Source of the DNA: Dacryopinax spathularia
Taxonomy: Eukaryota > Basidiomycota > Dacrymycetes > Dacrymycetales > Dacrymycetaceae
NCBI GenBank assembly: GCA_037974965.1
Contig: JBBPFI010000009.1
Coordinates: 434,001-498,000 of the forward strand
Direction of reading: 5' to 3'
Length of the DNA stretch: 64,000 nucleotides
Every line of letters starts with the position of its first letter. Within the stretch, counting starts at the first letter, position 1. This document shows, piece after piece, positions 1 through 64,000 of the stretch. The translations under genes were made by a program, and so were the position numbers. The notes under the pieces are model-generated. The model was given only the letters and a program-made list of their open reading frames with translations. It was not told the origin of the DNA and did not search any database.

Positions 1-1083
1 CAGCGTTGAAGCTTTCTGGGCTAAGACCGGCTCGATGCAGCAAGGCGGCAAGATGAGCCAACATAGTTGTGTTGTTTGACGCATTATCTGTTGTAATCCA
101 GCCGACCTCGTTGATAATGTCCATCTCCTCGAGGAAACCAAAGAGTATAAGAGCAAGCGTTTCTCCAGTATGAGACCCATGAATGATCCGAAAGCCGATA
201 AGATCGCTTTTCAGGACCCATTTTGAATCGGTGACAACAATGTAATGGGCTTTGGCGCTGAGATAAGAACGCATCGCCCCATCACTCCAAGCATCCACTG
301 TGATGCTCTTTCGGGCTGCTGTTGAATGGAGGCGAGCCTTGATCCGTTCCTTTTCTTCTGCCATTGCACTCATAGCTGTTTCTGCTAGAGCTTTGCGGCC
401 AGGTAGATCACGTATTCCTGTTTCTGGGCGCAGCAGGCGAACAAGATCCTTGAGTTCCGGGCGGTCCACGGTTGTGAATGGTAGATCAAGTGCAGCAACT
501 AGCCTGAGGACTGCTTGCTGGAGCCGAGTTGGTGTGTATCGCTCAACTGGTACAAGATGTGCATCTAGACCGGTTTGCTGGCTGGCGCTTGTGGGGGAGA
601 TGCCAAGACGGGCTTCCTCCTCATACTTCTTCCACAAGTTGGGATGACGCTGCTGGAGATGACGTCGAAGGGAGCTTGTACCAGTCTTTGGACCCATTCG
701 ACCCGCAGAAGATGGATAATTTGGAGTGCTCTCCCGGCGTGCTCTGCACATGACTCAGTATAGGCAGATATGAAGAGGCATTACAATGCGCACCGGCAAG
801 CCAAGCACCACCGAATCATCTCTTTCCCCTCTGGCTCTGAGTAATACCTATGGATTGGCACCGTGTCTCTTCCAACCCGAGTGCGCTTGGCTACTGGAAT
901 CTCAATGTCTGAGTCTTCGCTCGGAGCTGCGCTGCGTTTGCTGGCTATGGCTTCTTGGCTTGTACCGGTACCAAGAAAGCTAATTTCTGGTATATATGAG
1001 CTGGGCCAGTGGGAGACAGCTGTCAGCGTACCATCATCATCAAACTCTCCATCTGGAATTGGGCTAAGAGAGCTTCGGCTCAT
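1..1083 (-). CDS. hAT-family transposase, N-terminal part
   Basis: This is a cut-and-paste transposase with an N-terminal BED zinc finger. I read exon 1 as 1083-794, an intron at 744-793 (GT-AG on the minus strand) and exon 2 from 743 to the edge, giving about 344 visible residues. Removing the intron joins a CxxC pair (WCLACR) to a histidine pair (HLQQRH), the C2H2 layout of a BED finger. Further on are VDAWSDG and TTDNASNN, which match the first two acidic catalytic regions of hAT transposases; the third lies beyond the edge. The start is the first ATG in frame, and an acidic, Ser-rich stretch precedes the finger. No break was seen in the visible part, so the element could be intact. Confidence 0.85.
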
Positions 1084-1185
1084 TGATTTGGTTATGCAGG
1101 TACTGCGTTGCTACTGGAATGTGGAGGAAAATGTGCGAAAGTTGATGAAAAATGGAATCTAATTCTTGCATCATGCCCACTATGC

Positions 1186-1329
1186 AGGACCAGTCCTGAA
1201 CCGGTCCAAACCGGTCCTGAACCAAATGCAGCTCCTGGGAAGCAGCAGTCCTGGTCTGGTCCTGGTCTGGTCCTCAGACCAGGCTGGACCATGGGACCGA
1301 CAGTCCTTATGGTCCGGTTTGGACCACTT
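1186..1329. repeat. Subterminal GGTCC/ACCGG repeat cluster of the hAT element
   Basis: About 140 bp are built from GGTCC, GGTCTGG, CCGGT and their complements in both orientations, for example near 1200, 1215, 1255, 1275 and 1310. Short repeats just inside the end are where hAT transposases bind (the AAACGG words of Ac are the known example). The cluster ends about 10 bp from the inferred terminus. Confidence 0.6.
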
Positions 1330-1339
1330 GCCATCCCTA

Positions 1340-2266
1340 TTCTCGTTACAGAAAGGGGCGTTGTTGTTACTCAAATTGTGTGTGCAAGATTGGCATTAAG
1401 TCAAAACCGACTCAGATATGCAGCCAATAAGCGGGTTTATACTTCTACAAAAAGCTCTCTTGTGGGCCTAATACAGACTTTTCAAAAACGAGCTATGGCC
1501 GACTATGCTTGCCTATCATTGGCTTGGCAACGCATAAGGGTCCTTGAAGAGACCGCTTTCAGCGGCATAGGGACCGATGGAGCAAATCCGCTTCCACGGA
1601 TGGTAGGACGAAGCAATTTCCACCCGTCGAGTTGCATTGCCCCAGAACGTGATTTCGTGTTGCCGAGCTTGGCGCCGAAACGCTGAGGAGCAGGGTTGTT
1701 GCTGTTCAGCGCGATATCCTTCATTATCAAAGTGACCTGTGATTCAAAGCAATTTCGTTTGCGATCCATCTAACCGAATAAAGCTCACCGATTTAACCGA
1801 CTTTCATGAGCCGCCTGTCTTTGCTGGTCCTGCACAGGGACGGTGCAATGGGAAAGTACAATCAGGAGCCGGCCCAGGAGGGTAGGATAGCAACCGAAAC
1901 AGGCGCAGGACGGAAGCCGGTTGAGCGGGGTGGAAGATGGTGTAGCTTTAGAGGAGGATCACACCCATGAAGTCGCAGGGCTGGAGGACCTGACGAGATG
2001 CAGCGGCTGTCTTCTTTGGTGCGCTTTCCGGCCCAACGCCGTCTCCGCAATTGGAGCTGATACCGTGCCTAGACGACTGGTACTTCGAAGCGAACGATAA
2101 GAAGTCCATCAGGATACCACACCGTACGTTGATCGGTCAGATTAATCCCGGACCGGCGAAGGAAAGGTTTGTACCAAGTCGGTCCGGCTAAGAGAACCCT
2201 GAATACTTACACCTTACTGGAAGATACGATTTAAGGCGTCACTGCAAAATTGCTGGAACAAGTCGT
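1340..2266. other. Intergenic stretch without recognised features
   Basis: The stretch lies between the hAT terminus and the 8.6-kb transposon. Only short unsupported open frames are present, and I see no RNA gene, repeat or conserved motif. Confidence 0.5.
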
Positions 2267-2268
2267 TA

Positions 2269-2387
2269 TTGCTGCTTACGTAATTCATGGCGCGCGCCGT
2301 GCTGAGCAGTTTTTCCAAAAAAAAGGGCCAATTTTCGGGGAGCCATATCTCGCCCAAATCACCATATTTTTCTTTGGTGCAAAGAGG
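2269..2387 (+). repeat. Left terminal inverted repeat of the 8.6-kb transposon
   Basis: This pairs with the reverse complement of 10785-10901. The first ~40 bp are almost identical in the two copies, and the match weakens inward to about AAAGAG. It contains the palindrome GGCGCGCGCC at about 2289. Confidence 0.85.
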
Positions 2388-2491
2388 AAAGTATGTCGTG
2401 GGGGTAAGACAAAGGGCACGGGATGACTAAGGAGTTGTTATCGCGGCTGATTCAGAAGATACAAGGAATGACGTGAGGATGACCTTGGCGG

Positions 2492-2524
2492 AAAATTGAC
2501 GCTGGAATTTCGTTGTTGATTTTC
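2492..2524. repeat. Dispersed palindrome, copy 1
   Basis: The layout is AAAATTGAC, GGAATTTC, GTTGATTTT. The left arm is one of the more diverged. It lies about 230 bp upstream of the transposase start. Confidence 0.7.
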
Positions 2525-2755
2525 AACTAACTGCAGACCAAGATTCCTGGAACCGACTCTGAGGGCACCATATAAGTTTAGAGGGGAACTGCTGTTGTGG
2601 TGGGTTGGTGCAGAAGCTATGGGGCGAGACTATACATCACGTGTTGTTTGCACGGCAGGCGTGTCGTTCACGCTCAGGGTGTCATATCCGGTCTCAATGT
2701 TCGTCCACCAACAATCGATTCACTTTACAACTCTGCTTATCTGTAACATCATATC

Positions 2756-3921
2756 ATGGGCGGCATTCGAGTCACAGAGCCGGTCAAGGAAATTGTAATT
2801 CGGATGAACGTGGCACAAGTACCAATAGAAGACATTATCACCTATACCGGCATATCTAAAAGAACCATCCAACGAATAGTCGAATACCATCGCAAGTACG
2901 GGACTGTGGCAGCTGTACCATCGGGATTGGTTGGAAGGCCACCTATGTTGAATGAGGAGGACAAGGCAGTACGTAGAACAGCAATGTCCATGACCAATAC
3001 TGATGTATTCTAGTTCCTGTACAGCGCTATACAGCGTGCACCGGATCGTTACCTGGACGAATTGGTAGAAGCGCTCGAGAACTTTCAAGGTGTCAAGATA
3101 ACTGAGGCCACCTTGTCAAGATACTTGTCTAGTATGAACATAACAATGAAGCAGGTGCGCACACACTGCACACGGAAGAGTCAACACTCACGAGATGCGC
3201 TAGATCACGAAAGCGGCTATTGAGCAAAGTGAGGAAGCGCGTGCTCAATTCAAGTACCGTATGGGGTTGCTCTATACTCCAGAGCAGTTGGTATTTGTCG
3301 ATGAAAGCTCGATCGATCGACGTTCGACGTTTCGAAACAAGGCATGGGCGCTTAGAGGCCAAAGGGTCAGGAGGTTGTGTTTTTTTGTACGAGGCAAGCG
3401 GTACGTGTATATTCTGGACCTCATCTTTCTCCGCTCACTATTTCCAAGATACTCTGTCCTTCCTGCTATCTCGCTTGATGGAGTCATCTGGTTGAAGATC
3501 GTGGAGGGGTCGTTTGACGCCATTACCTTCGCCGAATTCATTGACGGCCTCCTTGAGAACATGAACCCGTACCCCGGGCGAAACTCAGTCGTTGTCATGG
3601 ATAACTGCCGAATCCACAAGGCAGAACTCATCAGGGAGATGGTAGAAGCTCGGTAAGGCAAGAAGAAAACTGTTACGCTTCCGACTCACGTTTGGTAGGG
3701 GCATGCGTCTGGAATATCTACCCGCATACTCACCAGACTACAATCCGATCGAGCTTCTTTTCTCGTACCTCAAAGGTACTCTGAGAAGAAACCATATACT
3801 TGTTCGGAACGCAATGCTCAAAACGGATGACTTCGATATCTATCGGACCTTACATGAGCTTGTCTGGGAGGTACCTGCTGAGCACGCGGAGGCATGGTAT
3901 AAACGGTGTGGATATCATTAG
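2756..3921 (+). CDS. Tc1/mariner-type DDE transposase (DD34E)
   Basis: This cut-and-paste transposase is read as five exons: 2756-2968, 3014-3154, 3204-3400, 3449-3652 and 3699-3921. All four introns are GT-AG and frame-preserving, giving 325 residues, the usual Tc1/mariner length. Residues 1-70 form a helix-turn-helix DNA-binding region (ISKRTIQRIVEYHRKYG, then GRPP). The DDE_3 catalytic domain follows, with VFVDESS, VVVMDNCRIHK and YSPDYNPIELLFSYLK. I count 34 residues between the second Asp and the Glu, the Tc1 DD34E spacing. No stop or frameshift interrupts the spliced reading frame, so it may be active. It is the only recognisable transposase between the large TIRs and fits their TA target, so I infer it mobilises the whole 8.6-kb element. 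Confidence 0.9.
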
Positions 3922-3934
3922 GAACTAGCTAGTA

Positions 3935-3968
3935 GAAATCAACAGTGGAATTCCAACTTTGATTTCAC
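3935..3968. repeat. Dispersed palindrome, copy 2 (most symmetrical)
   Basis: The arms are GAAATCAA and TTGATTTC around a perfect GGAATTCC centre. It lies just after the transposase stop and overlaps the last codon of the convergent gene at 3965. Confidence 0.85.
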
Positions 3969-4653
3969 AATTCGGGTACAGGAATAAGGGACAGTACCCG
4001 ATCAACCTGCGAGGCAGGTACAAGCGTGGAGACAACCCGAAGAATGTCCTGCCAGGTGCATCCGTCCGTTACCACCTTGTGTAGCTCTTGAAGCTTGCGA
4101 TAATCAAGGTGTGCAGCAGTAACGAGCGCCTTCTGGATCGGAGGAGAAAATACAAGAACATTCTTTCGCTTGTGCGTGCCCCACCATTGCTCCGCAGCCG
4201 TACGGTCTGAAAACGAGGCACAGTTGGCGTGCGGACAGTGCGCAACGAGGTGTTTGTAGTCGTCCCTTGATAAATGTATCAGAATGACCAGTGGGCTGGC
4301 TACCAGGCAAAACTCACCAAGTCCCATAGTAGATGTCACTCCAAAGTCCCACCGCAACGGCATAAAACTTGGGCCTTTGGCTTGCCGAAGGTGTGATAGT
4401 GACTCGCACATTTACAGGCGAGACACTACCATACGAAGGGGGTGCACTTGTGTCATCTTGCTGGCGAGCGATGAGCTGGTCAATGGTAAACCCATTCAGG
4501 TGGATCTAGAAGTGCATGAGCGCGGTTTATCAGAAGAGGGGCCGTGCATACCAAGTCTAACATAGCCGCCCACACGTCCCTCATGTCCGCTTCCGAATGG
4601 ATTGTAGCCTGTCGCAGAATGCTTATCACGTCTTCCTTGCAGAGCTGAGACAT
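3965..4653 (-). CDS. Small protein with RNase H1 N-terminal (viroplasmin-like) domain
   Basis: Four exons read by eye on the minus strand (4653-4552, 4505-4416, 4367-4318, 4265-3965) give 180 residues without a stop. The middle reads FYAVAVGLWSDIYYGTW, then YKHLVAHCPHANC and FSDRTAAEQWW. This is the pattern of the RNase H1 N-terminal hybrid-binding domain (Pfam Cauli_VI/RNase_H1_N), which grips RNA-DNA hybrids or double-stranded RNA: an aromatic-VAVG start, a GIY-like turn followed by W, then Phe and Ala-x-x-Trp. No RNase H catalytic domain follows; the remaining ~80 residues are helical and unrecognised. It is convergent with the transposase, with 43 bp between their stop ends. Domain assignment rests on the exon 3/4 splice, which restores the W codon. 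Its role in the transposon is unknown. Confidence 0.65.
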
Positions 4654-4800
4654 TTTTGGCAGAACAATCGTCCAGCTACGTACACCTAGAGACCTTTTAG
4701 CCCGTTGCCAGGATACTCAAGCGTTCGACGGCTGAATAGCTTTTGCTTACCTACGAGTATGCTGGCAACTGCTATGAAACGTTGTTTGACAGCGAACTGA

Positions 4801-4834
4801 CAAAATCAACAGCCGAATTTTGTTCTTGATTTTT
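4801..4834. repeat. Dispersed palindrome, copy 3
   Basis: CAAAATCAAC and CTTGATTTTTG flank CGAATTTTG. It lies in the gap between the divergent genes starting at 4653 (-) and 5072 (+). Confidence 0.75.
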
Positions 4835-5071
4835 GCCGTCTATAGTCCGCAAGGTAGCAAGTAAGTACCAGTCACTCTAGAACAAAGGACCGGTTACGTG
4901 TCAACAGTCAGAGACAAAATGGGGGCGCAGTAATGTGACTGCTGAGGTAAGCAGGAGGATCATGGTCTCGGAGGCTGATCCCTACAGAGGTTCTGCCAGC
5001 GGATCGCCGTTACCTTACCATCGTCCCCATCACCAGTACCGGATAAGTCACTTTACCTACTGCTTGTGAAC

Positions 5072-7936
5072 ATGTCTCGGAGCAACAAGGGCAAGAAAGA
5101 TCAAGCGGCCAAGGCAGGGAAGAAGACGAAGGCGACACAGGCGAGCGGCAAGGGAAAGGAACGTGAGGTTGCTGAAGCCGGGCCCTCGATGGGCCCACTG
5201 CTGAGGGAGGAGGAGGATGTGGAGGAGCCGGTTGTTGCGAAGGAGGTGGAATCTGTCGCAGTGCAGGAGACGGAGAAGGGTGCTCAGACCGAGGAGCAGC
5301 AGCGCCTGGAGGAGGCTTTGGGTCCAGGCCCGTTTTCATCGCAGGGGTCGCAGAAGAGCGACGACAGCAACTACGTGAGTAACTCTCCCATAAGGCTGCA
5401 TATATGCGCATATATGCTGACGCAATACCAGGCGGACATCACCCAAGTCAAACTGCAGGACTTGGACCGGCTTGAGCGCTCGGACGAAAGTCAGGACACG
5501 CTTCGCGTTGCTACCGTGCGGATCCCGATACCTACTGCAAGCGAGGTCGACTTCAGCTATGAGCACCGACATGCTCGCAAGCGTGGTCCTAGCAAGAATG
5601 CGGTGGACCAGTTAGTCATCGCCTTCAACACCATCGGTATCCGCAGGCGTCGGTATCCCATTGTCGTTGTCACCACCAGAGAGAACATCGACAATTGGGA
5701 CAAGATCAACGGTAATCGACTCTCTTCGGACAACCCTGCGACGCTCAAGAAACATATAATCTTCAAGCATAATGAGGAGGTCTGCGTCATCGCCGGCGCT
5801 ACTCGGATTATGGCGTGTCGCCGGTACTACGAGCAGCATTACCAGGACCTTAACCACGAGCATCCCTGGTGGTACGGGCATGTCTACCTTGTTGGTACGT
5901 ACAATGCCTTGGTATGCTTGATAGCCACTAATAACTTGGCAGACGACTTGATGAGTGCTCCGAATGTCTCACTGTACGACGCTCTTGCCTCCAACATCAA
6001 CCCCCCCGTGCGTGCTCCTACCGCTGGCGATGTCTGGTCAATCGCCCAAGGCTATGGACGCAGCGGTATGTACTCGGCGGAGGAGGTGGAGATGCTTATC
6101 GGCGCGTGCTTTGCAAGGCATCCAGGCACGATAAGGGTGTTCAAGGATCCTGTCTTCCATGGCATCGTCCCTTGGCTGTTTGAGCATCCTGCGTGGAACG
6201 ACCTCATGAGTTTCAACGCGATCAACGAGATGTGGGCGTCTGAGGGCCGTGATGTAAGTTCATTCGCTTGACATGGCAAAATCAAGAGCTGAATTGCAAT
6301 GTAGATTTTCTACACGCATGCCTTGTGGATGGGCAACTTCTTCCTGCGTCCTGGCCGATGGGTCTTTGGTGCAGATGGCTCAAGCTATCGAGAAATCTTC
6401 GACTGGCGTTTCATGCGTATCTGTACCGATGTCTTTCTGGAGTGGCAAGAAGCGCTCACCACATGGGTCGAGAACCCTCTTCGCAAGCCTACGGAAAAGT
6501 TCAAGGACAAGTACTCCGCCCGCATTATCAAGCGCTGTGTCGATATCTACTGTACCCAGGACCCGTCGTCCCTCCCCTTCTTCGTTCCGGCAGATCATCT
6601 CAACTACGGCGACCAATTCGTGCAAGTCATCAGGGAGTTCTTCGTTCAATGGCCTCAAGCAATCATCCTGACTCCGCGCATCGTTGCAACCATGGGCAAA
6701 TATCTGGACACCTTCGAGGACATCTTCAAGGAGGTAAGAAATCAACATCTGAATTTCAACGTTGATTTTGACTTGCTCTAGGTTGCTCGCTGGGCGGTTC
6801 CGGTCTACAAACGTGTTAGCAAAGGTACCGGCTCTCAAGCTGATGGCTCCCGTCCGCCCACCTTCGCTGTCCTCCATGCCCAGAAGCGGCTTATGGAACG
6901 AGATAATGATGCTCTGCTAGACGCCTATATAACCTATGTAGGTGTCCAGGGTTGCATTCCTACTGTAAGCTGACAACGATCAACAGTTCGCCAATTCGCT
7001 AAGCCCGTACACCTGGATCGTTCCCTCTCTTGTCATGCGCCGTGCGCTTTCCTATGTTTACAGCGTCAAGCTCAACGCTGTCCGGTACGGGAAGGAAGCG
7101 CCTGTGACCAAGGCCGAACTTCGCAAACACATTACTCCCTGGGTGCGCTGGAAGCTTCGATGCTGGCAGGATCCTCAACATGCGGAACGGGAGGATCCAC
7201 CACCTATCAACGATCTTCTGAAGGAGTGGTGGCCCATTATTCAGGCCTCGCTCGAATACCGTGATCCCGATTGGATAGGAAAGAAGGAAGGACAGTCTTC
7301 TCGTATCGAGCCGATCATCATGAAGATCATGGATGCGCATACGACCGCCATGGAGTATTTCCCCTTACTCTTAACGGATCCTGACTGGTACGAAACGTAT
7401 GTGGAGGCAACGACATATATATTGCCTTCGGATACCGAAACTGACCCGGACGCCCTGGCGCTTTCTTATCGGCATAACGTGGGTGTTCCTCGTGATCCCC
7501 CTACCGAGGAGACTGCACTGAAGATCCCGGATGACTTCTTGGACGTGTTCGAGCAATTGCGTACGTAAATTTGTGCTAGTTCGTTCACATGCTAACCATG
7601 ATATTCAGGTGCGCTGGATCATCTTCCCCCGGAGTTCGAATGTAAACGGGAACCTGAGACCCAGCGCCTGAAAGGGCTTGTACAGGAGCACGTCCTCAGC
7701 ACCATTCCCGAGGTATCCCGGACTTTTGCTTCCCAGCTTTTTGAAGCGGTACGTACCACTCTTCTTCAGTAGAACTAGCACTAACATAGAAACAGGCTAT
7801 TCAGAAGGTGGTTCAGCACCAGCTTCAGCGCGAGATGGAGATACAATTCGGCTTTGAGCCCGAGGTAGCTCCTTCCGCACGCCAGCGGGGCATTTTCAAG
7901 AAACAGCAGCGTGTCCGTGCACGTCCCAAGATGTAA
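5072..7936 (+). CDS. Transposon-borne protein with a ParB/Srx-like domain
   Basis: Eight exons (5072-5374, 5432-5894, 5943-6253, 6305-6733, 6782-6937, 6987-7560, 7609-7748, 7796-7936) join in frame into 838 residues; all seven introns are GT-AG and 46-57 bp. Residues 1-100 are charged and low-complexity. From about residue 126 the order of elements follows the ParB N-terminal (ParB/sulfiredoxin) fold: VRIPI, an Arg-rich turn, AVDQLVIAFNTIGIRRRRYP with PIVVV, then VIAGATRIMACRRYY (the ParB box GERRxxA region). After the second intron come VYLVDDLM and ALASNINPPVRAPTAGDVW, which resembles the NIQR-type segment of ParB. In bacteria such domains bind CTP and load onto parS or cut DNA. The remaining ~540 residues are unrecognised. 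Introns 3 and 4 each contain a copy of the dispersed palindrome. Function unproven; the match is by eye. Confidence 0.7.
6277..6310. repeat. Dispersed palindrome, copy 4 (intron 3 of the ParB-like gene)
   Basis: CAAAATCAAG and TAGATTTTC flank TGAATTGCAA. It spans the 3' splice site, so its last bases are coding. Confidence 0.65.
6738..6770. repeat. Dispersed palindrome, copy 5 (intron 4 of the ParB-like gene)
   Basis: GAAATCAAC and GTTGATTTTG flank TGAATTTCAAC. It fills most of a 48-bp intron (6734-6781). Confidence 0.8.
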
Positions 7937-8058
7937 CGAGTTTCTGTACTTCCGATTAGTCTCTCCCATGTTTCTGTCCCGAAAGCGAGTGTTATAGTGT
8001 TCTGCTAGCTGTACTGTCTGCCATTGAATGCCATGATCCTATTATGGTAGCCCGACAT

Positions 8059-8090
8059 CACGTGAATGATGTGAAGAGCACGTGAATGAT
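8059..8090 (+). repeat. Short direct repeat
   Basis: CACGTGAATGAT occurs twice, at about 8059 and 8079, just downstream of the ParB-like gene. Its role is unknown. Confidence 0.5.
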
Positions 8091-8150
8091 ATTATTATTG
8101 CCTATTCAGGCAACTATCCTACTTACAAGAGGAATTGGAATTACGCCGGA

Positions 8151-8183
8151 GAAATCAACTTTGGAAAGAAGTTGTTGATTCTC
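8151..8183. repeat. Dispersed palindrome, copy 6
   Basis: GAAATCAAC and GTTGATTCTC flank TTTGGAAAGAA. It lies between two convergent genes. Confidence 0.75.
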
Positions 8184-8215
8184 GCTAAGCGATTAGGGGT
8201 TATAGGTATATCTAC

Positions 8216-8250
8216 CAAAATCAACAGTGGAAAACCAACGTTGATTTTGC
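8216..8250. repeat. Dispersed palindrome, copy 7
   Basis: CAAAATCAAC and GTTGATTTTGC flank AGTGGAAAACCAAC. It lies 22 bp from the stop of the gene at 8272. Confidence 0.8.
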
Positions 8251-8271
8251 TTTGGTGGCGAGGATGACAGA

Positions 8272-10452
8272 CTACAGCTTTCCGTTGGTGGCAAATACTT
8301 GAGTGTCATAACGGGCATAGTTCAGAAGAAGAATCGCTGTTCCACGGAGCAGAGTGGGTGACAAAGTTGAACCGTATGCATCTAGGAGCTCGTCGACATT
8401 TGAAAGAGCGGCCAATTCGTTGAGTCGATAGAATCCAGCAGAATTCAAGCCTTCCAGGAACTGTAAGAATGGACGGCTATCGTGAGTTCGCGCTGGACTG
8501 CCATCGACGTGCTCTTCTAACCAGTCTTTGATCATTGGGTAGCGAATCGCATTGTTGATGACATTGCGAGGTCCCGGCTCCTGCGGTACCATGGGGAAGC
8601 CTTGGAATGATGTAGGAGCCCCCCACATTGGTGCTGCCCATGGTGGTGACATTGGAGCAAGAGCTGGAGGTGGAAAGAAGGGGCCAGAGGCATTTGAAAC
8701 AGTTGCAGTTTGGAGCGGATCATCAGCACGCACAGGCTGACGTGCTTGGCGTACAGGTCCCGGGACGACGACTGCCGCTCAGAGTGATCCATTTGTCAAG
8801 AAGATTCTTGGGCGGTTGTGTTTCGGTGATATCTGGAACCTTGCGTTGCTGCGATGTCATCAGCTCACTCTACTCCAATACAGAAGAAAGCTCAACCGAC
8901 CAAGGCAAGATTCCACAATGACCAGTCTGCATCCGAAGGCTCATGATGAATGCCCCCAGGAAGAAGCACATCTGACCGGCCATGTAAGTGACAATGGTTG
9001 GCGCTCTTCAGTAGGCGAAATTGTTGGGCGTCGAGGACTGAACTTTTGGCCCGATCTTCATCGCTATCATCGCTTCCTGGCGAGGTTGTTCTTTTCTTCT
9101 TTTTGGACTGTAGAATCATGAGTAGGGGGACGACAATATGTGCTTTGTCGCTCACGTTCCCTTTCTCTTTCTTCACTTCGGCCTTGCTATTTGAGCCGGA
9201 GTTGTTTGCGTTTGTTAGAATAACATAGACTGTTGTGGGTGTCGACCGCTTGGGCATGGCAGGAGGTTTTGCACCGCCAGTCCTTGCTTTCTTGGCCTGC
9301 TTGGTCCAGGCGGTATGCGCTCGTGAGTAAGCTTGTTCGGCTTTGCTGATTTCTTTCTCAGTACTGCTTCTCCATTGCTGGACCATACCGATGAATGTCG
9401 CAGGTGAATCCAGTAGCACAGGCATTTCTTTGACCTTTGCAGTCGACAAGGTATAGGCCAACGAAAGACCTTCAGGAAAGAGATCGAGGAGCTTTCCAAC
9501 CTCGTTGCGCAGTGCTTTCAGACCTTTATCGGAGGAAAGTGTGAAGAGACGTGCGGCAGAGCCGACCATGATCTTGTATGGGATCGATTCTGGAGGACAA
9601 TTAGCATAGATAAACGTAATAAGTGAAGAAACACGCACCGATCTCTTCCTCTTCCGGCTTCCCATCACTTGCCGTGTCTTCAATATATGCCGACAGCATA
9701 CCAGACTCCTCATATGTGTCTTCTATCTCATTCGCCGAATGATCCAGACCAGGCGGCTCGATATTCTCCTCAGTCGAGTCGGCAGAGAGCGCTCCATCGG
9801 CTTTCCTTTTCATAGCGGATGATCTTTCCCCTGCTTTCATCGCTGGTGCAACTTGGGGCAAGGTGAGGGACGAATCTGGCGTTAGGCTGCTCTCGACCTG
9901 TGTGCGCGTTACAAGACCTTGCTTGTGGAATGTCTTGATAAGCGCTCGTAGATCTTCGGGATTGTCCGGCAGTACCAAGCTTGTATCGGCCATATGAACC
10001 TCAGAATCAAGTTGCGTGCTCATCGGCTTCGGAGTTGAGCTTAGAACTGTCGACCAGAATGGGCTCGTGTTCCATCCGCCCTCGTCATCCTTGAAAACTT
10101 CAGCTGAGTCCACTCCAGCACTTGCCGACCGCTCCGTGTCAAGATGAAACTTGTTCTTGAGCGAGTCGTCACCACAATGGGGCGTCGTCTCATCGTTCAT
10201 ACAGCTAGATTTGGTAGGATCCGCATCCGAAGCCTTTGAAGAGCTATTCTTGAAAAGGGGCCGAGGTTTTGGTTGCTGACTCGCAGGTTTGCTGCTTTTT
10301 GATGTTGTAAAATGGTCGGCTGAACTGACATTTTTGGCGGCTTGTTTCGATCTTGTCATGATACCAACATCATCTGTTGGTACAGGGGTTGATCGAGCTG
10401 CCTTGCGAGCCTCTTTAGGCAACCTCGATATCTTAGTCTTCCGATTCCCCAT
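8272..10452 (-). CDS. Uncharacterised transposon gene with possible SAM-like C-terminus
   Basis: Three coding blocks are visible on the minus strand. Block 1 (10452-9639) is Ser/Thr/Lys-rich and disordered; it starts MGNRKTKISRLPKEARKAAR and has an acidic end. A GT-AG intron (9590-9638, with a CTAAT branch site) joins it in frame to block 2, from 9589 to roughly 8980, which has a helical part and a basic KKKK patch. Block 3, about 8770-8272, is Pro-rich and ends in about 75 residues (DWLEEHVDG to LLLNYARYDTQVF) with the W, L and G spacing of a SAM-like helical bundle. The join between blocks 2 and 3 could not be resolved by eye, so the gene may have small exons there or be damaged. It converges on the ParB-like gene. 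I do not recognise the protein, and the SAM reading is weak. Confidence 0.5.
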
Positions 10453-10647
10453 TGAGTGGTTTGGGGTAAGGTTGAGGCCAAATTTGGCCGAGACCTGATT
10501 GCACTACTACGTGTCACGCGGAAGCAGTTGCCTCAGCCCACTTCAAATCGACGGTAGCCTGCCATGCAACAATGGTCAAGTTAGTTCTTCTCTGGCTATT
10601 CCGTGCCCTTCTAGATAGCCTTTCATTCATCCTGTGCGGCCTTCCTA

Positions 10648-10680
10648 GAAATTCAGAATGAAATTCCGCTCTGAATTTTT
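10648..10680. repeat. Dispersed palindrome, copy 8 (diverged)
   Basis: GAAATTCAGA and TCTGAATTTTT flank GAAATTCC. It has the same architecture as the other copies with altered arms, about 105 bp inside the right TIR. Confidence 0.5.
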
Positions 10681-10784
10681 CCCCGAAACCCTGGAGCACG
10701 GGAAAACCAATGCGCATGAGGCAGCAATCTAAACACAGAATAAACACTGTGGGGCGCTTCGTAGTTGTATCTATAACATTCCCA

Positions 10785-10901
10785 CTCTTTGGAACAAGGA
10801 AAAATATCGAGAATTCATCGAGATATGGCTCCCCGAAAATCGGCCTTATTTTTCGAAAAAGTGCTCAGCACGGCGCGCGCCATGAATTACGTAAGCGGCA
10901 A
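10785..10901 (-). repeat. Right terminal inverted repeat of the 8.6-kb transposon
   Basis: This is the reverse complement partner of 2269-2387. It ends CGTAAGCGGCAA directly before TA at 10902-10903. Confidence 0.85.
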
Positions 10902-11109
10902 TAATACCCTGATCCGGAGGAAGCGAGAGCAATGTCTACTCCGGACTGCAGTGTGGAAAGGCATCTGCGGCACTGCGGAGAAAGCGATTCTCGTACTGAT
11001 ACTCGTCAGAGCACGTCTACTGAAACGTCAGGACACGTGGATCGCGAGCCACATCAACGACGGTATATCAATAGGATATTGGGTATTACTAACATGGCAT
11101 AGAAGGAGA

Positions 11110-13929
11110 TCACTGCTTTGTCGGTTTCGACCCGCTTGCGATTGCAACCTGCTTCTGCCGTTTCCTGTCCCCCATGGCATCACCTTCGTCTTCTTCGGGT
11201 AGGACCCGTTCATCAATTCGTACGAACTGCTTGTCCGAGAAAAGCACGCTGACCGCCCTCAACTTGCTTTCGAAGGTATCGTACAGTTCGTGAAAGGGAG
11301 TGTTTGATCGATCTCCCTCTGCACTGATGAGCCCCGACTCATACTCGCGGTACGCTCCTTTGAGAGCGACGCCGATCGCCTCAATGGAGTCCGCAGCGTC
11401 GTATACAGCATCCACACCTTCGCCGTGGAAGTGCTCGGCCATCTGTGAGAGCAAAGCACCTTCGGCCGGAAATTGGCTGTCTCGGTTATGGAACTTGAAC
11501 ATCGCCTCCCGTTGCAGGGCTCTCGCGTGACTCTTGGCTGTCACGGTCTCGTCATTGCGGATGGACGGGTCGTCTTTTTCGAACACGGGCGAGCTGTATA
11601 GGAGGTAGAGAGCAATCCAATAGATGGACTCCAAGTCGTGGCCGGCGTTGTGTCTGAAGGGCGGGATCTTGCCGCCATCTCTGGTGCCTCGAACCTGTAC
11701 AAAGGCGTACTTCCCGCCACGCCCCACCTCAATTGCCATGAATTCGGGCGTGCCCTATAATATTAGTGAGCAGTTGAGCTGAAGGCGGTGGGAATACTAA
11801 CGGTCCGGGGATTGTGGCCGCTCTCGTTGCTGCCGTTCTTCTTCGCGAACTCCAGGTCACCAAGGCGGCCGAATTTCGTGATCTCATCGACGATGATGTT
11901 GCCCGGGGATAGGTCACGGTGGTTGTACTCGGCCCAGCACATCAACCGGCAAGCTGAAGCATGTTAGACTGCTGGTGAGAAGTATGAGATAAAAACGGCC
12001 AACCGTGGACGACGTCAGCAAGAGCAAGGAAGGCCGTGTCCATTCTCTCCACTTTGTGCAAGGGCATACCTATGTTCTCCATGACGGTCCTGAAGTGAAT
12101 ACGATAGAAGATCTTGGACGTCGGCGAGGCTCCAATCGCGAACACGTCGCCTGTGGCGGACTCCGCAGCCGTTGACATTCCGCCAGTAGTCAAGTGAATC
12201 ACCCCGTGTCTGTCGTCCTTCACTGGGGCTTTCTCCGATTTTGGCGGCTTCAGGAAGTCTATCGGCTTCAAATCTGGACCTCCCAAGATGGTCTCCGTAT
12301 CGTCGCGAAGGCCGGGTCCAGCCATGATCTCCTCGCTGGTGCTGATGCGCACGAAGTAGTCGATGGCGCTGCGGTAGCCATTCTGAGGCAGCTTGCGTTG
12401 TTTGAGAGCATTTGAGATCGCATCCATCACAGCAATGTACACGTCGTGCTCAGAAGCACGGTGCATGTCTCGCCACACGTCTTTGATCACCACCTTCTCT
12501 CCCTTCTCGTAAGGAACCTCGCGCAATACCTGACTGGCATCCTTGTTCACTCGCGAGGCGATATAGACGCGGCAGCCACTTCCGATCGGCGCTCGAGCTC
12601 GAAGATCCGCCAATGGCTTCTCCTTGATATGGTAGAGCTGCTTGTCGACAACAACTTTGAAGGTATCATCAGCCATTCTCTTCATGGTAGGATCGCGACC
12701 GAGCGCAACGTCGTCCGCAAACGCAAAGAAGGCGAGCGCACGAAACAGCTTCATACGGTCCTGCCAGACATGTCAGCAACATCCCCGCGTCTCGTGCCCA
12801 GCTTTACTCGCCTTGTCGATGCTGAAAGGTGTGCTAGCGCACACGGCCGAGCGGCACATCAGCCATAATCGGGCTTCGACGCCCTCGATCGTCATGCCAA
12901 GGGAGTAACGCCGATCGACATTATCCCACAGCATATGCTGAAGATTCCAGACCTGCTGTCTCGCATTCTGTGACGAAATTTAAGCACGCACTACGAGCAG
13001 TCAATTCTGGACATGCTCACCTGGAGGCCCATTGTTTTCTCCAGATTTCTATCGTTCTTCTTTTTGAACTCGAATGCGGCCATAATATACCGCCAAGAGT
13101 AGTCATCCACCTTGGCCGACTTTTCGCGGCTCACCAGCGTTCTTTCTTCCTGAGGGACCACCGCCGTCGCATCTTGCGCCTGACCTATCTCCGTTTCTGA
13201 GTCTGCGTCCTCGTCGTCCGGTGCGCTATCGTCCTGCTGGCTTCGTTTCTTCATCGAATGCAGATCGGGATTTGCGGACATCGCGGCTCTTTCCTCAGCG
13301 AGGTCCTCGTTGCCGTCAGGCGCAGGCTGTCCCAACGTTGCAGCTCCACCCTCGGCTGGCTCTTCGTCTGCGTCATGAGTGGGCGTTGCCGGTGCTGTCT
13401 CGGCCCCGTCGCTCGCATCGACGCCGCCCTCGGAGGTTGAGGACATCACTCCGTCCGGTTTGCTGGTGTTGGTCTTGTTCTCGGATTCCGGTGTCTGCCT
13501 GGGCCTGCTTACGTACGTCCGAGCGGCCGTATGTCCGGCGCCCCTCCCCGAGTTCGTGCACTGCCTGACCACGTACTTGTTCAGTGCAATCAGTTTGTTG
13601 TAGATGGTATCCTCGTGGGTGTTTTTTTTCGTCCTTCCATCCTTGGAGAAGTATCCGAGCAGGCCCTCCCATGCCTTGCCCGTCAGGGCCTTGGCCGGAT
13701 CCAACTCTCCGAGCCGCCATTCGAGCCACTCAGGCAGTGCGTATATTTGCTCCATGCGCTCCAGCGATAGGATGGAGATGCCGACCTGCTTCAGCATCAG
13801 TTCTCTCTTGTAATGCATGTCTCCGCTGGCGCTGAAGTCCTCCGTGCCGCTCAGCTTCGCGTGTTGTTGTGTGGTCGGATTGCGATTTGTGGATTCCTTA
13901 GAAAGAGGCGTCTTTAGGGGATCAGACAT
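11110..13929 (-). CDS. FunK1 fungal-type protein kinase, complete copy A
   Basis: This is a Ser/Thr-kinase-like protein of the FunK1 family expanded in mushroom-forming fungi. Five exons (13929-13021, 12967-12812, 12760-12004, 11953-11802, 11754-11110) give 872 residues. Residues 1-300 hold a helical region and an acidic, Ala/Pro-rich linker. The kinase part follows, with YNHRDLSPGNIIVDE (catalytic loop with its Asp, near residue 620), GDLEFAKK in the DFG position, and TGTPEFMAIEV in the APE-like position. Intron 2 has a GC donor (GCGAGT). The gene is an inverted duplicate of 49382-52208, with the same exon phases and sizes for exons 2-5. Its last exon ends about 210 bp from the 8.6-kb transposon. 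Substrate unknown. Confidence 0.9.
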
Positions 13930-14636
13930 GATGATCGTACAGCGTGAGTTACGAGTTGAGTGTGCTTACCGTTCCCAACTATCTCTCCCTTTTATATGGC
14001 TAAGCCCCTCTTGCGCGAAAATCCATTGACTCCGTGGGCTTTGAAGTGGCAGACCAGGTTGATGGTGTCCGAAGGGTCCGAAGGGCCCGAAGGGCCCTGT
14101 GCACGGGTCTGTTGGCCTGCCGATGTCGATGTCGGCAGGGATAACAAGAGTTGACGAGCACCGTCGGGAAGGGCCCGAGCCAGAAGGCCAGCAGGGAACA
14201 ATCGGTGTCAACCACAAGAGGAGAGTAACTTGCCACTGAAACGCGAGAAGAAGAAAAGTTAAAGCGAATAGAGAGGAGACATTACGCGTCAACAAAGACT
14301 TGATTCGGAGACGCGTCGAGTTGCACCGCCACGGCATGTGCTCGAGATCAGGGACCCCGTGTTGCCATGACACCCCTTCGATCGTCGTCCCAAAGCGCAC
14401 CAAACGCATTATTGACTACATACAGCACAAAACATAGGGTATGGACGCCCAAGAACAGTATTCGCCATGGAGTTCGATACTGTTGCCCTTCTCGGATAGG
14501 AGCTTGATGCTTGCATTCGGCGACGACCGCCGCCCATGAACAAGTTCGCATGGGCACTCCTGAAGGAGCCATACCAACAAGGGGCTCGGGCGGCTATTCG
14601 TTTCAGTTATTGTCCTGCCTTGTCAACATCCGAACC
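13930..14636 (-). repeat. Upstream flank duplicated with FunK1 copy A
   Basis: Read on the minus strand, this flank matches about 48720-49381 upstream of FunK1 copy E, including ATGCCGTGGCGGTGCAACTC and the AGCCCCTTGTTGGTA segment. The copia element interrupts the duplicate at 14641. Confidence 0.8.
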
Positions 14637-14641
14637 GATGG
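14637..14641 (+). repeat. Target-site duplication of the copia element, left copy
   Basis: GATGG directly precedes the 5' LTR and recurs at 34221-34225 directly after the 3' LTR. Confidence 0.9.
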
Positions 14642-14788
14642 TGTTGGCATACAAAGTGGTAGAGAGGCGCGCAGCGCGCGCCCCCGGGGTACTGTACAGT
14701 ACCTCGCTTACATAAGCCTAGGGACGTGTCAGTCGCGCAAATTCTGCAGCCTGTCCAATGCATCTTTGTCCGTGCCATTACCTCTACA
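14642..14788 (+). repeat. 5' LTR of the copia element
   Basis: The LTR is 147 bp, starts TGTTGGCATAC, ends CCTCTACA, and is nearly identical to 34074-34220. Confidence 0.92.
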
Positions 14789-14800
14789 GGTTATGAGCCC
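14789..14800 (+). promoter_or_regulatory. Copia primer-binding site, half-tRNA iMet type
   Basis: GGTTATGAGCCC directly follows the 5' LTR. Its complement contains the Met anticodon loop (CUCAUAACC), as in Drosophila copia and relatives, which prime from an internal fragment of initiator tRNA-Met. Confidence 0.7.
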
Positions 14801-15119
14801 TGCTTCGCTCTAACCCTCTGCTGGTGTTGTACGCCCTCCTGTGGTGAGCAGCCAGTGTCCCTGCCTGGCCTGTTTGTGCTGTACATCGTGTACAACGCGG
14901 GGCCTTGCAGTGGTATTACTATACTCGGTGGTTTGGTGGACTCGGTGGTTTCGACGGTCCCCTGGCACGGTCCTGCCCTCTTTCGTGGTCGAGCTCGCCC
15001 TAGCACGGTACTGCTTGTCCCTGGTACGGTACTACCATTCAGCAAGACTCATCAGGGTTAGAGGGTATTAACCCCTAACCATAACCCCATCACAACCCCG
15101 ACAACCCCGCCTGCTTGCC

Positions 15120-16842
15120 ATGTCCTACTCAATGCCGACCGATATCAAGGACGCACCATCCTCCACCCTCCGTATCGAGCTCCTCAACGCCGATAACTGG
15201 TATGGGTGGAAGCGCCAGATGCAAGCCATACTGAGGGAGCGCGGTCTCCTCAAATATGTCGACGGCACGGTACCCAAGCCTAAAGCAGCAGACGAGCATA
15301 ATCCCACCGAGGAGGAGAGGCAGAGGATTGAGGATTGGGAGGCGATAGATGTGCGGGCGCAGAACCAGATTGAGCTGTGCGTGGGAGATGCAGATATGGT
15401 GCACTTGATTGGTGCCGAGACGACGGCAGGGATGTGGTCACAGTTGATCACGGTGAAGGAGATGCGAGGGGAGATGGGGATTATGGCGCTCCAGCGGCGA
15501 CTGTTCCGAGCTCAAGCACTTGAAGGGTTCGATATGGTCACTCATGTCACTGAGATGCAACACCTGCAAGAACAGCTGCATATGCAAGGTGAACTTGTTC
15601 CCGACAAGCTCTTTCTCAACCTCCTCACCACGTCACTCCCAGAGTCATGGGATACATTCACCCAGTCCCTCCTTGGCTCCCGCCTGGGACGTACTGCTAT
15701 GACGTCCAACGAGCTTATCGCCCTCCTATTTGAAGAGGCCAACCGCCGCAAAGAACGTGATGCGGATGAGACGGCCCTCCAAGGACACGACAGACCCAAC
15801 TGTGGCACTCGCCAACGCAGCGACCTCATCTGCCACAACTGCAACAAGCCCGGCCATATCAAAGCAGACTGCTGGAGCAGAGGCGGTGGGAAAGAAGGTC
15901 AAGGACCGAAGTCAAAGGGGAAGGGGAAGAAGAGGACAGAGCAGACGCACCAAGCCGAGGACACCACTGCGGATCTACTGGATGCCGCCTACCATGTCAC
16001 TATGGCTGGTACCTTCACACACCACGACTGGCTGCTTGACTCCGGCACCACCTCTCATATCACCCCTCTCCGAGAGGCATTCACCGACTATCACCCGCTT
16101 GCCCAGCATGAGATCAAGGGCATCGGCAACAATGCCATCCAGGCACACGGACGCGGCACTGTTCAGCTGGACTTCTACGTCAACGGACAGACGGTCATGC
16201 ATACCCTGAAGGATGTCCTCCATGCACCCAATGCGCTCAACTCCCTCCTCTCTGCTGGGCGGTTTGACGAGACCGGCGGCAAGATCAGCTTCTCAGCTTC
16301 CCGATGCGAGCTCAGGAATGCCAAGGGCATCCTGGTTGGCACTGGACAGAAGAAGAACCAACTGTACCTGCTCAACGCCAAAGCAGAGCTAGTGCACGAG
16401 CCTAGCACCACCGCAGCATACGCCAACCAGGCTAGAGAAGCGCAACTCAGCTGGTATGAGGCTCACCTCCAGCATGGACACCTTGCCATATCTGGACTGG
16501 TGAAGCTGTACAATGACGGCATGGTGACTGGTCTACGGATTGATCCTACATCAAGCAAGGACTTCCAATGCGCAGCCTGCATTGCAGCCAAGCAGTCGGT
16601 GCGGCCCTTCCCAAAGGAAGCAGCCAATCGGAGCACAACCCCTGGTGAGCTTACGTTCAGCGACATATGGGGACCAGCCCGCAAGCCTGCCCTGGGTGGT
16701 GCCAGCTACTATATCTCCTTCACGGATGATGCTACTCGATGGTGCTCAGTCCTCTTCATGAGAGAGAAAGGACAAGCAGCCCAGCGCATCCAGACGTACC
16801 TCACGTGGATCGAATGCAAGCAAGGGAAACGTCCCAAGACGC
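15120..16842 (+). CDS. Copia gag, protease and start of integrase
   Basis: The first 270 residues or so are a UBN2/gag-type region beginning after MSYSMPTDIKD, with the zinc knuckle CHNCNKPGHIKADC. A retroviral-type aspartic protease follows (WLLDSGTTSHI), then the GAG-pre-integrase zinc region (HGHLAISGLVKLY and CAACIAAKQ) and the first part of the integrase core. The frame is cut by the gypsy insertion at 16843 and the rest of the polyprotein lies at 31697-34066. Confidence 0.93.
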
Positions 16843-17304
16843 TGTGAGGAGTATTCTCCTCCTGAGCGGGGAATGAGGCAACAGGTGGTTACTCGAGGCC
16901 GATGGACCCTGAGCGCCGAATCTCGGAACCAGTAGTCGCGACCGGGTCTCAGAACGGGATCTAGGCCTGGCAAGCTCGGCTCGAGATCTCGGAACGGTTA
17001 GCCGGTCCGGGCGGAGACTGAAATCTCGAGGCGAGATTCCGGTATCGTCCGGAGTGAAGGTAAAATTTCGTACTTGCCCTAGGCCTTACATATATCGTAG
17101 CGATAGGTACGAAGTTAGGCACGAATAACCACTACGATCGTGAAACCCATCTCGTTCGCCCCACCGAATCGTCCCGCACCGCCTTCTCGAAACGAAATAT
17201 CGTTTCGGTACTTCGATCTCATCGTCCCATTTCCCCTCGATCTTTTACCTGCCCATCGCACCTAAGATCTCTCCTGCACACCTGGGGAAGGAAAAGATCA
17301 CACA
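16843..17304 (+). repeat. 5' LTR of the gypsy element
   Basis: The LTR is 462 bp, practically identical to 31235-31696. It contains several CTCGGAAC/GAGATCTCG words typical of this element. Confidence 0.95.
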
Positions 17305-17306
17305 AA

Positions 17307-17324
17307 TTGGAGCCCAACGCGAGG
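17307..17324 (+). promoter_or_regulatory. Probable primer-binding site of the gypsy element
   Basis: TTGGAGCCCAACGCGAGG begins two bases inside the 5' LTR, the usual place for a tRNA primer site. The tRNA was not identified. Confidence 0.5.
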
Positions 17325-17618
17325 GGATCTAGCTACGCAGCCTGCAGTCACTCTTCAGGCACCGGCTGGAAGAGCCGACGAAAGTCGACTCGACAGGTAT
17401 AGATTAACACGGCGGATAGGCGGCAGACTCGTCGTACGACGGCACAGAAGGCCACGGAGCGAGAGGGGACGTCATCGACAGCGGCGTCACGAATACCGCT
17501 CCGCAGAGCGGGGGAAGGTCGAACCGACACATCCTCGACACTCTCTTCCAATTCCACGTCCGAAGAATCGTTTCAAGATCTCGGTCCGAGACTACGTATA
17601 AGGGAGAGTTCGGTAGCA

Positions 17619-20039
17619 ATGCCGCCGACCCCACCAGCCCCGCCGGGGGGAAATGAGGAATTCGTGAATCCGGCGATGCGCATGCCGACCCGGAACAGTC
17701 CAGCCGCCCCCCGCTTTGACGGCACCGCCCTCGGGCTATCCAGGTACTTCAAGGATCTGGAATTGCTTGCCGAGGCGGCAGGACTGTCGGATTCCCAGAA
17801 AATCGAGTATGCCACACTCTACCTCGACGCCCAGACGGCAGAACTGTGGGAGACGCTCCCCACTGCTAGGCAGGTGCCGGCGGATTACCCGGCGTTCAAG
17901 AAAGCGGTCATGAGGCTTTACCCCGGATTGGATCGAGAGAGGCGCTTCCGTTTGGACGACCTCGATCGGGTTACGGAGGGTAGAAACCTGACAAGGTATT
18001 CCTCGCGGGATGACTTGGGGCGGTACTATAGGGAGTTTCTCCCGGTAGCTACGTTCCTGAGGGAGGGAGAAAAGGTGTCGGCGAGAGAGGTGAACCAGGC
18101 GTTCATGAGGGGCTTCGAGCCGACTTTCAGGGCCCACATATTGAACCGACTGATGCTCCTCGACACTTCTCATCCCCTCGACCAACCGTTCGACTGGGAA
18201 AAGGCGCGCGAGGCTGCCGAATACCTTCATAACGGAGCAATGGCTGGGGTGATCCCCGATGTAGGAGCGGGTGGAGGGGCTCCGACGGGAAGCTTCTCTC
18301 AACCGGGGATGCGAGTAAAGACGGAAATCCAAGAAGTTGCACCGGTTCTGGAAGAGCGAATGCGTAGGATTGAGGAAACGCTCACGCTATTGGCGAACCG
18401 AGACACCGGCCCGAGATTTCAACCCGAGAACTCGGGGCCAGCTTACCGCGGTGGGAACGCGCCGTATCCCGGTCCTAGAGTGCGGTTCGACGCCCAAGCG
18501 GGAGGTGGGGCGCCCAATGCGGCAGGGCCCGGTCCGCAAGCTTCGTATAGGCAACCTCCGCCGCACTTCAACCTCTCTTGTTTCTTCTGCGGGGGGCAAG
18601 GACATCGCACCTTCCAGTGCCAAACGGCGGCCGCGTATATCAGGGACGGGAAATGCCGAAGGGATGAGGCGGGTAGGACCATGTACCCTGACGGCTCGTA
18701 TGTCACGCGCGATCCGACGGGGACGTTCAAAGAGAAGATCGATGCGTACCACGAACGGCAGACGCGCCAGGAGGCAGGAAAAGGCGATCGACAGACGGCG
18801 TCGGTCAACCTTTACGAAGTAATGGAACTGGCCGACAACTACGTGTTAGACGTGGACGTGGGACCTCCGCAGGCGGCGTACGCCTATGGAAACATCGATC
18901 TCCGGGATTCGGATGAAGACGCTTTGGAGCTCGAAAGGCTACAGGTCATGATTAACGAGAAAAAGCGCGCGGTTGAAGAGAAACGGAAGGGCCGAGCTGG
19001 GAACGGAAACTCGGTTCGAGAACCTGGACGCGCCCCGGGGCCGAGAACTCGGACCGAGGGAACACGGCTTGTCCCAGAGGTGGTGATCACGCGGTCAAAC
19101 CGGCCGGCAGCCATTGCGAAGGATCGTGCGGCTACGATAGAGGAACTGCCTGAAACGGAAGAAGGGCGGCCGCAGAGCGAAACAACCAGGACGGAACCGA
19201 CGGAGCGGCAGCCCGGCAAGCCTATGAACGCAGAGGCAGGCCGCCCAACCGACAAGCCGCAGGAACGAAAGGAACCCCAACATCAGTACAAGATCCAAAC
19301 TCCGATCGAAGACGCAACGGTAGTGGCTAGAGTCCTGGAAAGGTCCTTGGACACCGCTGTCTCGTTGACACAGAGAGAGTTGCTAGCCATCGCCCCTGAT
19401 CTGAGGAAGAGGATCAAGGAAATGATTACTACTCGCCGTATCCCCATGGGTGACGTAAAAGGGGTAGAGGTTGAGGAGGCGCCGCCAGACACAGCACGCT
19501 ATCACAACGTTTACTTTGTTGAAGCGGGAGGCAACCCAGAGAGAGACAGAAAACCCAAGATCGTGGTGGCTCAAGACTCGATCCCGCTTCGAATTCTTGA
19601 TGCGAGCGTGGGAGGAGTTCTTGGGGTAACGGCGGTCCTGGATAGTGGAGCTCAGATCTGCGCCCTTCGCAGGGACCTTTGGGAGGCGACGGGGCTTCCG
19701 TGTTCTACGGACAGAGTATGGGTAATGGAAGGAGCTGCGGGGGATCTGTCGCGCACCGCCGGACTGATGGAGAATATCGGCGTGACGATCGGGAGCTGCA
19801 CCGTCTATCTCCAAATCCACGTGGTCGAGGAAGCGCCGTTCGAATTGCTCCTGGGGAGGCCCTTCTTCGTCCTCACCTCCTGCAGGACGGCGGATTCCCT
19901 TGACGGGACCCAGCACATCACACTTCACGATCCGAACTCGCATAAGACGATTACTCTACCAACCAAGGAAAAGTCTTCTAAAGCGAGGACGCATCTGAGG
20001 GGCAGGCCGCCTCAAGTTGAGGTCTTAGAGGATTTTTGA
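17619..20039 (+). CDS. Gypsy gag and protease polyprotein
   Basis: An 806-residue frame holds a retrotransposon gag region (about residues 40-200), a zinc knuckle CFFCGGQGHRTFQC near residue 325, a long basic and acidic linker, and an aspartic protease of retropepsin type (VLDSGAQICALRRDLW near residue 675). It overlaps the next frame at 20036-20039, so pol expression is probably by the frame-change or read-through mechanism used in this family. Confidence 0.92.
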   Translation: MPPTPPAPPGGNEEFVNPAMRMPTRNSPAAPRFDGTALGLSRYFKDLELLAEAAGLSDSQKIEYATLYLDAQTAELWETLPTARQVPADYPAFKKAVMRLYPGLDRERRFRLDDLDRVTEGRNLTRYSSRDDLGRYYREFLPVATFLREGEKVSAREVNQAFMRGFEPTFRAHILNRLMLLDTSHPLDQPFDWEKAREAAEYLHNGAMAGVIPDVGAGGGAPTGSFSQPGMRVKTEIQEVAPVLEERMRRIEETLTLLANRDTGPRFQPENSGPAYRGGNAPYPGPRVRFDAQAGGGAPNAAGPGPQASYRQPPPHFNLSCFFCGGQGHRTFQCQTAAAYIRDGKCRRDEAGRTMYPDGSYVTRDPTGTFKEKIDAYHERQTRQEAGKGDRQTASVNLYEVMELADNYVLDVDVGPPQAAYAYGNIDLRDSDEDALELERLQVMINEKKRAVEEKRKGRAGNGNSVREPGRAPGPRTRTEGTRLVPEVVITRSNRPAAIAKDRAATIEELPETEEGRPQSETTRTEPTERQPGKPMNAEAGRPTDKPQERKEPQHQYKIQTPIEDATVVARVLERSLDTAVSLTQRELLAIAPDLRKRIKEMITTRRIPMGDVKGVEVEEAPPDTARYHNVYFVEAGGNPERDRKPKIVVAQDSIPLRILDASVGGVLGVTAVLDSGAQICALRRDLWEATGLPCSTDRVWVMEGAAGDLSRTAGLMENIGVTIGSCTVYLQIHVVEEAPFELLLGRPFFVLTSCRTADSLDGTQHITLHDPNSHKTITLPTKEKSSKARTHLRGRPPQVEVLEDF

Positions 20040-23000
20040 GCGAGGGCCGATCGAAGGCGCTGGCCGTAAGCAGCGCGACAGTTTCGCCAAGAAAGGCCGG
20101 TAAACATACGACATATACCCACGAAGCTTCCATCCATTTATTCGAATCGAGAATACAAAACGACAAGCCGACGCGAGAGCTCGGTCCAAAAACACTGCAA
20201 AAAGGCGTACAGCCGGTCAAACAGAAAAACATATCTTCCTTCTATTTCCCTACCAATCAGGCCGACGGGCAAAACACCTCGTTTCTCAGACGGCTCCTGC
20301 CGTTATTGTATCCCGTGGAGGCCGAACCGGAGGAATTTCTAAGAGCACGGACCTACGGAACACTGTTCGGCTTCAGCAGGAGGGTTGGGGTGTTCGCAGC
20401 TCAGAAAGGGGACGGGCGGCCGAAACCGGGAAAGAAATATAAGCCGGTCCACCGGAGGGTGGTGCCGGTGGCGACAACCTTGCCGGAACACTTCCGTGTA
20501 GGGCGGCACTTCCCGAGTGACCCTCTAGAGGGGATGGCGCCTTTACCAACCTCGCCGCCAGAATTCGAACCGAGAGGTAGGGTGACGCGGGAGCGATGGG
20601 ACGCGCTACGGGTCGGAGAGGACGGGTTTCTTTCCCCGGAAGAAGTGAAGCTCGTCGCATGGGTGATGACCCAGCATGAGAAGGCGTTCGCCTTTACGGT
20701 GGAAGAGCGAGGAGCCTTCAAGGACGAATACTTCGAGCCCGTAGTGATCCCGACTGTGGAACACATTCCGTGGGCAGAACGGAACATGCCTATCCCGCCG
20801 GGGATATTCGATGAAGTATGTGGGATAATGAAGGACAAACTCGACACAGGGGTATACGAACCCTCGAACTCCTCGTACAGGAGCAGGTGGTTCTGCGTGG
20901 TGAAGAAGGACGGAAAGTCGCTCCGCATAGTACACGATCTACAGAAACTCAACGCGATAACGATAAAAGACGCCGCTGTACCTCCGATGGTAGAGCAGAT
21001 TGCGGAATCCTTCGCAGGGCGAGCGGGGTATTCGATGTTCGATCTCTACGTTGCATTTGACCAGAGAAAGCTCGCACCGGAATCCAGAGATCTTACCGCG
21101 TTCCAATCCCCTTTGGGTGCGTTGCGGTTGACAACACTACCGATGGGATGGACGAACTCAGTCCAAATACTTCATGGGGACGTTACCTTCATCTTGAGAG
21201 ACGAGATTCCGCATTCTGCGGTCTGTTTCATAGACAACATAGGGTGTCCGGGCCCCAAATCTCGATACGAGATCTCGCCGGGAAGATACGAAACGATACC
21301 TCAAAACGAAGGAATCCGCAAGTTTGTATTCGAGGTGTGCGAAACGGCGCACAGGGTGCTACAGCGAATCGAATACGCAGGGGCCACGGTCTCGGGTTCG
21401 AAGTCCCACATCTGCGTACCGGAGGTGGTTATCTTAGGACACAAGTGCACGTACGAAGGAAGAGTGCCGGATGAGTCCAGGGTACAGAAGATACGGGATT
21501 GGCCGGCCTGCAAATCAGTCACGGAAGTCAGGGGATTCTTAGGGGTGGCAGGAGTCGTGAGGATGTTCATCAAGGACTTCGCGAAGCATGCCCGACCACT
21601 GGTGAACCTCACCAAAAAGGACGCAGAGTTTGAGTGGGGGGAGAAGGAACAGCGAGCCATGGATAAGCTGAAAGAGCTCGTCATCAAGTCGCCGGCCTTA
21701 CGACCAATCGATTATGCTAGCGGGCGGGTGGTGATATTGGCAGTCGACTCGTCGTTCATCGGGGTGGGGTACGTGATATCCCAGGTTGGAGAGGACGGAA
21801 AGCGATACCCGTCAAGGTTCGGATCGATCACGTGGAACGAGGTGGAGGCAAGGTACTCGCAGGCGAAGTTGGAACTGTATGGGCTATTCCGGGCGCTGAA
21901 GGCCACTCGACTTTATCTCATTGGTGTACCGAACCTTAGGGTGGAGGTGGATGCGAAGTATATCAAGGGTATGCTCAACAATCCCGATATACAGCCCAAC
22001 GCGACCATAAATCGATGGATTGCGGGGATTCATTTGTTTTCGTTCGACCTGGTCCACGTACCGGCTGACCGGCACAAAGGGGCGGACGGACTATCTCGTC
22101 GGGAAACTGCCCTTTCCGACCCTCCGCAGGAGTCGCCAGGCCAGGTAGAAGAGTGGCTGGACGTGACAATGGGATTTCTTCTCGAGATCTCGAACCGAGA
22201 TCTCGGGAACGATCCCCGGACCGAGGTTGCCGCGACCCGAGGACCGGTGCACGTTCTCCAGATTAGCGGTGAAGATCTCCTGCCTCGAACATCGAAAAGC
22301 CGAAAGAGAGACGAGCGGCTAAAGGAGATCCAGGCGTTCCTCGAGTCGGGAAAGCGACCTGAAGCTCAGTCCGAGAACTCGTTCCGACAATTCGTAAATA
22401 GTGCGACGCGCTACTTTGTCAGAAATCAGAAGTTATGGCGGAAGGAGGGGCACGGAAGGCACCAGCTGGTCATCCCCTATGAGAAGAGGCTAGCGCTGCT
22501 TCGTCAGGCACACGACGACCTCGGGCACAAAGGGGTGTACGCGGTGCGGACGAGGTTGTTGGCGCGGTTCTGGTGGCCTGGCTTGCTGACGGACGTGAAA
22601 TGGTATGTGAAGACGTGTCATGAGTGCCAGGTGCGCCAGACGAGGAGGATCCACATACCACCTACCACTCCTCGGCCACACAGACTGTTCGGGAAAGTGT
22701 ACGTCGACACCATGTCCCTGCCCCCGGCGCGATACGGGCCGGGCCGACGACAATACTCCTCCTTCGTACACGCCAGGTGCTCCCTCACATCGTGGTGCGA
22801 GGGGAGGATGCTCATGAGGGAGGACGCGGGAACGTTGGCTAGCTTCCTTTTCGAAGAAGTCATCTGTAGGTGGGGCGCGATCTCAGAGATCGTGACCGAC
22901 AATGGGGCTTCGTTTGTGGCAGCGGTGAACGAGCTGAAGGACCGTTACGACGTCACGCATATTCGGATATCCCCCTACAACTCGCAGGCGAACGGCGTAG

Positions 23001-23692
23001 TGGAAAGAAGGCACTATGACTTTAGGGAGGCGCTGATCAAGATGTGTTCCGGTGACGAAACAGCCTGGCCCTCGAAGGTCCACCATGTGTTATGGGCGGA
23101 GCGGGTCACAGTACCAAAATCGACGGGACTGTCGCCCTTCTTCATGGTACACGGGGTGGAACCCATCTTACCGTTCGATGTCCTTGAGGCCACATATTTG
23201 ATGGAGCCCCTCCCCGATGGCGTGGCGCGCGCGGATCTGGTCGCTTGGAGGGCACAACAGCTCGAGAAGAGAGGTAACGATCTGCGCGAGATCTCGGAAC
23301 GGGTATTCGCTGCGAGAAAGGAATCCGTGAAGCAATTCTGGAAACGGTTTTCCCACGCGATATTTGATTACGATCATAAGCCCGGCGATATGGTCCTCGT
23401 TCGGAATACCAGGGTCGAAAAGGAGATGAACCGGAAGACCAAGCCGAGATACCTCGGACCGATGGTAGTAATACGACGAAAATCACCCTCGTCGTATATC
23501 CTCGCCGAAGTGACAGGCGTGGTCATTCGAATGGCGTTTGCGGCCTTTAGGCTAGTCCCATACAAAGCCCGGCGCCGAACCGCCGTACCTGTCACTACCT
23601 TGACGGGAATCAGCGAGGAAGAGTTAGAGGCTCTCGCGAAGCAGCTACCGGAGCCGAGCGAGGAAGTCGTTCCCGGCGAAGAGGACGCGTAA
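20036..23692 (+). CDS. Gypsy pol: reverse transcriptase, RNase H, integrase
   Basis: The order is reverse transcriptase (WFCVVKKDGKSLRIVHDLQ onward), RNase H (AVDSSFIGVGYVISQ), the integrase HHCC zinc region (HDDLGHKGVY to CHECQ) and the integrase core (VDTMSL, IVTDNGASF, NGVVERRHYDF). The C-terminal part is basic and shows no clear chromodomain. The RT-RNase H-IN order places the element in Ty3/gypsy. Confidence 0.93.
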   Translation: MSEGRSKALAVSSATVSPRKAGKHTTYTHEASIHLFESRIQNDKPTRELGPKTLQKGVQPVKQKNISSFYFPTNQADGQNTSFLRRLLPLLYPVEAEPEEFLRARTYGTLFGFSRRVGVFAAQKGDGRPKPGKKYKPVHRRVVPVATTLPEHFRVGRHFPSDPLEGMAPLPTSPPEFEPRGRVTRERWDALRVGEDGFLSPEEVKLVAWVMTQHEKAFAFTVEERGAFKDEYFEPVVIPTVEHIPWAERNMPIPPGIFDEVCGIMKDKLDTGVYEPSNSSYRSRWFCVVKKDGKSLRIVHDLQKLNAITIKDAAVPPMVEQIAESFAGRAGYSMFDLYVAFDQRKLAPESRDLTAFQSPLGALRLTTLPMGWTNSVQILHGDVTFILRDEIPHSAVCFIDNIGCPGPKSRYEISPGRYETIPQNEGIRKFVFEVCETAHRVLQRIEYAGATVSGSKSHICVPEVVILGHKCTYEGRVPDESRVQKIRDWPACKSVTEVRGFLGVAGVVRMFIKDFAKHARPLVNLTKKDAEFEWGEKEQRAMDKLKELVIKSPALRPIDYASGRVVILAVDSSFIGVGYVISQVGEDGKRYPSRFGSITWNEVEARYSQAKLELYGLFRALKATRLYLIGVPNLRVEVDAKYIKGMLNNPDIQPNATINRWIAGIHLFSFDLVHVPADRHKGADGLSRRETALSDPPQESPGQVEEWLDVTMGFLLEISNRDLGNDPRTEVAATRGPVHVLQISGEDLLPRTSKSRKRDERLKEIQAFLESGKRPEAQSENSFRQFVNSATRYFVRNQKLWRKEGHGRHQLVIPYEKRLALLRQAHDDLGHKGVYAVRTRLLARFWWPGLLTDVKWYVKTCHECQVRQTRRIHIPPTTPRPHRLFGKVYVDTMSLPPARYGPGRRQYSSFVHARCSLTSWCEGRMLMREDAGTLASFLFEEVICRWGAISEIVTDNGASFVAAVNELKDRYDVTHIRISPYNSQANGVVERRHYDFREALIKMCSGDETAWPSKVHHVLWAERVTVPKSTGLSPFFMVHGVEPILPFDVLEATYLMEPLPDGVARADLVAWRAQQLEKRGNDLREISERVFAARKESVKQFWKRFSHAIFDYDHKPGDMVLVRNTRVEKEMNRKTKPRYLGPMVVIRRKSPSSYILAEVTGVVIRMAFAAFRLVPYKARRRTAVPVTTLTGISEEELEALAKQLPEPSEEVVPGEEDA

Positions 23693-23740
23693 CAAGGAAA
23701 TACCTCGTGATATACCCGATACCCGGGGAAGAAGATATCA

Positions 23741-23753
23741 GAAGTTCCTAGGA
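23741..23753 (+). repeat. Boundary motif of the gypsy element, copy 1
   Basis: GAAGTTCCTAGGA occurs about 50 bp after the pol stop, again at 26997-27009 and again at 31219-31231, 3 bp before the 3' LTR. Confidence 0.8.
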
Positions 23754-24117
23754 GCTCCCAAGGGCGGGTGACAGATACCGCAGGGACGAAGAAGATTATC
23801 ACTCCTTACAAATCGAACAAATTTGAGCGAACAACTCGAAAGACATACACGTAACACAACCGAAACGATACCTCGTCTCGAGAACTCGAGACGACTTGTA
23901 CGTGCGATACCCACGAATCGATATCTCGACTCGAGAAGTCGGATCGATAGATACACGCGAAGGACCGCTACGAGCAACAGCATCGCTACAGGATAGCGAA
24001 CGGGCGGCGTCAAACGGCCGTGTATTACTCAGGACGCCTAGGCAGGTATAGTAAGGACAGGATGGGAGAAAAGGACACGCCAGAAAAACTCCCGAAGAGC
24101 GAAAGAAAACCGATCAT

Positions 24118-26904
24118 CTATTTACGTGGAAGCAAACCCTTCACCTCGTCCTCCAGGATACCAGCGGCGAGCGACGACATGGCCCTACTGAGATCCGACA
24201 CCTCCTGATGGAGATGAGTAACCCCCATCTGCCATGTCAAAGTGTCCCCATCGTGAGCCGCGACGCCCAAACCGCCTTTAGTCCTCACGACGTCCAACGC
24301 CCGAGAGGCGGAGTTGCGTAGCCGTTCGACGAGTTTGGGGTCAATGCTGGAGGCCCCGCCCCGCGATCGCTTGGTGGGAACGACGGGCGAGGCGATATCG
24401 AGGGGTTCGGATTCCTCGCGCCAATCATCGAGGCTCTTACCCCACGATGGGTCGGGGGATTCAGAGCGGCCTCCAGCGGGAAAGGGCGTCTCGAATCGCG
24501 GGGGAATGGATGGCGTGCGACCCCCCGAACTCGTATCCATATCCACGTCGGCACGACGCTTGCCTTTGCTCCGCGAGGAGCGAGCGGGGGCGGCGTCTTC
24601 CGGAGGGTCCTCGCCGCGAGAACTCGGACCGAGAACGGCATCCCTCGTCTTAGGGCTGGCCTCGGCCACGGACTCGCCATCGGCGCGGACGGAAGGAGTA
24701 GCCCGGGACTCTTTGGCCGGCGGGGGAGGCGGTGGCTCGACGGTTTCGGGCGTCGTCGCGCGATTCTCGCCCATTTCCACATCCATGTCGTCCCCTCCGG
24801 GAGCGTCCCCGACGGGTTTAGGGGTCGGAACGTCGGCTTCGGGATCCTGAGCTTCTTCGCGGGGAGGGGAATCACCCGCGGCAGTCGTGGGGACGTTACC
24901 CGCGTCGCCTGCAGCATTCGATTCGAGATCTGGACCCGAGTTCTCGGGGCGAGTCTCCGCGGCGGTTTCCGGAGGCATAGGAGTATCCACCTGCTCTCCA
25001 TCGTCGGATGTCGCAACACCCGCGAACACGACGTCGAGGCGTTGGGCGCCTCCCATATCCTCATACCACTCCTCCTCTTCGCCAACGAAATCGACCAATA
25101 CGGAGGCCGAGTCTAGTGGGGGTGGCGGGGGACCGCTTTGCGCAGGAAACTTCTCTTGAGGCAGAGGGACGTTCTTCGTGCCGGGGGAGGTGTCCTCCCA
25201 GTCGCCAGGCATGGCCACCATATCCACCGGGGGCTCAGGCATCCAGTACTTCGCGGGGATTATACCGGCGAGCGCTGGGTGGAGATACGACGCAGGCTGC
25301 AGAATGAGGAGGCGATTTCCCGTAACACAACCTCGCAATTTGAGTAGAAAGGCTTCAGCAGCGGTGTTGATTTCCGTGATATCTGGAGCCCGGAGGCTGT
25401 ACCAGACCCGGAGGGCGCTAAGCTGTTAGAGTGTTAACGGGGTACGACGGACCGGAGAAAGGTCACTTACACCGTTTGTGACGGCGGGGTTCGACAACAC
25501 GGCACCCCCACGAGCCGCTGTTTTCGCGTGACGCAACACAACCGCCATTCTCGGAGCGAGAAGTCGCGCGGGAACCTTGGTACGCCCGCCGGCGGGGGAG
25601 TGCTCCCAAGGGGGCATACGCGGGACCGAACCGACAGGAGCTAAGTCGAGTTCGCCTAGAGGCAGCGCGGGACGGTATTCCCCATGGTACACGTCGGCCC
25701 ACTGCTGCTCGATATCGACGTATACGGCAAGGCACGCTAACAGTGCAGGGTGGGCGTTCGCTGCGGCTTTCATGGCGGCAAACACTTTGGTCTACATATC
25801 GTATCAGCCACGATCTGAACTCTCGGTTTGAGAACTCGTACCCATTTCTCGATCCACGTTTTCGCCCAGCTCTTGTACTTCGAAAGGGTTTGGACCAAAA
25901 GGGGTGGAGACAGGGGAGCGTTCAGCACTGCCTTTACAGCCTTCCCCACTTCGGACTCGGCAACTGCGACGTCCTGGATCGCGTCGTCTAGCGCGTAGCG
26001 AAACGTTACGTCCCTACTAACGGACCGCTTCGCTACGAAGCTAGGCGGAAACACTTGAATATCGTCGTCCTTCATGGCGAAGTTGTCGATTTCCCCATAT
26101 AAGGCGGTAATCTCGTCCTTCCAGTCCTCCGGTACCGGCACGTTCACGGATTCCAGCGCGCTTCGGCAATCTCCCTGCGAAATCTCGGTTCAGGATATCG
26201 CCTCGGACGCTCGACTCGAGATATCAAGCTTACCCAGGCGCTCACCACATTGTCCACCCACCTATGAATCGCCTCGGGGGCTGCCTGTCGGCCCGGGCGT
26301 AACACCACCATTTCCCGCAATCGTAGCCACAAGCACCCGCGAAGGATGCCGACCGCTATCCCGTCGTCCGAAGGGCCTCGCACCAATGGGCTAGATGGAC
26401 CCGCATAGTCGTCCAACGCCGCGTTCGTCGCAAGAACAAGCGACGCGTACCGTTCCCTTGTAGCAGCTCGGACTAAAGCGGGGTCGAGTCGAAAAGCGAA
26501 CTTCTTCCTCTTCCGTAGCTCCGCGATGTACGCCAGCCAGGCACAAAGCGCCTCATCCACGTCCCGCTCCAACGTCACCCTCTCCTGCACGTGTGCGGTG
26601 AGGATAACGCGCTGCGACTCGTCAGCGGACAACGCACCACGACCGAGTACGCACTTACCCAATCACCCAAGGAGCGACGAACGAACGCGAGAGCAGCTGG
26701 AATGTCGGTCACCGGCGGGCCAGTCGCCTTCCACAACACGGCGTATTTATCGCGCAGCTTCTGCGCAGGCGTGGCTGGGGTGGAATCGACCTCGTCCACC
26801 TCCGAGGCGGTAACAGAGTCCACTTGCGTTTCGTCCAACACGGCGATCATTTCCTCGGCGTTCGATGTGAGAGTCGCGAATCGACAGACGATGACAGTTA
26901 ACAA
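24118..26904 (-). other. Antisense open-frame block A inside the gypsy element
   Basis: Consecutive minus-strand open frames lie at 26904-26575, 26662-26144, 26147-25770, 25785-25426 and 25338-24118. Their overlaps and short gaps are what a spliced antisense gene would give; they are left unjoined here. The upstream blocks are helical (for example GILRGCLWLRLREMVVL), and the last block is Pro-, Glu- and Ser-rich with basic patches. A TATAAGG-like site lies just upstream on the minus strand near 26945. I do not recognise the family, and no RT, integrase or envelope feature is visible. Confidence 0.55.
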
Positions 26905-26996
26905 GACAAAGGGCGTCGAGCGGCGTTAGACGGCAACGTGCCGCCTTATAAGGTCTTCCGGAAGCATGGCCTTTGCACGCGCCGGAGGCGGTGCCA

Positions 26997-27009
26997 GAAG
27001 TTCCTAGGA
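26997..27009 (+). repeat. Boundary motif of the gypsy element, copy 2
   Basis: The same GAAGTTCCTAGGA lies between antisense blocks A and B. Confidence 0.8.
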
Positions 27010-27538
27010 GGGGAAGGGGCCCTTAGCGCCATGACAACCAGGCCAGGAGTCTCAATTCGAGAATTGAATGCCAGAACTGATGACGAGATCTCGGCGCGTG
27101 ATACAGTAACGAAAGTACAGAACACCGTGGAATGGACAAAGACGAATGGGCGAAGACGAGTGGGGGCCTTTGAGCGCGAACCGAATAGAAGCAGAATCAA
27201 GGTTCGTAGGGACCACGGAGGAAGAAAGACGGACGAAAGAAAACAAGGGCTACACGTCGAATTCGCGTCCGCGCCTCGATATCCGCTAACGTACACCCTC
27301 GACACGGGTCGACGCTGTAACCGGGTTAACCACGACAACCGTTCCGGTTAAACACTCGCTGGGAATTCTCGAACAGAGTTTTCGCTCGCAGAACTCTTTT
27401 CTCAATCCAAATTCTCTCGTCGAGATCTCAAAACGTGAATTGAAGACAAACTGGGCAAAACACAAAATCCCATTATACGGACCGAATACAGACGAATGCG
27501 ACTACCACTTATGTAGGAGAAAAAGAGGAACTGACAGA

Positions 27539-30500
27539 CTATGAAGAGGGGTGGTCGCGGAGGTGTGAAGATAGTGCCAGGAGAAAGGACCAGGCAGGGA
27601 CGAGCTCCTTCTGAATTTCGCGACGGAGTCCGTCCATCTCGGAGGGCTCCACCATCATCACGTCTCCACCCGGCTCCAGCATATCGGACAATTTGCGGAG
27701 GCCGCGGACGACTTCCACGAGCGTCTCGTAATCGACGCGCTGTGCGCCGGCGGGGACGAGGGCTTGTGTGGTGGACCGGACGGGGGAGAGAGGACGAGGT
27801 CGTTTCGTCCCACCCACTATTTCGATAGCAGGGGACGCGGTTCCGAGACGGGTAGAGGACGCCCCTGCCGTAGGCGTCTCGAGAAGAGCAGGGGAGGCGA
27901 GGGAGGACGTGCGGGCTGGAAAACCAAATTGAGAAAGGGGTGTCAGATCTCGAAACGAGAGCTCGTAAGGGTAAACGTACTCGGTTTGGAGGGGAGAGAG
28001 GTCACGCGGGCGGGCGCGGGGCTTGCAGTGGCTTCGCTGCTCGCAACGCTGCGCTGCGCCTTGAAAGGAATGTAGTCCCCAACTGGGACGTCCCACTTCT
28101 CGCCTCGGATCTTCGCGCGGTCCGGCTTCGGGTACAACCAGCCCATCACGGTGTCTTCGAACTCGTCGTCGTATGTCGCTTGCGACCGAGGGGGCGCGCG
28201 CTCGTCGGGCAAGTCGACAAATCGACAAGGAACTGCAGGACATGAATGAGCGGGGGAAACGTGTTAGAAAGGCAAAGGCAGGGCGCACCATCAGAATACC
28301 GGATGGTCCAAAAGGAGCACCCCGTGCCAGACTGGCATTTGAAGCAGGGGTATCCGACGAAACGGATGCAGAACCGGAGCAAACCGTACTTTTGTGACTT
28401 CGGGACGTGGTGATCACCCGAGCAACCGTAGAACTCCCCAGCGATCTATCAAATCGAGAAATCAGCTCGAAGGATCGAGGCGAGAAAGCGGGAAAAAGAA
28501 GGCGCACCAGAAGGGGGCGCTGCGTCGCCAACTTATGCCCAATAACCTGCACGAACTGCCACTTGTTCACCTGCGAGTAGGAAGGTCCTTTCCCGCCGTT
28601 GCTCCGCACATCGAAAACGACAGGGTCGTACGGGAGGAGCAAGTCGAACAGGTCGATGCCAGCGACGACCTTGCTCTTCGTTTGGAAATTGGCGAACATG
28701 TCGCGGAGCTCTTGAATGCGGTCGGGGTCGTCAAGGCGCGGGCGTGGACGAGCGTTTGGTTCGGGCAGCGGGAGGACGGGGCCCCACTCGAGTGCATCGG
28801 AGGGCGCAGGGCGTTTCGAGGGCATCTTGTAGTAGAGGCCGAGAGCAGAAGAAGATGGCGTCCGGGGAAGAGTGGCGGAATGACGGGTGCTGGCGCGCGT
28901 CTGGATGTGATCGGCGGTTCTGGTCCCGCGTGGCGGTGCTGGACCCGATCGCCCGGTCCGAATACCCGATCTGAGATCTCGAGTCGGAATCTCGATGACG
29001 TCGTTTTCCGAATTGGGAGTCTCGGCCCCAGAATCCGGGGCGAATTCCGAGCCGGAAGGAAGAGAAGAGTCGTCCTCTTCTTCTGCAGGGGCTTTGGAGT
29101 CGGACGGGCGTAAGGAAGCGTGGCCGGACGCGACCCCGCGCGTGACATATCGCGTAGTCTCCACTGGGAAGACAGCTTCGTGGAAAGCGTCGGCGGGCAT
29201 CGAATCGCACGCAAGAATCTGTCCGCCCTTCAGAATGGTGTGGCGGGAAGGTGCTGGGCTGGAAATGTGGCCCGAGGAGGATATGTCGCCGTCGGTTTCG
29301 TCGCCGGACTCGATGAATTCGGCCAGGTCGTGCACGCGGAGGAAAGAAGGCGAAAGGGTCTCGATAGGAAGTGCGATAGGGATCCGGAATCGATTACGGA
29401 GTTTAACGGCAGTGTCGATAATGCCACCGACGGCCTCGTCAAAACCGGGACTAAAGACAATTCTCGTATCGAAGAAACGGCGTAGGGGAACGCTCTGGAG
29501 AATTTGAAATGAGAAACGGGACGGGGAGCTCGATGCGAGAATGGCGTACCAGAGGATATAATTTGGAAGACCACTCTTGGGCTTCCCCCAAGGTCGCAAC
29601 GTCGCCATCGAGAGACGGGAGGCGATTGGCCAACCCCTCGGCATAGGCCATGAACAAACCTAGGTCGGTGGGGATTTCGTCCTTCCGGTAAGAAACGGCG
29701 GGAGGCCAGGGGCCGAACTCCGGGTGGAGCCTCTCGAGCCTGCGGTAATCCACGTCGGACGCGACGTCGCACTCGACCTCTATACCACGCAGGGTGTCGG
29801 TGTAGACGTACAGAATCGAGTAGATGAGGGGGGTGGCTTGATCAGGATGGTGTCCGAGGGTAGCAGCAAGCGAGTTGATGGTGTCTGCGATGCGGCTGGC
29901 CCATTTGACCAGTTTTCGGGGCGACGACGGGTAAGGGGAGCCAGCAAAGAGACGGATCGCGCGGTCGACTGGGTACGAGCGGTTCTCTTTAGCGCCAACC
30001 GGCTCCTGGAATCTCGCGGCGAATTCTTGTTCCGATTTCTCGGCTGGAAGTTGGAAACGGAGGAGGAAACCGGGACCGAAAAGCTGGAAAGGATTCAGCT
30101 CGTCGTAGGCCGTCCAGTGACATTCGAGGACAAGGCGGAGCGCGGCGGTAAGGATGATGGCAAGGTCGCCTAGCGGGACGAAGGACGAGCGATAATGCGT
30201 AACGCACGTCCGCTGTGTGGAAGGAAAGTGTGAGAAAATGGGGGGGAAAGAAAGGGATGGGCGTACCACCAAGCCAGCGAGTCTAGTGGCGCGACCCGGA
30301 ACGGTCTCGCCGCACAATCGCCCAAGCACGAGCTCGAGGTAGGCGAGGGAGAGTCGCCTGGTGTAGTCGCCGGAGAGCGTTTGCTGTGCGACCGTTATTC
30401 GGGTGGTCTCATCGCAGAACATCGGATCCCTTTCTCGCCGCGGGTTCCCGCCCCGAGAATACCACCAGCTATGAATCTCGATTGGAGAACCGTTTTCGAT

Positions 30501-31032
30501 GTTGCGGCGGGTCGGGTCGAAATCGGAAGGGATAATCCGGTCGGAGGCTTCAGATGAGCGGCTGGCGAAGACGGGGAGAGGTGTACCTGTTTCGTCCACC
30601 AGTCCCCACTTCTCCAAGTAGCGCAGGGCGCGTCGGTACACTCTGGCTGGGGCGGTCTCGAGCAGCGACGAAAAACAGCCAAATTGGTGGTCCGTGAACC
30701 ACCCCGCTTGTCGGCGACTGGCGACGAAAGCGAGCCATCCGGCCAGCGCGTCTCTCTTGGCGAGGGGCCACTCATCGTGTTCGTCCGCTTCCCGGCAAAG
30801 GTCCGTCTGGAAAAACGGTCAGACGAAGTGCCCGACGAGGGCCATGAAGGCAATCAGCGGGACGTACCCAGATCTCGCCGGTCCGCTCTACGAACGGACC
30901 AAACTCGCGCCATCTCGCAGGGTATCCATCCCAGGCTTGCAAAGGGCGAGACCAGGGTTCGTCGGGCACGGAGAGGCGGATATCGGAGGGTGGCTTCCAG
31001 AATTGCGAACGGCGATGACCTTGAGTAGGCAT
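27539..31032 (-). other. Antisense open-frame block B inside the gypsy element
   Basis: Minus-strand open frames lie at 31032-30772, 30641-29451 and 29644-27539, again suggesting a multi-exon antisense gene, left unjoined. The 396-residue middle frame is helical, with segments such as FVPLGDLAIILTAALRLVLE. The long frame includes a Ser/Pro/acidic region and a segment LRDMFANFQTKSKVVAGIDL resembling a compact folded domain. The family is not recognised. A TATA-like site lies upstream on the minus strand near 31178. Confidence 0.5.
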
Positions 31033-31218
31033 GACGAGGGCGGTGGTTTACAAGCGATGTGTCGGCTGGATCATTACGAGTTCGACACGACAAAGGGCGC
31101 ACCAGCGCCACTTCGCCGGAACCATTCGATCCAGAAGCATCTTCGCTCGCTTTCTCGGGCCGAGTAATCAACACGATTATAGGAGTGCGACGGGGGGCGG
31201 CCGTGGGAGGCCGCGTCT

Positions 31219-31231
31219 GAAGTTCCTAGGA
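31219..31231 (+). repeat. Boundary motif of the gypsy element, copy 3
   Basis: GAAGTTCCTAGGA lies 3 bp before the 3' LTR, where the plus-strand priming region is expected. Confidence 0.8.
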
Positions 31232-31234
31232 CTA

Positions 31235-31696
31235 TGTGAGGAGTATTCTCCTCCTGAGCGGGGAATGAGGCAACAGGTGGTTACTCGAGGCCAATGGACC
31301 CTGAGCGCCGAATCTCGGAACCAGTAGTCGCGACCGGGTCTCAGAACGGGATCTAGGCCTGGCAAGCTCGGCTCGAGATCTCGGAACGGTTAGCCGGTCC
31401 GGGCGGAGACTGAAATCTCGAGGCGAGATTCCGGTATCGTCCGGAGTGAAGGTAAAATTTCGTACTTGCCCTAGGCCTTACATATATCGTAGCGATAGGT
31501 ACGAAGTTAGGCACGAATAACCACTACGATCGTGAAACCCATCTCGTTCGCCCCACCGAATCGTCCCGCACCGCCTTCTCGAAACGAAATATCGTTTCGG
31601 TACTTCGATCTCATCGTCCCATTTCCCCTCGATCTTTTACCTGCCCATCGCACCTAAGATCTCTCCTGCACACCTGGGGAAGGAAAAGATCACACA
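31235..31696 (+). repeat. 3' LTR of the gypsy element
   Basis: This is the partner of 16843-17304. The copia sequence resumes at 31697 with the duplicated ACGC. Confidence 0.95.
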
Positions 31697-34066
31697 ACGC
31701 TGCACTGCAACAACGGCAGAGAGTATATCAACAAGACCGTCAAAGATTGGCTTGAGAGCCACGGCATTGAGCTCCAGACCACAGCACCCTACTTGCCACC
31801 CCAAAATGGCATAGCAGAGCGGTTCAACCGGACACTAATTGAACTTGCACGAGCAATGCTTATTGCGAAGAAACTTCCGACAGCCCTATGGGCCGATGCA
31901 GTCCAGTATGCAGCATACATACGGAACAGGAGCCCAACGCGGGCCCTGCAAGGCATGACCCCACATGAGGCATGGACCGGCAATAAGGCAGACGTGGGCC
32001 ACCTACGAGAGTTTGGGAGTGACGTATGGATCCTCCAACAGGGAGAGTCCCGCTCCAAACTTGCACCCAAATCATGTCTTCACGTGTTTGTTGGCTTTGA
32101 GGATGGACCCAAGGCCGTCAAGTACTATGATCGGCAGACCAAGCAGATCAAGACGTCACGCAACTACATCTTTGCAGACAGCCCAACCCCAGCAGCTGAA
32201 CCAGCTGCTGAGGGTACGACAACGCGGACCTTGCCGCTCGAGGGGGAGACAGGGGGAGCTACGCAACCAAGGCGGCCTGAAGGCCTGGTCCTGCCAAGCA
32301 GAGACATTCTGGCAGAGCCTGAGCCGCAATCTCCGCTCACTCCGGTACCCTCCAGCGAGAACACCCCCGCACCTTCACCAGAGCCTACTGGCCGACCAAC
32401 TGGATCCACTCAACATGAAGTGGACTACCGTGCCCTTGCTGGCTACCGTCCCCGCCAGGATCAGAGCAACAGCGCAGTAGACGAGTCTGTCACTGCTGAC
32501 TACTGCTTCCTGATGACGGAGGATGATGTGCCAAGCACTATAGAAGAGGCAAAGGTGACGGCAGAGTGGCCTGAGTGGAAGACGGCTATTGATGAGGAGA
32601 TGAGACAACTGGAGACAAAAGGCACATGGACCATGGCTGAGCTACCGCCAGACCGGAAGGCCATTGGATGCCGATGGGTGTTTGCCCGCAAGTTTGATGA
32701 GAACGGCAAAGTGGTCAAGCACAAGGGACGCCTTGTAGCCCAAGGCTTCTCGCAGAAACCTGGTGTCGACTACACCCACACCTACTCGCCAGTTGTCAGA
32801 CTTGACTCCCTCCGCACCCTCATTGCGCTAGCCACGCAACAGAAGATGCACCTGGGGCAGATGGATGTCACCGGCGCTTACCTGAATGGCGAGCTGGATG
32901 AGGAGATCTACATGCGCCAAGCACCTGGCTTTGACGACGGTACTAACCGTGTCTACCTCCTCAAGAAGGGCCTTTACGGCCTCAAGCAAGCCGGACGCCT
33001 CTGGAACAAGAAGCTCCATGAGGCTGTCACTCAACTTGGCTTCCAACGTTCTGACGTGGAGCCTTGTGTCTATATCAGGAGGATTGGCGACAGACTCGCC
33101 ATCTTCACTGTCTGGGTGGACAACTTCCTCATTGCCACCAACGATACCCGTGAGATGACAAGAGTCAAAGAAGCGTTGAAACAAGAGTTCAACGTGAAGG
33201 ACCTTGGCTCACCCCGATACCTGGTTGGGATCAAGATCTCCCGCCAACCTGACGGCAGCACGGCGCTCTCCCAGAGCAGCTATATTGAGACCATCCTCAA
33301 GCGCATTCGGATGGAGGATGCCAACCCTGCCTCCACGCCTCTGGACCCCAATGTCAAACTTGAGAAGAATACCGGCAACCCCGTTGACCCAGCACAATAT
33401 GCAACAGCTATTGGTTCTCTCATGTATGCGGCCATTGGCACTCGACCCGACATTGCATACGCAGTTCAGCTGTTGAGTCAGTTCACAGCCAGCCCCTCAA
33501 CTATGCACTGGAAGGCGGTCAAGCATGTCATGCGGTACCTCTCCGGCACCTGTGATTATGCTCTTGTATATGGTGGACCCGGCGACTTCAGCACCACGTT
33601 CACTGCCTTCACAGATGCTGATTGGGGCTCTGACCGAGATGATCGCAAGTCCATTTCCGGCAATGTCTTCCTTCTTGCTGGCGGCGCCATCTCCTGGGCC
33701 TCCAAAGAACAAACTTTAACCGCTCTTTCAACCTGTGAAGCCGAGTTCACTGCTGCTAATCTTGCTATGCGACAAGTGGTGTGGCTTCGCCAACTTCTTT
33801 CCGACCTTGGCTTCCCGCAAGCCAAGCCTTCCATTCTTTACTGCGACAATCAGGCCGCTATCACTCTCTCTCTGGATCAACAGTTCCATGCCCGGACCAA
33901 ACATTTCGACATCCAGAACCACTTCCTCCAAGACAAGGTCGACGACAAGACTGTTACTGTGGAATACTGTCCAACCTCCGAGATGGTTGCAGACATTCTA
34001 ACTAAGGCACTCGGTAGGCAGAAGTTCAAAGGATTTGTTTCGGACTTGGGTTTATTGGCAGGCTGA
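31697..34066 (+). CDS. Copia integrase remainder, reverse transcriptase and RNase H
   Basis: This is the second part of the copia polyprotein. The integrase core continues (NNGREY, then PYLPPQNGIAERFNRT), followed by a Pro-rich linker, the copia reverse transcriptase (RWVFARKFDENGKVVKHKGR, then LKKGLYGLKQAGRLWN) and RNase H ending at CEAEFTAANLA and LADLTKALG-like sequence. A purine run (GAGGGGGAG) lies just before the 3' LTR as the plus-strand primer. Confidence 0.92.
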   Translation, partial: TLHCNNGREYINKTVKDWLESHGIELQTTAPYLPPQNGIAERFNRTLIELARAMLIAKKLPTALWADAVQYAAYIRNRSPTRALQGMTPHEAWTGNKADVGHLREFGSDVWILQQGESRSKLAPKSCLHVFVGFEDGPKAVKYYDRQTKQIKTSRNYIFADSPTPAAEPAAEGTTTRTLPLEGETGGATQPRRPEGLVLPSRDILAEPEPQSPLTPVPSSENTPAPSPEPTGRPTGSTQHEVDYRALAGYRPRQDQSNSAVDESVTADYCFLMTEDDVPSTIEEAKVTAEWPEWKTAIDEEMRQLETKGTWTMAELPPDRKAIGCRWVFARKFDENGKVVKHKGRLVAQGFSQKPGVDYTHTYSPVVRLDSLRTLIALATQQKMHLGQMDVTGAYLNGELDEEIYMRQAPGFDDGTNRVYLLKKGLYGLKQAGRLWNKKLHEAVTQLGFQRSDVEPCVYIRRIGDRLAIFTVWVDNFLIATNDTREMTRVKEALKQEFNVKDLGSPRYLVGIKISRQPDGSTALSQSSYIETILKRIRMEDANPASTPLDPNVKLEKNTGNPVDPAQYATAIGSLMYAAIGTRPDIAYAVQLLSQFTASPSTMHWKAVKHVMRYLSGTCDYALVYGGPGDFSTTFTAFTDADWGSDRDDRKSISGNVFLLAGGAISWASKEQTLTALSTCEAEFTAANLAMRQVVWLRQLLSDLGFPQAKPSILYCDNQAAITLSLDQQFHARTKHFDIQNHFLQDKVDDKTVTVEYCPTSEMVADILTKALGRQKFKGFVSDLGLLAG

Positions 34067-34073
34067 GGGGGAG

Positions 34074-34220
34074 TGTTGGCATACAAAGTGGTAGAGAGGC
34101 GCGCAGCGCGCGCCCCCGGGGTCCTGTACAGTACCTTGCTTACATAAGCCTAGGGACATGTCAGTCGCGCAAATTCTGCAGCCTGTCCAATGCATCTTTG
34201 TCCGTGCCATTACCTCTACA
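34074..34220 (+). repeat. 3' LTR of the copia element
   Basis: The LTR is 147 bp, nearly identical to 14642-14788 and followed by GATGG (34221-34225). Confidence 0.92.
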
Positions 34221-34225
34221 GATGG

Positions 34226-35035
34226 CCATCGAGCGGCCATGAGGACAAGCTCGAATCCTGTCACGACGTTTGTGCCCATCAGCTGGGACACGCGGTGCGG
34301 GTGGCAATGGCACAGATCGGGGTCGGACTCCAGAGCAGCATCCAAGGCACATGTATTACCTCCCAAGGCGGTTGTCCGATCGGCGAATCTGCTCGCTATG
34401 ATTTGACCTTCACCATTTTGTCATCAGACAACGTCAGCGTCAACGTAGGCTACTATTATTCCCGTCTCCTTGCGATGAAACGCTGGATGCGTCTGGTTAC
34501 GTCCGAGACTGCCCATTGTTGGAGCCGGCCGCGACGTTTGCCCCACGGGCTGGGAAGCACAGGGAACACCATTGTTCCGATGACATCAAGAATGTGTTGC
34601 CATCTTACTGGTGGAATGAAGGGGTGGATCAACGCTCAGTATGATTTAGTGGGTTAACGGACCCAGTCCGTTGGCCCGGGCGTGCCGTCGCAGCACTACC
34701 TTCCAGAATGATACATGCTCGGTGATGTTCTGATAACTCGCAAGTCGCAATCCAGTGATTTTGTCATTGGGTGAAAAGTGAGCCGGTAACAAAGAACAAC
34801 TCGCCAACTCGCCAGGGAGAGCGGCACGCTTCGGAGGCCACGCAAGGAAACCCGTGGACAAAGAGGGGCGAAGGAGCGTGTGCAGTGGGCGCTCGGGTGC
34901 TACGTGACTGTACACAGTATCACATGGAATCTCAACAAAGGTATCAATGCAAGGTATACGGAGATAACTAGTACAGAGCGCCTGGTTGCTCGCGTCCTCA
35001 CCCTGCTTAGCCATTTCCGATCGCTTGCCGAAGCG
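34226..35035. other. Intergenic flank, partly duplicated
   Basis: The first ~100 bp, read in reverse, resemble about 48580-48680, the other arm of the inverted duplication. No gene or RNA was seen in the rest. Confidence 0.45.
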
Positions 35036-35997
35036 TTATCGCACGCCAGTCCGCACGAACGGCTTGTCCGCAGAAAAATGGCTCATATCAACCAATGCAT
35101 CTTCGAATGTCGTGTGAAGGGGAAGGAAGTCAACGTTTATCCCATTACCTCCCGTCTCCACTAATTTCGTTTCGAACGCGGAATAGGCTTCCTTGAGCCC
35201 GATCTCCTGCTCATACAGCAAGTCGGCAGCGTCTCGCATAACGTCCAACTCGTTCGCGAAGTCAGCGTACAGCCGCTCGATCAGATGACCTTCGGTCGCA
35301 AAGAGCCTGTCTCGCGTCCACTGGTCAGAAAACGCTTCGCGATGCTTTAGTCTCGACCGCATCCTTTCTCGCGCTTGAGTTATTGTACCGTTCTTCTCGT
35401 ACATGCGCCAGCTGTACAGAGTATAGATAGCGATCCAGAAAAGGGATTCGAGCTCGTGCCCGGCGTTATAACGGTACGTTGTACGAGGTTGTTTCTTGGC
35501 TCGCCGGGGAGGAACAAGAATTCGAGGCCGGAAAACATGCCCTCCACGTATCACCTCAATGGCCATGAAATTAGACATACCCTATGAATGATCGAGTGAG
35601 CAGATGAAGATTGAAGCTCAGCCAAGACTTACAGGTCGTTCGTCCTGTCCACCTTCCTCGCTTGCATACTGCTTGGCGGACGTCATGTCACTGAGTCGAC
35701 CGTATTTCCTCGTCTCATCGACAATAATATTACCACAGCTGAGGTTTTGATGATTATGTCCGGACCAACACATCAGCCTACAGGGTGAACGCTCGTGACC
35801 ATCTCGACAAAGACGGGTCGGGCAAACGGCTCACCATGGACAACGTCAGCCAAAGCGAGGAATGCCACATCCATCCGTTCCACTTCATGTAGTGGGCTGC
35901 CAACGTCCTCCATCACAATCCTGTAGCGAATCCGGTCAGGAATAGAGGACGCGGACGAGCTAAGACTGTCATTCACAATCATCGAGCCGTTGTGCAC
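35036..35997 (-). pseudogene. Truncated, decayed FunK1 kinase, copy B
   Basis: Only the C-terminal half of a FunK1 kinase is present. It starts near HNGSMIVND, then DRIRYRIVMEDVGSPLHEVERMD; a block with NHQNLSCGNIIVDE and a last block from SNFMAIEVIRGG to about 35036 follow. The catalytic HRD loop reads HQN, so the general base Asp is missing. The N-terminal ~550 residues found in copies A and E are absent. It is head to head with the PI 4-kinase pseudogene at 36349, exactly as copy D is with the intact PI 4-kinase, so this pair is an inverted copy of the 44-48 kb region. A non-catalytic product cannot be excluded, but decay is more likely. Confidence 0.75.
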
Positions 35998-36348
35998 CGT
36001 GTCCCTTCCTCGGCTGCTAGTCTACTGCATCCTGTACCACTGGTGTCTTTGCTCCGTCGTCCACGGCTTCTCAGCTGCCCATGGACAGGTCAGTGTGTGA
36101 GTCCAAGTAGACGGTTAACTGGGTGTTCATGGAGAAGTAAGAGAACCAGTGACCTGGAGATACTAGGTTGTCGACTAATCAGTACTAGTCTCGGTAGAGT
36201 GCCCTCTGAACAGCGCGGACCCCTGCCGTTATGCGGTGGGATAGCACGTACCCATCAACGACAACGTCTTTCAACACTCCTCCCTCTCACAACCGGTTGA
36301 CCCGTCAATCGACCACATGCATTATTACTCGATTGCAACACGGTAGCT

Positions 36349-37256
36349 ATGACCGCCCAATACCAGCGGCTTGCTCAATCTATAGAGGATGGACATCCAT
36401 TCCTGGCCCTTCCTCTCAGTACAGTAGCACCCTGCGACCCATTCCCGGCCAACATCGGCCCTCACACCTCGCAAGTTAGCCATGAACCTTACCGCGCTCG
36501 ATACTTCTTTTAAGCGATCGCCAAAGCGCACCGAGCTGGGATGATGAGCAAACGGTTTTCGAGTGCGGTGGATCTCATATGCGTGCGGGCGAGCTGGTAT
36601 GTAACCTGGAGGATATGAAGAATGAAGAATGAGCTGAGGAGCAGAGCAAGGGCCTTCAACCAAGGCAGGAGCAAGGAGAGAACGGGTTCCCCTGGACGCA
36701 AGAGAATGTGGCGAGCTTTCAGGAAGAGAGCTGGAGCGGCTCGTGGTGCTTGATTACTTGATGCGGAACCCGGATCGCGGCGTGGACAATTTCGTGGGTC
36801 TTTCTCAACAGAGCATTCAGGTCGTCGCTGAGAGTATGCGCAGATGATCAAGTACTGTACTGCGAGGCGGACCACGAGAAGGATATCATCGATATTGCAC
36901 CTTCGCGCTACACTGGTCCTCAGCGTCCGATGAAGAGGACGAACAACACACCCGGCTCCACACCACAAATGCGCCAAGCCGCCGCTTTCGGCACACACGG
37001 TTCTCCAAATCCCTACAGCATCCCGAAGCTCTCCGTCCGGCAACATCGCCCGCCGACATATGTATGCACATTGCCGCTATCGACAACTCTCTATCGTTCC
37101 CTCACCAGCACCCACGCGGTTGGCGCGAGTTCTCGGTACGGCTGGCTCTTCCTCCCTGTTGCGATTATCGGTCGGCCATGCAGTGAACGAACAAGGCGAC
37201 AGCTGTTACCGCTCCTGCTAGCCTGGAATGGTGGACTGAAGCTCGCTTCCCAGTAA
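36349..37256 (+). pseudogene. Type II phosphatidylinositol 4-kinase pseudogene (LSB6-like)
   Basis: This is a degraded copy of the gene at 43916-46595 in the opposite orientation. It opens with TAQYQRLAQSIEDG, matching the N-terminus of the intact gene, loses frame, and then jumps from the LTALDTSFKR region straight to GMMSKRF-like sequence. The ATP-binding GSSGSYFARAK block is deleted. Further stops interrupt the catalytic part, and similarity ends near RYGWLFLPVAIIGRP followed by a stop at about 37256. It shares its upstream region with FunK1 copy B. It cannot encode an active kinase. Confidence 0.85.
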
Positions 37257-37336
37257 AGAATATTATGGTCCATGACCCGGACTGTACCCATGATGTCGGG
37301 TATAGGCTTCAGGTATACATAGAAATGCATTGCTGC

Positions 37337-38405
37337 TTAGTCGGTTTCGACTTCGGAGTCAGCTTCTGCTCTTCGCTTCGTCGCGATCTCGCCGGCGCCT
37401 TCTTCCGCCGGCAGTCGGTCGTCGATCCGCACGAACTGCTTGTCCTTGAGAAGCTCGCTGATGGCCTCGAAGCTCCGTTCGAGGGAGTCGGACAGCTCGT
37501 AAAAGGCAGTATTGGGCTGAATGCCATTTGTGCCAAGGAGACTCTTCTCAAACGCCCGATATGCGTCCTTTAGGTCCACAAGCAGGTCTTGCATCTCGTT
37601 CATGGCAGCGAGCAGAGTGGTCTCCCCTTCCAAGTCCTGCCCGATCCGTGTGAAGAGATCGTTCTCGCAGATGAAGGAGAACTCTCGCATGTGCCAGTTG
37701 AAAAGATATGCTCGGCGTCGCGCTCTTGCCTGGCTCTTGAGAGACACGCTTTCTTCGTCTTGCATGGATGGGTCGTCGAGGTCAAGCAAGAGCGAACTGT
37801 ATAGGAGGTAGATTGCAATCCAGAAGATTGACTCCAGGTCGTGCCCCGCATTGTGTCGGAATGGAGGCATTTCCTGATCCTGATCCCCTAGCAAGAGCGG
37901 GCGGCGCGGCGTGAAGGCGTACACGCCGCCCCGGCCAACCTCGACAGCCATGAATTCGGACGCGACCTAAGAGCTGTCGGCTGCGATGAAGAAGATGAGA
38001 GCCTCGATGAGACTTACGGTCCAAGGATCGCGCCAGTCTGCACTGCTCCCATGATACTTGTTCGCAAACTCCCAGTCAGACAGGCGAGCACACTTGGCCG
38101 TCTCATCCACGAGGATTGTCACGGGGGACAAGGTACGGTGGTTGTATCCGGCCCGGCACATCAGCCGACAGGCTGGACACCACCGATTAGTTTCGATGGG
38201 GAACCTGCGACAGAAGGAGCTCACCATGGACGATGTCGGTCAAAGTGAGGAAGGCTACGTCCAGCCGTTTGGCCTCGTGGACCCGGGTGCCGCCGTCCTT
38301 CATCACAGTCCTGTATCGAATCCGATGACAGAGCGAGAAGATATTCTTCGTGGCTTTGCCATTCCGACGTACGGACTTCTTTCCTCCGTCTGGGGTGGTT
38401 GGCAT
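37337..38405 (-). pseudogene. Truncated FunK1 kinase, copy C
   Basis: A FunK1 C-terminal half in three blocks: IRYRTVMKDGGTRVHEAKRLD (to about 38225), CRLMCRAGYNHRTLSPVTILVDE (about 38170-38035), and a last exon from EFMAVEVGRGGVYAF to 37337. The last exon is intact and close to that of copy E (HNAGHDLESIFWIAIYLLYS; DKQFVRIDDRLPAEEG). The catalytic Asp is replaced (HRT) and the N-terminal half is missing. It may be a pseudogene or a short pseudokinase, since splice sites look usable. Confidence 0.7.
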
Positions 38406-38715
38406 CCAATTGCCCCACGCTAGTGTGGCTGGCTGTTTAGGCGTAGACGAGAGCGTACTCAGGGTAGGGCCAGCTTATAAGTTGGGATGTCCTGTAGCCT
38501 AGAGAGACAGAGCACGCGTGAATCGCTGAAGCGATCCGCGCTTCCTGCACAGATCGGTTCGTCGCCAGATGAAAGCGTTCACCGAAGGTACTATTCACGT
38601 CTTCCCCTGCGTGATCGTGAGTTCCGCAACCTCAAGGCGCGGCACGTCACGTGCACCTGCCGATGACGCATCAGACCCTTACGAAGGACGAGTTACCAAA
38701 CCGGGTAATGGACCC

Positions 38716-38728
38716 TTCTGGAATGTCC
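38716..38728. promoter_or_regulatory. Heat-shock-element-like site upstream of the first BAG gene
   Basis: TTCTGGAATGTCC has the TTCnnGAAnnTTC layout with one mismatch in the last unit, 247 bp before the start codon at 38975. Confidence 0.45.
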
Positions 38729-38838
38729 TCCAAACAGCGGGATCATACGCCGCGCGCCCCGCACACTTCCCTTCGTCCATCAACCCACCCGCTGCGGGCC
38801 GTCCCGCTATGACAATGGGTGGTGGCCTCTGGGGCTGC

Positions 38839-38844
38839 TATATA
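38839..38844 (+). promoter_or_regulatory. TATA box of the first BAG gene
   Basis: TATATA lies 131 bp before the start codon. A perfect palindrome GGGTAGACATCTACCC follows at 38869-38884. Confidence 0.55.
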
Positions 38845-38974
38845 GGCCTGGTGTGGGCCGTTGGTGTTGGGTAGACATCTACCCATTTGCACACGCAAAC
38901 AACTCCTACTACTAGTCGGTTAACACCGCGACAGTTCAAGACACAGCAAGCGAACAAGCACATACAAGCCAACG

Positions 38975-41551
38975 ATGTTCGCCTACTACACACCACCACA
39001 CGGACCATTCATCTACCCTCCAGGCCCACTGCCGATCCACGTCCCACCCGTCGTCCCTCGTGGTCCATCGCCTCAACCTCAACCGCGTAGGGGTCGATCT
39101 CCCTCTCCTGTCCCTCTCCAGCCATCGACAAGAGGAAGGAGGGAACGAGACCCGGGCCATCCATACGTCTACGTCGCCCCCTCACCTCACTCACACCCAC
39201 ATCTCGCTCCTCATCACCCAACCGCGGCTGCCCACCCCTATGCAGCAGCAGCTCCCTTCCCGCCTTTTGCTGGACCGGCGCCGATCCCTCTCGCTCCGCA
39301 CCATGCGGCTCCATTTGGATACCCCTACCCGCCATATGGACCAGCGATGACACCCGTCTCGCTCGCCGACCTCCTCGCTCAGCTTCAAGAGTCCCAAGAC
39401 GCCCAAGAAGAAGAGGAGGTCGAAGAAGAACCCGGCCTTTTCCCCCACTCCGTTCCTCCTACCGCTCCGAGTGCGCCAGAAGTGGTAGCGCTCGACCCGC
39501 TCGCCGCTGCTAGGGCAGTGCCGTTGCCGCCTTTGCCTTTGCACCCTAAGAAGTCCTCTTCTACTCAAGGAGCGGACCTTCGGCGCCAGCCAACGATTAG
39601 GAGGAAGACAGAGGACGAGAGGTTAGCGGAGATCGAAGCTGAACGCGCGCGCTTGCTCGCTCGCAAGGCCGAGCGCGAGGAACGTGAGCGTCTTCGACAA
39701 GAAGCCGAAAGGGAGAGGTTGAGGCAGGAAGCGGAACGCGAACGTCTCCTACAAGAAGCCGAGCGCGTCCGAGCAGCAGAAGCAGCCGCGGCCGAAGCCG
39801 CCGCTCGCGAACGTCAGCGACTCCGTAGAGAAGCCGTCGAACGTCTTCAGGAACGCGAGCGCGAGAGACAACGTCTCCTTCAACAACGCCAACGTCAAGC
39901 TGCTGCTGCTGCTGCTCAGCAAGAGGGACAACAGCAGCAGCAGCATCATGAAGATCCGGTTGACTGGCCTGGACTGCTGGGTGAGCTGTTAGGGCTTTTC
40001 TTGGGCGATGAGGAGGCTGCTGCTCTTCGGCCTCAACTCTCCCACCAGTCCCAGGCTGGTCAGCCCTCGCAGACGACGACTTCGACTTCGACCTCGACCT
40101 CGACCTCGGCACCTAAGGCCGCCCCGGCTTCAGCGGCGAAACCCGCAACGCCGGCGCCGCAGCCTGCGGTTCCTAAGGTGAAGATCTCCGAGCCGGGGTC
40201 GAAGGCCGCTACGCCGAGGAGTGCGACGCCCGTCCCTACTGCTTCGACCACGACGAGCACGAAACCCGCTCCGACGACGACGTCAGACCCCTCCAAGCCC
40301 GCTGCAGCTAAGTCCGAGGCAGCTGCACCTCCCGCTCAGCCTAGCACCACTGCTTCAGAGCCGGCCAAGCCCGCCGCTCAACCTGCCCATCCACAACAAC
40401 CCCCCGTCGAGTCCTCCCCCCTCCCCCACATCAAGTTGCTGGAAGACAACTTCCACCGCCTCCAAACCTCCTTCGCCTTCCCCCGTATCCTCTCCTTCAC
40501 CCCCACACCCGAACGCACCTCGCCGTCCCTCCACCCGCACCTGGCCTTCTCGCCGCAAAACGCCCCTGTCCATTCATACGAACAGGCGCTCAATCAGATC
40601 CTTACTGAGCTCGATGGGATTCCTAGCTCGGGGGACCCACAAGTGAGGGCAAAGAGACGGGAATTGGTGAAGAGGGTCGAGAGGGAGTTGGCGTGGTTGG
40701 AGGGGATGGTTAGGGAGGCTTGGGAGAGGGAGGTTAGGGAGCGGGAGAAGGAGAATGAGAAGGAGGGGGAAGGGCAGACGGAGACGGAGACGGAGACGGG
40801 TACGGAGCAGAACTCTGAAGTCGCCGAGCAGGAAGAACAACAGACTGACGAGCCCGCCGGTGCCGACGACGAGCAAAAGCAAGGTTCCGAAGAACCCGAG
40901 CATGCGCCGGAAAGTGCACCTCCATGCAAGCGAGAAGACACGCCCGCTCCAGCCGCGACCAAGTCTCAATCTCCAGCAGAAGCAGAAGCAGAAGCAGAGC
41001 AGACCAAAGCGGCTCTTAACGCGTTCCTTTCCCAGGACCCGACCAGCCAGGCCCAGCCGAGCGTAGCGGGTCTCGAAGCGGCTGCTTTCCTCGCTGCTGC
41101 TGCCGCTGCGGCTGGTGCTGAGGATGAGGGCAGTACGGTCAGCGAACATGCTCCTGCTACTGAGTCAACACAAGCGAAGGACTCGGAGAAGGCTCAGACC
41201 GAGGCTAACCCGATTGGCAAGCCCGCTAGCGGTACCGGCATTGGTGAAGTCCAGTCCCAGGACGAGCAAGTGATAGTCGATCCTCCTAAAAAGGAACTCG
41301 AGATCTCCACACTCGAAGAAGAACGGGACGCGTTCTCCTCCGCAAACGCGGCGAACACTCCCGCCCCCAATACGCTTCCGCCCACCGCGCCTGACGTAAA
41401 GGAAAAGAAAGAGGAACAGAGCATGGATGAGCAGGTTATTGTTGATCTTCCCAAGAAGGGAGAGCAGGAGGTCGGGGGCGTGGAGGAGGAGGTGCAGGCC
41501 AATGCGAATGGGCAGGGGGAGGTGTATGAGTTTGTCGAGAATGCGCAGTGA
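38975..41551 (+). CDS. BAG-domain protein 1 (probable Hsp70 co-chaperone)
   Basis: The gene is intronless, 858 residues. The first ~100 residues are Tyr/Pro-rich low complexity. A charged Arg/Glu/Gln coiled coil spans roughly 200-325, followed by a Thr/Ser/Pro/Ala-rich linker. The BAG-like helical region at about 483-585 contains APVHSYEQALNQILTELDGI, a GD turn, RAKRRELVKRVEREL and a final REAWERE. BAG domains bind the ATPase domain of Hsp70 and promote nucleotide release. The C-terminal third is acidic and disordered with repeated DEQVIVD segments (near residues 765 and 820). Two paralogues at 54323 and 57129 share the N-terminal style and the BAG motif. An HSE-like site and TATA box upstream suggest stress induction. 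Function is inferred from the domain. Confidence 0.8.
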   Translation: MFAYYTPPHGPFIYPPGPLPIHVPPVVPRGPSPQPQPRRGRSPSPVPLQPSTRGRRERDPGHPYVYVAPSPHSHPHLAPHHPTAAAHPYAAAAPFPPFAGPAPIPLAPHHAAPFGYPYPPYGPAMTPVSLADLLAQLQESQDAQEEEEVEEEPGLFPHSVPPTAPSAPEVVALDPLAAARAVPLPPLPLHPKKSSSTQGADLRRQPTIRRKTEDERLAEIEAERARLLARKAEREERERLRQEAERERLRQEAERERLLQEAERVRAAEAAAAEAAARERQRLRREAVERLQERERERQRLLQQRQRQAAAAAAQQEGQQQQQHHEDPVDWPGLLGELLGLFLGDEEAAALRPQLSHQSQAGQPSQTTTSTSTSTSTSAPKAAPASAAKPATPAPQPAVPKVKISEPGSKAATPRSATPVPTASTTTSTKPAPTTTSDPSKPAAAKSEAAAPPAQPSTTASEPAKPAAQPAHPQQPPVESSPLPHIKLLEDNFHRLQTSFAFPRILSFTPTPERTSPSLHPHLAFSPQNAPVHSYEQALNQILTELDGIPSSGDPQVRAKRRELVKRVERELAWLEGMVREAWEREVREREKENEKEGEGQTETETETGTEQNSEVAEQEEQQTDEPAGADDEQKQGSEEPEHAPESAPPCKREDTPAPAATKSQSPAEAEAEAEQTKAALNAFLSQDPTSQAQPSVAGLEAAAFLAAAAAAAGAEDEGSTVSEHAPATESTQAKDSEKAQTEANPIGKPASGTGIGEVQSQDEQVIVDPPKKELEISTLEEERDAFSSANAANTPAPNTLPPTAPDVKEKKEEQSMDEQVIVDLPKKGEQEVGGVEEEVQANANGQGEVYEFVENAQ

Positions 41552-41695
41552 TCGTTATGCTGAATTCATTGTAAGATAGTGTGTGTATACGTAGTATCTT
41601 GTCACGAGTTTATGGAATTGTTCACGCTTTAATTTGTAGTTGCTCTTAGGCGTCTTGCAGAAGCAAGAAATTGTTTTCACGTGACTTGGGTCATA

Positions 41696-41984
41696 CTGTA
41701 CCATCCAGCGAAGGTGCGCAATACTAGATTTGGTATTCGCTTCCGCGGAAGCAAGCGGGAGCAGATTAAGTGCGCACTTTAGCGGGACAAGTGGTGACTT
41801 TGCGCACTTAAAGCCCGTCGGAGATGAGAAATCGGAGTTAAGTGGCACTTTTGTGGGGATAGTTTGCTTCCGCCGAATTTCCCGAAGTGCGCACTTGCCC
41901 ATCAGCGACGGTGACCACCAAGAAAGTGCGCGATGGAAGGCTGTGGTGACCGGTGACCCAGCGCACCTTCCCTGGATGGTACAG
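41696..41984. mobile_element. MITE with TA target (Tc1/mariner-like), 289 bp
   Basis: The ends are inverted repeats: CTGTACCATCC at the left and its complement at the right, extending about 24 bp to GAAGGTGCGC with one mismatch. TA lies directly outside both ends (41694-41695, 41985-41986). The interior has many AGTGCGC/GCGCACT words in both orientations, including two perfect AAGTGCGCACTT. There is no coding capacity. It lies between BAG gene 1 and the permease promoter. Confidence 0.75.
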
Positions 41985-42414
41985 TACTGTGCCCTCGATT
42001 GAAAGCTTGAAGCCTCCAGAACGTGCAGGAATGGTCGGAGCTGATAGTAGGAGAGGCACAATGTGCCATGAGCTCCGAACCATCCAGCTGTCCGCCAGCG
42101 CGCGCGCGTCTTTATCGTATTCCGACCTTGCCCTTGCTGGCAAGACGTATCGTAGTCTGTTGGGCTTTCCTGCCTGCTTCTCCTATGGAACAAGCGAGAA
42201 ATCGAGGATGCCTCGATGCCTTATCAGGTCCGCTCTTGAACCGATCGGGCGAAAATGGCGCAGCGTCATATGGGTGGTCTCTTCTGGCGTGGAGTGCTCG
42301 TGTGCACGTCAAGTCGAGCCTGTCAGCAGGATATATAAGTCGGCGTTGGACGTTCGTTCGGAGGGTTGTCAGGCGAAATTGTCTCGCTCCTGCAGCTTGT
42401 TCTACTTTCCAGCG

Positions 42415-43715
42415 ATGTTGTTCCTCAGCCTATTCGCCCTTTGGCTCGTGGGCCTCTGCTCCGCCCTTCCTGTGTTGGAAACCCGTTGGTTACGGTATCC
42501 CGTCGCTCCGAGGGTGCTGATCATCTCCATGTTCGCTCCCGAGCAGGATGTCTGGATCGAACCGCTTCAGCTGACAGCGCACAACATCTCGGTTCCTGGG
42601 TTATCTCCGTTGTACCCTGGTGTGCGATGCGATGTCAAAGGATGGATATGCCAGATGACGACTGGAGAAGCCGAGATCAACGCTGCGTCCAGCACGACTG
42701 CGCTGTTCTTCTCGGACCTTTTCGACTTCCGTAAGGCGTACTTCTTGATCGCTGGAATCGGAGGTGGTAACCCGTATCGCGTGACTACGGGCAGTGCGGC
42801 ATACGCACGATTTGCCATCCAGAGCACTTTGGGGTACGAGATGGACATCCGGGAGGCGCCTTCTAACTGGACGACCGGATACTGGTGAGTCTTGAGCGGG
42901 GCCACGTGTGAGAAGGAACCGAGTTTGAGGCAGGGCATTCGGAACCACGGCTCCATTCCAGTATCCAGGTTACAGCAACTGGTACGGTACCGAAGTTTTC
43001 GAGCTGAATACGAACCTCCTGGCGCGAGTGATGGATCTGGTCAAGGACGTCAAGCTGAATGATACCGTCGAAGCTGCAGCCTATCGTAAGCTCGCTGGAA
43101 CTCATGGTCTAACTTGCTCACCTGCGTGACAGGTTCGCAGTGGGACTTTGCACCTGCCAATGCGTATCCTACGATCGTCCAATGCGATGTTACGACCTCT
43201 GACGTCTGGTTCACGGGCACTCTGATGGCAGAAGCAATGGGCAACATCACAAGCGCCTGGACGAACGGAACTGCCAAGTACTGTGCGACAGCAGAGGAAG
43301 ATAACGCAACACTGATGTCTGCATTGCGCGCCACCTTGGCTGGCAGAGTCGACTTTGGGCGGTTCATGCTGCTGCGGACCGTGGTCAACTTCGACCGCCC
43401 ACCGCCCGGATTGACGACATATCAAGCGATTGAAGGCAATCAGCAAGGCTTCGAAATTGGTCTGCAGAACATCTTCATGGCTGGGTGGCCTGTAGTCAAG
43501 GAGGTCGGTTGACCGCCGCATTCTTGGCCAACTGGTCCTAATGCGTGCTTCGTTAGATCACGTATGACTGGAAGAACTGGGAGATGGGCACCACACCTCC
43601 GACGAATAGCAGCACGTACGGCGACGTGCTGGGGGTTTTGCTTGCGAATGGCACTGTGCCCCACGGCGTCGGTACCGACCTCAATACGACCACGGGCAAT
43701 ACCTCTCGCCGTTGA
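42415..43715 (+). CDS. Purine nucleoside permease (NUP family)
   Basis: This is a secreted or membrane-associated member of the fungal NUP family, linked in yeasts to uptake of purine nucleosides. Four exons (42415-42884, 42934-43085, 43133-43503, 43557-43715) give 383 residues. The start chosen opens a clear signal peptide (MLFLSLFALWLVGLCSALP). Family hallmarks are VLIISMFAPEQDVW, PGLSPLYPGVRC, QMTTGEAEINAA, YFLIAGIGGGNP, YGTEVFELN, QCDVTTSDVWFTGT, TAEEDNAT and NFDRPPPG. The exon 1-2 join was selected because it restores TTGYWAFGTTAPFQYPGYS. The 3' end faces the PI 4-kinase gene, about 200 bp away. It looks intact. Confidence 0.9.
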
Positions 43716-43915
43716 GAAGCCTAATAACCCAATGGCTGAATACATATACATTAGCAGCTGTCAGTCTAACACGGGAGGGTATGATGGTACAGATGCGAAA
43801 TTACATTGGGTTATACATGCGGATATACATGATGCGAGTTCCAAGATATGCTTGCGTTGGCTACGTTCCTCCATCCTTGTTGTTCATCACCAGAAAGTCC
43901 AAGGATCCTTCGATT

Positions 43916-46595
43916 TCAGAGTCTCCAACCGCTGTGGCAATTATGAGTCCACCTCCTTACTGGCAGGACACGATATCTCACCTCCCGAATAACAGTCTTC
44001 ACCGCTGGCCTTGTTTCCGACGATCCAAAATCCATACTCCTGGTTCCCCCACCGCTGATAGCGCTGGGTGCATCGCTCACAGCCCTGCGGTGATCACCAT
44101 TCCCGTTTGTAGGTGGCTCCTGGAAAGGATCCTCCTCTTCGAACGCCGGAAGTACATTTACTCCTACGCTCGCTCTTCTTGTTGGCCTCGGTACTGTCTT
44201 GCCTTTCCGCGTCGTCGGACTAGAGGTCGGCGAGGTGGAAGCAGGCAGCGCAAGGTCAGGCGAGCTGTGGAACGCCTCGGGCAGCTGGTAATATCCATCT
44301 TGGCTGCGTCGGCGTCGAGAACCGCTGGCAACAGACGAGCTCTCCATTCCCAGCCTCTCCAAATCGCGCTCGACAGCATCTAGCTTCTCAAGGTGCTCAA
44401 GCACGTCTATTCCGGTCACACCTGAATAACTCCCCGAACGCTCGAACTTGCCGGCGAAGGGCACAGGCCGGATAGGAAGGTCGCTCTGTCGCCGTAAGAG
44501 CCTGGGTGGGAAGTCCATACTCTTTCTCGTAGGCACCGCTTCGCTCATCGTTGCACTCCTATGTCTTCCTTGTCCTCCAAAGGGAAGATGCAGCTTGCCC
44601 GGCGGGGCAGCGAGAGCCATCAAAAGCTCGTCCTTCGTCGCATCTGTGGGGACTTGAACCTCGTCGTCCCATATGAGGACTTTGGTGCGGCGTGTGAGCT
44701 CAAGGGGACCTTCGTCTATATGCTGCAGGCTCTGGACAATGTTCCATCCTTGGCCTTTCATTACTGCCATTTGTCTCTGTGAACCTGTCAGCACCCAAGG
44801 CAGTCCAAAGTGAAGAAGAAAGAGGGAACGCACGTTGAACAGCTTCTCATTAAAGTCCGGGTCAACGGCCATGATTTTCCTTAGCTGGAAGCGAGTTTCA
44901 GCCCACCATTCCGGGCTACTCAAGAGCGGTAACAGCTGTCGTCTTGTCCGTTCACTGAATGGCCGACCAATAATCGCAACAGGGAGGAAGAGCCAGCCGT
45001 AGGGATAACTCCGCCAGCCGCGCGGGTGCTGGTGAGGGAACGATAGAGAGTTGTCGATAGCGGCGATGTGCATATGTGGGCGGGCGGTGTACGGCTCGGG
45101 CTTGCCGGACGAAGAGGGTTTCGGGCTGCTGTTGGGGTTCGGAGAGCTGTCTGCGCCGAAAGCGGCGGCTTGGCGCATTTGTGGGGTGGAGCCGGGTGTG
45201 CTGTTGGTCATCTTCATCGGAAGCTGAGGACCCGTGTAGCGCGAAGGTGCAATATCAATGATATCCTTCTCGTGGTCCGCCTCGCAATACTTGATCATCT
45301 GCACATTCTTTCAGCGACGTCCTGAATGCTCTGTTGAAAAAAACCCACGAAATTGTCCAGGCCGCGATCCGTGTTCCGCATCAGATAGTCGAGTACCACG
45401 AGCCGCTCCAGCTCTTCCTGAAAGCTCGCCACATTCTCCTGCGTCCAGGCAAAACCGTTCTCTCCCTGCTCCTCCCTTGGTTGGAAACCCTTGCTTTGCT
45501 CCTCCGCCCACTCTTCGCTCTCCATCTCCTCCAGATTACCAGCTCGCCCGCATATGAGACCCATCGCACTCCAAAACCGCTTGCTCATCATCCCAGTTCG
45601 ATGTGCTTCGTAGTCGTAGCTCTCGCCGAGCGGGTGAAGACGGAAGAAATCCGAGGCATCACGAAACCCGTGCATGAATGTTTGGAGACTGCCGATTTTC
45701 GGAGGAAGGGGTTTGCCCGTCCGGCGATACGCGGACCGATCCATCCAATCATAGAAGAAAGAGGGACTGCTGAGTGACGCAAGGCCGGTTTGGGGAACGA
45801 TGTATAGCTCGAGTCGCTCGTCCAGGAGGCAGGCTGCAGCTTCGGAGATATACGACAGGTTGGGAATTAGGCTGTCGAGATGACCACGTCATGAATACCA
45901 TAGATCACTATACGCAGAGCCAAACAGGACGCACCAAGCCCTTCCCCAGCCGATCCACCAGAAGAAATTCCGATGCAACCACTTGATTAGCTTGGGGTTC
46001 ATCTTGCCGTACGGTTCCTCATCCTTCGGCTTGAAGACACCGACAGTCTTGACTTCGCCGTCAACCTTGGCTCGGGCAAAGTAAGACCCAGACGATCCCT
46101 TGGAGATCATCTTGGGGTGGATTCCCTCGTCGATGGCTTCCTTGACCGACTCCACGAGCCTGGATGCTGGTCAGCCTCGCTCTTGACTTGGTCGCTCACC
46201 GGACGGCCCAGAGTGCAGACCAGGAGAAGAAAGACGCACGCATCGAAGTCAGCCTTCGTCTTCACAGGTCCATGGTCGAGCGTCTTCCTTGGTTCCTCCC
46301 TCCAAGGCTGAACCTCTACACGCCCAAACACGCTGAACGCGATCTCCCTCTTCTCGCCCTCGACAGCTCCAGCACCCAACCGACGAGGCCGCTTCATTCG
46401 CTGACCAACTGCGTCAGTCCATCGTTTGAAAGAAGTATCGAGCGCCGTAAGGTTGATGGCTAGCTTGCGAGGTGTGAGGGGCGATGTTGGCTCGGAACGG
46501 GTCGCGGGTTGCTGGTGAGAAGCAGACCCAGGAATGGATATTCCCGCCTCTGCATCCTCTATAGATTGAGCAAGCCGCTGATATTCGGCCGGCAT
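43916..46595 (-). CDS. LSB6: Type II phosphatidylinositol 4-kinase (LSB6-like)
   Basis: This enzyme phosphorylates phosphatidylinositol to PI4P on Golgi, endosomal and vacuolar membranes. Exons 46595-46240, 46159-45935, 45871-45349, 45298-44834 and 44776-43916 give 809 residues. The ATP-binding loop is GSSGSYFARAK (near residue 140), followed by KPKDEEPYGKMNPK. The catalytic region DRGLDNFMIKYC is restored by removing the 45299-45348 intron, and the metal-binding IDNSLSFPHQHP lies further on. The C-terminal ~250 residues are Ser/Pro-rich and unconserved, so the 3' end is less certain. The chosen start MPAEYQRLAQS is shared with the pseudogene copy at 36349. It is divergent from FunK1 copy D and convergent with the permease. 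It appears intact. Confidence 0.9.
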
Positions 46596-46897
46596 AGCTA
46601 CCGTGTTGTACTCGAACAAGAACGCATGTGGTTGTTTGACAGGTCAATTGGTTGTGAGAGGAAGGAGAGGGGAAAGGCGTCGTCGTTGACGGGAACGTGC
46701 CATCGCACTGCGTAACGGCAGGGGTCCGCGCGGTGGTACTCTAACTCACTGCTGCTAGTTCCATTGCTAGTCTATGCCTTCTCAGTGAACAGTCCACTCT
46801 GCAATACGCTGACCTACCATGGACGGCAATAAGACTGGAGGACGAGACGTGTGTAATCTATCTCCGTTTCACATCTGAACTCGTTCTCGACCTCATC

Positions 46898-47882
46898 TTG
46901 AGGAAAGCGGCGTCCGGACTGCGGAGCGGCCAACAGTGCAGTTCGATGGGAACCGTCGGCGGAGGAAGCAAGTTGGTAGATAACGGCACTGGGAGCGAAA
47001 TTCACTCCTCTGATGCTTTACCCACCCCTGCCATCCGAGATCGGATTCGCTACAGGACCGTGATGGAAGACGTTGGCAGCCCGCTTTATGAAGCCGAGCG
47101 GATGGACGTAGGTTTCCTCGCTCTGGCTGACATTGTCCATGGTAAGCAGCCCGACTGCCATGGCCTCATCCGAATGGCTAACGCATGTCCAGGCTGTAGG
47201 CTAATGAGCTGGACTGGGTATAATCACCGAGGCCTGTCGGGCGACAGCATCCTGGTCGATGAAGTGAAGAAGATAAGCCACCTCGGCGACCTTGAGTTCG
47301 CCGCGAAATATGGGAGTAGTGAGATTGGGCACAATCCACGAAGCGTACGTCATCGCTGGCATACGCTCTTCTTCTATTGACCTACTGCTATTAGAAAGAT
47401 CCGCGTTCGTGGCAATCGAGGTCGGGCGCCAGAAGTACTGTTTCCTACCGCGTCAAGACCCCCAGAAGGAAGACCGAGCGTCTCCGCCTCCATTCCGATA
47501 TGACGGCCACGACCTCGAGTCCGTCTTCTGGATCGCGATCTGCCTGTTGCACAGTTCACTTATCTTCGAAAAGCACGACCTCTCGATTCAAGGTGCCGAG
47601 GCAGTAGCTGAGCAGGTCAATATACGATTCGAACAGCGAGAATATCTTTTCGATTGGAGCACGCGGAATGAGCTCTTCCCCTTGGAATATCACCTGAGGG
47701 AGACGATCAAAAATGATCTGGGCAATGAGGCGCACATCGAAAGCGCCGTCCGATACGTTTGGCAAATGGAGGCAGCCCTCAAACAGGCCTCCTGCGAATT
47801 TCAGAAAACGCTCAGGCACGCAGATGGTCTGCAGCCCGATACGGCCTTTAACGGACTGTATGATTTCTTCGACAAAAATTGA
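46898..47882 (+). pseudogene. Truncated FunK1 kinase, copy D
   Basis: This is the C-terminal half of a FunK1 kinase in at least three blocks: up to RYRTVMEDVGSPLYEAERMD and FLALADIVHG (about 47141), CRLMSWTGYNHRGLSGDSILVDE to about 47343, and FVAIEVGRQKYCFLP to 47882. The catalytic Asp is replaced (HRG), the Asn position is altered (GDSI), and the N-terminal half is absent. It is divergent from the PI 4-kinase gene, with about 300 bp between them. It is a pseudogene or a pseudokinase fragment. Confidence 0.72.
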
Positions 47883-49381
47883 GCAATTTGAGCGACTTGT
47901 TCACGGGCAAGACATTCGTTCGTATCGATCAACCTCAGTAATCTCGTGAGGGCGACGGGACGGATACTGGACAACCCGAGGAATTTCAGGAGCAACTTGC
48001 GATTGCAACCGAATCGAGCTCGCAACCAGTTGTACAGACCTATGGTACCTGCAGAGCGACTCAGGATTCGTTGTAGCGTGGCTGGCGCCCTTGTAAGCCA
48101 TGTGCTATGGCTCCTCGTCCGGTAATCCTGCTGTAAGAAGACCCAATGTAGCAGGGGGTGCACGTCGTGGACCACACGGCCTTCTGGGTCCTGGACTCCT
48201 GCGTCCCCTAGTCCTACGCGTTTGAAGTTTCTTCCACGGTGTGGCCACAGAGCGCGAACGTTGTCTCCACAGACGTGTCGTTCTATCATTGCTCTTGTTT
48301 GTCCGTCGAAGCGAATACCCGTTCGAATGTTACGTCAACAGCGTGACAGCACATCGGCGGCCGGGGTTCGCTAACCCACTAGATCTACATTTAGCTTGAT
48401 GTCCAGTCACCATGCCTTACAACGGGACGAGACGAAAACAACAGTGGTCAGCGCTCGCCTCGCATCGACATCGGTATCACTCGTGCTCAGGTGCCGAGGG
48501 TGTCTAGCCGACTAGACAACCTCGTAAACGCCTTGCAGACACATGTCGCTCTGATGCCTAACACGTAGCTGCACCCAACTGGCACCATGTGATTCGCGAT
48601 GCGCTGCGGAGCATTCCCTCATTGGGTGACACAAGCATCGCAATGGCCTTTGTGATTGACAGCGGCTCGATAGCTACCATCAGACACTAACGAAGCCGAT
48701 AAGATACCCATTCCTAGAGGCGCCGACAGGGAGGACAATAACTGAAACGAATGGCCGCTCAAGCCCCTTGTTGGTACGGCGCCTTCAGGGAGCGTTCATG
48801 CCAGCTCTGAAGTTGGCGCCAACGATATCGCCTATCGCATGCTTCGACCTACAAAGGCCGCGCAGTATGGAGCTCCCTGGGCGGCAACTCTTGTTGAGTG
48901 ACCATACCCTGTATTTTGTGCTGTAGTTGCGTTTGGTGCGTTTTGGGACCGGACGATCGAAGGGCTGTCATGACAACACGTGGTGCCTGATTTCGATCAC
49001 ATGCCGTGGCGGTGCAACTCGACGCGTCTCCGAGTCAAGTCTTTGTGGACGCGTAATGTCGCCTCCTTTTCAATCTCTCCGCCTTTTGCTTTTATCGCGT
49101 TTCAGGGCCAGGCTACAGAGCTCTGGTGGTTGACGCCTATTGTAGTGTTGGTCACGGTTTCTCTGCGCACTTGCCAACGAATCTTGTCAGCTCTTGTTTT
49201 CTCTACCGGTATCGAATCTGCGAGACCAAAGACCGCATGGGCCTTGAACCTCGAACAGGCCCGTTCACCTGGTCTGCCTCTTCACAGCAAGGCCGTGTGT
49301 CAAGCCGCTCTGGGATATAAAAGGGTGATCGAAATCGGTGCGTACTCCCAACTTTCTCCCATTCCAATCTGCGTACTCAAT
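47883..49381. other. Intergenic region, right part duplicated upstream of FunK1 copies A and E
   Basis: From about 48720 to 49381 it matches the reverse complement of 13930-14636. Around 48580-48690 lies a sequence resembling the copia insertion site without the element. No gene, RNA or further repeat was recognised in 47883-48580. Confidence 0.55.
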
Positions 49382-52208
49382 ATGGCCGATCCACTCAAGA
49401 CACCTCCCCCCAAGAACTCCCGCCTCAGTGAACCTCCTACGACGGGCCAACAGGCGAAACTCAGCGGCAGCAAGGAGTATAACACCACTGGAGATATCAA
49501 CAAGGCGCGAGAACTGACGTTGAAGGAGGTCGGCGTCTCCATCTTATCGCTAGAGCGCATGGATCGCATATATGCGCTACCCGAATGGCTCGAACAGCGG
49601 CTCAGGGAGTTGAATCCGGACGAGGCCCTCTCGGGCGAGGCATGGCAAAACCTGCTCACCTACTTCACCGAGGACGGAAAGACGAAATCAAACACCCACG
49701 AAGATACCATCTACAACCAACTGATCGCGCTGCACGAGCACGTGGTCGCCGAGTGCACCAAGTCAGGAGGAGGAACCGGACACGCGGCCGCTCGGACGTA
49801 CGTGAGCAGGCCCAGGCAGACGCCAAAATCTGAGAACAAGCGCAACGCCAGTAAGCCGGACGGGGTGATGTCCTCAACCTCCGCGAGCGTGGTGGATGCG
49901 AGCGAGGGAGCGGAGACAGCGCCGGCCACCCCTGCGCCTGACGCGGATGAGGAGCCCGCCAAGGGAGGTGCTGCGACGTTGGGACGGCCTGCGTCTGCCG
50001 TGGACGCGGATCCCGCCGAGGGTGTAGCCGCTACGTCGGCGAATGCCGATCTGGATCCGACGAAGAACCCAAGCCAGGCGGACGATAGTGCACCGGAGAA
50101 CGACCGCGGCGCGGCTTCACAAGCGGTGGCAGGGCAGGCGCAGGATGGAACGCCTCCGGTCCCTGAGGAAGAACGGACGCTGGTGAGCCGCGAGACGTCG
50201 GCCGAGGAGAATGACTATTCTTGGCGGTATATCATGGCCGCATTCGAGTTCAAAAAGGAGAACGAGAAGAATTTTCAGAAAACCATGGGCCTCCAGGTGA
50301 GCAGACACAGGACTCGCGGACGTCAGCACGTGCTAAGCAGTATCACAGAACGCGAGACAGCAGGTCTGGAATCTTCAGCATATGCTTTGGGAGAATATTG
50401 ATCGGCGGTACTCCCTTGGCATGACGATCGAGGGCGTCGAAGCCCGATTATGGCTGCTGTGCCGCTCGGCCGTGTGCGCTAGCACACCTTTCAGGATCGA
50501 CAAGGCGAGTCAAGTAGGGTAGAAGGTGCGGGGATGTTGCTGACATGTCTGGCAGGACCGTATGAGGCTGTTCCGCGCGCTCGCATTCTTTGCCTTTGCG
50601 GACGACGTTGCGCTCGGTCGCGATCCTACCATGAAGAGAATGGCGGATGAAACCTTCAAAGTTGTTGTCGACAAGCAGCTCTACCATATCAAGGGGAAGC
50701 CATTGGCGGATCTTCGAGCTCGAGCGCCGATCGGAAGTGGCTGTCGCGTGTATCTCGCATCGCGGGTGAACAAGGATGTCAGCCAGGCCTTGCCCGATGT
50801 TACATACGAGGAGGGAGAAAAGGTGGTGATCAAAGATGTATGGCGAGACATGCACCGAGCTTCCGAACATCAAGTGTACACTGCAGTGATGGATGCGATC
50901 TCGGAAGTGCTCAAGCAACGGAAGCTGCCCGAGAATGGCTATCGCAGTGCCATCGAATACTTTGTGCGCATCAGCAAGAGTGAGGAAATCATGGCTCGAA
51001 CCGACGTTCGGGACGATACGGAGACCATCTTGGGAGGTCCAGGATTGAAACCGATTCAGTTTCTGAAACCACCAGCGTCGGCGAGGGGTCTGGTGAAGGA
51101 CGATCGACTAGGGGTAATCATGCAGACGAGCGGAGGAATGTCGATGGACGTCGAGTCGAGCACAGCTGACGTGTTCACAACCGGTGCTTCTCCGACTTCC
51201 CGGATCTTTTATCGCGTCCATTACAGGACGGTGATGGAGAACATAGGCACGCCTTTGCACAAGGTCGAGAGGCTGGATACCGCCTTCCTCGCTTTGGCTG
51301 ACGTCGTCCATGGTAAGCCTTTCGCCCCATGTTTCCCACCGAGAGACTGATCGGTATTTAGCCTGTCGGCTCATGTGCTGGGCTGAATACAACCACCGCG
51401 ACTTGTCCCCCGGGAACATCATCGTTGATGAGACGACGAGGTGCGGTCGCCTCGGTGACTTGGAGTTTGCGAAGAAGTATGGGAGCAGTGGAGATGGGCA
51501 CAATCCGCGGACCGTAAGTCTCATGAAGCTCCAACTTCGTTGATACGAGCCGACCGCGTTTAGGGGACGCCTGAATTCATGGCTATCGAGGTTGGCCGAG
51601 GCGGCGTGTATGCGTTCACGCGGGGTCCGCTTTTGCCAGGGGATCAGAAAATGCCTCCATTCCGGCACAATGCTGGGCACGACCTGGAGTCTATCTTCTG
51701 GATTGCTATCTATCTCCTATACAGTTCACTCGTGTTTGACCTCGACGACCCGTCCATGCAATACGAAGAAGCCGTGAATGTGAAGAGCCAGGCAAGAGCG
51801 GGGCAACGAACATCTCTTTTCAACTGGAACACACGACAAGCGATCTTCACTTCCGAGTATGAACTCTTCACACGGATCGGGCAGGACTTGGAAGGGGACA
51901 CCACTCTGCTGACAGCCATGGCGAAGATGCGAGACCTGCATTCCGACCTAAAGGACGCATATCGTGCGTTCGAGAAGCGTCTCCTTGGCACGAACGGCAT
52001 TCAGCCCAACACTCCCTTTCACGAGCTATACGACTCCTTCGAACGGAGCTTCAAGGCCATCAGCGAGCTCCTCAAGGACAAGCAGTTCGTGCGCATCGAC
52101 GAACGAGTGCCGGCGGAAGAAGGCCAGGGCGATACCGCGACGCGGGCGCGCAACAAACGGCAGAAGCTGGTTCCGGTCGCAAGTGGGTCGAAGTCGGCCC
52201 AGCGGTAA
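49382..52208 (+). CDS. FunK1 fungal-type protein kinase, complete copy E
   Basis: Five exons (49382-50296, 50349-50504, 50556-51312, 51362-51513, 51564-52208) give 874 residues. Exons 2-5 have exactly the same lengths as those of copy A (156, 757, 152, 645 bp), and intron 2 again has the rare GC donor (GCGAGT). The catalytic loop YNHRDLSPGNIIVDE is intact, followed by GDLEFAKKYG and EFMAIEVGRGGVYAF. The N-terminal ~300 residues show the same helical plus acidic linker plan as copy A. The C-terminal exon resembles copy C more than copy A. Divergence between A and E is modest and keeps the frame, so both are probably expressed genes. Targets of FunK1 kinases are not known. Confidence 0.9.
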
Positions 52209-53079
52209 TGCATTTCTACGTACATATATCTGAAGCAGCAGTCATACCCAACATCGATATACCGTTGATGATGTATCTTGCCATTCTTACGCTATGGTTC
52301 ATCTTGGGACGTATGTGTCGGTCGAGAGTAGAACGTCAAGGTTATCTCCTCGCGGTGACGTACCCTTGGGCTACCACCCTGCCGCTTTGCGCCGAGACTG
52401 GTCCGCTTCTTGCCCTGGAAGGGCGCTTTCCCATGCATAGTCTAAGAATAGGAGCGTGTCAGCACTTTTCAAGCAGTGTCGGACCTCCTATGTCGGTCCC
52501 TGCTCTTCCCGGTCTGCAGTAGAGGAATGACGTCGCCAAACTGCAGCGCGCAGAAAGTAAGTATAGCAAGAGTCATTTGTCTTTTGACAATGCAGTGCCC
52601 AACTTGCCAACAAAACTCAATACTGTGGCAACCTTACTAAGGGACGCCCGATGCGGCCGAGCAATTCCGCCCGATTCGGTCCAGACCCTTGGGCCGATGA
52701 CGTCACAGCATCATATGAAAATAGAAGAATCGGCCGGAATGCATCGGGCAACGCTTCCGCCCTTCCCGTTCACCGTTCACCGAGTGTCACTACTTTTCAG
52801 TAAGCGCCCGTTTGCTGTTACCGCATTAGTTCCTGGTCCTCCTACTCTCTCCGAGGCTGAGGAGGATGACAATGACGACGTATGTGCATGCTTCGTCCCG
52901 GACTGAGGTTTCGTTCCTGTTGCTGGCGGGCTGTGCTCGCGACTAGTTGCGGCTTGAAAATGGTTCATAAAAGGTGAGGTTTCGCCGCTGGTCTTCACCC
53001 CAGCAATCGGCCTTGCGCCAACCCCCCAACAACCCCCAACCCAACTTCAACTACACCAACCGCCTACCTACCAGCAAAA
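52209..53079. other. Intergenic region and promoter of opsin-related gene 1
   Basis: Apart from a TATA-like ATAAAAG at 52967-52973 no repeat, RNA or conserved site was recognised. The 3' part is the upstream region of the gene at 53080. Confidence 0.4.
52967..52973 (+). promoter_or_regulatory. TATA box of opsin-related gene 1
   Basis: ATAAAAG lies 107 bp before the start codon. Confidence 0.5.
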
Positions 53080-53904
53080 ATGTCCGGCAACCAAGCCCTC
53101 GAGATCAACCCGCCCAACGCGGCCATATCCATCAACACCGCCGGGTCCGACTGGCTCTGGGCGGCCTTCGCGATTTTCCTCGTCTCCGACCTGGGCGCGA
53201 TCGCCTGGCTATGGGCCCGCCCAGCTACGCAGAGAGTCCTACACCTCCTACCCATCATAATCCTCTCCATCTCCTCCCTCGTATATTTCAGCATGGCCGC
53301 CGACCTCGGCTCGACACCCATCACGGCGGAGTTCTATGGAGCGCACCACCAGACCTACGCCGGCGAGCCCGCAACCCGGGCGATCTGGTACGTGCGGTAT
53401 ATCGGCTGGGTGCTCACCATGCCCCTCCTAACACTCCAACTCCTGCTCACGACGGGCATGTCGGCAACCGAAGTCTCCTCAACCCTTTTCATGCAACTCG
53501 TCGCTTTCGTCTCACTCCTCGTCGGAGCGCTGGTTTCATCAACTTACAAATGGGGCTACTTCACTTTCGGCACGGCCGCCCTTCTCTACGTGGTCGTCAG
53601 CCTCCTGCACCCTGCACGGCTTGCCGCCGGTCAGTTGGGAGCAGACATCTACAACCCATTCATCCGTTCCGCCGCATTCTTCTCATTTCTCCTCCTCCTT
53701 TACCCACTAGCGTGGGGACTCGCAGAAGGCGGGAACGTGATCACCAGTGATGGCGAAATGGTCTTCTACGGTGTGCTGGATGTGCTGATCCAGCCTGTGT
53801 TCCTGGGCGTGTTCTTGGCCCAGGTGGGGAAGATCGACGTGGCGAGATTCGGGTTTGCGCCGAGGCATGTGGTGGTGGATGAGAAGCTGCCTACTACGGC
53901 CTAA
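53080..53904 (+). CDS. HSP30/YRO2-type opsin-related membrane protein 1
   Basis: An intronless gene for a 274-residue seven-helix membrane protein of the microbial rhodopsin fold, in the non-photoactive fungal opsin-related (Hsp30/Yro2/Mrh1) group. Family sequence includes DLGSTPITAEFYGAHHQTYAGE and RAIWYVRYIGWVLTMPLL. By alignment with bacteriorhodopsin the proton acceptor Asp is Gly109, the donor Asp is Gln120, and the retinal-binding Lys in helix G is Gln238 (FYGVLDVLIQPVF). It therefore cannot bind retinal as a Schiff base or pump protons. Known relatives sit in the plasma membrane and are induced by heat, ethanol or acid stress. Three paralogues lie within 11 kb. Confidence 0.9.
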   Translation: MSGNQALEINPPNAAISINTAGSDWLWAAFAIFLVSDLGAIAWLWARPATQRVLHLLPIIILSISSLVYFSMAADLGSTPITAEFYGAHHQTYAGEPATRAIWYVRYIGWVLTMPLLTLQLLLTTGMSATEVSSTLFMQLVAFVSLLVGALVSSTYKWGYFTFGTAALLYVVVSLLHPARLAAGQLGADIYNPFIRSAAFFSFLLLLYPLAWGLAEGGNVITSDGEMVFYGVLDVLIQPVFLGVFLAQVGKIDVARFGFAPRHVVVDEKLPTTA

Positions 53905-54081
53905 AGCAGTTCGGCTATACCCCTGCTTGATATCATGACCATAATACCCTTTTTACGAACTCTCATAGACTCATGTTTACCATATTAATCAGTTAATAAT
54001 GCCTAAATAATCCAATTCACCTAATGTTACTTTACGCCGAGGAAATGGTTATCGAATGTGCCTTCGTGGCCGTTACAGTGT

Positions 54082-54095
54082 CCCCCCCCCCCCCC
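54082..54095 (+). repeat. Poly-C tract
   Basis: Fourteen consecutive C lie between two genes. Length may be unreliable in sequencing. Confidence 0.8.
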
Positions 54096-54322
54096 GCGCC
54101 CCTGGGCAAGTCTGGCAAGGTAACCCTACGACTCAAGAAGCGAGTCGTAGCCGTCCAGTCTCAAATGTCCATAGATAGCGCTAGGCCAGGTTGATCGATG
54201 CACGTCTTCATCGGAAGCTCTCAAATGTTTCAAGTATAATGATGCATTGATCAGACTAATGCTTATAACTACATATATGCGAGCGAGAAAACGAAACTAC
54301 ATAGTTGAAGATAAACTAAATG

Positions 54323-56599
54323 TTACACGAGCTCATACCCGTCCTCGCTCTTCGCACCCTCAGACCCACTCACGTCCTCCTCGACTTCAGCACTGCTCGA
54401 CTCGGCGATGACCTGTTCCTCGTCTGATGACTCGGAGTGGGTTGGTTCGTTTGGCTCAGGGATGGGGACGAAGGCACCGGAGAGGAGAGGGGAGGTGGTT
54501 GGTGAGGCAGCGACGGCGGGGGTGGTCTGCTCGTCAGGCGTATTGCTCGAGGTCGGTTCCGCAGGTGAAGGAGCCTGCTCGGTCTCTTCGGGCTTGACCT
54601 CTGGCTCTTCGATTACTTGCGTTATCTCATGACCTTCGGCCGCAGGGTGGGGAGATGCTTCTTCTGTGGCAATGTGTCCCACATCAGCAGGCGCCGCTTC
54701 CTCCGCAGGAACTTCGGATGGTTCGTCCTTCTCCTCACAAACAGAGACAGGCTCGCTAGCAGGAGCAACATCCTCTGCTTCAGGTGCCTTCACCTCCTCG
54801 GACTCAGCAGAGACTGACTGTACTTCCTTGACTTCTTCGGCCTCAGTTGCGACGGGGAGTACCGCAGCAGCGTCAGCAGCGAGGAACTCGTTCAATGCTG
54901 CTTTGGTTTCGGCGAGCTCGTCGGCCTCGGGATTGGTCGTAGCAGGGTCAACCGTCTCATCGACCGGCCTCGTCTCGGTCTCGGATTGAGACGTTGCTTC
55001 CGTAGCGGCTTCTTCCTTCACGGGCTCGGACTCGGTTGCGGGCTGTTCAGTCGTGGCTTGCTCTGCAGGACCGACGACGGCTTCTTCGCTAGCCTGCTCG
55101 ACTTCGGTCTCAGGCTCAAGCTCAGGCTCAGGAGTCGCCGGCACCTCCTCTTCGACCGCCGTCTGCCTCTCCCAAGTCCTTCTGATCTCCTGCTCCAGCC
55201 AACCAAGCTCCCGCTCGACCCTCTTCACCAGCTCTCGCCTAGCCTTCCTCACTTCCCTATCGCCGTCACTCTCCACCGCATCCAGTTCCTGCAACAGCCC
55301 ATTAAGCGCATGCTCGTACGTGTGCACAGGGGCGTTCTGGGCTGTGTAGGCTAGCTTTGGGTTGCTGGAGCTGGCGTTGTCGGAGAAGGAGAGGACGCGG
55401 GGAAATGCGAAAGCGTAGGTGAGGGACTCGAATTTGGCGAGGAGAAGCTGGACGTGTTGGAGTGCTAGGTCTCGGGCGGGGGACTCGGGGCGAGCGGGCT
55501 GCTCAGGCTGGGTTGTCGTGTTGTTTGCCATGGTCGTTGATGTCGCAGTTTCGGCGGGCGTGGCGGGTGTCGTCTCGCTCGTCGAAGGGGTAGTAACAGG
55601 AACCGACTCAGTCTCAGGAGCAGAAGCAGAAGCCAGCTGTGCCTTCTCCTCGGGGGTCGTATAGCTCGGTCCGGCATATTCACCCCTGAACCTGACCTTC
55701 CTCTCCGTCTTCTCCGGCTGAGGCTCAGGCACAGGCTCCTCGCGTGCCTTGCCCTTGCCCTTCACATCGACTGGAGCACCCGGAGCGGGCTTCGCATTCT
55801 CCGCGGTCGTGTCGGCCTCTGAGTTGTCGAGGAACAAGCCAACCAGCTCGCCAAGGAAGGTCTCTACAACCAGCCTCTGCGCCTCCCTCCTCTGACCCTC
55901 GATCTCCGAGTCCTTCTCCCTCTCTGCACGAGCAGCGGCCAAACGCTCAGCCTTATGTCGCTCCTTCACCTCGCGCATTTTCCTAATCTTCGCCTGGCGC
56001 TCCTCTGCAGCAGCTTGCGCAGCACGAGCCGCCTCGAGCTCTGCACGCTCGCGCGCGTCACGTTCCTGCTTGCGGGCGAGCAGGCTGACACGTTCGGCTT
56101 CGAGCTCGGCCAGACGTTCTTCTTCGGTCTTGCGGCGGATAGCACCACGGCGGTGGAGTTCGGGCTCCCTCACGTTCTGAGGGAAACGAGCGGCGAGCTC
56201 ACGCTGCCCAGCAGCGATCGCTTCAATGCGCTGACGTTCTTCACGTTGCTGACGTTCGATGATAAGTGCGCGGAGCTGGACCTCCGTCAAGCTAACGGGT
56301 CGTTGTTGCCTAGCAGGCTTGACAGGCTCAGCGTAGAAGGCTTCATATTCCTCTTCGTAGGTATACGTGCTAGAGTAGTAGCTCGCCCGACGGGGTTGAT
56401 GTTGGTACACGGGTGCTGAAGGGCGCCTGGCGAGTTGAGGGTAGCCGTACGAGGGGTATGCGGGCTCGGGCTCGGTCTCGTAGTAGCTTATTGGACGGCG
56501 TCGGACGGGTCCATGGGTGGGACGACGGTGCAGGCTTGGGTGCCGCCCGTAGGGTGTATCGAATCCCGTAGGGTGAGTTGGAAGTAGGACGGTAAACAT
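54323..56599 (-). CDS. BAG-domain protein 2 (probable Hsp70 co-chaperone)
   Basis: The gene is intronless, 758 residues. The N-terminus is Tyr/Pro/Arg-rich (about 1-110). A long charged coiled coil covers roughly 115-245, including RRGAIRRKTEEERLAELEAE, nearly the same phrase as in BAG protein 1. The BAG-like region at about 384-478 contains NAPVHTYEHALNGLLQELDA, a GD turn, RKARRELVKRVERELGWLEQ and RRTWERQ. The rest is Glu/Ala/Thr/Pro-rich, strongly acidic and probably disordered. The shared order (aromatic N-terminus, coiled coil, BAG, acidic tail) shows that it and protein 1 are paralogues. HSE-like sites lie upstream at 56959 and 57003. The next BAG gene lies about 530 bp upstream in the same orientation. 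Confidence 0.8.
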   Translation of the reverse strand: MFTVLLPTHPTGFDTPYGRHPSLHRRPTHGPVRRRPISYYETEPEPAYPSYGYPQLARRPSAPVYQHQPRRASYYSSTYTYEEEYEAFYAEPVKPARQQRPVSLTEVQLRALIIERQQREERQRIEAIAAGQRELAARFPQNVREPELHRRGAIRRKTEEERLAELEAERVSLLARKQERDARERAELEAARAAQAAAEERQAKIRKMREVKERHKAERLAAARAEREKDSEIEGQRREAQRLVVETFLGELVGLFLDNSEADTTAENAKPAPGAPVDVKGKGKAREEPVPEPQPEKTERKVRFRGEYAGPSYTTPEEKAQLASASAPETESVPVTTPSTSETTPATPAETATSTTMANNTTTQPEQPARPESPARDLALQHVQLLLAKFESLTYAFAFPRVLSFSDNASSSNPKLAYTAQNAPVHTYEHALNGLLQELDAVESDGDREVRKARRELVKRVERELGWLEQEIRRTWERQTAVEEEVPATPEPELEPETEVEQASEEAVVGPAEQATTEQPATESEPVKEEAATEATSQSETETRPVDETVDPATTNPEADELAETKAALNEFLAADAAAVLPVATEAEEVKEVQSVSAESEEVKAPEAEDVAPASEPVSVCEEKDEPSEVPAEEAAPADVGHIATEEASPHPAAEGHEITQVIEEPEVKPEETEQAPSPAEPTSSNTPDEQTTPAVAASPTTSPLLSGAFVPIPEPNEPTHSESSDEEQVIAESSSAEVEEDVSGSEGAKSEDGYELV

Positions 56600-56958
56600 G
56601 TCTGCTCGTCTAACCGTTATGTTGTTGAGTGTAGTAGAAGAGTAGACGTGCAGTGTTGTCAGAGGTAGATCCCTCTAAGAGAGTATCGTGACACTCCCCT
56701 CATCCCCTTTCAGCAGCCTTTATACCAAACCTCAAAGCTCCGCAGTGCTGACCCATCGGATAAAGTGCATGGGACGCGTACGACCGCCGCGTCAGCATTC
56801 GATACCTTGGGGTTTATGCGAAGACATTCGATTTGGCGATGCGAGGCTTTGCGAGAACAAATGCGGCGGTGCGAATGAATGAGTTGGAATGAGTCAGGGT
56901 CCACGGGCGCTTACGAAGCCCTGAGAACCGTTCGGTTGGACCCTACGCGGCTTTTGTA

Positions 56959-56966
56959 GAAGGTTC
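56959..56966. promoter_or_regulatory. Heat-shock-element-like site upstream of BAG gene 2
   Basis: GAAGGTTC matches GAAnnTTC, 360 bp upstream of the start. A second unit, TTCTTGAA, lies at 57003-57010. Confidence 0.4.
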
Positions 56967-57128
56967 TAGGCACGTGACTCATCATTCTTTCCCCAACTTC
57001 TGTTCTTGAAGTTAGGACACGTAATGCTACTAAAATTGGTATACCCATTGACCACAGTAACAAAACAATGGAAAACAGTGAAGATGTTGTACAATGGATA
57101 TCGCAAAACTAACAATGACTAGACGTGT

Positions 57129-58781
57129 TCACTGAATGAAAATCCTCCATTCACCCTGCTCATTCTGCTGATTGGCTCTCGGCGGCGTGGGGATCCTGAC
57201 GGGCGGAGCGGTCTTCTCCGGCTGAGCGGTATCCTCGTCCATCGAAGGCTCGTCGGCCGTTTGGAACCCTTCTACTTCCGTCTCTGAGCTCTCGTCGGCG
57301 GTGGTATCTTCCTCCATCTTCGCTTCCGGTACTTCGGCGGGTGCGGGATCCGTAGGTGCGGGCGTGAGTTCGGGAGGAGGGGTAGCAGCGACAGGTGCAG
57401 GCGTGGGCGCAGTGGTCGGTAGTTCATTCTCGACCTCCTGCTCCTCTGCCTTCTCCGTAGATTCGGGCAAGTCAGACGGATTGACATCTACCCATCCATC
57501 TTCGTCCTCCTTCGCGCTGTCCCGGCTTACAGCAGACTGGGCCGGCTCGGTCGGCTCAGGAGGAGCGACGGTGCCGTCGCTCTCCTCGCCTGCGTCCACG
57601 TCCGGGTCCATGGGCGTGTCCACGCCGAGATCGACGTCCATCGCCATCGCCTCGAGCTCTTTCTGAAGCTCCGGATCCTGCACAGGCTGTAAAGGCAGCA
57701 CTTTCGTCACATGCGGCTGTTGCTCACTCTCTGCCTTCATCGGTTCCTCTTTCGGCTGCTCCTGTTTCTCCGAAGTCGACGCTTGAGCATGCTGTTTTTC
57801 CCATACAGCCCTGACTCCCGCCTCCAACTCCCTCAGCGCCTCCTCTACTTTCCCGACTAGCGCTTTCCTCCGACCACGAATCTCGGGATCCCCATGCGAC
57901 TCCACCCCGTCCAACTCCTGCAGCAGCTGCGTAAGCGCATGCTCGTACCCATGCACAGGCGCATTATGCGAATTGAACAGCAGCTTGCGGATCAAGTTCT
58001 CCTCGTCGCTCGTATCCGTCTCCATGTCGTCCTCTTTCCTCTGGGTAGGCGCACGGGCGGAGGGGTCGAAATCCAGTGTCTCGGGTAGGTGGAAGGAGGA
58101 TTTGAGGGAATCGAGTTTCTCTGCTAGGCGGTCGAGCGCTTCTTGCGCTTTCTTCCGGAGGTGGTGGGCGCGCCAGGTGGATTGGATCAGGTTGGCGGCG
58201 TTGATCTCCTCGGGTGTTGGGGCGTGCTTCTCCTGCTGAGGGTGTTTGGGCTGCGGTTGCTCGTGGTGCGTCGCCGGCTGAGGTCGTACAGGTGAAGGGC
58301 TCTTGCGCTGTTGCTGCTGGGCATGGGCCGTCTTCTGCGCATGTGCGTGCGCATGAGGTTGAGCTTGGGCCCGAGCCCGTTGATGTGCTTGCTGTTGTGC
58401 CAACTGCTCCCTCCGCCTCTGTTCCGCCAAATGCCGGTTCAGCAGCTCCCTCTCCCTCAACTGACGCTCATGCTCCGCCTGCCTTCTGGCAAGATACGGA
58501 TCCTGAACATATCCATGTCTCCCCCTTGGAACATACACCTCATCCTCATCCTCGTCTTCATCCATCGGATACCCTCCCAGGCCAAAGGGGTTGTAAGCCG
58601 CCCGAGCGGCGGCTTCGCGTTGTGCGCGCTCGCGGGCTAGGGCGCGGAGGTAGGCTTCTTCCTCTGGGTTTTGGTAGTATCCGCCGTAGCCTGGTCGGGC
58701 GTAGAGGGGTTGTGCTGGCCGCCGGTTAGAGGGATAGAGCGGTGTCGGGCGGCCGTAGCCGTATGACGGATAGGCGAACAT
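57129..58781 (-). CDS. BAG-domain protein 3 with IQ motif
   Basis: The gene is intronless, 550 residues, the shortest of the three. The N-terminus is Tyr/Gly/Pro-rich (YPSYGYGRPTPLYP). A Gln/His/Arg-rich coiled coil covers about 100-180. An IQ-like motif follows near residue 195 (NLIQSTWRAHHLRKKAQEAL), which in other proteins binds calmodulin. The BAG-like region at about 265-330 includes NAPVHGYEHALTQLLQELDGV, GRRKALVGKVEEALRELE and RAVWEKQ. The tail is acidic. IQ plus BAG is the plan of plant BAG5/6-type proteins, which link calmodulin to Hsp70, so a similar role is possible. A perfect TTCTAGAA site lies about 260 bp upstream. Confidence 0.8.
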   Translation of the reverse strand: MFAYPSYGYGRPTPLYPSNRRPAQPLYARPGYGGYYQNPEEEAYLRALARERAQREAAARAAYNPFGLGGYPMDEDEDEDEVYVPRGRHGYVQDPYLARRQAEHERQLRERELLNRHLAEQRRREQLAQQQAHQRARAQAQPHAHAHAQKTAHAQQQQRKSPSPVRPQPATHHEQPQPKHPQQEKHAPTPEEINAANLIQSTWRAHHLRKKAQEALDRLAEKLDSLKSSFHLPETLDFDPSARAPTQRKEDDMETDTSDEENLIRKLLFNSHNAPVHGYEHALTQLLQELDGVESHGDPEIRGRRKALVGKVEEALRELEAGVRAVWEKQHAQASTSEKQEQPKEEPMKAESEQQPHVTKVLPLQPVQDPELQKELEAMAMDVDLGVDTPMDPDVDAGEESDGTVAPPEPTEPAQSAVSRDSAKEDEDGWVDVNPSDLPESTEKAEEQEVENELPTTAPTPAPVAATPPPELTPAPTDPAPAEVPEAKMEEDTTADESSETEVEGFQTADEPSMDEDTAQPEKTAPPVRIPTPPRANQQNEQGEWRIFIQ

Positions 58782-59039
58782 CGTCTCTTTCTCGCAGTGG
58801 TAGTGATAGTATCTGAAGCGGTGTTGTTAAGCCGTTCGTTGTGGGTTGTGGTTGGTGGTCGACAGTGATGGTTCAGGTTCAAACGCTAGGGGAGCGGCAG
58901 TCGAAGAAGGTTATAGATTTCATTGTTACCTCTCATAGCCATGGAGCTTAAGTACCAGCCTCTTCGAACCGCATGAACATCCCGCGAAAGCTGGGCGCTC
59001 GAAGAACCATCGAAGGAGAATCGGGAGGAGGGGAGAGTG

Positions 59040-59047
59040 TTCTAGAA
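59040..59047. promoter_or_regulatory. Heat-shock-element-like site upstream of BAG gene 3
   Basis: TTCTAGAA is a perfect TTCnnGAA pair, about 260 bp upstream of the start at 58781. Further GAA units occur between 59000 and 59020. Confidence 0.5.
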
Positions 59048-59523
59048 TGACGTAGTGCAGCCGGCGGGGGCGGGTTCCCGTTTGAGCCCATGTGGCGGTG
59101 CTTGGTATGCTTCCGTTTTGGGTTCTGCAGTTCGGCTCCGGGGCTTGTTTTTCCGAGAGCTCGCGCTGAAGTTGAGCTCTTTGAGTTGTCTGTTCCGCTC
59201 CTACACTTCAGGCTGGTACGCCTTATACTCGTATTTGTGTCCTAGTATAAGGGAGACGCGGACGATATAAGTGATGGGCTGCGCGGCCTAGACATCACAG
59301 AAATGTTTCTGTATGCCCCGGGCCTTACGATCAGGACCATTTGGCCGGCTCAAGAGCGTTCAGATGTGGTCCGTCGATGACTACGCGTTGCAAAGATGAC
59401 TGGAGGAGACAAATGATATTAATCGTTAACTCATGAGATTAGGGATACATCAGAGGAATCTAATTAGTGGTAGAGGCATCATCATCATGTCGTAAGGACA
59501 TTAGAAAGCGTGAAAGAAACTTT

Positions 59524-60393
59524 TTACACGACCTGTTCGGGAGTGGTCTGAGCGGGCGCGGCCGCCTCTGGGGCAACAGCGGGCTTCTCAGTCAAAGCCT
59601 CGTGGCTGTTGTGGCCGAAGCTGAAGTGGGGCGCAATGGTCCCGCCGAGCTGGAAGACATAGGCGTAGAGGAAGACGGGGTACAGGAGGATATCGAGCAC
59701 GCCGTAGAAGATCATCTCGCCGTCAGAGGTGATCACGTTACCGCCGTCGGCAAGGCCCCAGGCGAGCGGGTAAAGGAGAAGGAGGAAGGACATGATGGAG
59801 ATGTTGCGCGTGAAGATCGAGCGGACGCTGTCGGAGATAGCGCCAGCCGCAATCCGGCCTGGGACGAGGAGGGTGATGATCACGTAGAAGATCGAGGCGA
59901 CGGCGAAGACGAAGTAGCCCCACTTGTACGTAGAGGGCACAAGCGCGCCGACCAGGAAGGAGACGAAGGCAACGACTTGGAAGAACATCGTTGTGGCGAT
60001 CTCGGTGGGGGACATGGCAGCGGTGAAGAGGACCTCGAGGACAAGCAGAGGCATGGTCAGAACCCAGCCGATGTACCGCGCGTACCAGATGGCACGGGTC
60101 GCGGGCTCGCCAGCGTAGGTCTGGTGGTGGTTGCCGTAGAATTCAGCCGTGACGGGCGTGCTACCCAGGTCGGCGGCCATGGAGAAGTAGGCGACGGACA
60201 TGATGGAGAGCGCGATGATGGGGACGGTGTGCAAGGCACGCTGAGCCTTGTTCCGGAAGGCCATCCATGCGATCATGCCCAAGTCGGAGAGCATGAAGAT
60301 GCTGAATGCGGCCCACATCCAGTCGGACCCATGATCATTGATGCTGATCTGGGCATTGGGTTGGTTGATGTTGACTGCCTGGTTGCCGGACAT
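59524..60393 (-). CDS. HSP30/YRO2-type opsin-related membrane protein 2
   Basis: An intronless gene for a 289-residue seven-helix protein of the same family as the gene at 53080. Relative to bacteriorhodopsin the acceptor Asp is Gly109, the donor Asp is Glu120, and the retinal Lys is Tyr238 (FYGVLDILLYPVF), so it is not a photoreceptor or pump. It differs from the other three by an Ala/Pro/Gln-rich C-terminal extension of about 15 residues and by TAAMS in helix C/D. A TATA-like site lies 130 bp upstream (60523-60529 on the minus strand) and an HSE-like site about 470 bp upstream. Confidence 0.9.
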   Translation of the reverse strand: MSGNQAVNINQPNAQISINDHGSDWMWAAFSIFMLSDLGMIAWMAFRNKAQRALHTVPIIALSIMSVAYFSMAADLGSTPVTAEFYGNHHQTYAGEPATRAIWYARYIGWVLTMPLLVLEVLFTAAMSPTEIATTMFFQVVAFVSFLVGALVPSTYKWGYFVFAVASIFYVIITLLVPGRIAAGAISDSVRSIFTRNISIMSFLLLLYPLAWGLADGGNVITSDGEMIFYGVLDILLYPVFLYAYVFQLGGTIAPHFSFGHNSHEALTEKPAVAPEAAAPAQTTPEQVV

Positions 60394-60522
60394 CTCGATT
60401 GATGCAAGTTGGGGAGGCGACAGGCAGATGAAGTGCGGATAGGGTGTTGTGGTTGTTTTGGGGCGAAGCTGAGTCGCTTGTTTGACTGCTGATGAGGAAA
60501 TGAGACGAGCATCCGGCTTGCT

Positions 60523-60529
60523 CTTTATA
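60523..60529 (-). promoter_or_regulatory. TATA box of opsin-related gene 2
   Basis: TATAAAG on the minus strand lies 130 bp before the start codon. Confidence 0.5.
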
Positions 60530-60860
60530 TCTTTCTTAGCCAGCTAAGCAGGAGCAGCAGGTCCTCGCCAGGTTCGGAGCATACTGCCGCGGGTAGGATT
60601 CCACGCAAAGATAGAGCGCTATCGGGCAGACATGGGTGACAGGACGGACTCAGCATCGTCATCTGGTCTGAATAGCGATGTCTGATTGTCCTAAGCAGCA
60701 GTTGGTAGATCCGACCTTGTCCGGTCGCTTTCCCACAGAAGCAGTGCGGAATGACGTCGCCAGCCTTCTCCTCCAGCACAGGCGAGTCAGAACCAAGTCC
60801 GAAAGCCCAACTTTTCTCGTGAGTCTGTAGTTGATGAGTAAAGCGAAAGGTCAAGCTGTG

Positions 60861-60870
60861 CGGAAACTTC
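60861..60870. repeat. Target-site duplication of the MITE, left copy (HSE-like)
   Basis: CGGAAACTTC is repeated exactly at 61350-61359. It contains GAAACTTC, a GAAnnTTC heat-shock-element pair. Confidence 0.85.
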
Positions 60871-61349
60871 GAGCGAACGACTCCGATGCCCACCTTTTAC
60901 GCGGGATGAACTCGGATGCCCACGGGAGCTCGGATGCCCACGAAACGACGCGTCGCGCGTCGCACATTACTTTAAGTTCTCTTTCTCTCCCTTGAAAAAC
61001 CCATTCCGACCCTGTATGCTACTATCTGCAAAATAAGAATTTTCTATCAGAATTGAATTGAGCGTTGTATCTGGGCCACCAGTTTTGGCACCAAAGAGCA
61101 AGACTTAATTATGTCAAGGAAAGGCGCATTTCCTACCAAAAATCGCGGCTGTGCTTGTAATATGCTATTTTTAAGTGCTTGTAATGGCCAAAATATTTTA
61201 ATTAAGGTTTTGGACTCTCTTCTTTAGTGTTTAAGGGTCTTATGGGTGCAAAAATACCCTTATGAGCCGTGGGCATTGGAGCAACTTTAAGGGTCGTGGG
61301 CATCCGAGCAATTACTCGCGTCAAATGTGGGCATCGGAGTCGTTCGCTC
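60871..61349. mobile_element. MITE, 479 bp, with 10-bp target duplication
   Basis: The ends are inverted repeats of 33 bp matching at 31 positions, starting GAGCGAACGACTCCGATGCC. Three spaced CTCGGATGCCCACG-type words lie inside the left end and three in opposite orientation inside the right end. The middle is AT-rich without coding capacity. A perfect 10-bp duplication flanks it; 9-11 bp is typical of Mutator-like elements. The autonomous partner is not in the window. Confidence 0.85.
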
Positions 61350-61359
61350 CGGAAACTTC
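61350..61359. repeat. Target-site duplication of the MITE, right copy
   Basis: CGGAAACTTC, identical to 60861-60870. Confidence 0.85.
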
Positions 61360-62017
61360 GCTCCGAGCGGCGACTCATCGTCGCATGCGCGCGAAAGCCT
61401 GGACCGCTGGCCGGCGCGTCTCGGAGGGTGGAAGCACTTCCCGTTCGGGATCTGTCGGAGGCTGACTCCCGGACCTACCCTTAGTCGCAACCAAAATTAG
61501 CGCACGTCAGCGTAGCTTATATAAGGTAACAATCACATTCTTGAGGATTCTCAACTTTGGCTTCTTACGAGGCTGGAACGATCAATCATCGCCACCATTT
61601 GTCGTCAGCAGGGCGATTCAATGTCAGCTCCGTCGGGATAGCTTCGTGACTCAATGGTTGGTAGCAGGATAGAAATCTCTCTCGCAGTGCTGTGGGTAAG
61701 ACGCACTTTCAGAAAAAGTCAGCATTATTGGTTGCAACATGCAGACCAGTCGTCTCGATAATCTCCGTTGGCCGGTGCCAAAAGTTAAGTCAAAGCGTCA
61801 ATTCTGCTAACATGATATTCTCACATTCAATTGCACATAATTCAGAGGGCTTGCGTTTGGCGCGAAGACATGGGTTGGAGAGAAAGCGAGTCATCAATTG
61901 GCATTAAGAGACATCGTGCATTATCGTGACATGTACATTATTAGCGGGTGGTCTACATTAGTGAAGTAGGTATTAGGCATCAGTGGTCATGAAGGATGAA
62001 ACAGATGTGGAAGTCGT
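61360..62017. other. Intergenic region without recognised features
   Basis: It lies between the MITE and the 3' end of opsin-related gene 3. No open frame, RNA or repeat with support was seen. Confidence 0.45.
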
Positions 62018-62842
62018 CTATGCGGTAGCAGCGGGCTTCTCGCTCACGAACTGCTGCCTGGGGGCAAAGCCGAAGCGGGCAATGTCGATGTTGCGGAGCT
62101 GGAAGAGGAAGGCAAACAGGAAGGCAGGCTGGACGAGGACGTCCAGCACGCCGTAGAAGACCATCTCGGAATCGGGGTGGATCACATTGCCACCATCGGC
62201 CAGACCCCATGCGATGGGGTAGAGTAGGAAAAGGAAGCCGACGATCGGGGCCGAGCGGACGTAGATCTTCTTGACGTCGTCGCCGAGAGAGCCAGCAGCG
62301 ATCAATGCAGGGCCGACGAGGTATGAGACGACGTAGAGCAGGGCGGCTGTGCCGATTGTGAAGTAGCCCCACTTGTAGGTCGAGGAGACCAGGGCGCCGA
62401 CGAGGTAGGAGACGACGAAGACGACTTCCATGAAGAGTGCGGCGGCGGTTTCAGTTGCGCTCAGGCCGGTGGTGAGGAGAACTTCGGCGACAAGAAGGGG
62501 CAGGGAGAGGGTCCAACCGATGTACCGAGCGTACCAAATTGCACGCGTTGCTGGTTCGCCAGCTTGGTTTTGGTGGTGAGGACCGTAAAACTCTGCCGTG
62601 ATGGGGGTTGAGCCGAGATCGGATGCCATGGTGAAGTATGCCACGGTAGTAGCCGTCAAAATGACGATTGGCAGGAGGTGGAGGACACGTTGTGTCCTGG
62701 GCTGCAGCCACATCCAGGCGACCATGCCCAAGTCGGACAAGGCGAAGAGGGAGAATGCGGCCCAAAGCCAGTCGGATCCGTGGGAAGTGATATCGATCGC
62801 CGCATTAGGCGGGTTGATCGTCACTGCCTGGTTGCCGGACAT
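62018..62842 (-). CDS. HSP30/YRO2-type opsin-related membrane protein 3
   Basis: An intronless gene for a 274-residue seven-helix protein. The start MSGNQAVTINPPNAAID is shared in form by all four paralogues. The acceptor Asp is Gly109, the donor position Glu120 and the retinal Lys position Gln238 (FYGVLDVLVQPAF). Helix text includes SDWLWAAFSLFALSDLGMVA and ARYIGWTLSLPLL. It is nearly identical over the first 110 residues to gene 4, which is divergent from it across about 825 bp. A TATA-like site lies 98 bp upstream (62940-62946) and an HSE-like pair about 210 bp upstream. Confidence 0.9.
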   Translation of the reverse strand: MSGNQAVTINPPNAAIDITSHGSDWLWAAFSLFALSDLGMVAWMWLQPRTQRVLHLLPIVILTATTVAYFTMASDLGSTPITAEFYGPHHQNQAGEPATRAIWYARYIGWTLSLPLLVAEVLLTTGLSATETAAALFMEVVFVVSYLVGALVSSTYKWGYFTIGTAALLYVVSYLVGPALIAAGSLGDDVKKIYVRSAPIVGFLFLLYPIAWGLADGGNVIHPDSEMVFYGVLDVLVQPAFLFAFLFQLRNIDIARFGFAPRQQFVSEKPAATA

Positions 62843-62939
62843 GGTGAAGTTGTGTTGGTGAGGATGAGCTGCGGGTTTTGGTTGTGGCGCGTTGCTGAGC
62901 AGGTGTTGAGTGAGAACTTGTCGAGGTTAAGAGCCAGCA

Positions 62940-62946
62940 TTTTATA
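62940..62946 (-). promoter_or_regulatory. TATA box of opsin-related gene 3
   Basis: TATAAAA on the minus strand lies 98 bp before the start codon. Confidence 0.5.
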
Positions 62947-63051
62947 TGCGATGCGTTCGCCATGAACCACACTGAGAGTTGCCCTTTCGCATCAGCATCT
63001 CCGAGCATTTCTCTATCCAGATTGAAGGAATCGTCATCATCGTTCAGCTCG

Positions 63052-63059
63052 GAAAGTTC
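63052..63059. promoter_or_regulatory. Heat-shock-element-like site between opsin-related genes 3 and 4
   Basis: GAAAGTTC matches GAAnnTTC, with a further TTC unit at about 63042. It could serve the divergent pair. Confidence 0.4.
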
Positions 63060-63542
63060 AGGCTGAGCAAGGCTGTGGTAGGAAGGCCAAAAGAAGCGTG
63101 GTCAACCTAAGGGTAGCACCGGAAGCGCTCTCCGACTGCACCCGGCACGTGAAAATGGAGGGAACAGGTCTTCCCCGGATACGTCATCATGCTGATCTAG
63201 ACCGCGAGCCATGGCGGAAAACCCTTCCCGCGCTACCCTGCGCTGTTTACTCATCATCAATCTCCTCCTTGCAATTCATTGTTGATCTTTCCCTTGCACT
63301 CGGTATACCGTAACAATGCCCACAAGCTATCCTACTGTCTACGTCATTTCTTACAAACAGCTTGTCAACTCGGACAGAGTAGGAAAGTCATCCGCAGAGC
63401 TATTCATTGCTATGGCGGCGATATCTGCGACCTGTTCCGACGAGAACGTCGATGTCGTGGGCTGCACTGGCGACATTTCCGATGAATCGCCTGAGAGTAC
63501 AGTCTTGCATATCTTGGTCGACTCGTAGTAGTGGAACAAAGT

Positions 63543-63550
63543 TATAAAAG
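63543..63550 (+). promoter_or_regulatory. TATA box of opsin-related gene 4
   Basis: TATAAAAG lies 118-125 bp before the start codon. Confidence 0.55.
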
Positions 63551-63667
63551 GCGACCAATTTCTGCTTGGTCTTCCTCACAACAGCAAAGCAAGCGACTCA
63601 GCTCCGCCCCAAAAGCAACCCACCTTACCCACCTCGCCTAACCTCGCCACACCCATACATCAAAGCC

Positions 63668-64000
63668 ATGTCCGGCAACCAGGCCATCGCGATCAACCCG
63701 TCCAACGCGGCGATCGATATCACCACCCATGGCTCGGACTGGCTTTGGGCGGCCTTCTCGCTCTTCGCGCTATCCGATCTGGGCATGGTCGCGTGGATGT
63801 GGCTCCGCCCTAAGACCCAGCGCGTCCTCCACCTGCTGCCAATCGTGATCCTCACCGCTACGACGGTCGCATACTTCAGCATGGCGTCCAACCTCGGTTC
63901 CACTCCCATTACGGCAGAGTTCTACGGTCCCCACCACCAGAACCAGGCTGGTGAGCCTGCCACCCGCGCGATCTGGTACGCTCGGTACATCGGCTGGACC
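63668..64000 (+). CDS. HSP30/YRO2-type opsin-related membrane protein 4 (partial)
   Basis: The first 111 residues of a fourth paralogue run off the right edge. It starts MSGNQAIAINPSNAAIDI and continues through the first helices to RAIWYARYIGWT, where the proton-acceptor position is again Gly. Sequence is closest to gene 3 (LLPIVILTATTVAYFSMAS), so the two probably arose by inverted duplication. The helix G residue that decides retinal binding lies outside the window. Confidence 0.9.
   Translation, partial: MSGNQAIAINPSNAAIDITTHGSDWLWAAFSLFALSDLGMVAWMWLRPKTQRVLHLLPIVILTATTVAYFSMASNLGSTPITAEFYGPHHQNQAGEPATRAIWYARYIGWT

Follow-up and report, generated by a model that had tools for sequence, protein, structure and literature searches.

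A Tc1-type transposon with four spliced genes and element-restricted palindromes in the fungus Dacryopinax spathularia

Structure and copies of the element

The window analysed here is a 64 000 nt stretch of the D. spathularia genome (assembly GCA_037974965.1, contig JBBPFI010000009.1, positions 434 001–498 000 of the forward strand). Positions 2269–10901 of the window are occupied by a single TA-flanked Tc1-type transposon with four spliced genes, including one for a DD34E transposase (Table 1). The window copy is termed E1. Two further full copies, E2 and E3 (82 % and 66 % identical), lie at unrelated loci of the 29.2 Mb host genome, and a 723 bp copy, E4, consists of the ends without the genes between. 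Full copies are 8.6–8.7 kb long; E1, E2 and E3 have all four genes in collinear order, both ends and the TA flanks in common.

Table 1. Positions of the element's features within the window
Feature	Position	Strand	Details
Left TA target copy	2267..2268	.	
Left terminal inverted repeat	2269..2386	+	118 bp; common to E2 and E3, outer part also to E4
Palindromic site 1	2493..2522	.	Upstream of gene A
Gene A, transposase	2756..3921	+	Exons 2756-2968, 3014-3154, 3204-3400, 3449-3652, 3699-3921; 325 aa, DD34E
Palindromic site 2	3936..3965	.	Between 3′ ends of A and B; final base shared with the end of the B stop codon
Gene B	3965..4653	-	Exons 4653-4552, 4505-4318, 4265-3965; 196 aa
Palindromic site 3	4803..4832	.	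Between starts of B and C
Gene C	5072..7936	+	Exons 5072-5374, 5432-5894, 5943-6253, 6305-6733, 6782-6937, 6987-7560, 7609-7748, 7796-7936; 838 aa
Palindromic site 4	6279..6308	.	Gene C intron 3; overlaps first 4 bases of exon 4
Palindromic site 5	6739..6768	.	Gene C intron 4; exact match
Palindromic site 6	8152..8181	.	Between 3′ ends of C and D
Palindromic site 7	8218..8247	.	Between 3′ ends of C and D; exact match
Gene D	8272..10452	-	Exons 10452-9639, 9589-9156, 9107-8901, 8848-8272
Variant palindromic site 8	10649..10678	.	Upstream of gene D; present in E1 and E3
Right terminal inverted repeat	10785..10901	-	Pairs with 2269-2386
Right TA target copy	10902..10903	.	

The left end aligns by BLASTn with the reverse complement of the right end at 87 % identity over 118 columns, which bears out the inverted ends of about 118 bp proposed in the initial annotation, and the TA dinucleotides that it placed on both outer sides are present. 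The end motif TATTGCYGCTTACRNAATTCATG occurs at eight places in the 29.2 Mb at up to 3 mismatches, and a reversed control has no match at the same threshold. All eight occurrences fall into four inverted pairs, with TA outside every end. Insertion at TA with target duplication is demonstrated for E4, for which a paralogous empty site carries a single TA. For E1, E2 and E3 no empty sites were found in their own genome, where the 200 base flanks on each side match only themselves. A nested or chance composite, in which two ends happen to enclose a short Tc1 element and genes unrelated to it, could appeal to the ends-only E4; however, the whole unit recurs at three loci and the end motifs form inverted pairs at TA throughout, and the composite reading, given practically no chance, is already refuted in this genome. 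The element has inserted repeatedly as one mobile unit, as had been proposed. Movement of the outer part alone, which had been named as evidence against such a unit, is seen solely in E4, the expected non-autonomous derivative.

No tandem repeats were found inside the element, and no known RNA family matches it at the gathering threshold. The observed/expected CpG ratio of the copies is 0.86–0.93. Elsewhere in the window, six pieces give 0.98–1.20; the left flank together with four other loci gives 0.78–0.90, and an LTR element 0.67. These values neither prove nor exclude escape from silencing.

Transposase and additional genes

The product of gene A matches Pfam DDE_3 (E=2.9e-31) and has the catalytic triad D151-D235-E270 with 34 residues separating D235 and E270, so the predicted DD34E transposase is confirmed. 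Its reading frame is open in E1, E2 and E3. Among the best 120 of 411 matches, proteins of Tricholomella, Dentipellis, Amanita and Mycena show 45–49 % identity over 93–99 % of the length, and the best match is an unnamed protein (51 % identity over 93 %). Ordinary fungal Tc1-like DDE_3 elements resemble the present one in their transposase, the protein that the comparison covers. Of the Tc1/mariner traits, the DDE_3/DD34E transposase, TA duplication and terminal inverted repeats are all present. The compact transposase-only layout, which is usual for the superfamily but not strictly defining, is absent from this element of four genes and 8.6–8.7 kb.

Three additional spliced genes had been predicted, and B, C and D (3, 8 and 4 exons, respectively) are indeed found. 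The gene B product contains an RNase H1 N-terminal (Cauli_VI) domain (Pfam, E=1.8e-8); its exons 2 and 3 contain no stops in E2 or E3, with exon 1 assessed by eye. The gene D intron at 9108–9155 is an addition to the structure originally described. The initial annotation likewise makes no mention of the palindromes, of the frame lesion in gene D or of the gene C family. Every full copy has a lesion in one of its genes, that of E1 being a 2 bp deletion relative to E2 and E3 which breaks the gene D frame near 8753. A programmed frameshift at this position was rejected, since E2 and E3 are open there. Pfam searches with B, C and D gave no recombinase or kinase domain, and the DUF3435 tyrosine-recombinase captain of Starships is absent from the Pfam matches of the four genes.

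Codon-position bias of the substitutions between copies supports all four genes, and all four are under purifying selection. Between copies, dN/dS lies at 0.02–0.25 (A, 0.02; B, 0.10–0.25; C, 0.11–0.14; D pieces, 0.04–0.20), in a set that leaves out gene D exon 1 for E1 versus E2. The dS between E1 and E2 is 0.54–0.78, except for 1.44 in gene B exon 2, and dS to E3 ranges from 1.3 up to saturation. Because dN/dS is far below 1, it is suggested that B, C and D serve the element. The initial description of the element as ‘cargo-bearing’ is right about the three extra genes, but with such ratios the word ‘cargo’ may mislead. Fungal elements with host cargo exist, namely the Starships, and by that precedent B, C and D might be host genes caught between two Tc1 ends as passengers without a role for the element. 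Searches of the host genome turned up no further copy of gene B or of the gene D piece used, so no host donor is seen. The three copies keep the four genes in the same order and under purifying selection, and two of these copies have diverged almost to synonymous saturation. A passenger origin is therefore highly improbable.

Palindromic sites

A 30 bp palindrome, AAATCAAC-N14-GTTGATTT, is placed upstream of gene A as well as in intergenic gaps and within two introns. The window contains seven, where 0.06 are expected, and all are inside the element; one scan also returned a loose three-member palindrome set in the window outside the element. With up to 4 mismatches allowed, the right part of E2 showed no variant site 8. 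Six of the eight E1 sites are fully noncoding and the other two overlap coding sequence by 1 and 4 bases. Genome-wide, the three full copies hold all 8 exact matches, 5 of 7 one-mismatch matches and 4 of 12 two-mismatch matches, which leaves two one-mismatch and eight two-mismatch palindromes outside them. The arms are better conserved than other noncoding DNA, both in E2 (95 % versus 73 %) and in E3 (82 % versus 53 %). The E4 locus has no palindromic site at up to 4 mismatches; since E4 moved without any site, the sites are unnecessary in cis for transposition.

Gene C and its relatives

Neither solved structures nor Pfam families match gene C significantly, and the same holds for the ParB_N and DGQHR profiles. 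Distant relatives are found at eight further loci, mostly in subtelomeric repeats; of the three on contig C22, two were assigned partly or entirely from the motif as recognised by eye. The part common to the relatives, residues about 127–255 of gene C, is weakly ParB/DGQHR-like, and the motif G-x-x-[RQ]-x-x-A is present in all eight aligned relatives. Profile matches are weak and each concerns one relative of the eight (DGQHR, 0.0024; PHROG ParB-like, 0.043; DndB, 0.14), and other relatives give comparably weak matches to unrelated families (SLFN-g3 helicase, 0.012; phrog_3375, 0.04). Across the host genome the PF02195 profile finds nothing and the DGQHR profile has no genome-level match. A search of a protein collection that includes fungal proteins, with a single query and with a four-sequence alignment, gave no homologue among the 8000 candidates sharing most words, and relatives of gene C in that collection may have escaped. 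Single-sequence fold prediction for exon 2 gave no usable model (pLDDT 33).

The relatives of gene C adjoin palindromes of 30–32 bp that are lineage-specific, each lineage having its own, often just upstream of the gene. At locus L018 and in E3 no palindrome family appears at the strict threshold, and the palindromes there were recovered only by consensus or as one copy. Because relatives of C have palindromes while searches for further copies of A, B or the D piece found none, gene C is the one partner observed throughout.

The palindromes might be RNA hairpins in transcripts, serving for example as ends or processing signals, with the RNase H1-type domain encoded by gene B as a possible binder. 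Palindromes do occur in introns and in gaps beside gene ends, and the RNase H1 N-terminal domain binds RNA–DNA hybrids and double-stranded RNA. However, across 21 sites none of the eight pairs formed by the 8 bp arms shows a compensating change, and pairing is no better than in shuffles; the spacer is fixed at 14, and repeats with a gene C relative but no gene B match also have palindromes. For want of compensating changes the hairpin interpretation was rejected, and it is regarded as very unlikely.

Alternatively, the element is real but its palindromes are bound by A, D or a host protein, for instance with A or D compacting the element and joining its ends, while C does something else. Exact palindromes are confined to the three full copies and spread over most of the element, and gene D, having no known function, is a candidate binder. 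Long Tc1-type elements transpose poorly, a handicap that a compaction system could offset. On the other hand, no further genome copy of A was found either, yet relatives of C elsewhere also adjoin private palindromes, and E4 moved without any site. Binding by A, D or a host protein is accordingly judged unlikely, though deserving some weight.

Proposed mechanism

The favoured reading, to which a probability of roughly 0.58 is assigned, is a Tc1-type element of four genes in which C binds the palindromes to control the element and B, C and D are kept for its persistence. By analogy with the Tc1 family, protein A would recognise the 118 bp ends, and everything between them would be moved into TA sites by cut and paste. 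B, C and D would be retained because copies need them to persist. To judge from sequence, protein C most likely binds the 30 bp palindromes before and between the genes and in the two introns. By coating promoters and gaps of the element it could control expression, probably keeping the element open against host silencing, and its relatives would play the same role on the differing palindromes of other repeats. The proposed control would resemble that exerted by VANC, the anti-silencing protein of Arabidopsis VANDALs.

A broader proposal, with odds a little short of even, is that C together with its relatives makes up a eukaryotic module not described before. In it, a ParB-superfamily-like protein would be paired with several copies of a private palindrome of about 30 bp and carried by selfish elements unrelated to one another, here a Tc1-type transposon and two-gene repeats in subtelomeric DNA, with specificity renewed in each lineage, so that each element recognises and controls only itself.

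ParB-parS and DGQHR/DndB systems resemble this arrangement in the G-x-x-[RQ]-x-x-A motif, the weak profile matches and the several palindromes near the gene. ParB-parS sites are about 16 bp, whereas the palindromes here are 30–32 bp, and an integrated element would have little use for partition.

Comparison with known elements

VANDALs are MULEs, and their MULE transposase has no match here, the transposase being of the DDE_3 type. What the Arabidopsis VANDAL/VANC system shares with the present element is an accessory gene together with element-specific motifs concentrated in noncoding DNA, introns included; motif and accessory gene change together between VANDAL families (PMC5735166). The VANDAL motif has 9 bases, is directional and is repeated in dense arrays that are often tandem (PMC5735166), in contrast to the 30 bp palindrome here. 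Library searches gave no link between gene C and VANC.

To the initial annotation a cargo-bearing Tc1 element of this kind was unfamiliar. Ciliates already provide examples of Tc1/mariner elements with several genes, where TBE of Oxytricha has three ORFs with dN/dS of 0.1–0.3 (PMC4724952) and Sardine of Paramecium up to four (PMC3464196), but no precedent in fungi was found. The ciliate elements (TBE, Tec of Euplotes, Sardine/Thon/Anchois) likewise combine an IS630-Tc1-type DDE transposase with further genes inside inverted ends, and the extra genes here resemble theirs in being conserved under purifying selection. In the ciliate elements these genes are for a zinc finger/kinase protein or a tyrosine recombinase, or are ORFs of unknown function; the present host, moreover, is fungal. 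The ends of Sardine and Thon are palindromic (PMC3464196); scattered palindromes or a gene C-like protein are not mentioned in the parts of the ciliate descriptions used, which are compared by description only. The open-access papers listed, in one case 10 of 649, showed neither a multi-gene Tc1 element in fungi nor a palindrome-binding protein encoded by one.

Significance

Tc1/mariner elements are textbook minimal transposons. A fungal Tc1 element with three strongly selected extra genes shows that complex elements can evolve in this superfamily in hosts other than ciliates. Should gene C prove to bind the palindromes, sequence-specific self-recognition encoded by an element would have a case outside plants, and the lineage-wise change of protein and palindrome would make their co-evolution testable by simple binding assays.

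Structure and mobility of the element

The initial annotation read one stretch of the window as a single Tc1/mariner-type unit in which a transposase gene is accompanied by three further spliced genes, and this description is borne out. The ends of the window element, E1, are inverted repeats of 118 bp with 87 % identity, and the DDE_3 transposase of gene A has the catalytic triad D151-D235-E270, with 34 residues separating D235 from E270. Searching the host genome (29.2 Mb) with the left end returned three pairs of inverted matches together with a single partial one; these correspond to E1, two other full copies (E2 and E3) and an ends-only copy (E4). Gene order and orientation in E2 and E3 are identical to those of E1; 6201 of 7595 bases (82 %) are identical between E1 and the left part of E2, and 5641 of 8505 (66 %) between E1 and E3. 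Genome-wide, eight places match the end motif together with its TA (≤3 mismatches); they form four inverted pairs with zero solo ends, and a reversed control of the pattern gave 0 places.

Flanks of E1–E3 searched in their own genome returned self-matches only. The flanks of E4 reappear uninterrupted, at 72 % identity, at C8:1029370–1029799, with a single TA where the E4 insertion sits between two TAs; this empty recurrence indicates that the element ends have moved by TA insertion. With both ends and collinear genes A–D shared by the full copies, and all eight end motifs paired with TA, we place the probability that E1 is one mobile unit at about 0.95.

Location of the element, its copies and associated features (plain coordinates are window positions; C, host contigs; L, loci taken from the host genome)
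Feature	Location	Strand	Description
E1	2269..10901		TA at each outer side
Gene A		plus	five exons, 325 residues; DDE_3 transposase (Pfam E=2.9e-31)
Gene B		minus	196 aa from three exons; N-terminal domain of RNase H1 (E=1.8e-8)
Gene C		plus	eight exons, 838 aa
Gene D	8272..10452	minus	four exons
Palindromic sites, intergenic	upstream of A (1), A/B gap (1), B/C gap (1), C/D gap (2)
Palindromic sites, intronic	gene C intron 3 (1), intron 4 (1)
E2	C2:1112086-1128046		genes A–D, retroelement inserted in D
E3	C2:2527082-2535827	opposite	genes A–D
E4	C8:696044-696766		723 bp, ends only
LTR retroelement in E2	C2; L009 about 300-7564		about 7.26 kb
Two-gene repeats	L013 130-8800 (C1), L014 (C17), L015 (C6), L017 (C16), L020 (C6 start)		gene C relative and second long gene
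Open frame with weak OrsD match	L013 8754-9998	minus	subtelomeric
Tandem repeats	C22:3000-4700; C17:5000-7600		~322 bp
TGCCAAAAGTCTTGCGCAAGACTTTTGGCA and variants	L017 6915-6944, 7205-7234; L027 centres 7119, 7409		30-bp palindrome

Coding potential and selection

In all three full copies, GT-AG borders delimit the introns of A and C. The best named protein relatives of the gene A transposase are basidiomycete (best 120 of 411 listed), which agrees with the initial annotation. Neither C nor D has a Pfam match even at E up to 1; gene D may resemble a basidiomycete protein family whose members combine a ubiquitin-like part with a SAM-like C-terminus. Gene A is open in all three full copies, and gene B appears open in them as well (exons 2 and 3 stop-free, exon 1 read by eye). 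A single lesion is visible in every full copy. E1 has lost 2 bp of D by comparison with E2 and E3, D of E2 is interrupted by the retroelement, and C of E3 contains an in-frame stop. The retroelement has two identical 714-bp repeats, a 5-bp target duplication, CCTTG (by eye), and a CpG o/e of 0.67 in its middle part.

Between-copy substitutions cluster at third codon positions in all four genes. By NG86, dN/dS for E1–E2 and E1–E3, respectively, was 0.143 and 0.114 for gene C, 0.098 and 0.105 for exon 2 of gene B and 0.184 and 0.25 for its exon 3 (figures for B cover these two exons). Gene A gave 0.021 for E1–E2, with dS saturated and dN 0.065 for E1–E3; pieces of gene D gave 0.04–0.14 (E1–E2, leaving out exon 1) and 0.05–0.20 (E1–E3), exon 3 being saturated to E3. 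E1–E2 dS is 0.66–0.67 for A and C. Genes B, C and D very probably serve the element.

Palindromes within the element

A repeat finder revealed short, mutually similar palindromes inside E1. The window contains 7 occurrences of the pattern AAATCAAC-N14-GTTGATTT (≤3 mismatches), where 0.06 would be expected, and every one falls within E1. Genome-wide the pattern occurs at 27 places (≤2 mismatches), and E1–E3 contain 8 of 8 exact, 5 of 7 one-mismatch and 4 of 12 two-mismatch occurrences. Seven sites are collinear across E1, E2 and E3 (some in E3 at 3–4 mismatches). Of the eight sites in E1, two reach into coding sequence, one by 1 base and the other by 4. E1 and E3 also have a variant palindrome upstream of gene D; in the right part of E2, sites are absent at ≤4 mismatches. 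Conservation of E1 against E2 and E3 is 106/112 and 92/112 in the arms, 74/98 and 57/98 in the centres, and 1217/1675 and 1041/1945 in other noncoding DNA. The half-site consensus is AAATCAAC-RNYN-GAA (n=42 half-sites), with positions 3, 4 and 7 invariant. The palindromes look like dimer binding sites: they occur almost solely in the element, their arms are conserved, and they lie between genes and in introns.

Gene C relatives and their palindromes

With A, B and a piece of D (260 residues) as queries, the genome gave matches in E1–E3 alone. Gene C has distant relatives on C17, C1, C6 (internal), C22 and C16 (E 9.6e-8 to 7.8e-6); two such relatives used as queries also reached C6:9192 (E=0.001) and C22:16841 (E=0.002). 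With the C22 open frames 17046–17705 (beside the C22:16841 match) and 21885–22925, in which the family motif was seen by eye, eight further loci beyond E1–E3 hold relatives. Those on C1, C16, C17 and at C6:9192 lie ≤12 kb from contig starts, which on C1 and C16 are telomere repeats; the C22 contig measures 28 kb, and one copy on C6 is internal.

The palindrome differs from lineage to lineage, being CATCACGAGCTCGCGCGCGAGCTCGTGATG in the C1, C17 and C6 internal lineage, GTGGGACGACGCACATGTTCGTCGTCCCAC in C16, CGTTAGAATACGTCGCGACGTATTCTAACG in C22 and GTTTGAACAAACAAGGTTGGATGTTCAAAC at the C6 contig end, where a second palindrome family of four is also found. On C22 (L016, L018, L019) the same palindrome precedes each of three gene C-like open frames, its centres ~130–380 bp upstream.

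When all regions were scanned alike (30 bp, ≥11/15 pairs, members ≥65 % alike, ≥3 per family), a family was found in 8 of 10 regions with a gene C relative vs 1 of 14 controls (six 8.6-kb window pieces and eight loci). The two misses are E3 and L018, whose sites were seen only by consensus and as one copy, respectively. The one control with a family, L026, holds a C1-type repeat fragment (98 % identical), as does L024 (94 %; two members); in L027 and in one piece of the window, other palindromes occur with two members each. A similar earlier scan gave a loose three-member set at 10902–37000, outside E1.

Repeats that lie mostly near contig ends pair a gene C relative with a second long gene (conserved stretches around FIGFP..H.FYLG and FPLAFTK.A.NIQ, by eye), whose three frames in L013 lack Pfam matches below E=0.1; these are possibly an undescribed two-gene telomere-associated element. 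The subtelomeric frame in L013 matches OrsD weakly (E=0.00045; 21.1 bits vs the Pfam cut-off of 26.6). The TGCCAAAAGTCTTGCGCAAGACTTTTGGCA palindrome is found twice, with a spacing of 290 bp, near the start of each of two contigs.

Possible role of the gene C protein

G-x-x-[RQ]-x-x-A is kept in all eight aligned gene C relatives. Weak profile matches, each to one of eight members, are to DGQHR (0.0024), ParB-like partition protein (0.043) and DndB (0.14); coming from three libraries, they may point to one superfamily, as a lead and not as membership. Comparably weak matches link single members to unrelated families (SLFN-g3 helicase 0.012, phrog_3375 0.04, SCO1431 family 0.069). The ParB_N profile (PF02195) matches nothing in the host genome, yet matches in 11 of 14 control genomes.

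Since palindromes adjoin gene C relatives in repeats that otherwise differ, we lean towards the gene C protein being the palindrome reader, a prediction drawn from sequence association. The E4 locus has zero sites at ≤4 mismatches though E4 has moved, so the palindromes are dispensable in cis for movement. Regulation or anti-silencing is therefore favoured over cutting, with anti-silencing as the protein's purpose a tentative suggestion by analogy. Multi-gene Tc1 elements are described from ciliates (PMC4724952, PMC3464196); none was found for fungi in the open-access literature searched. The nearest described logic is that of VANC of Arabidopsis VANDAL elements (PMC5735166): the motifs of these elements occur in noncoding DNA, introns of element genes included, and differ between families.
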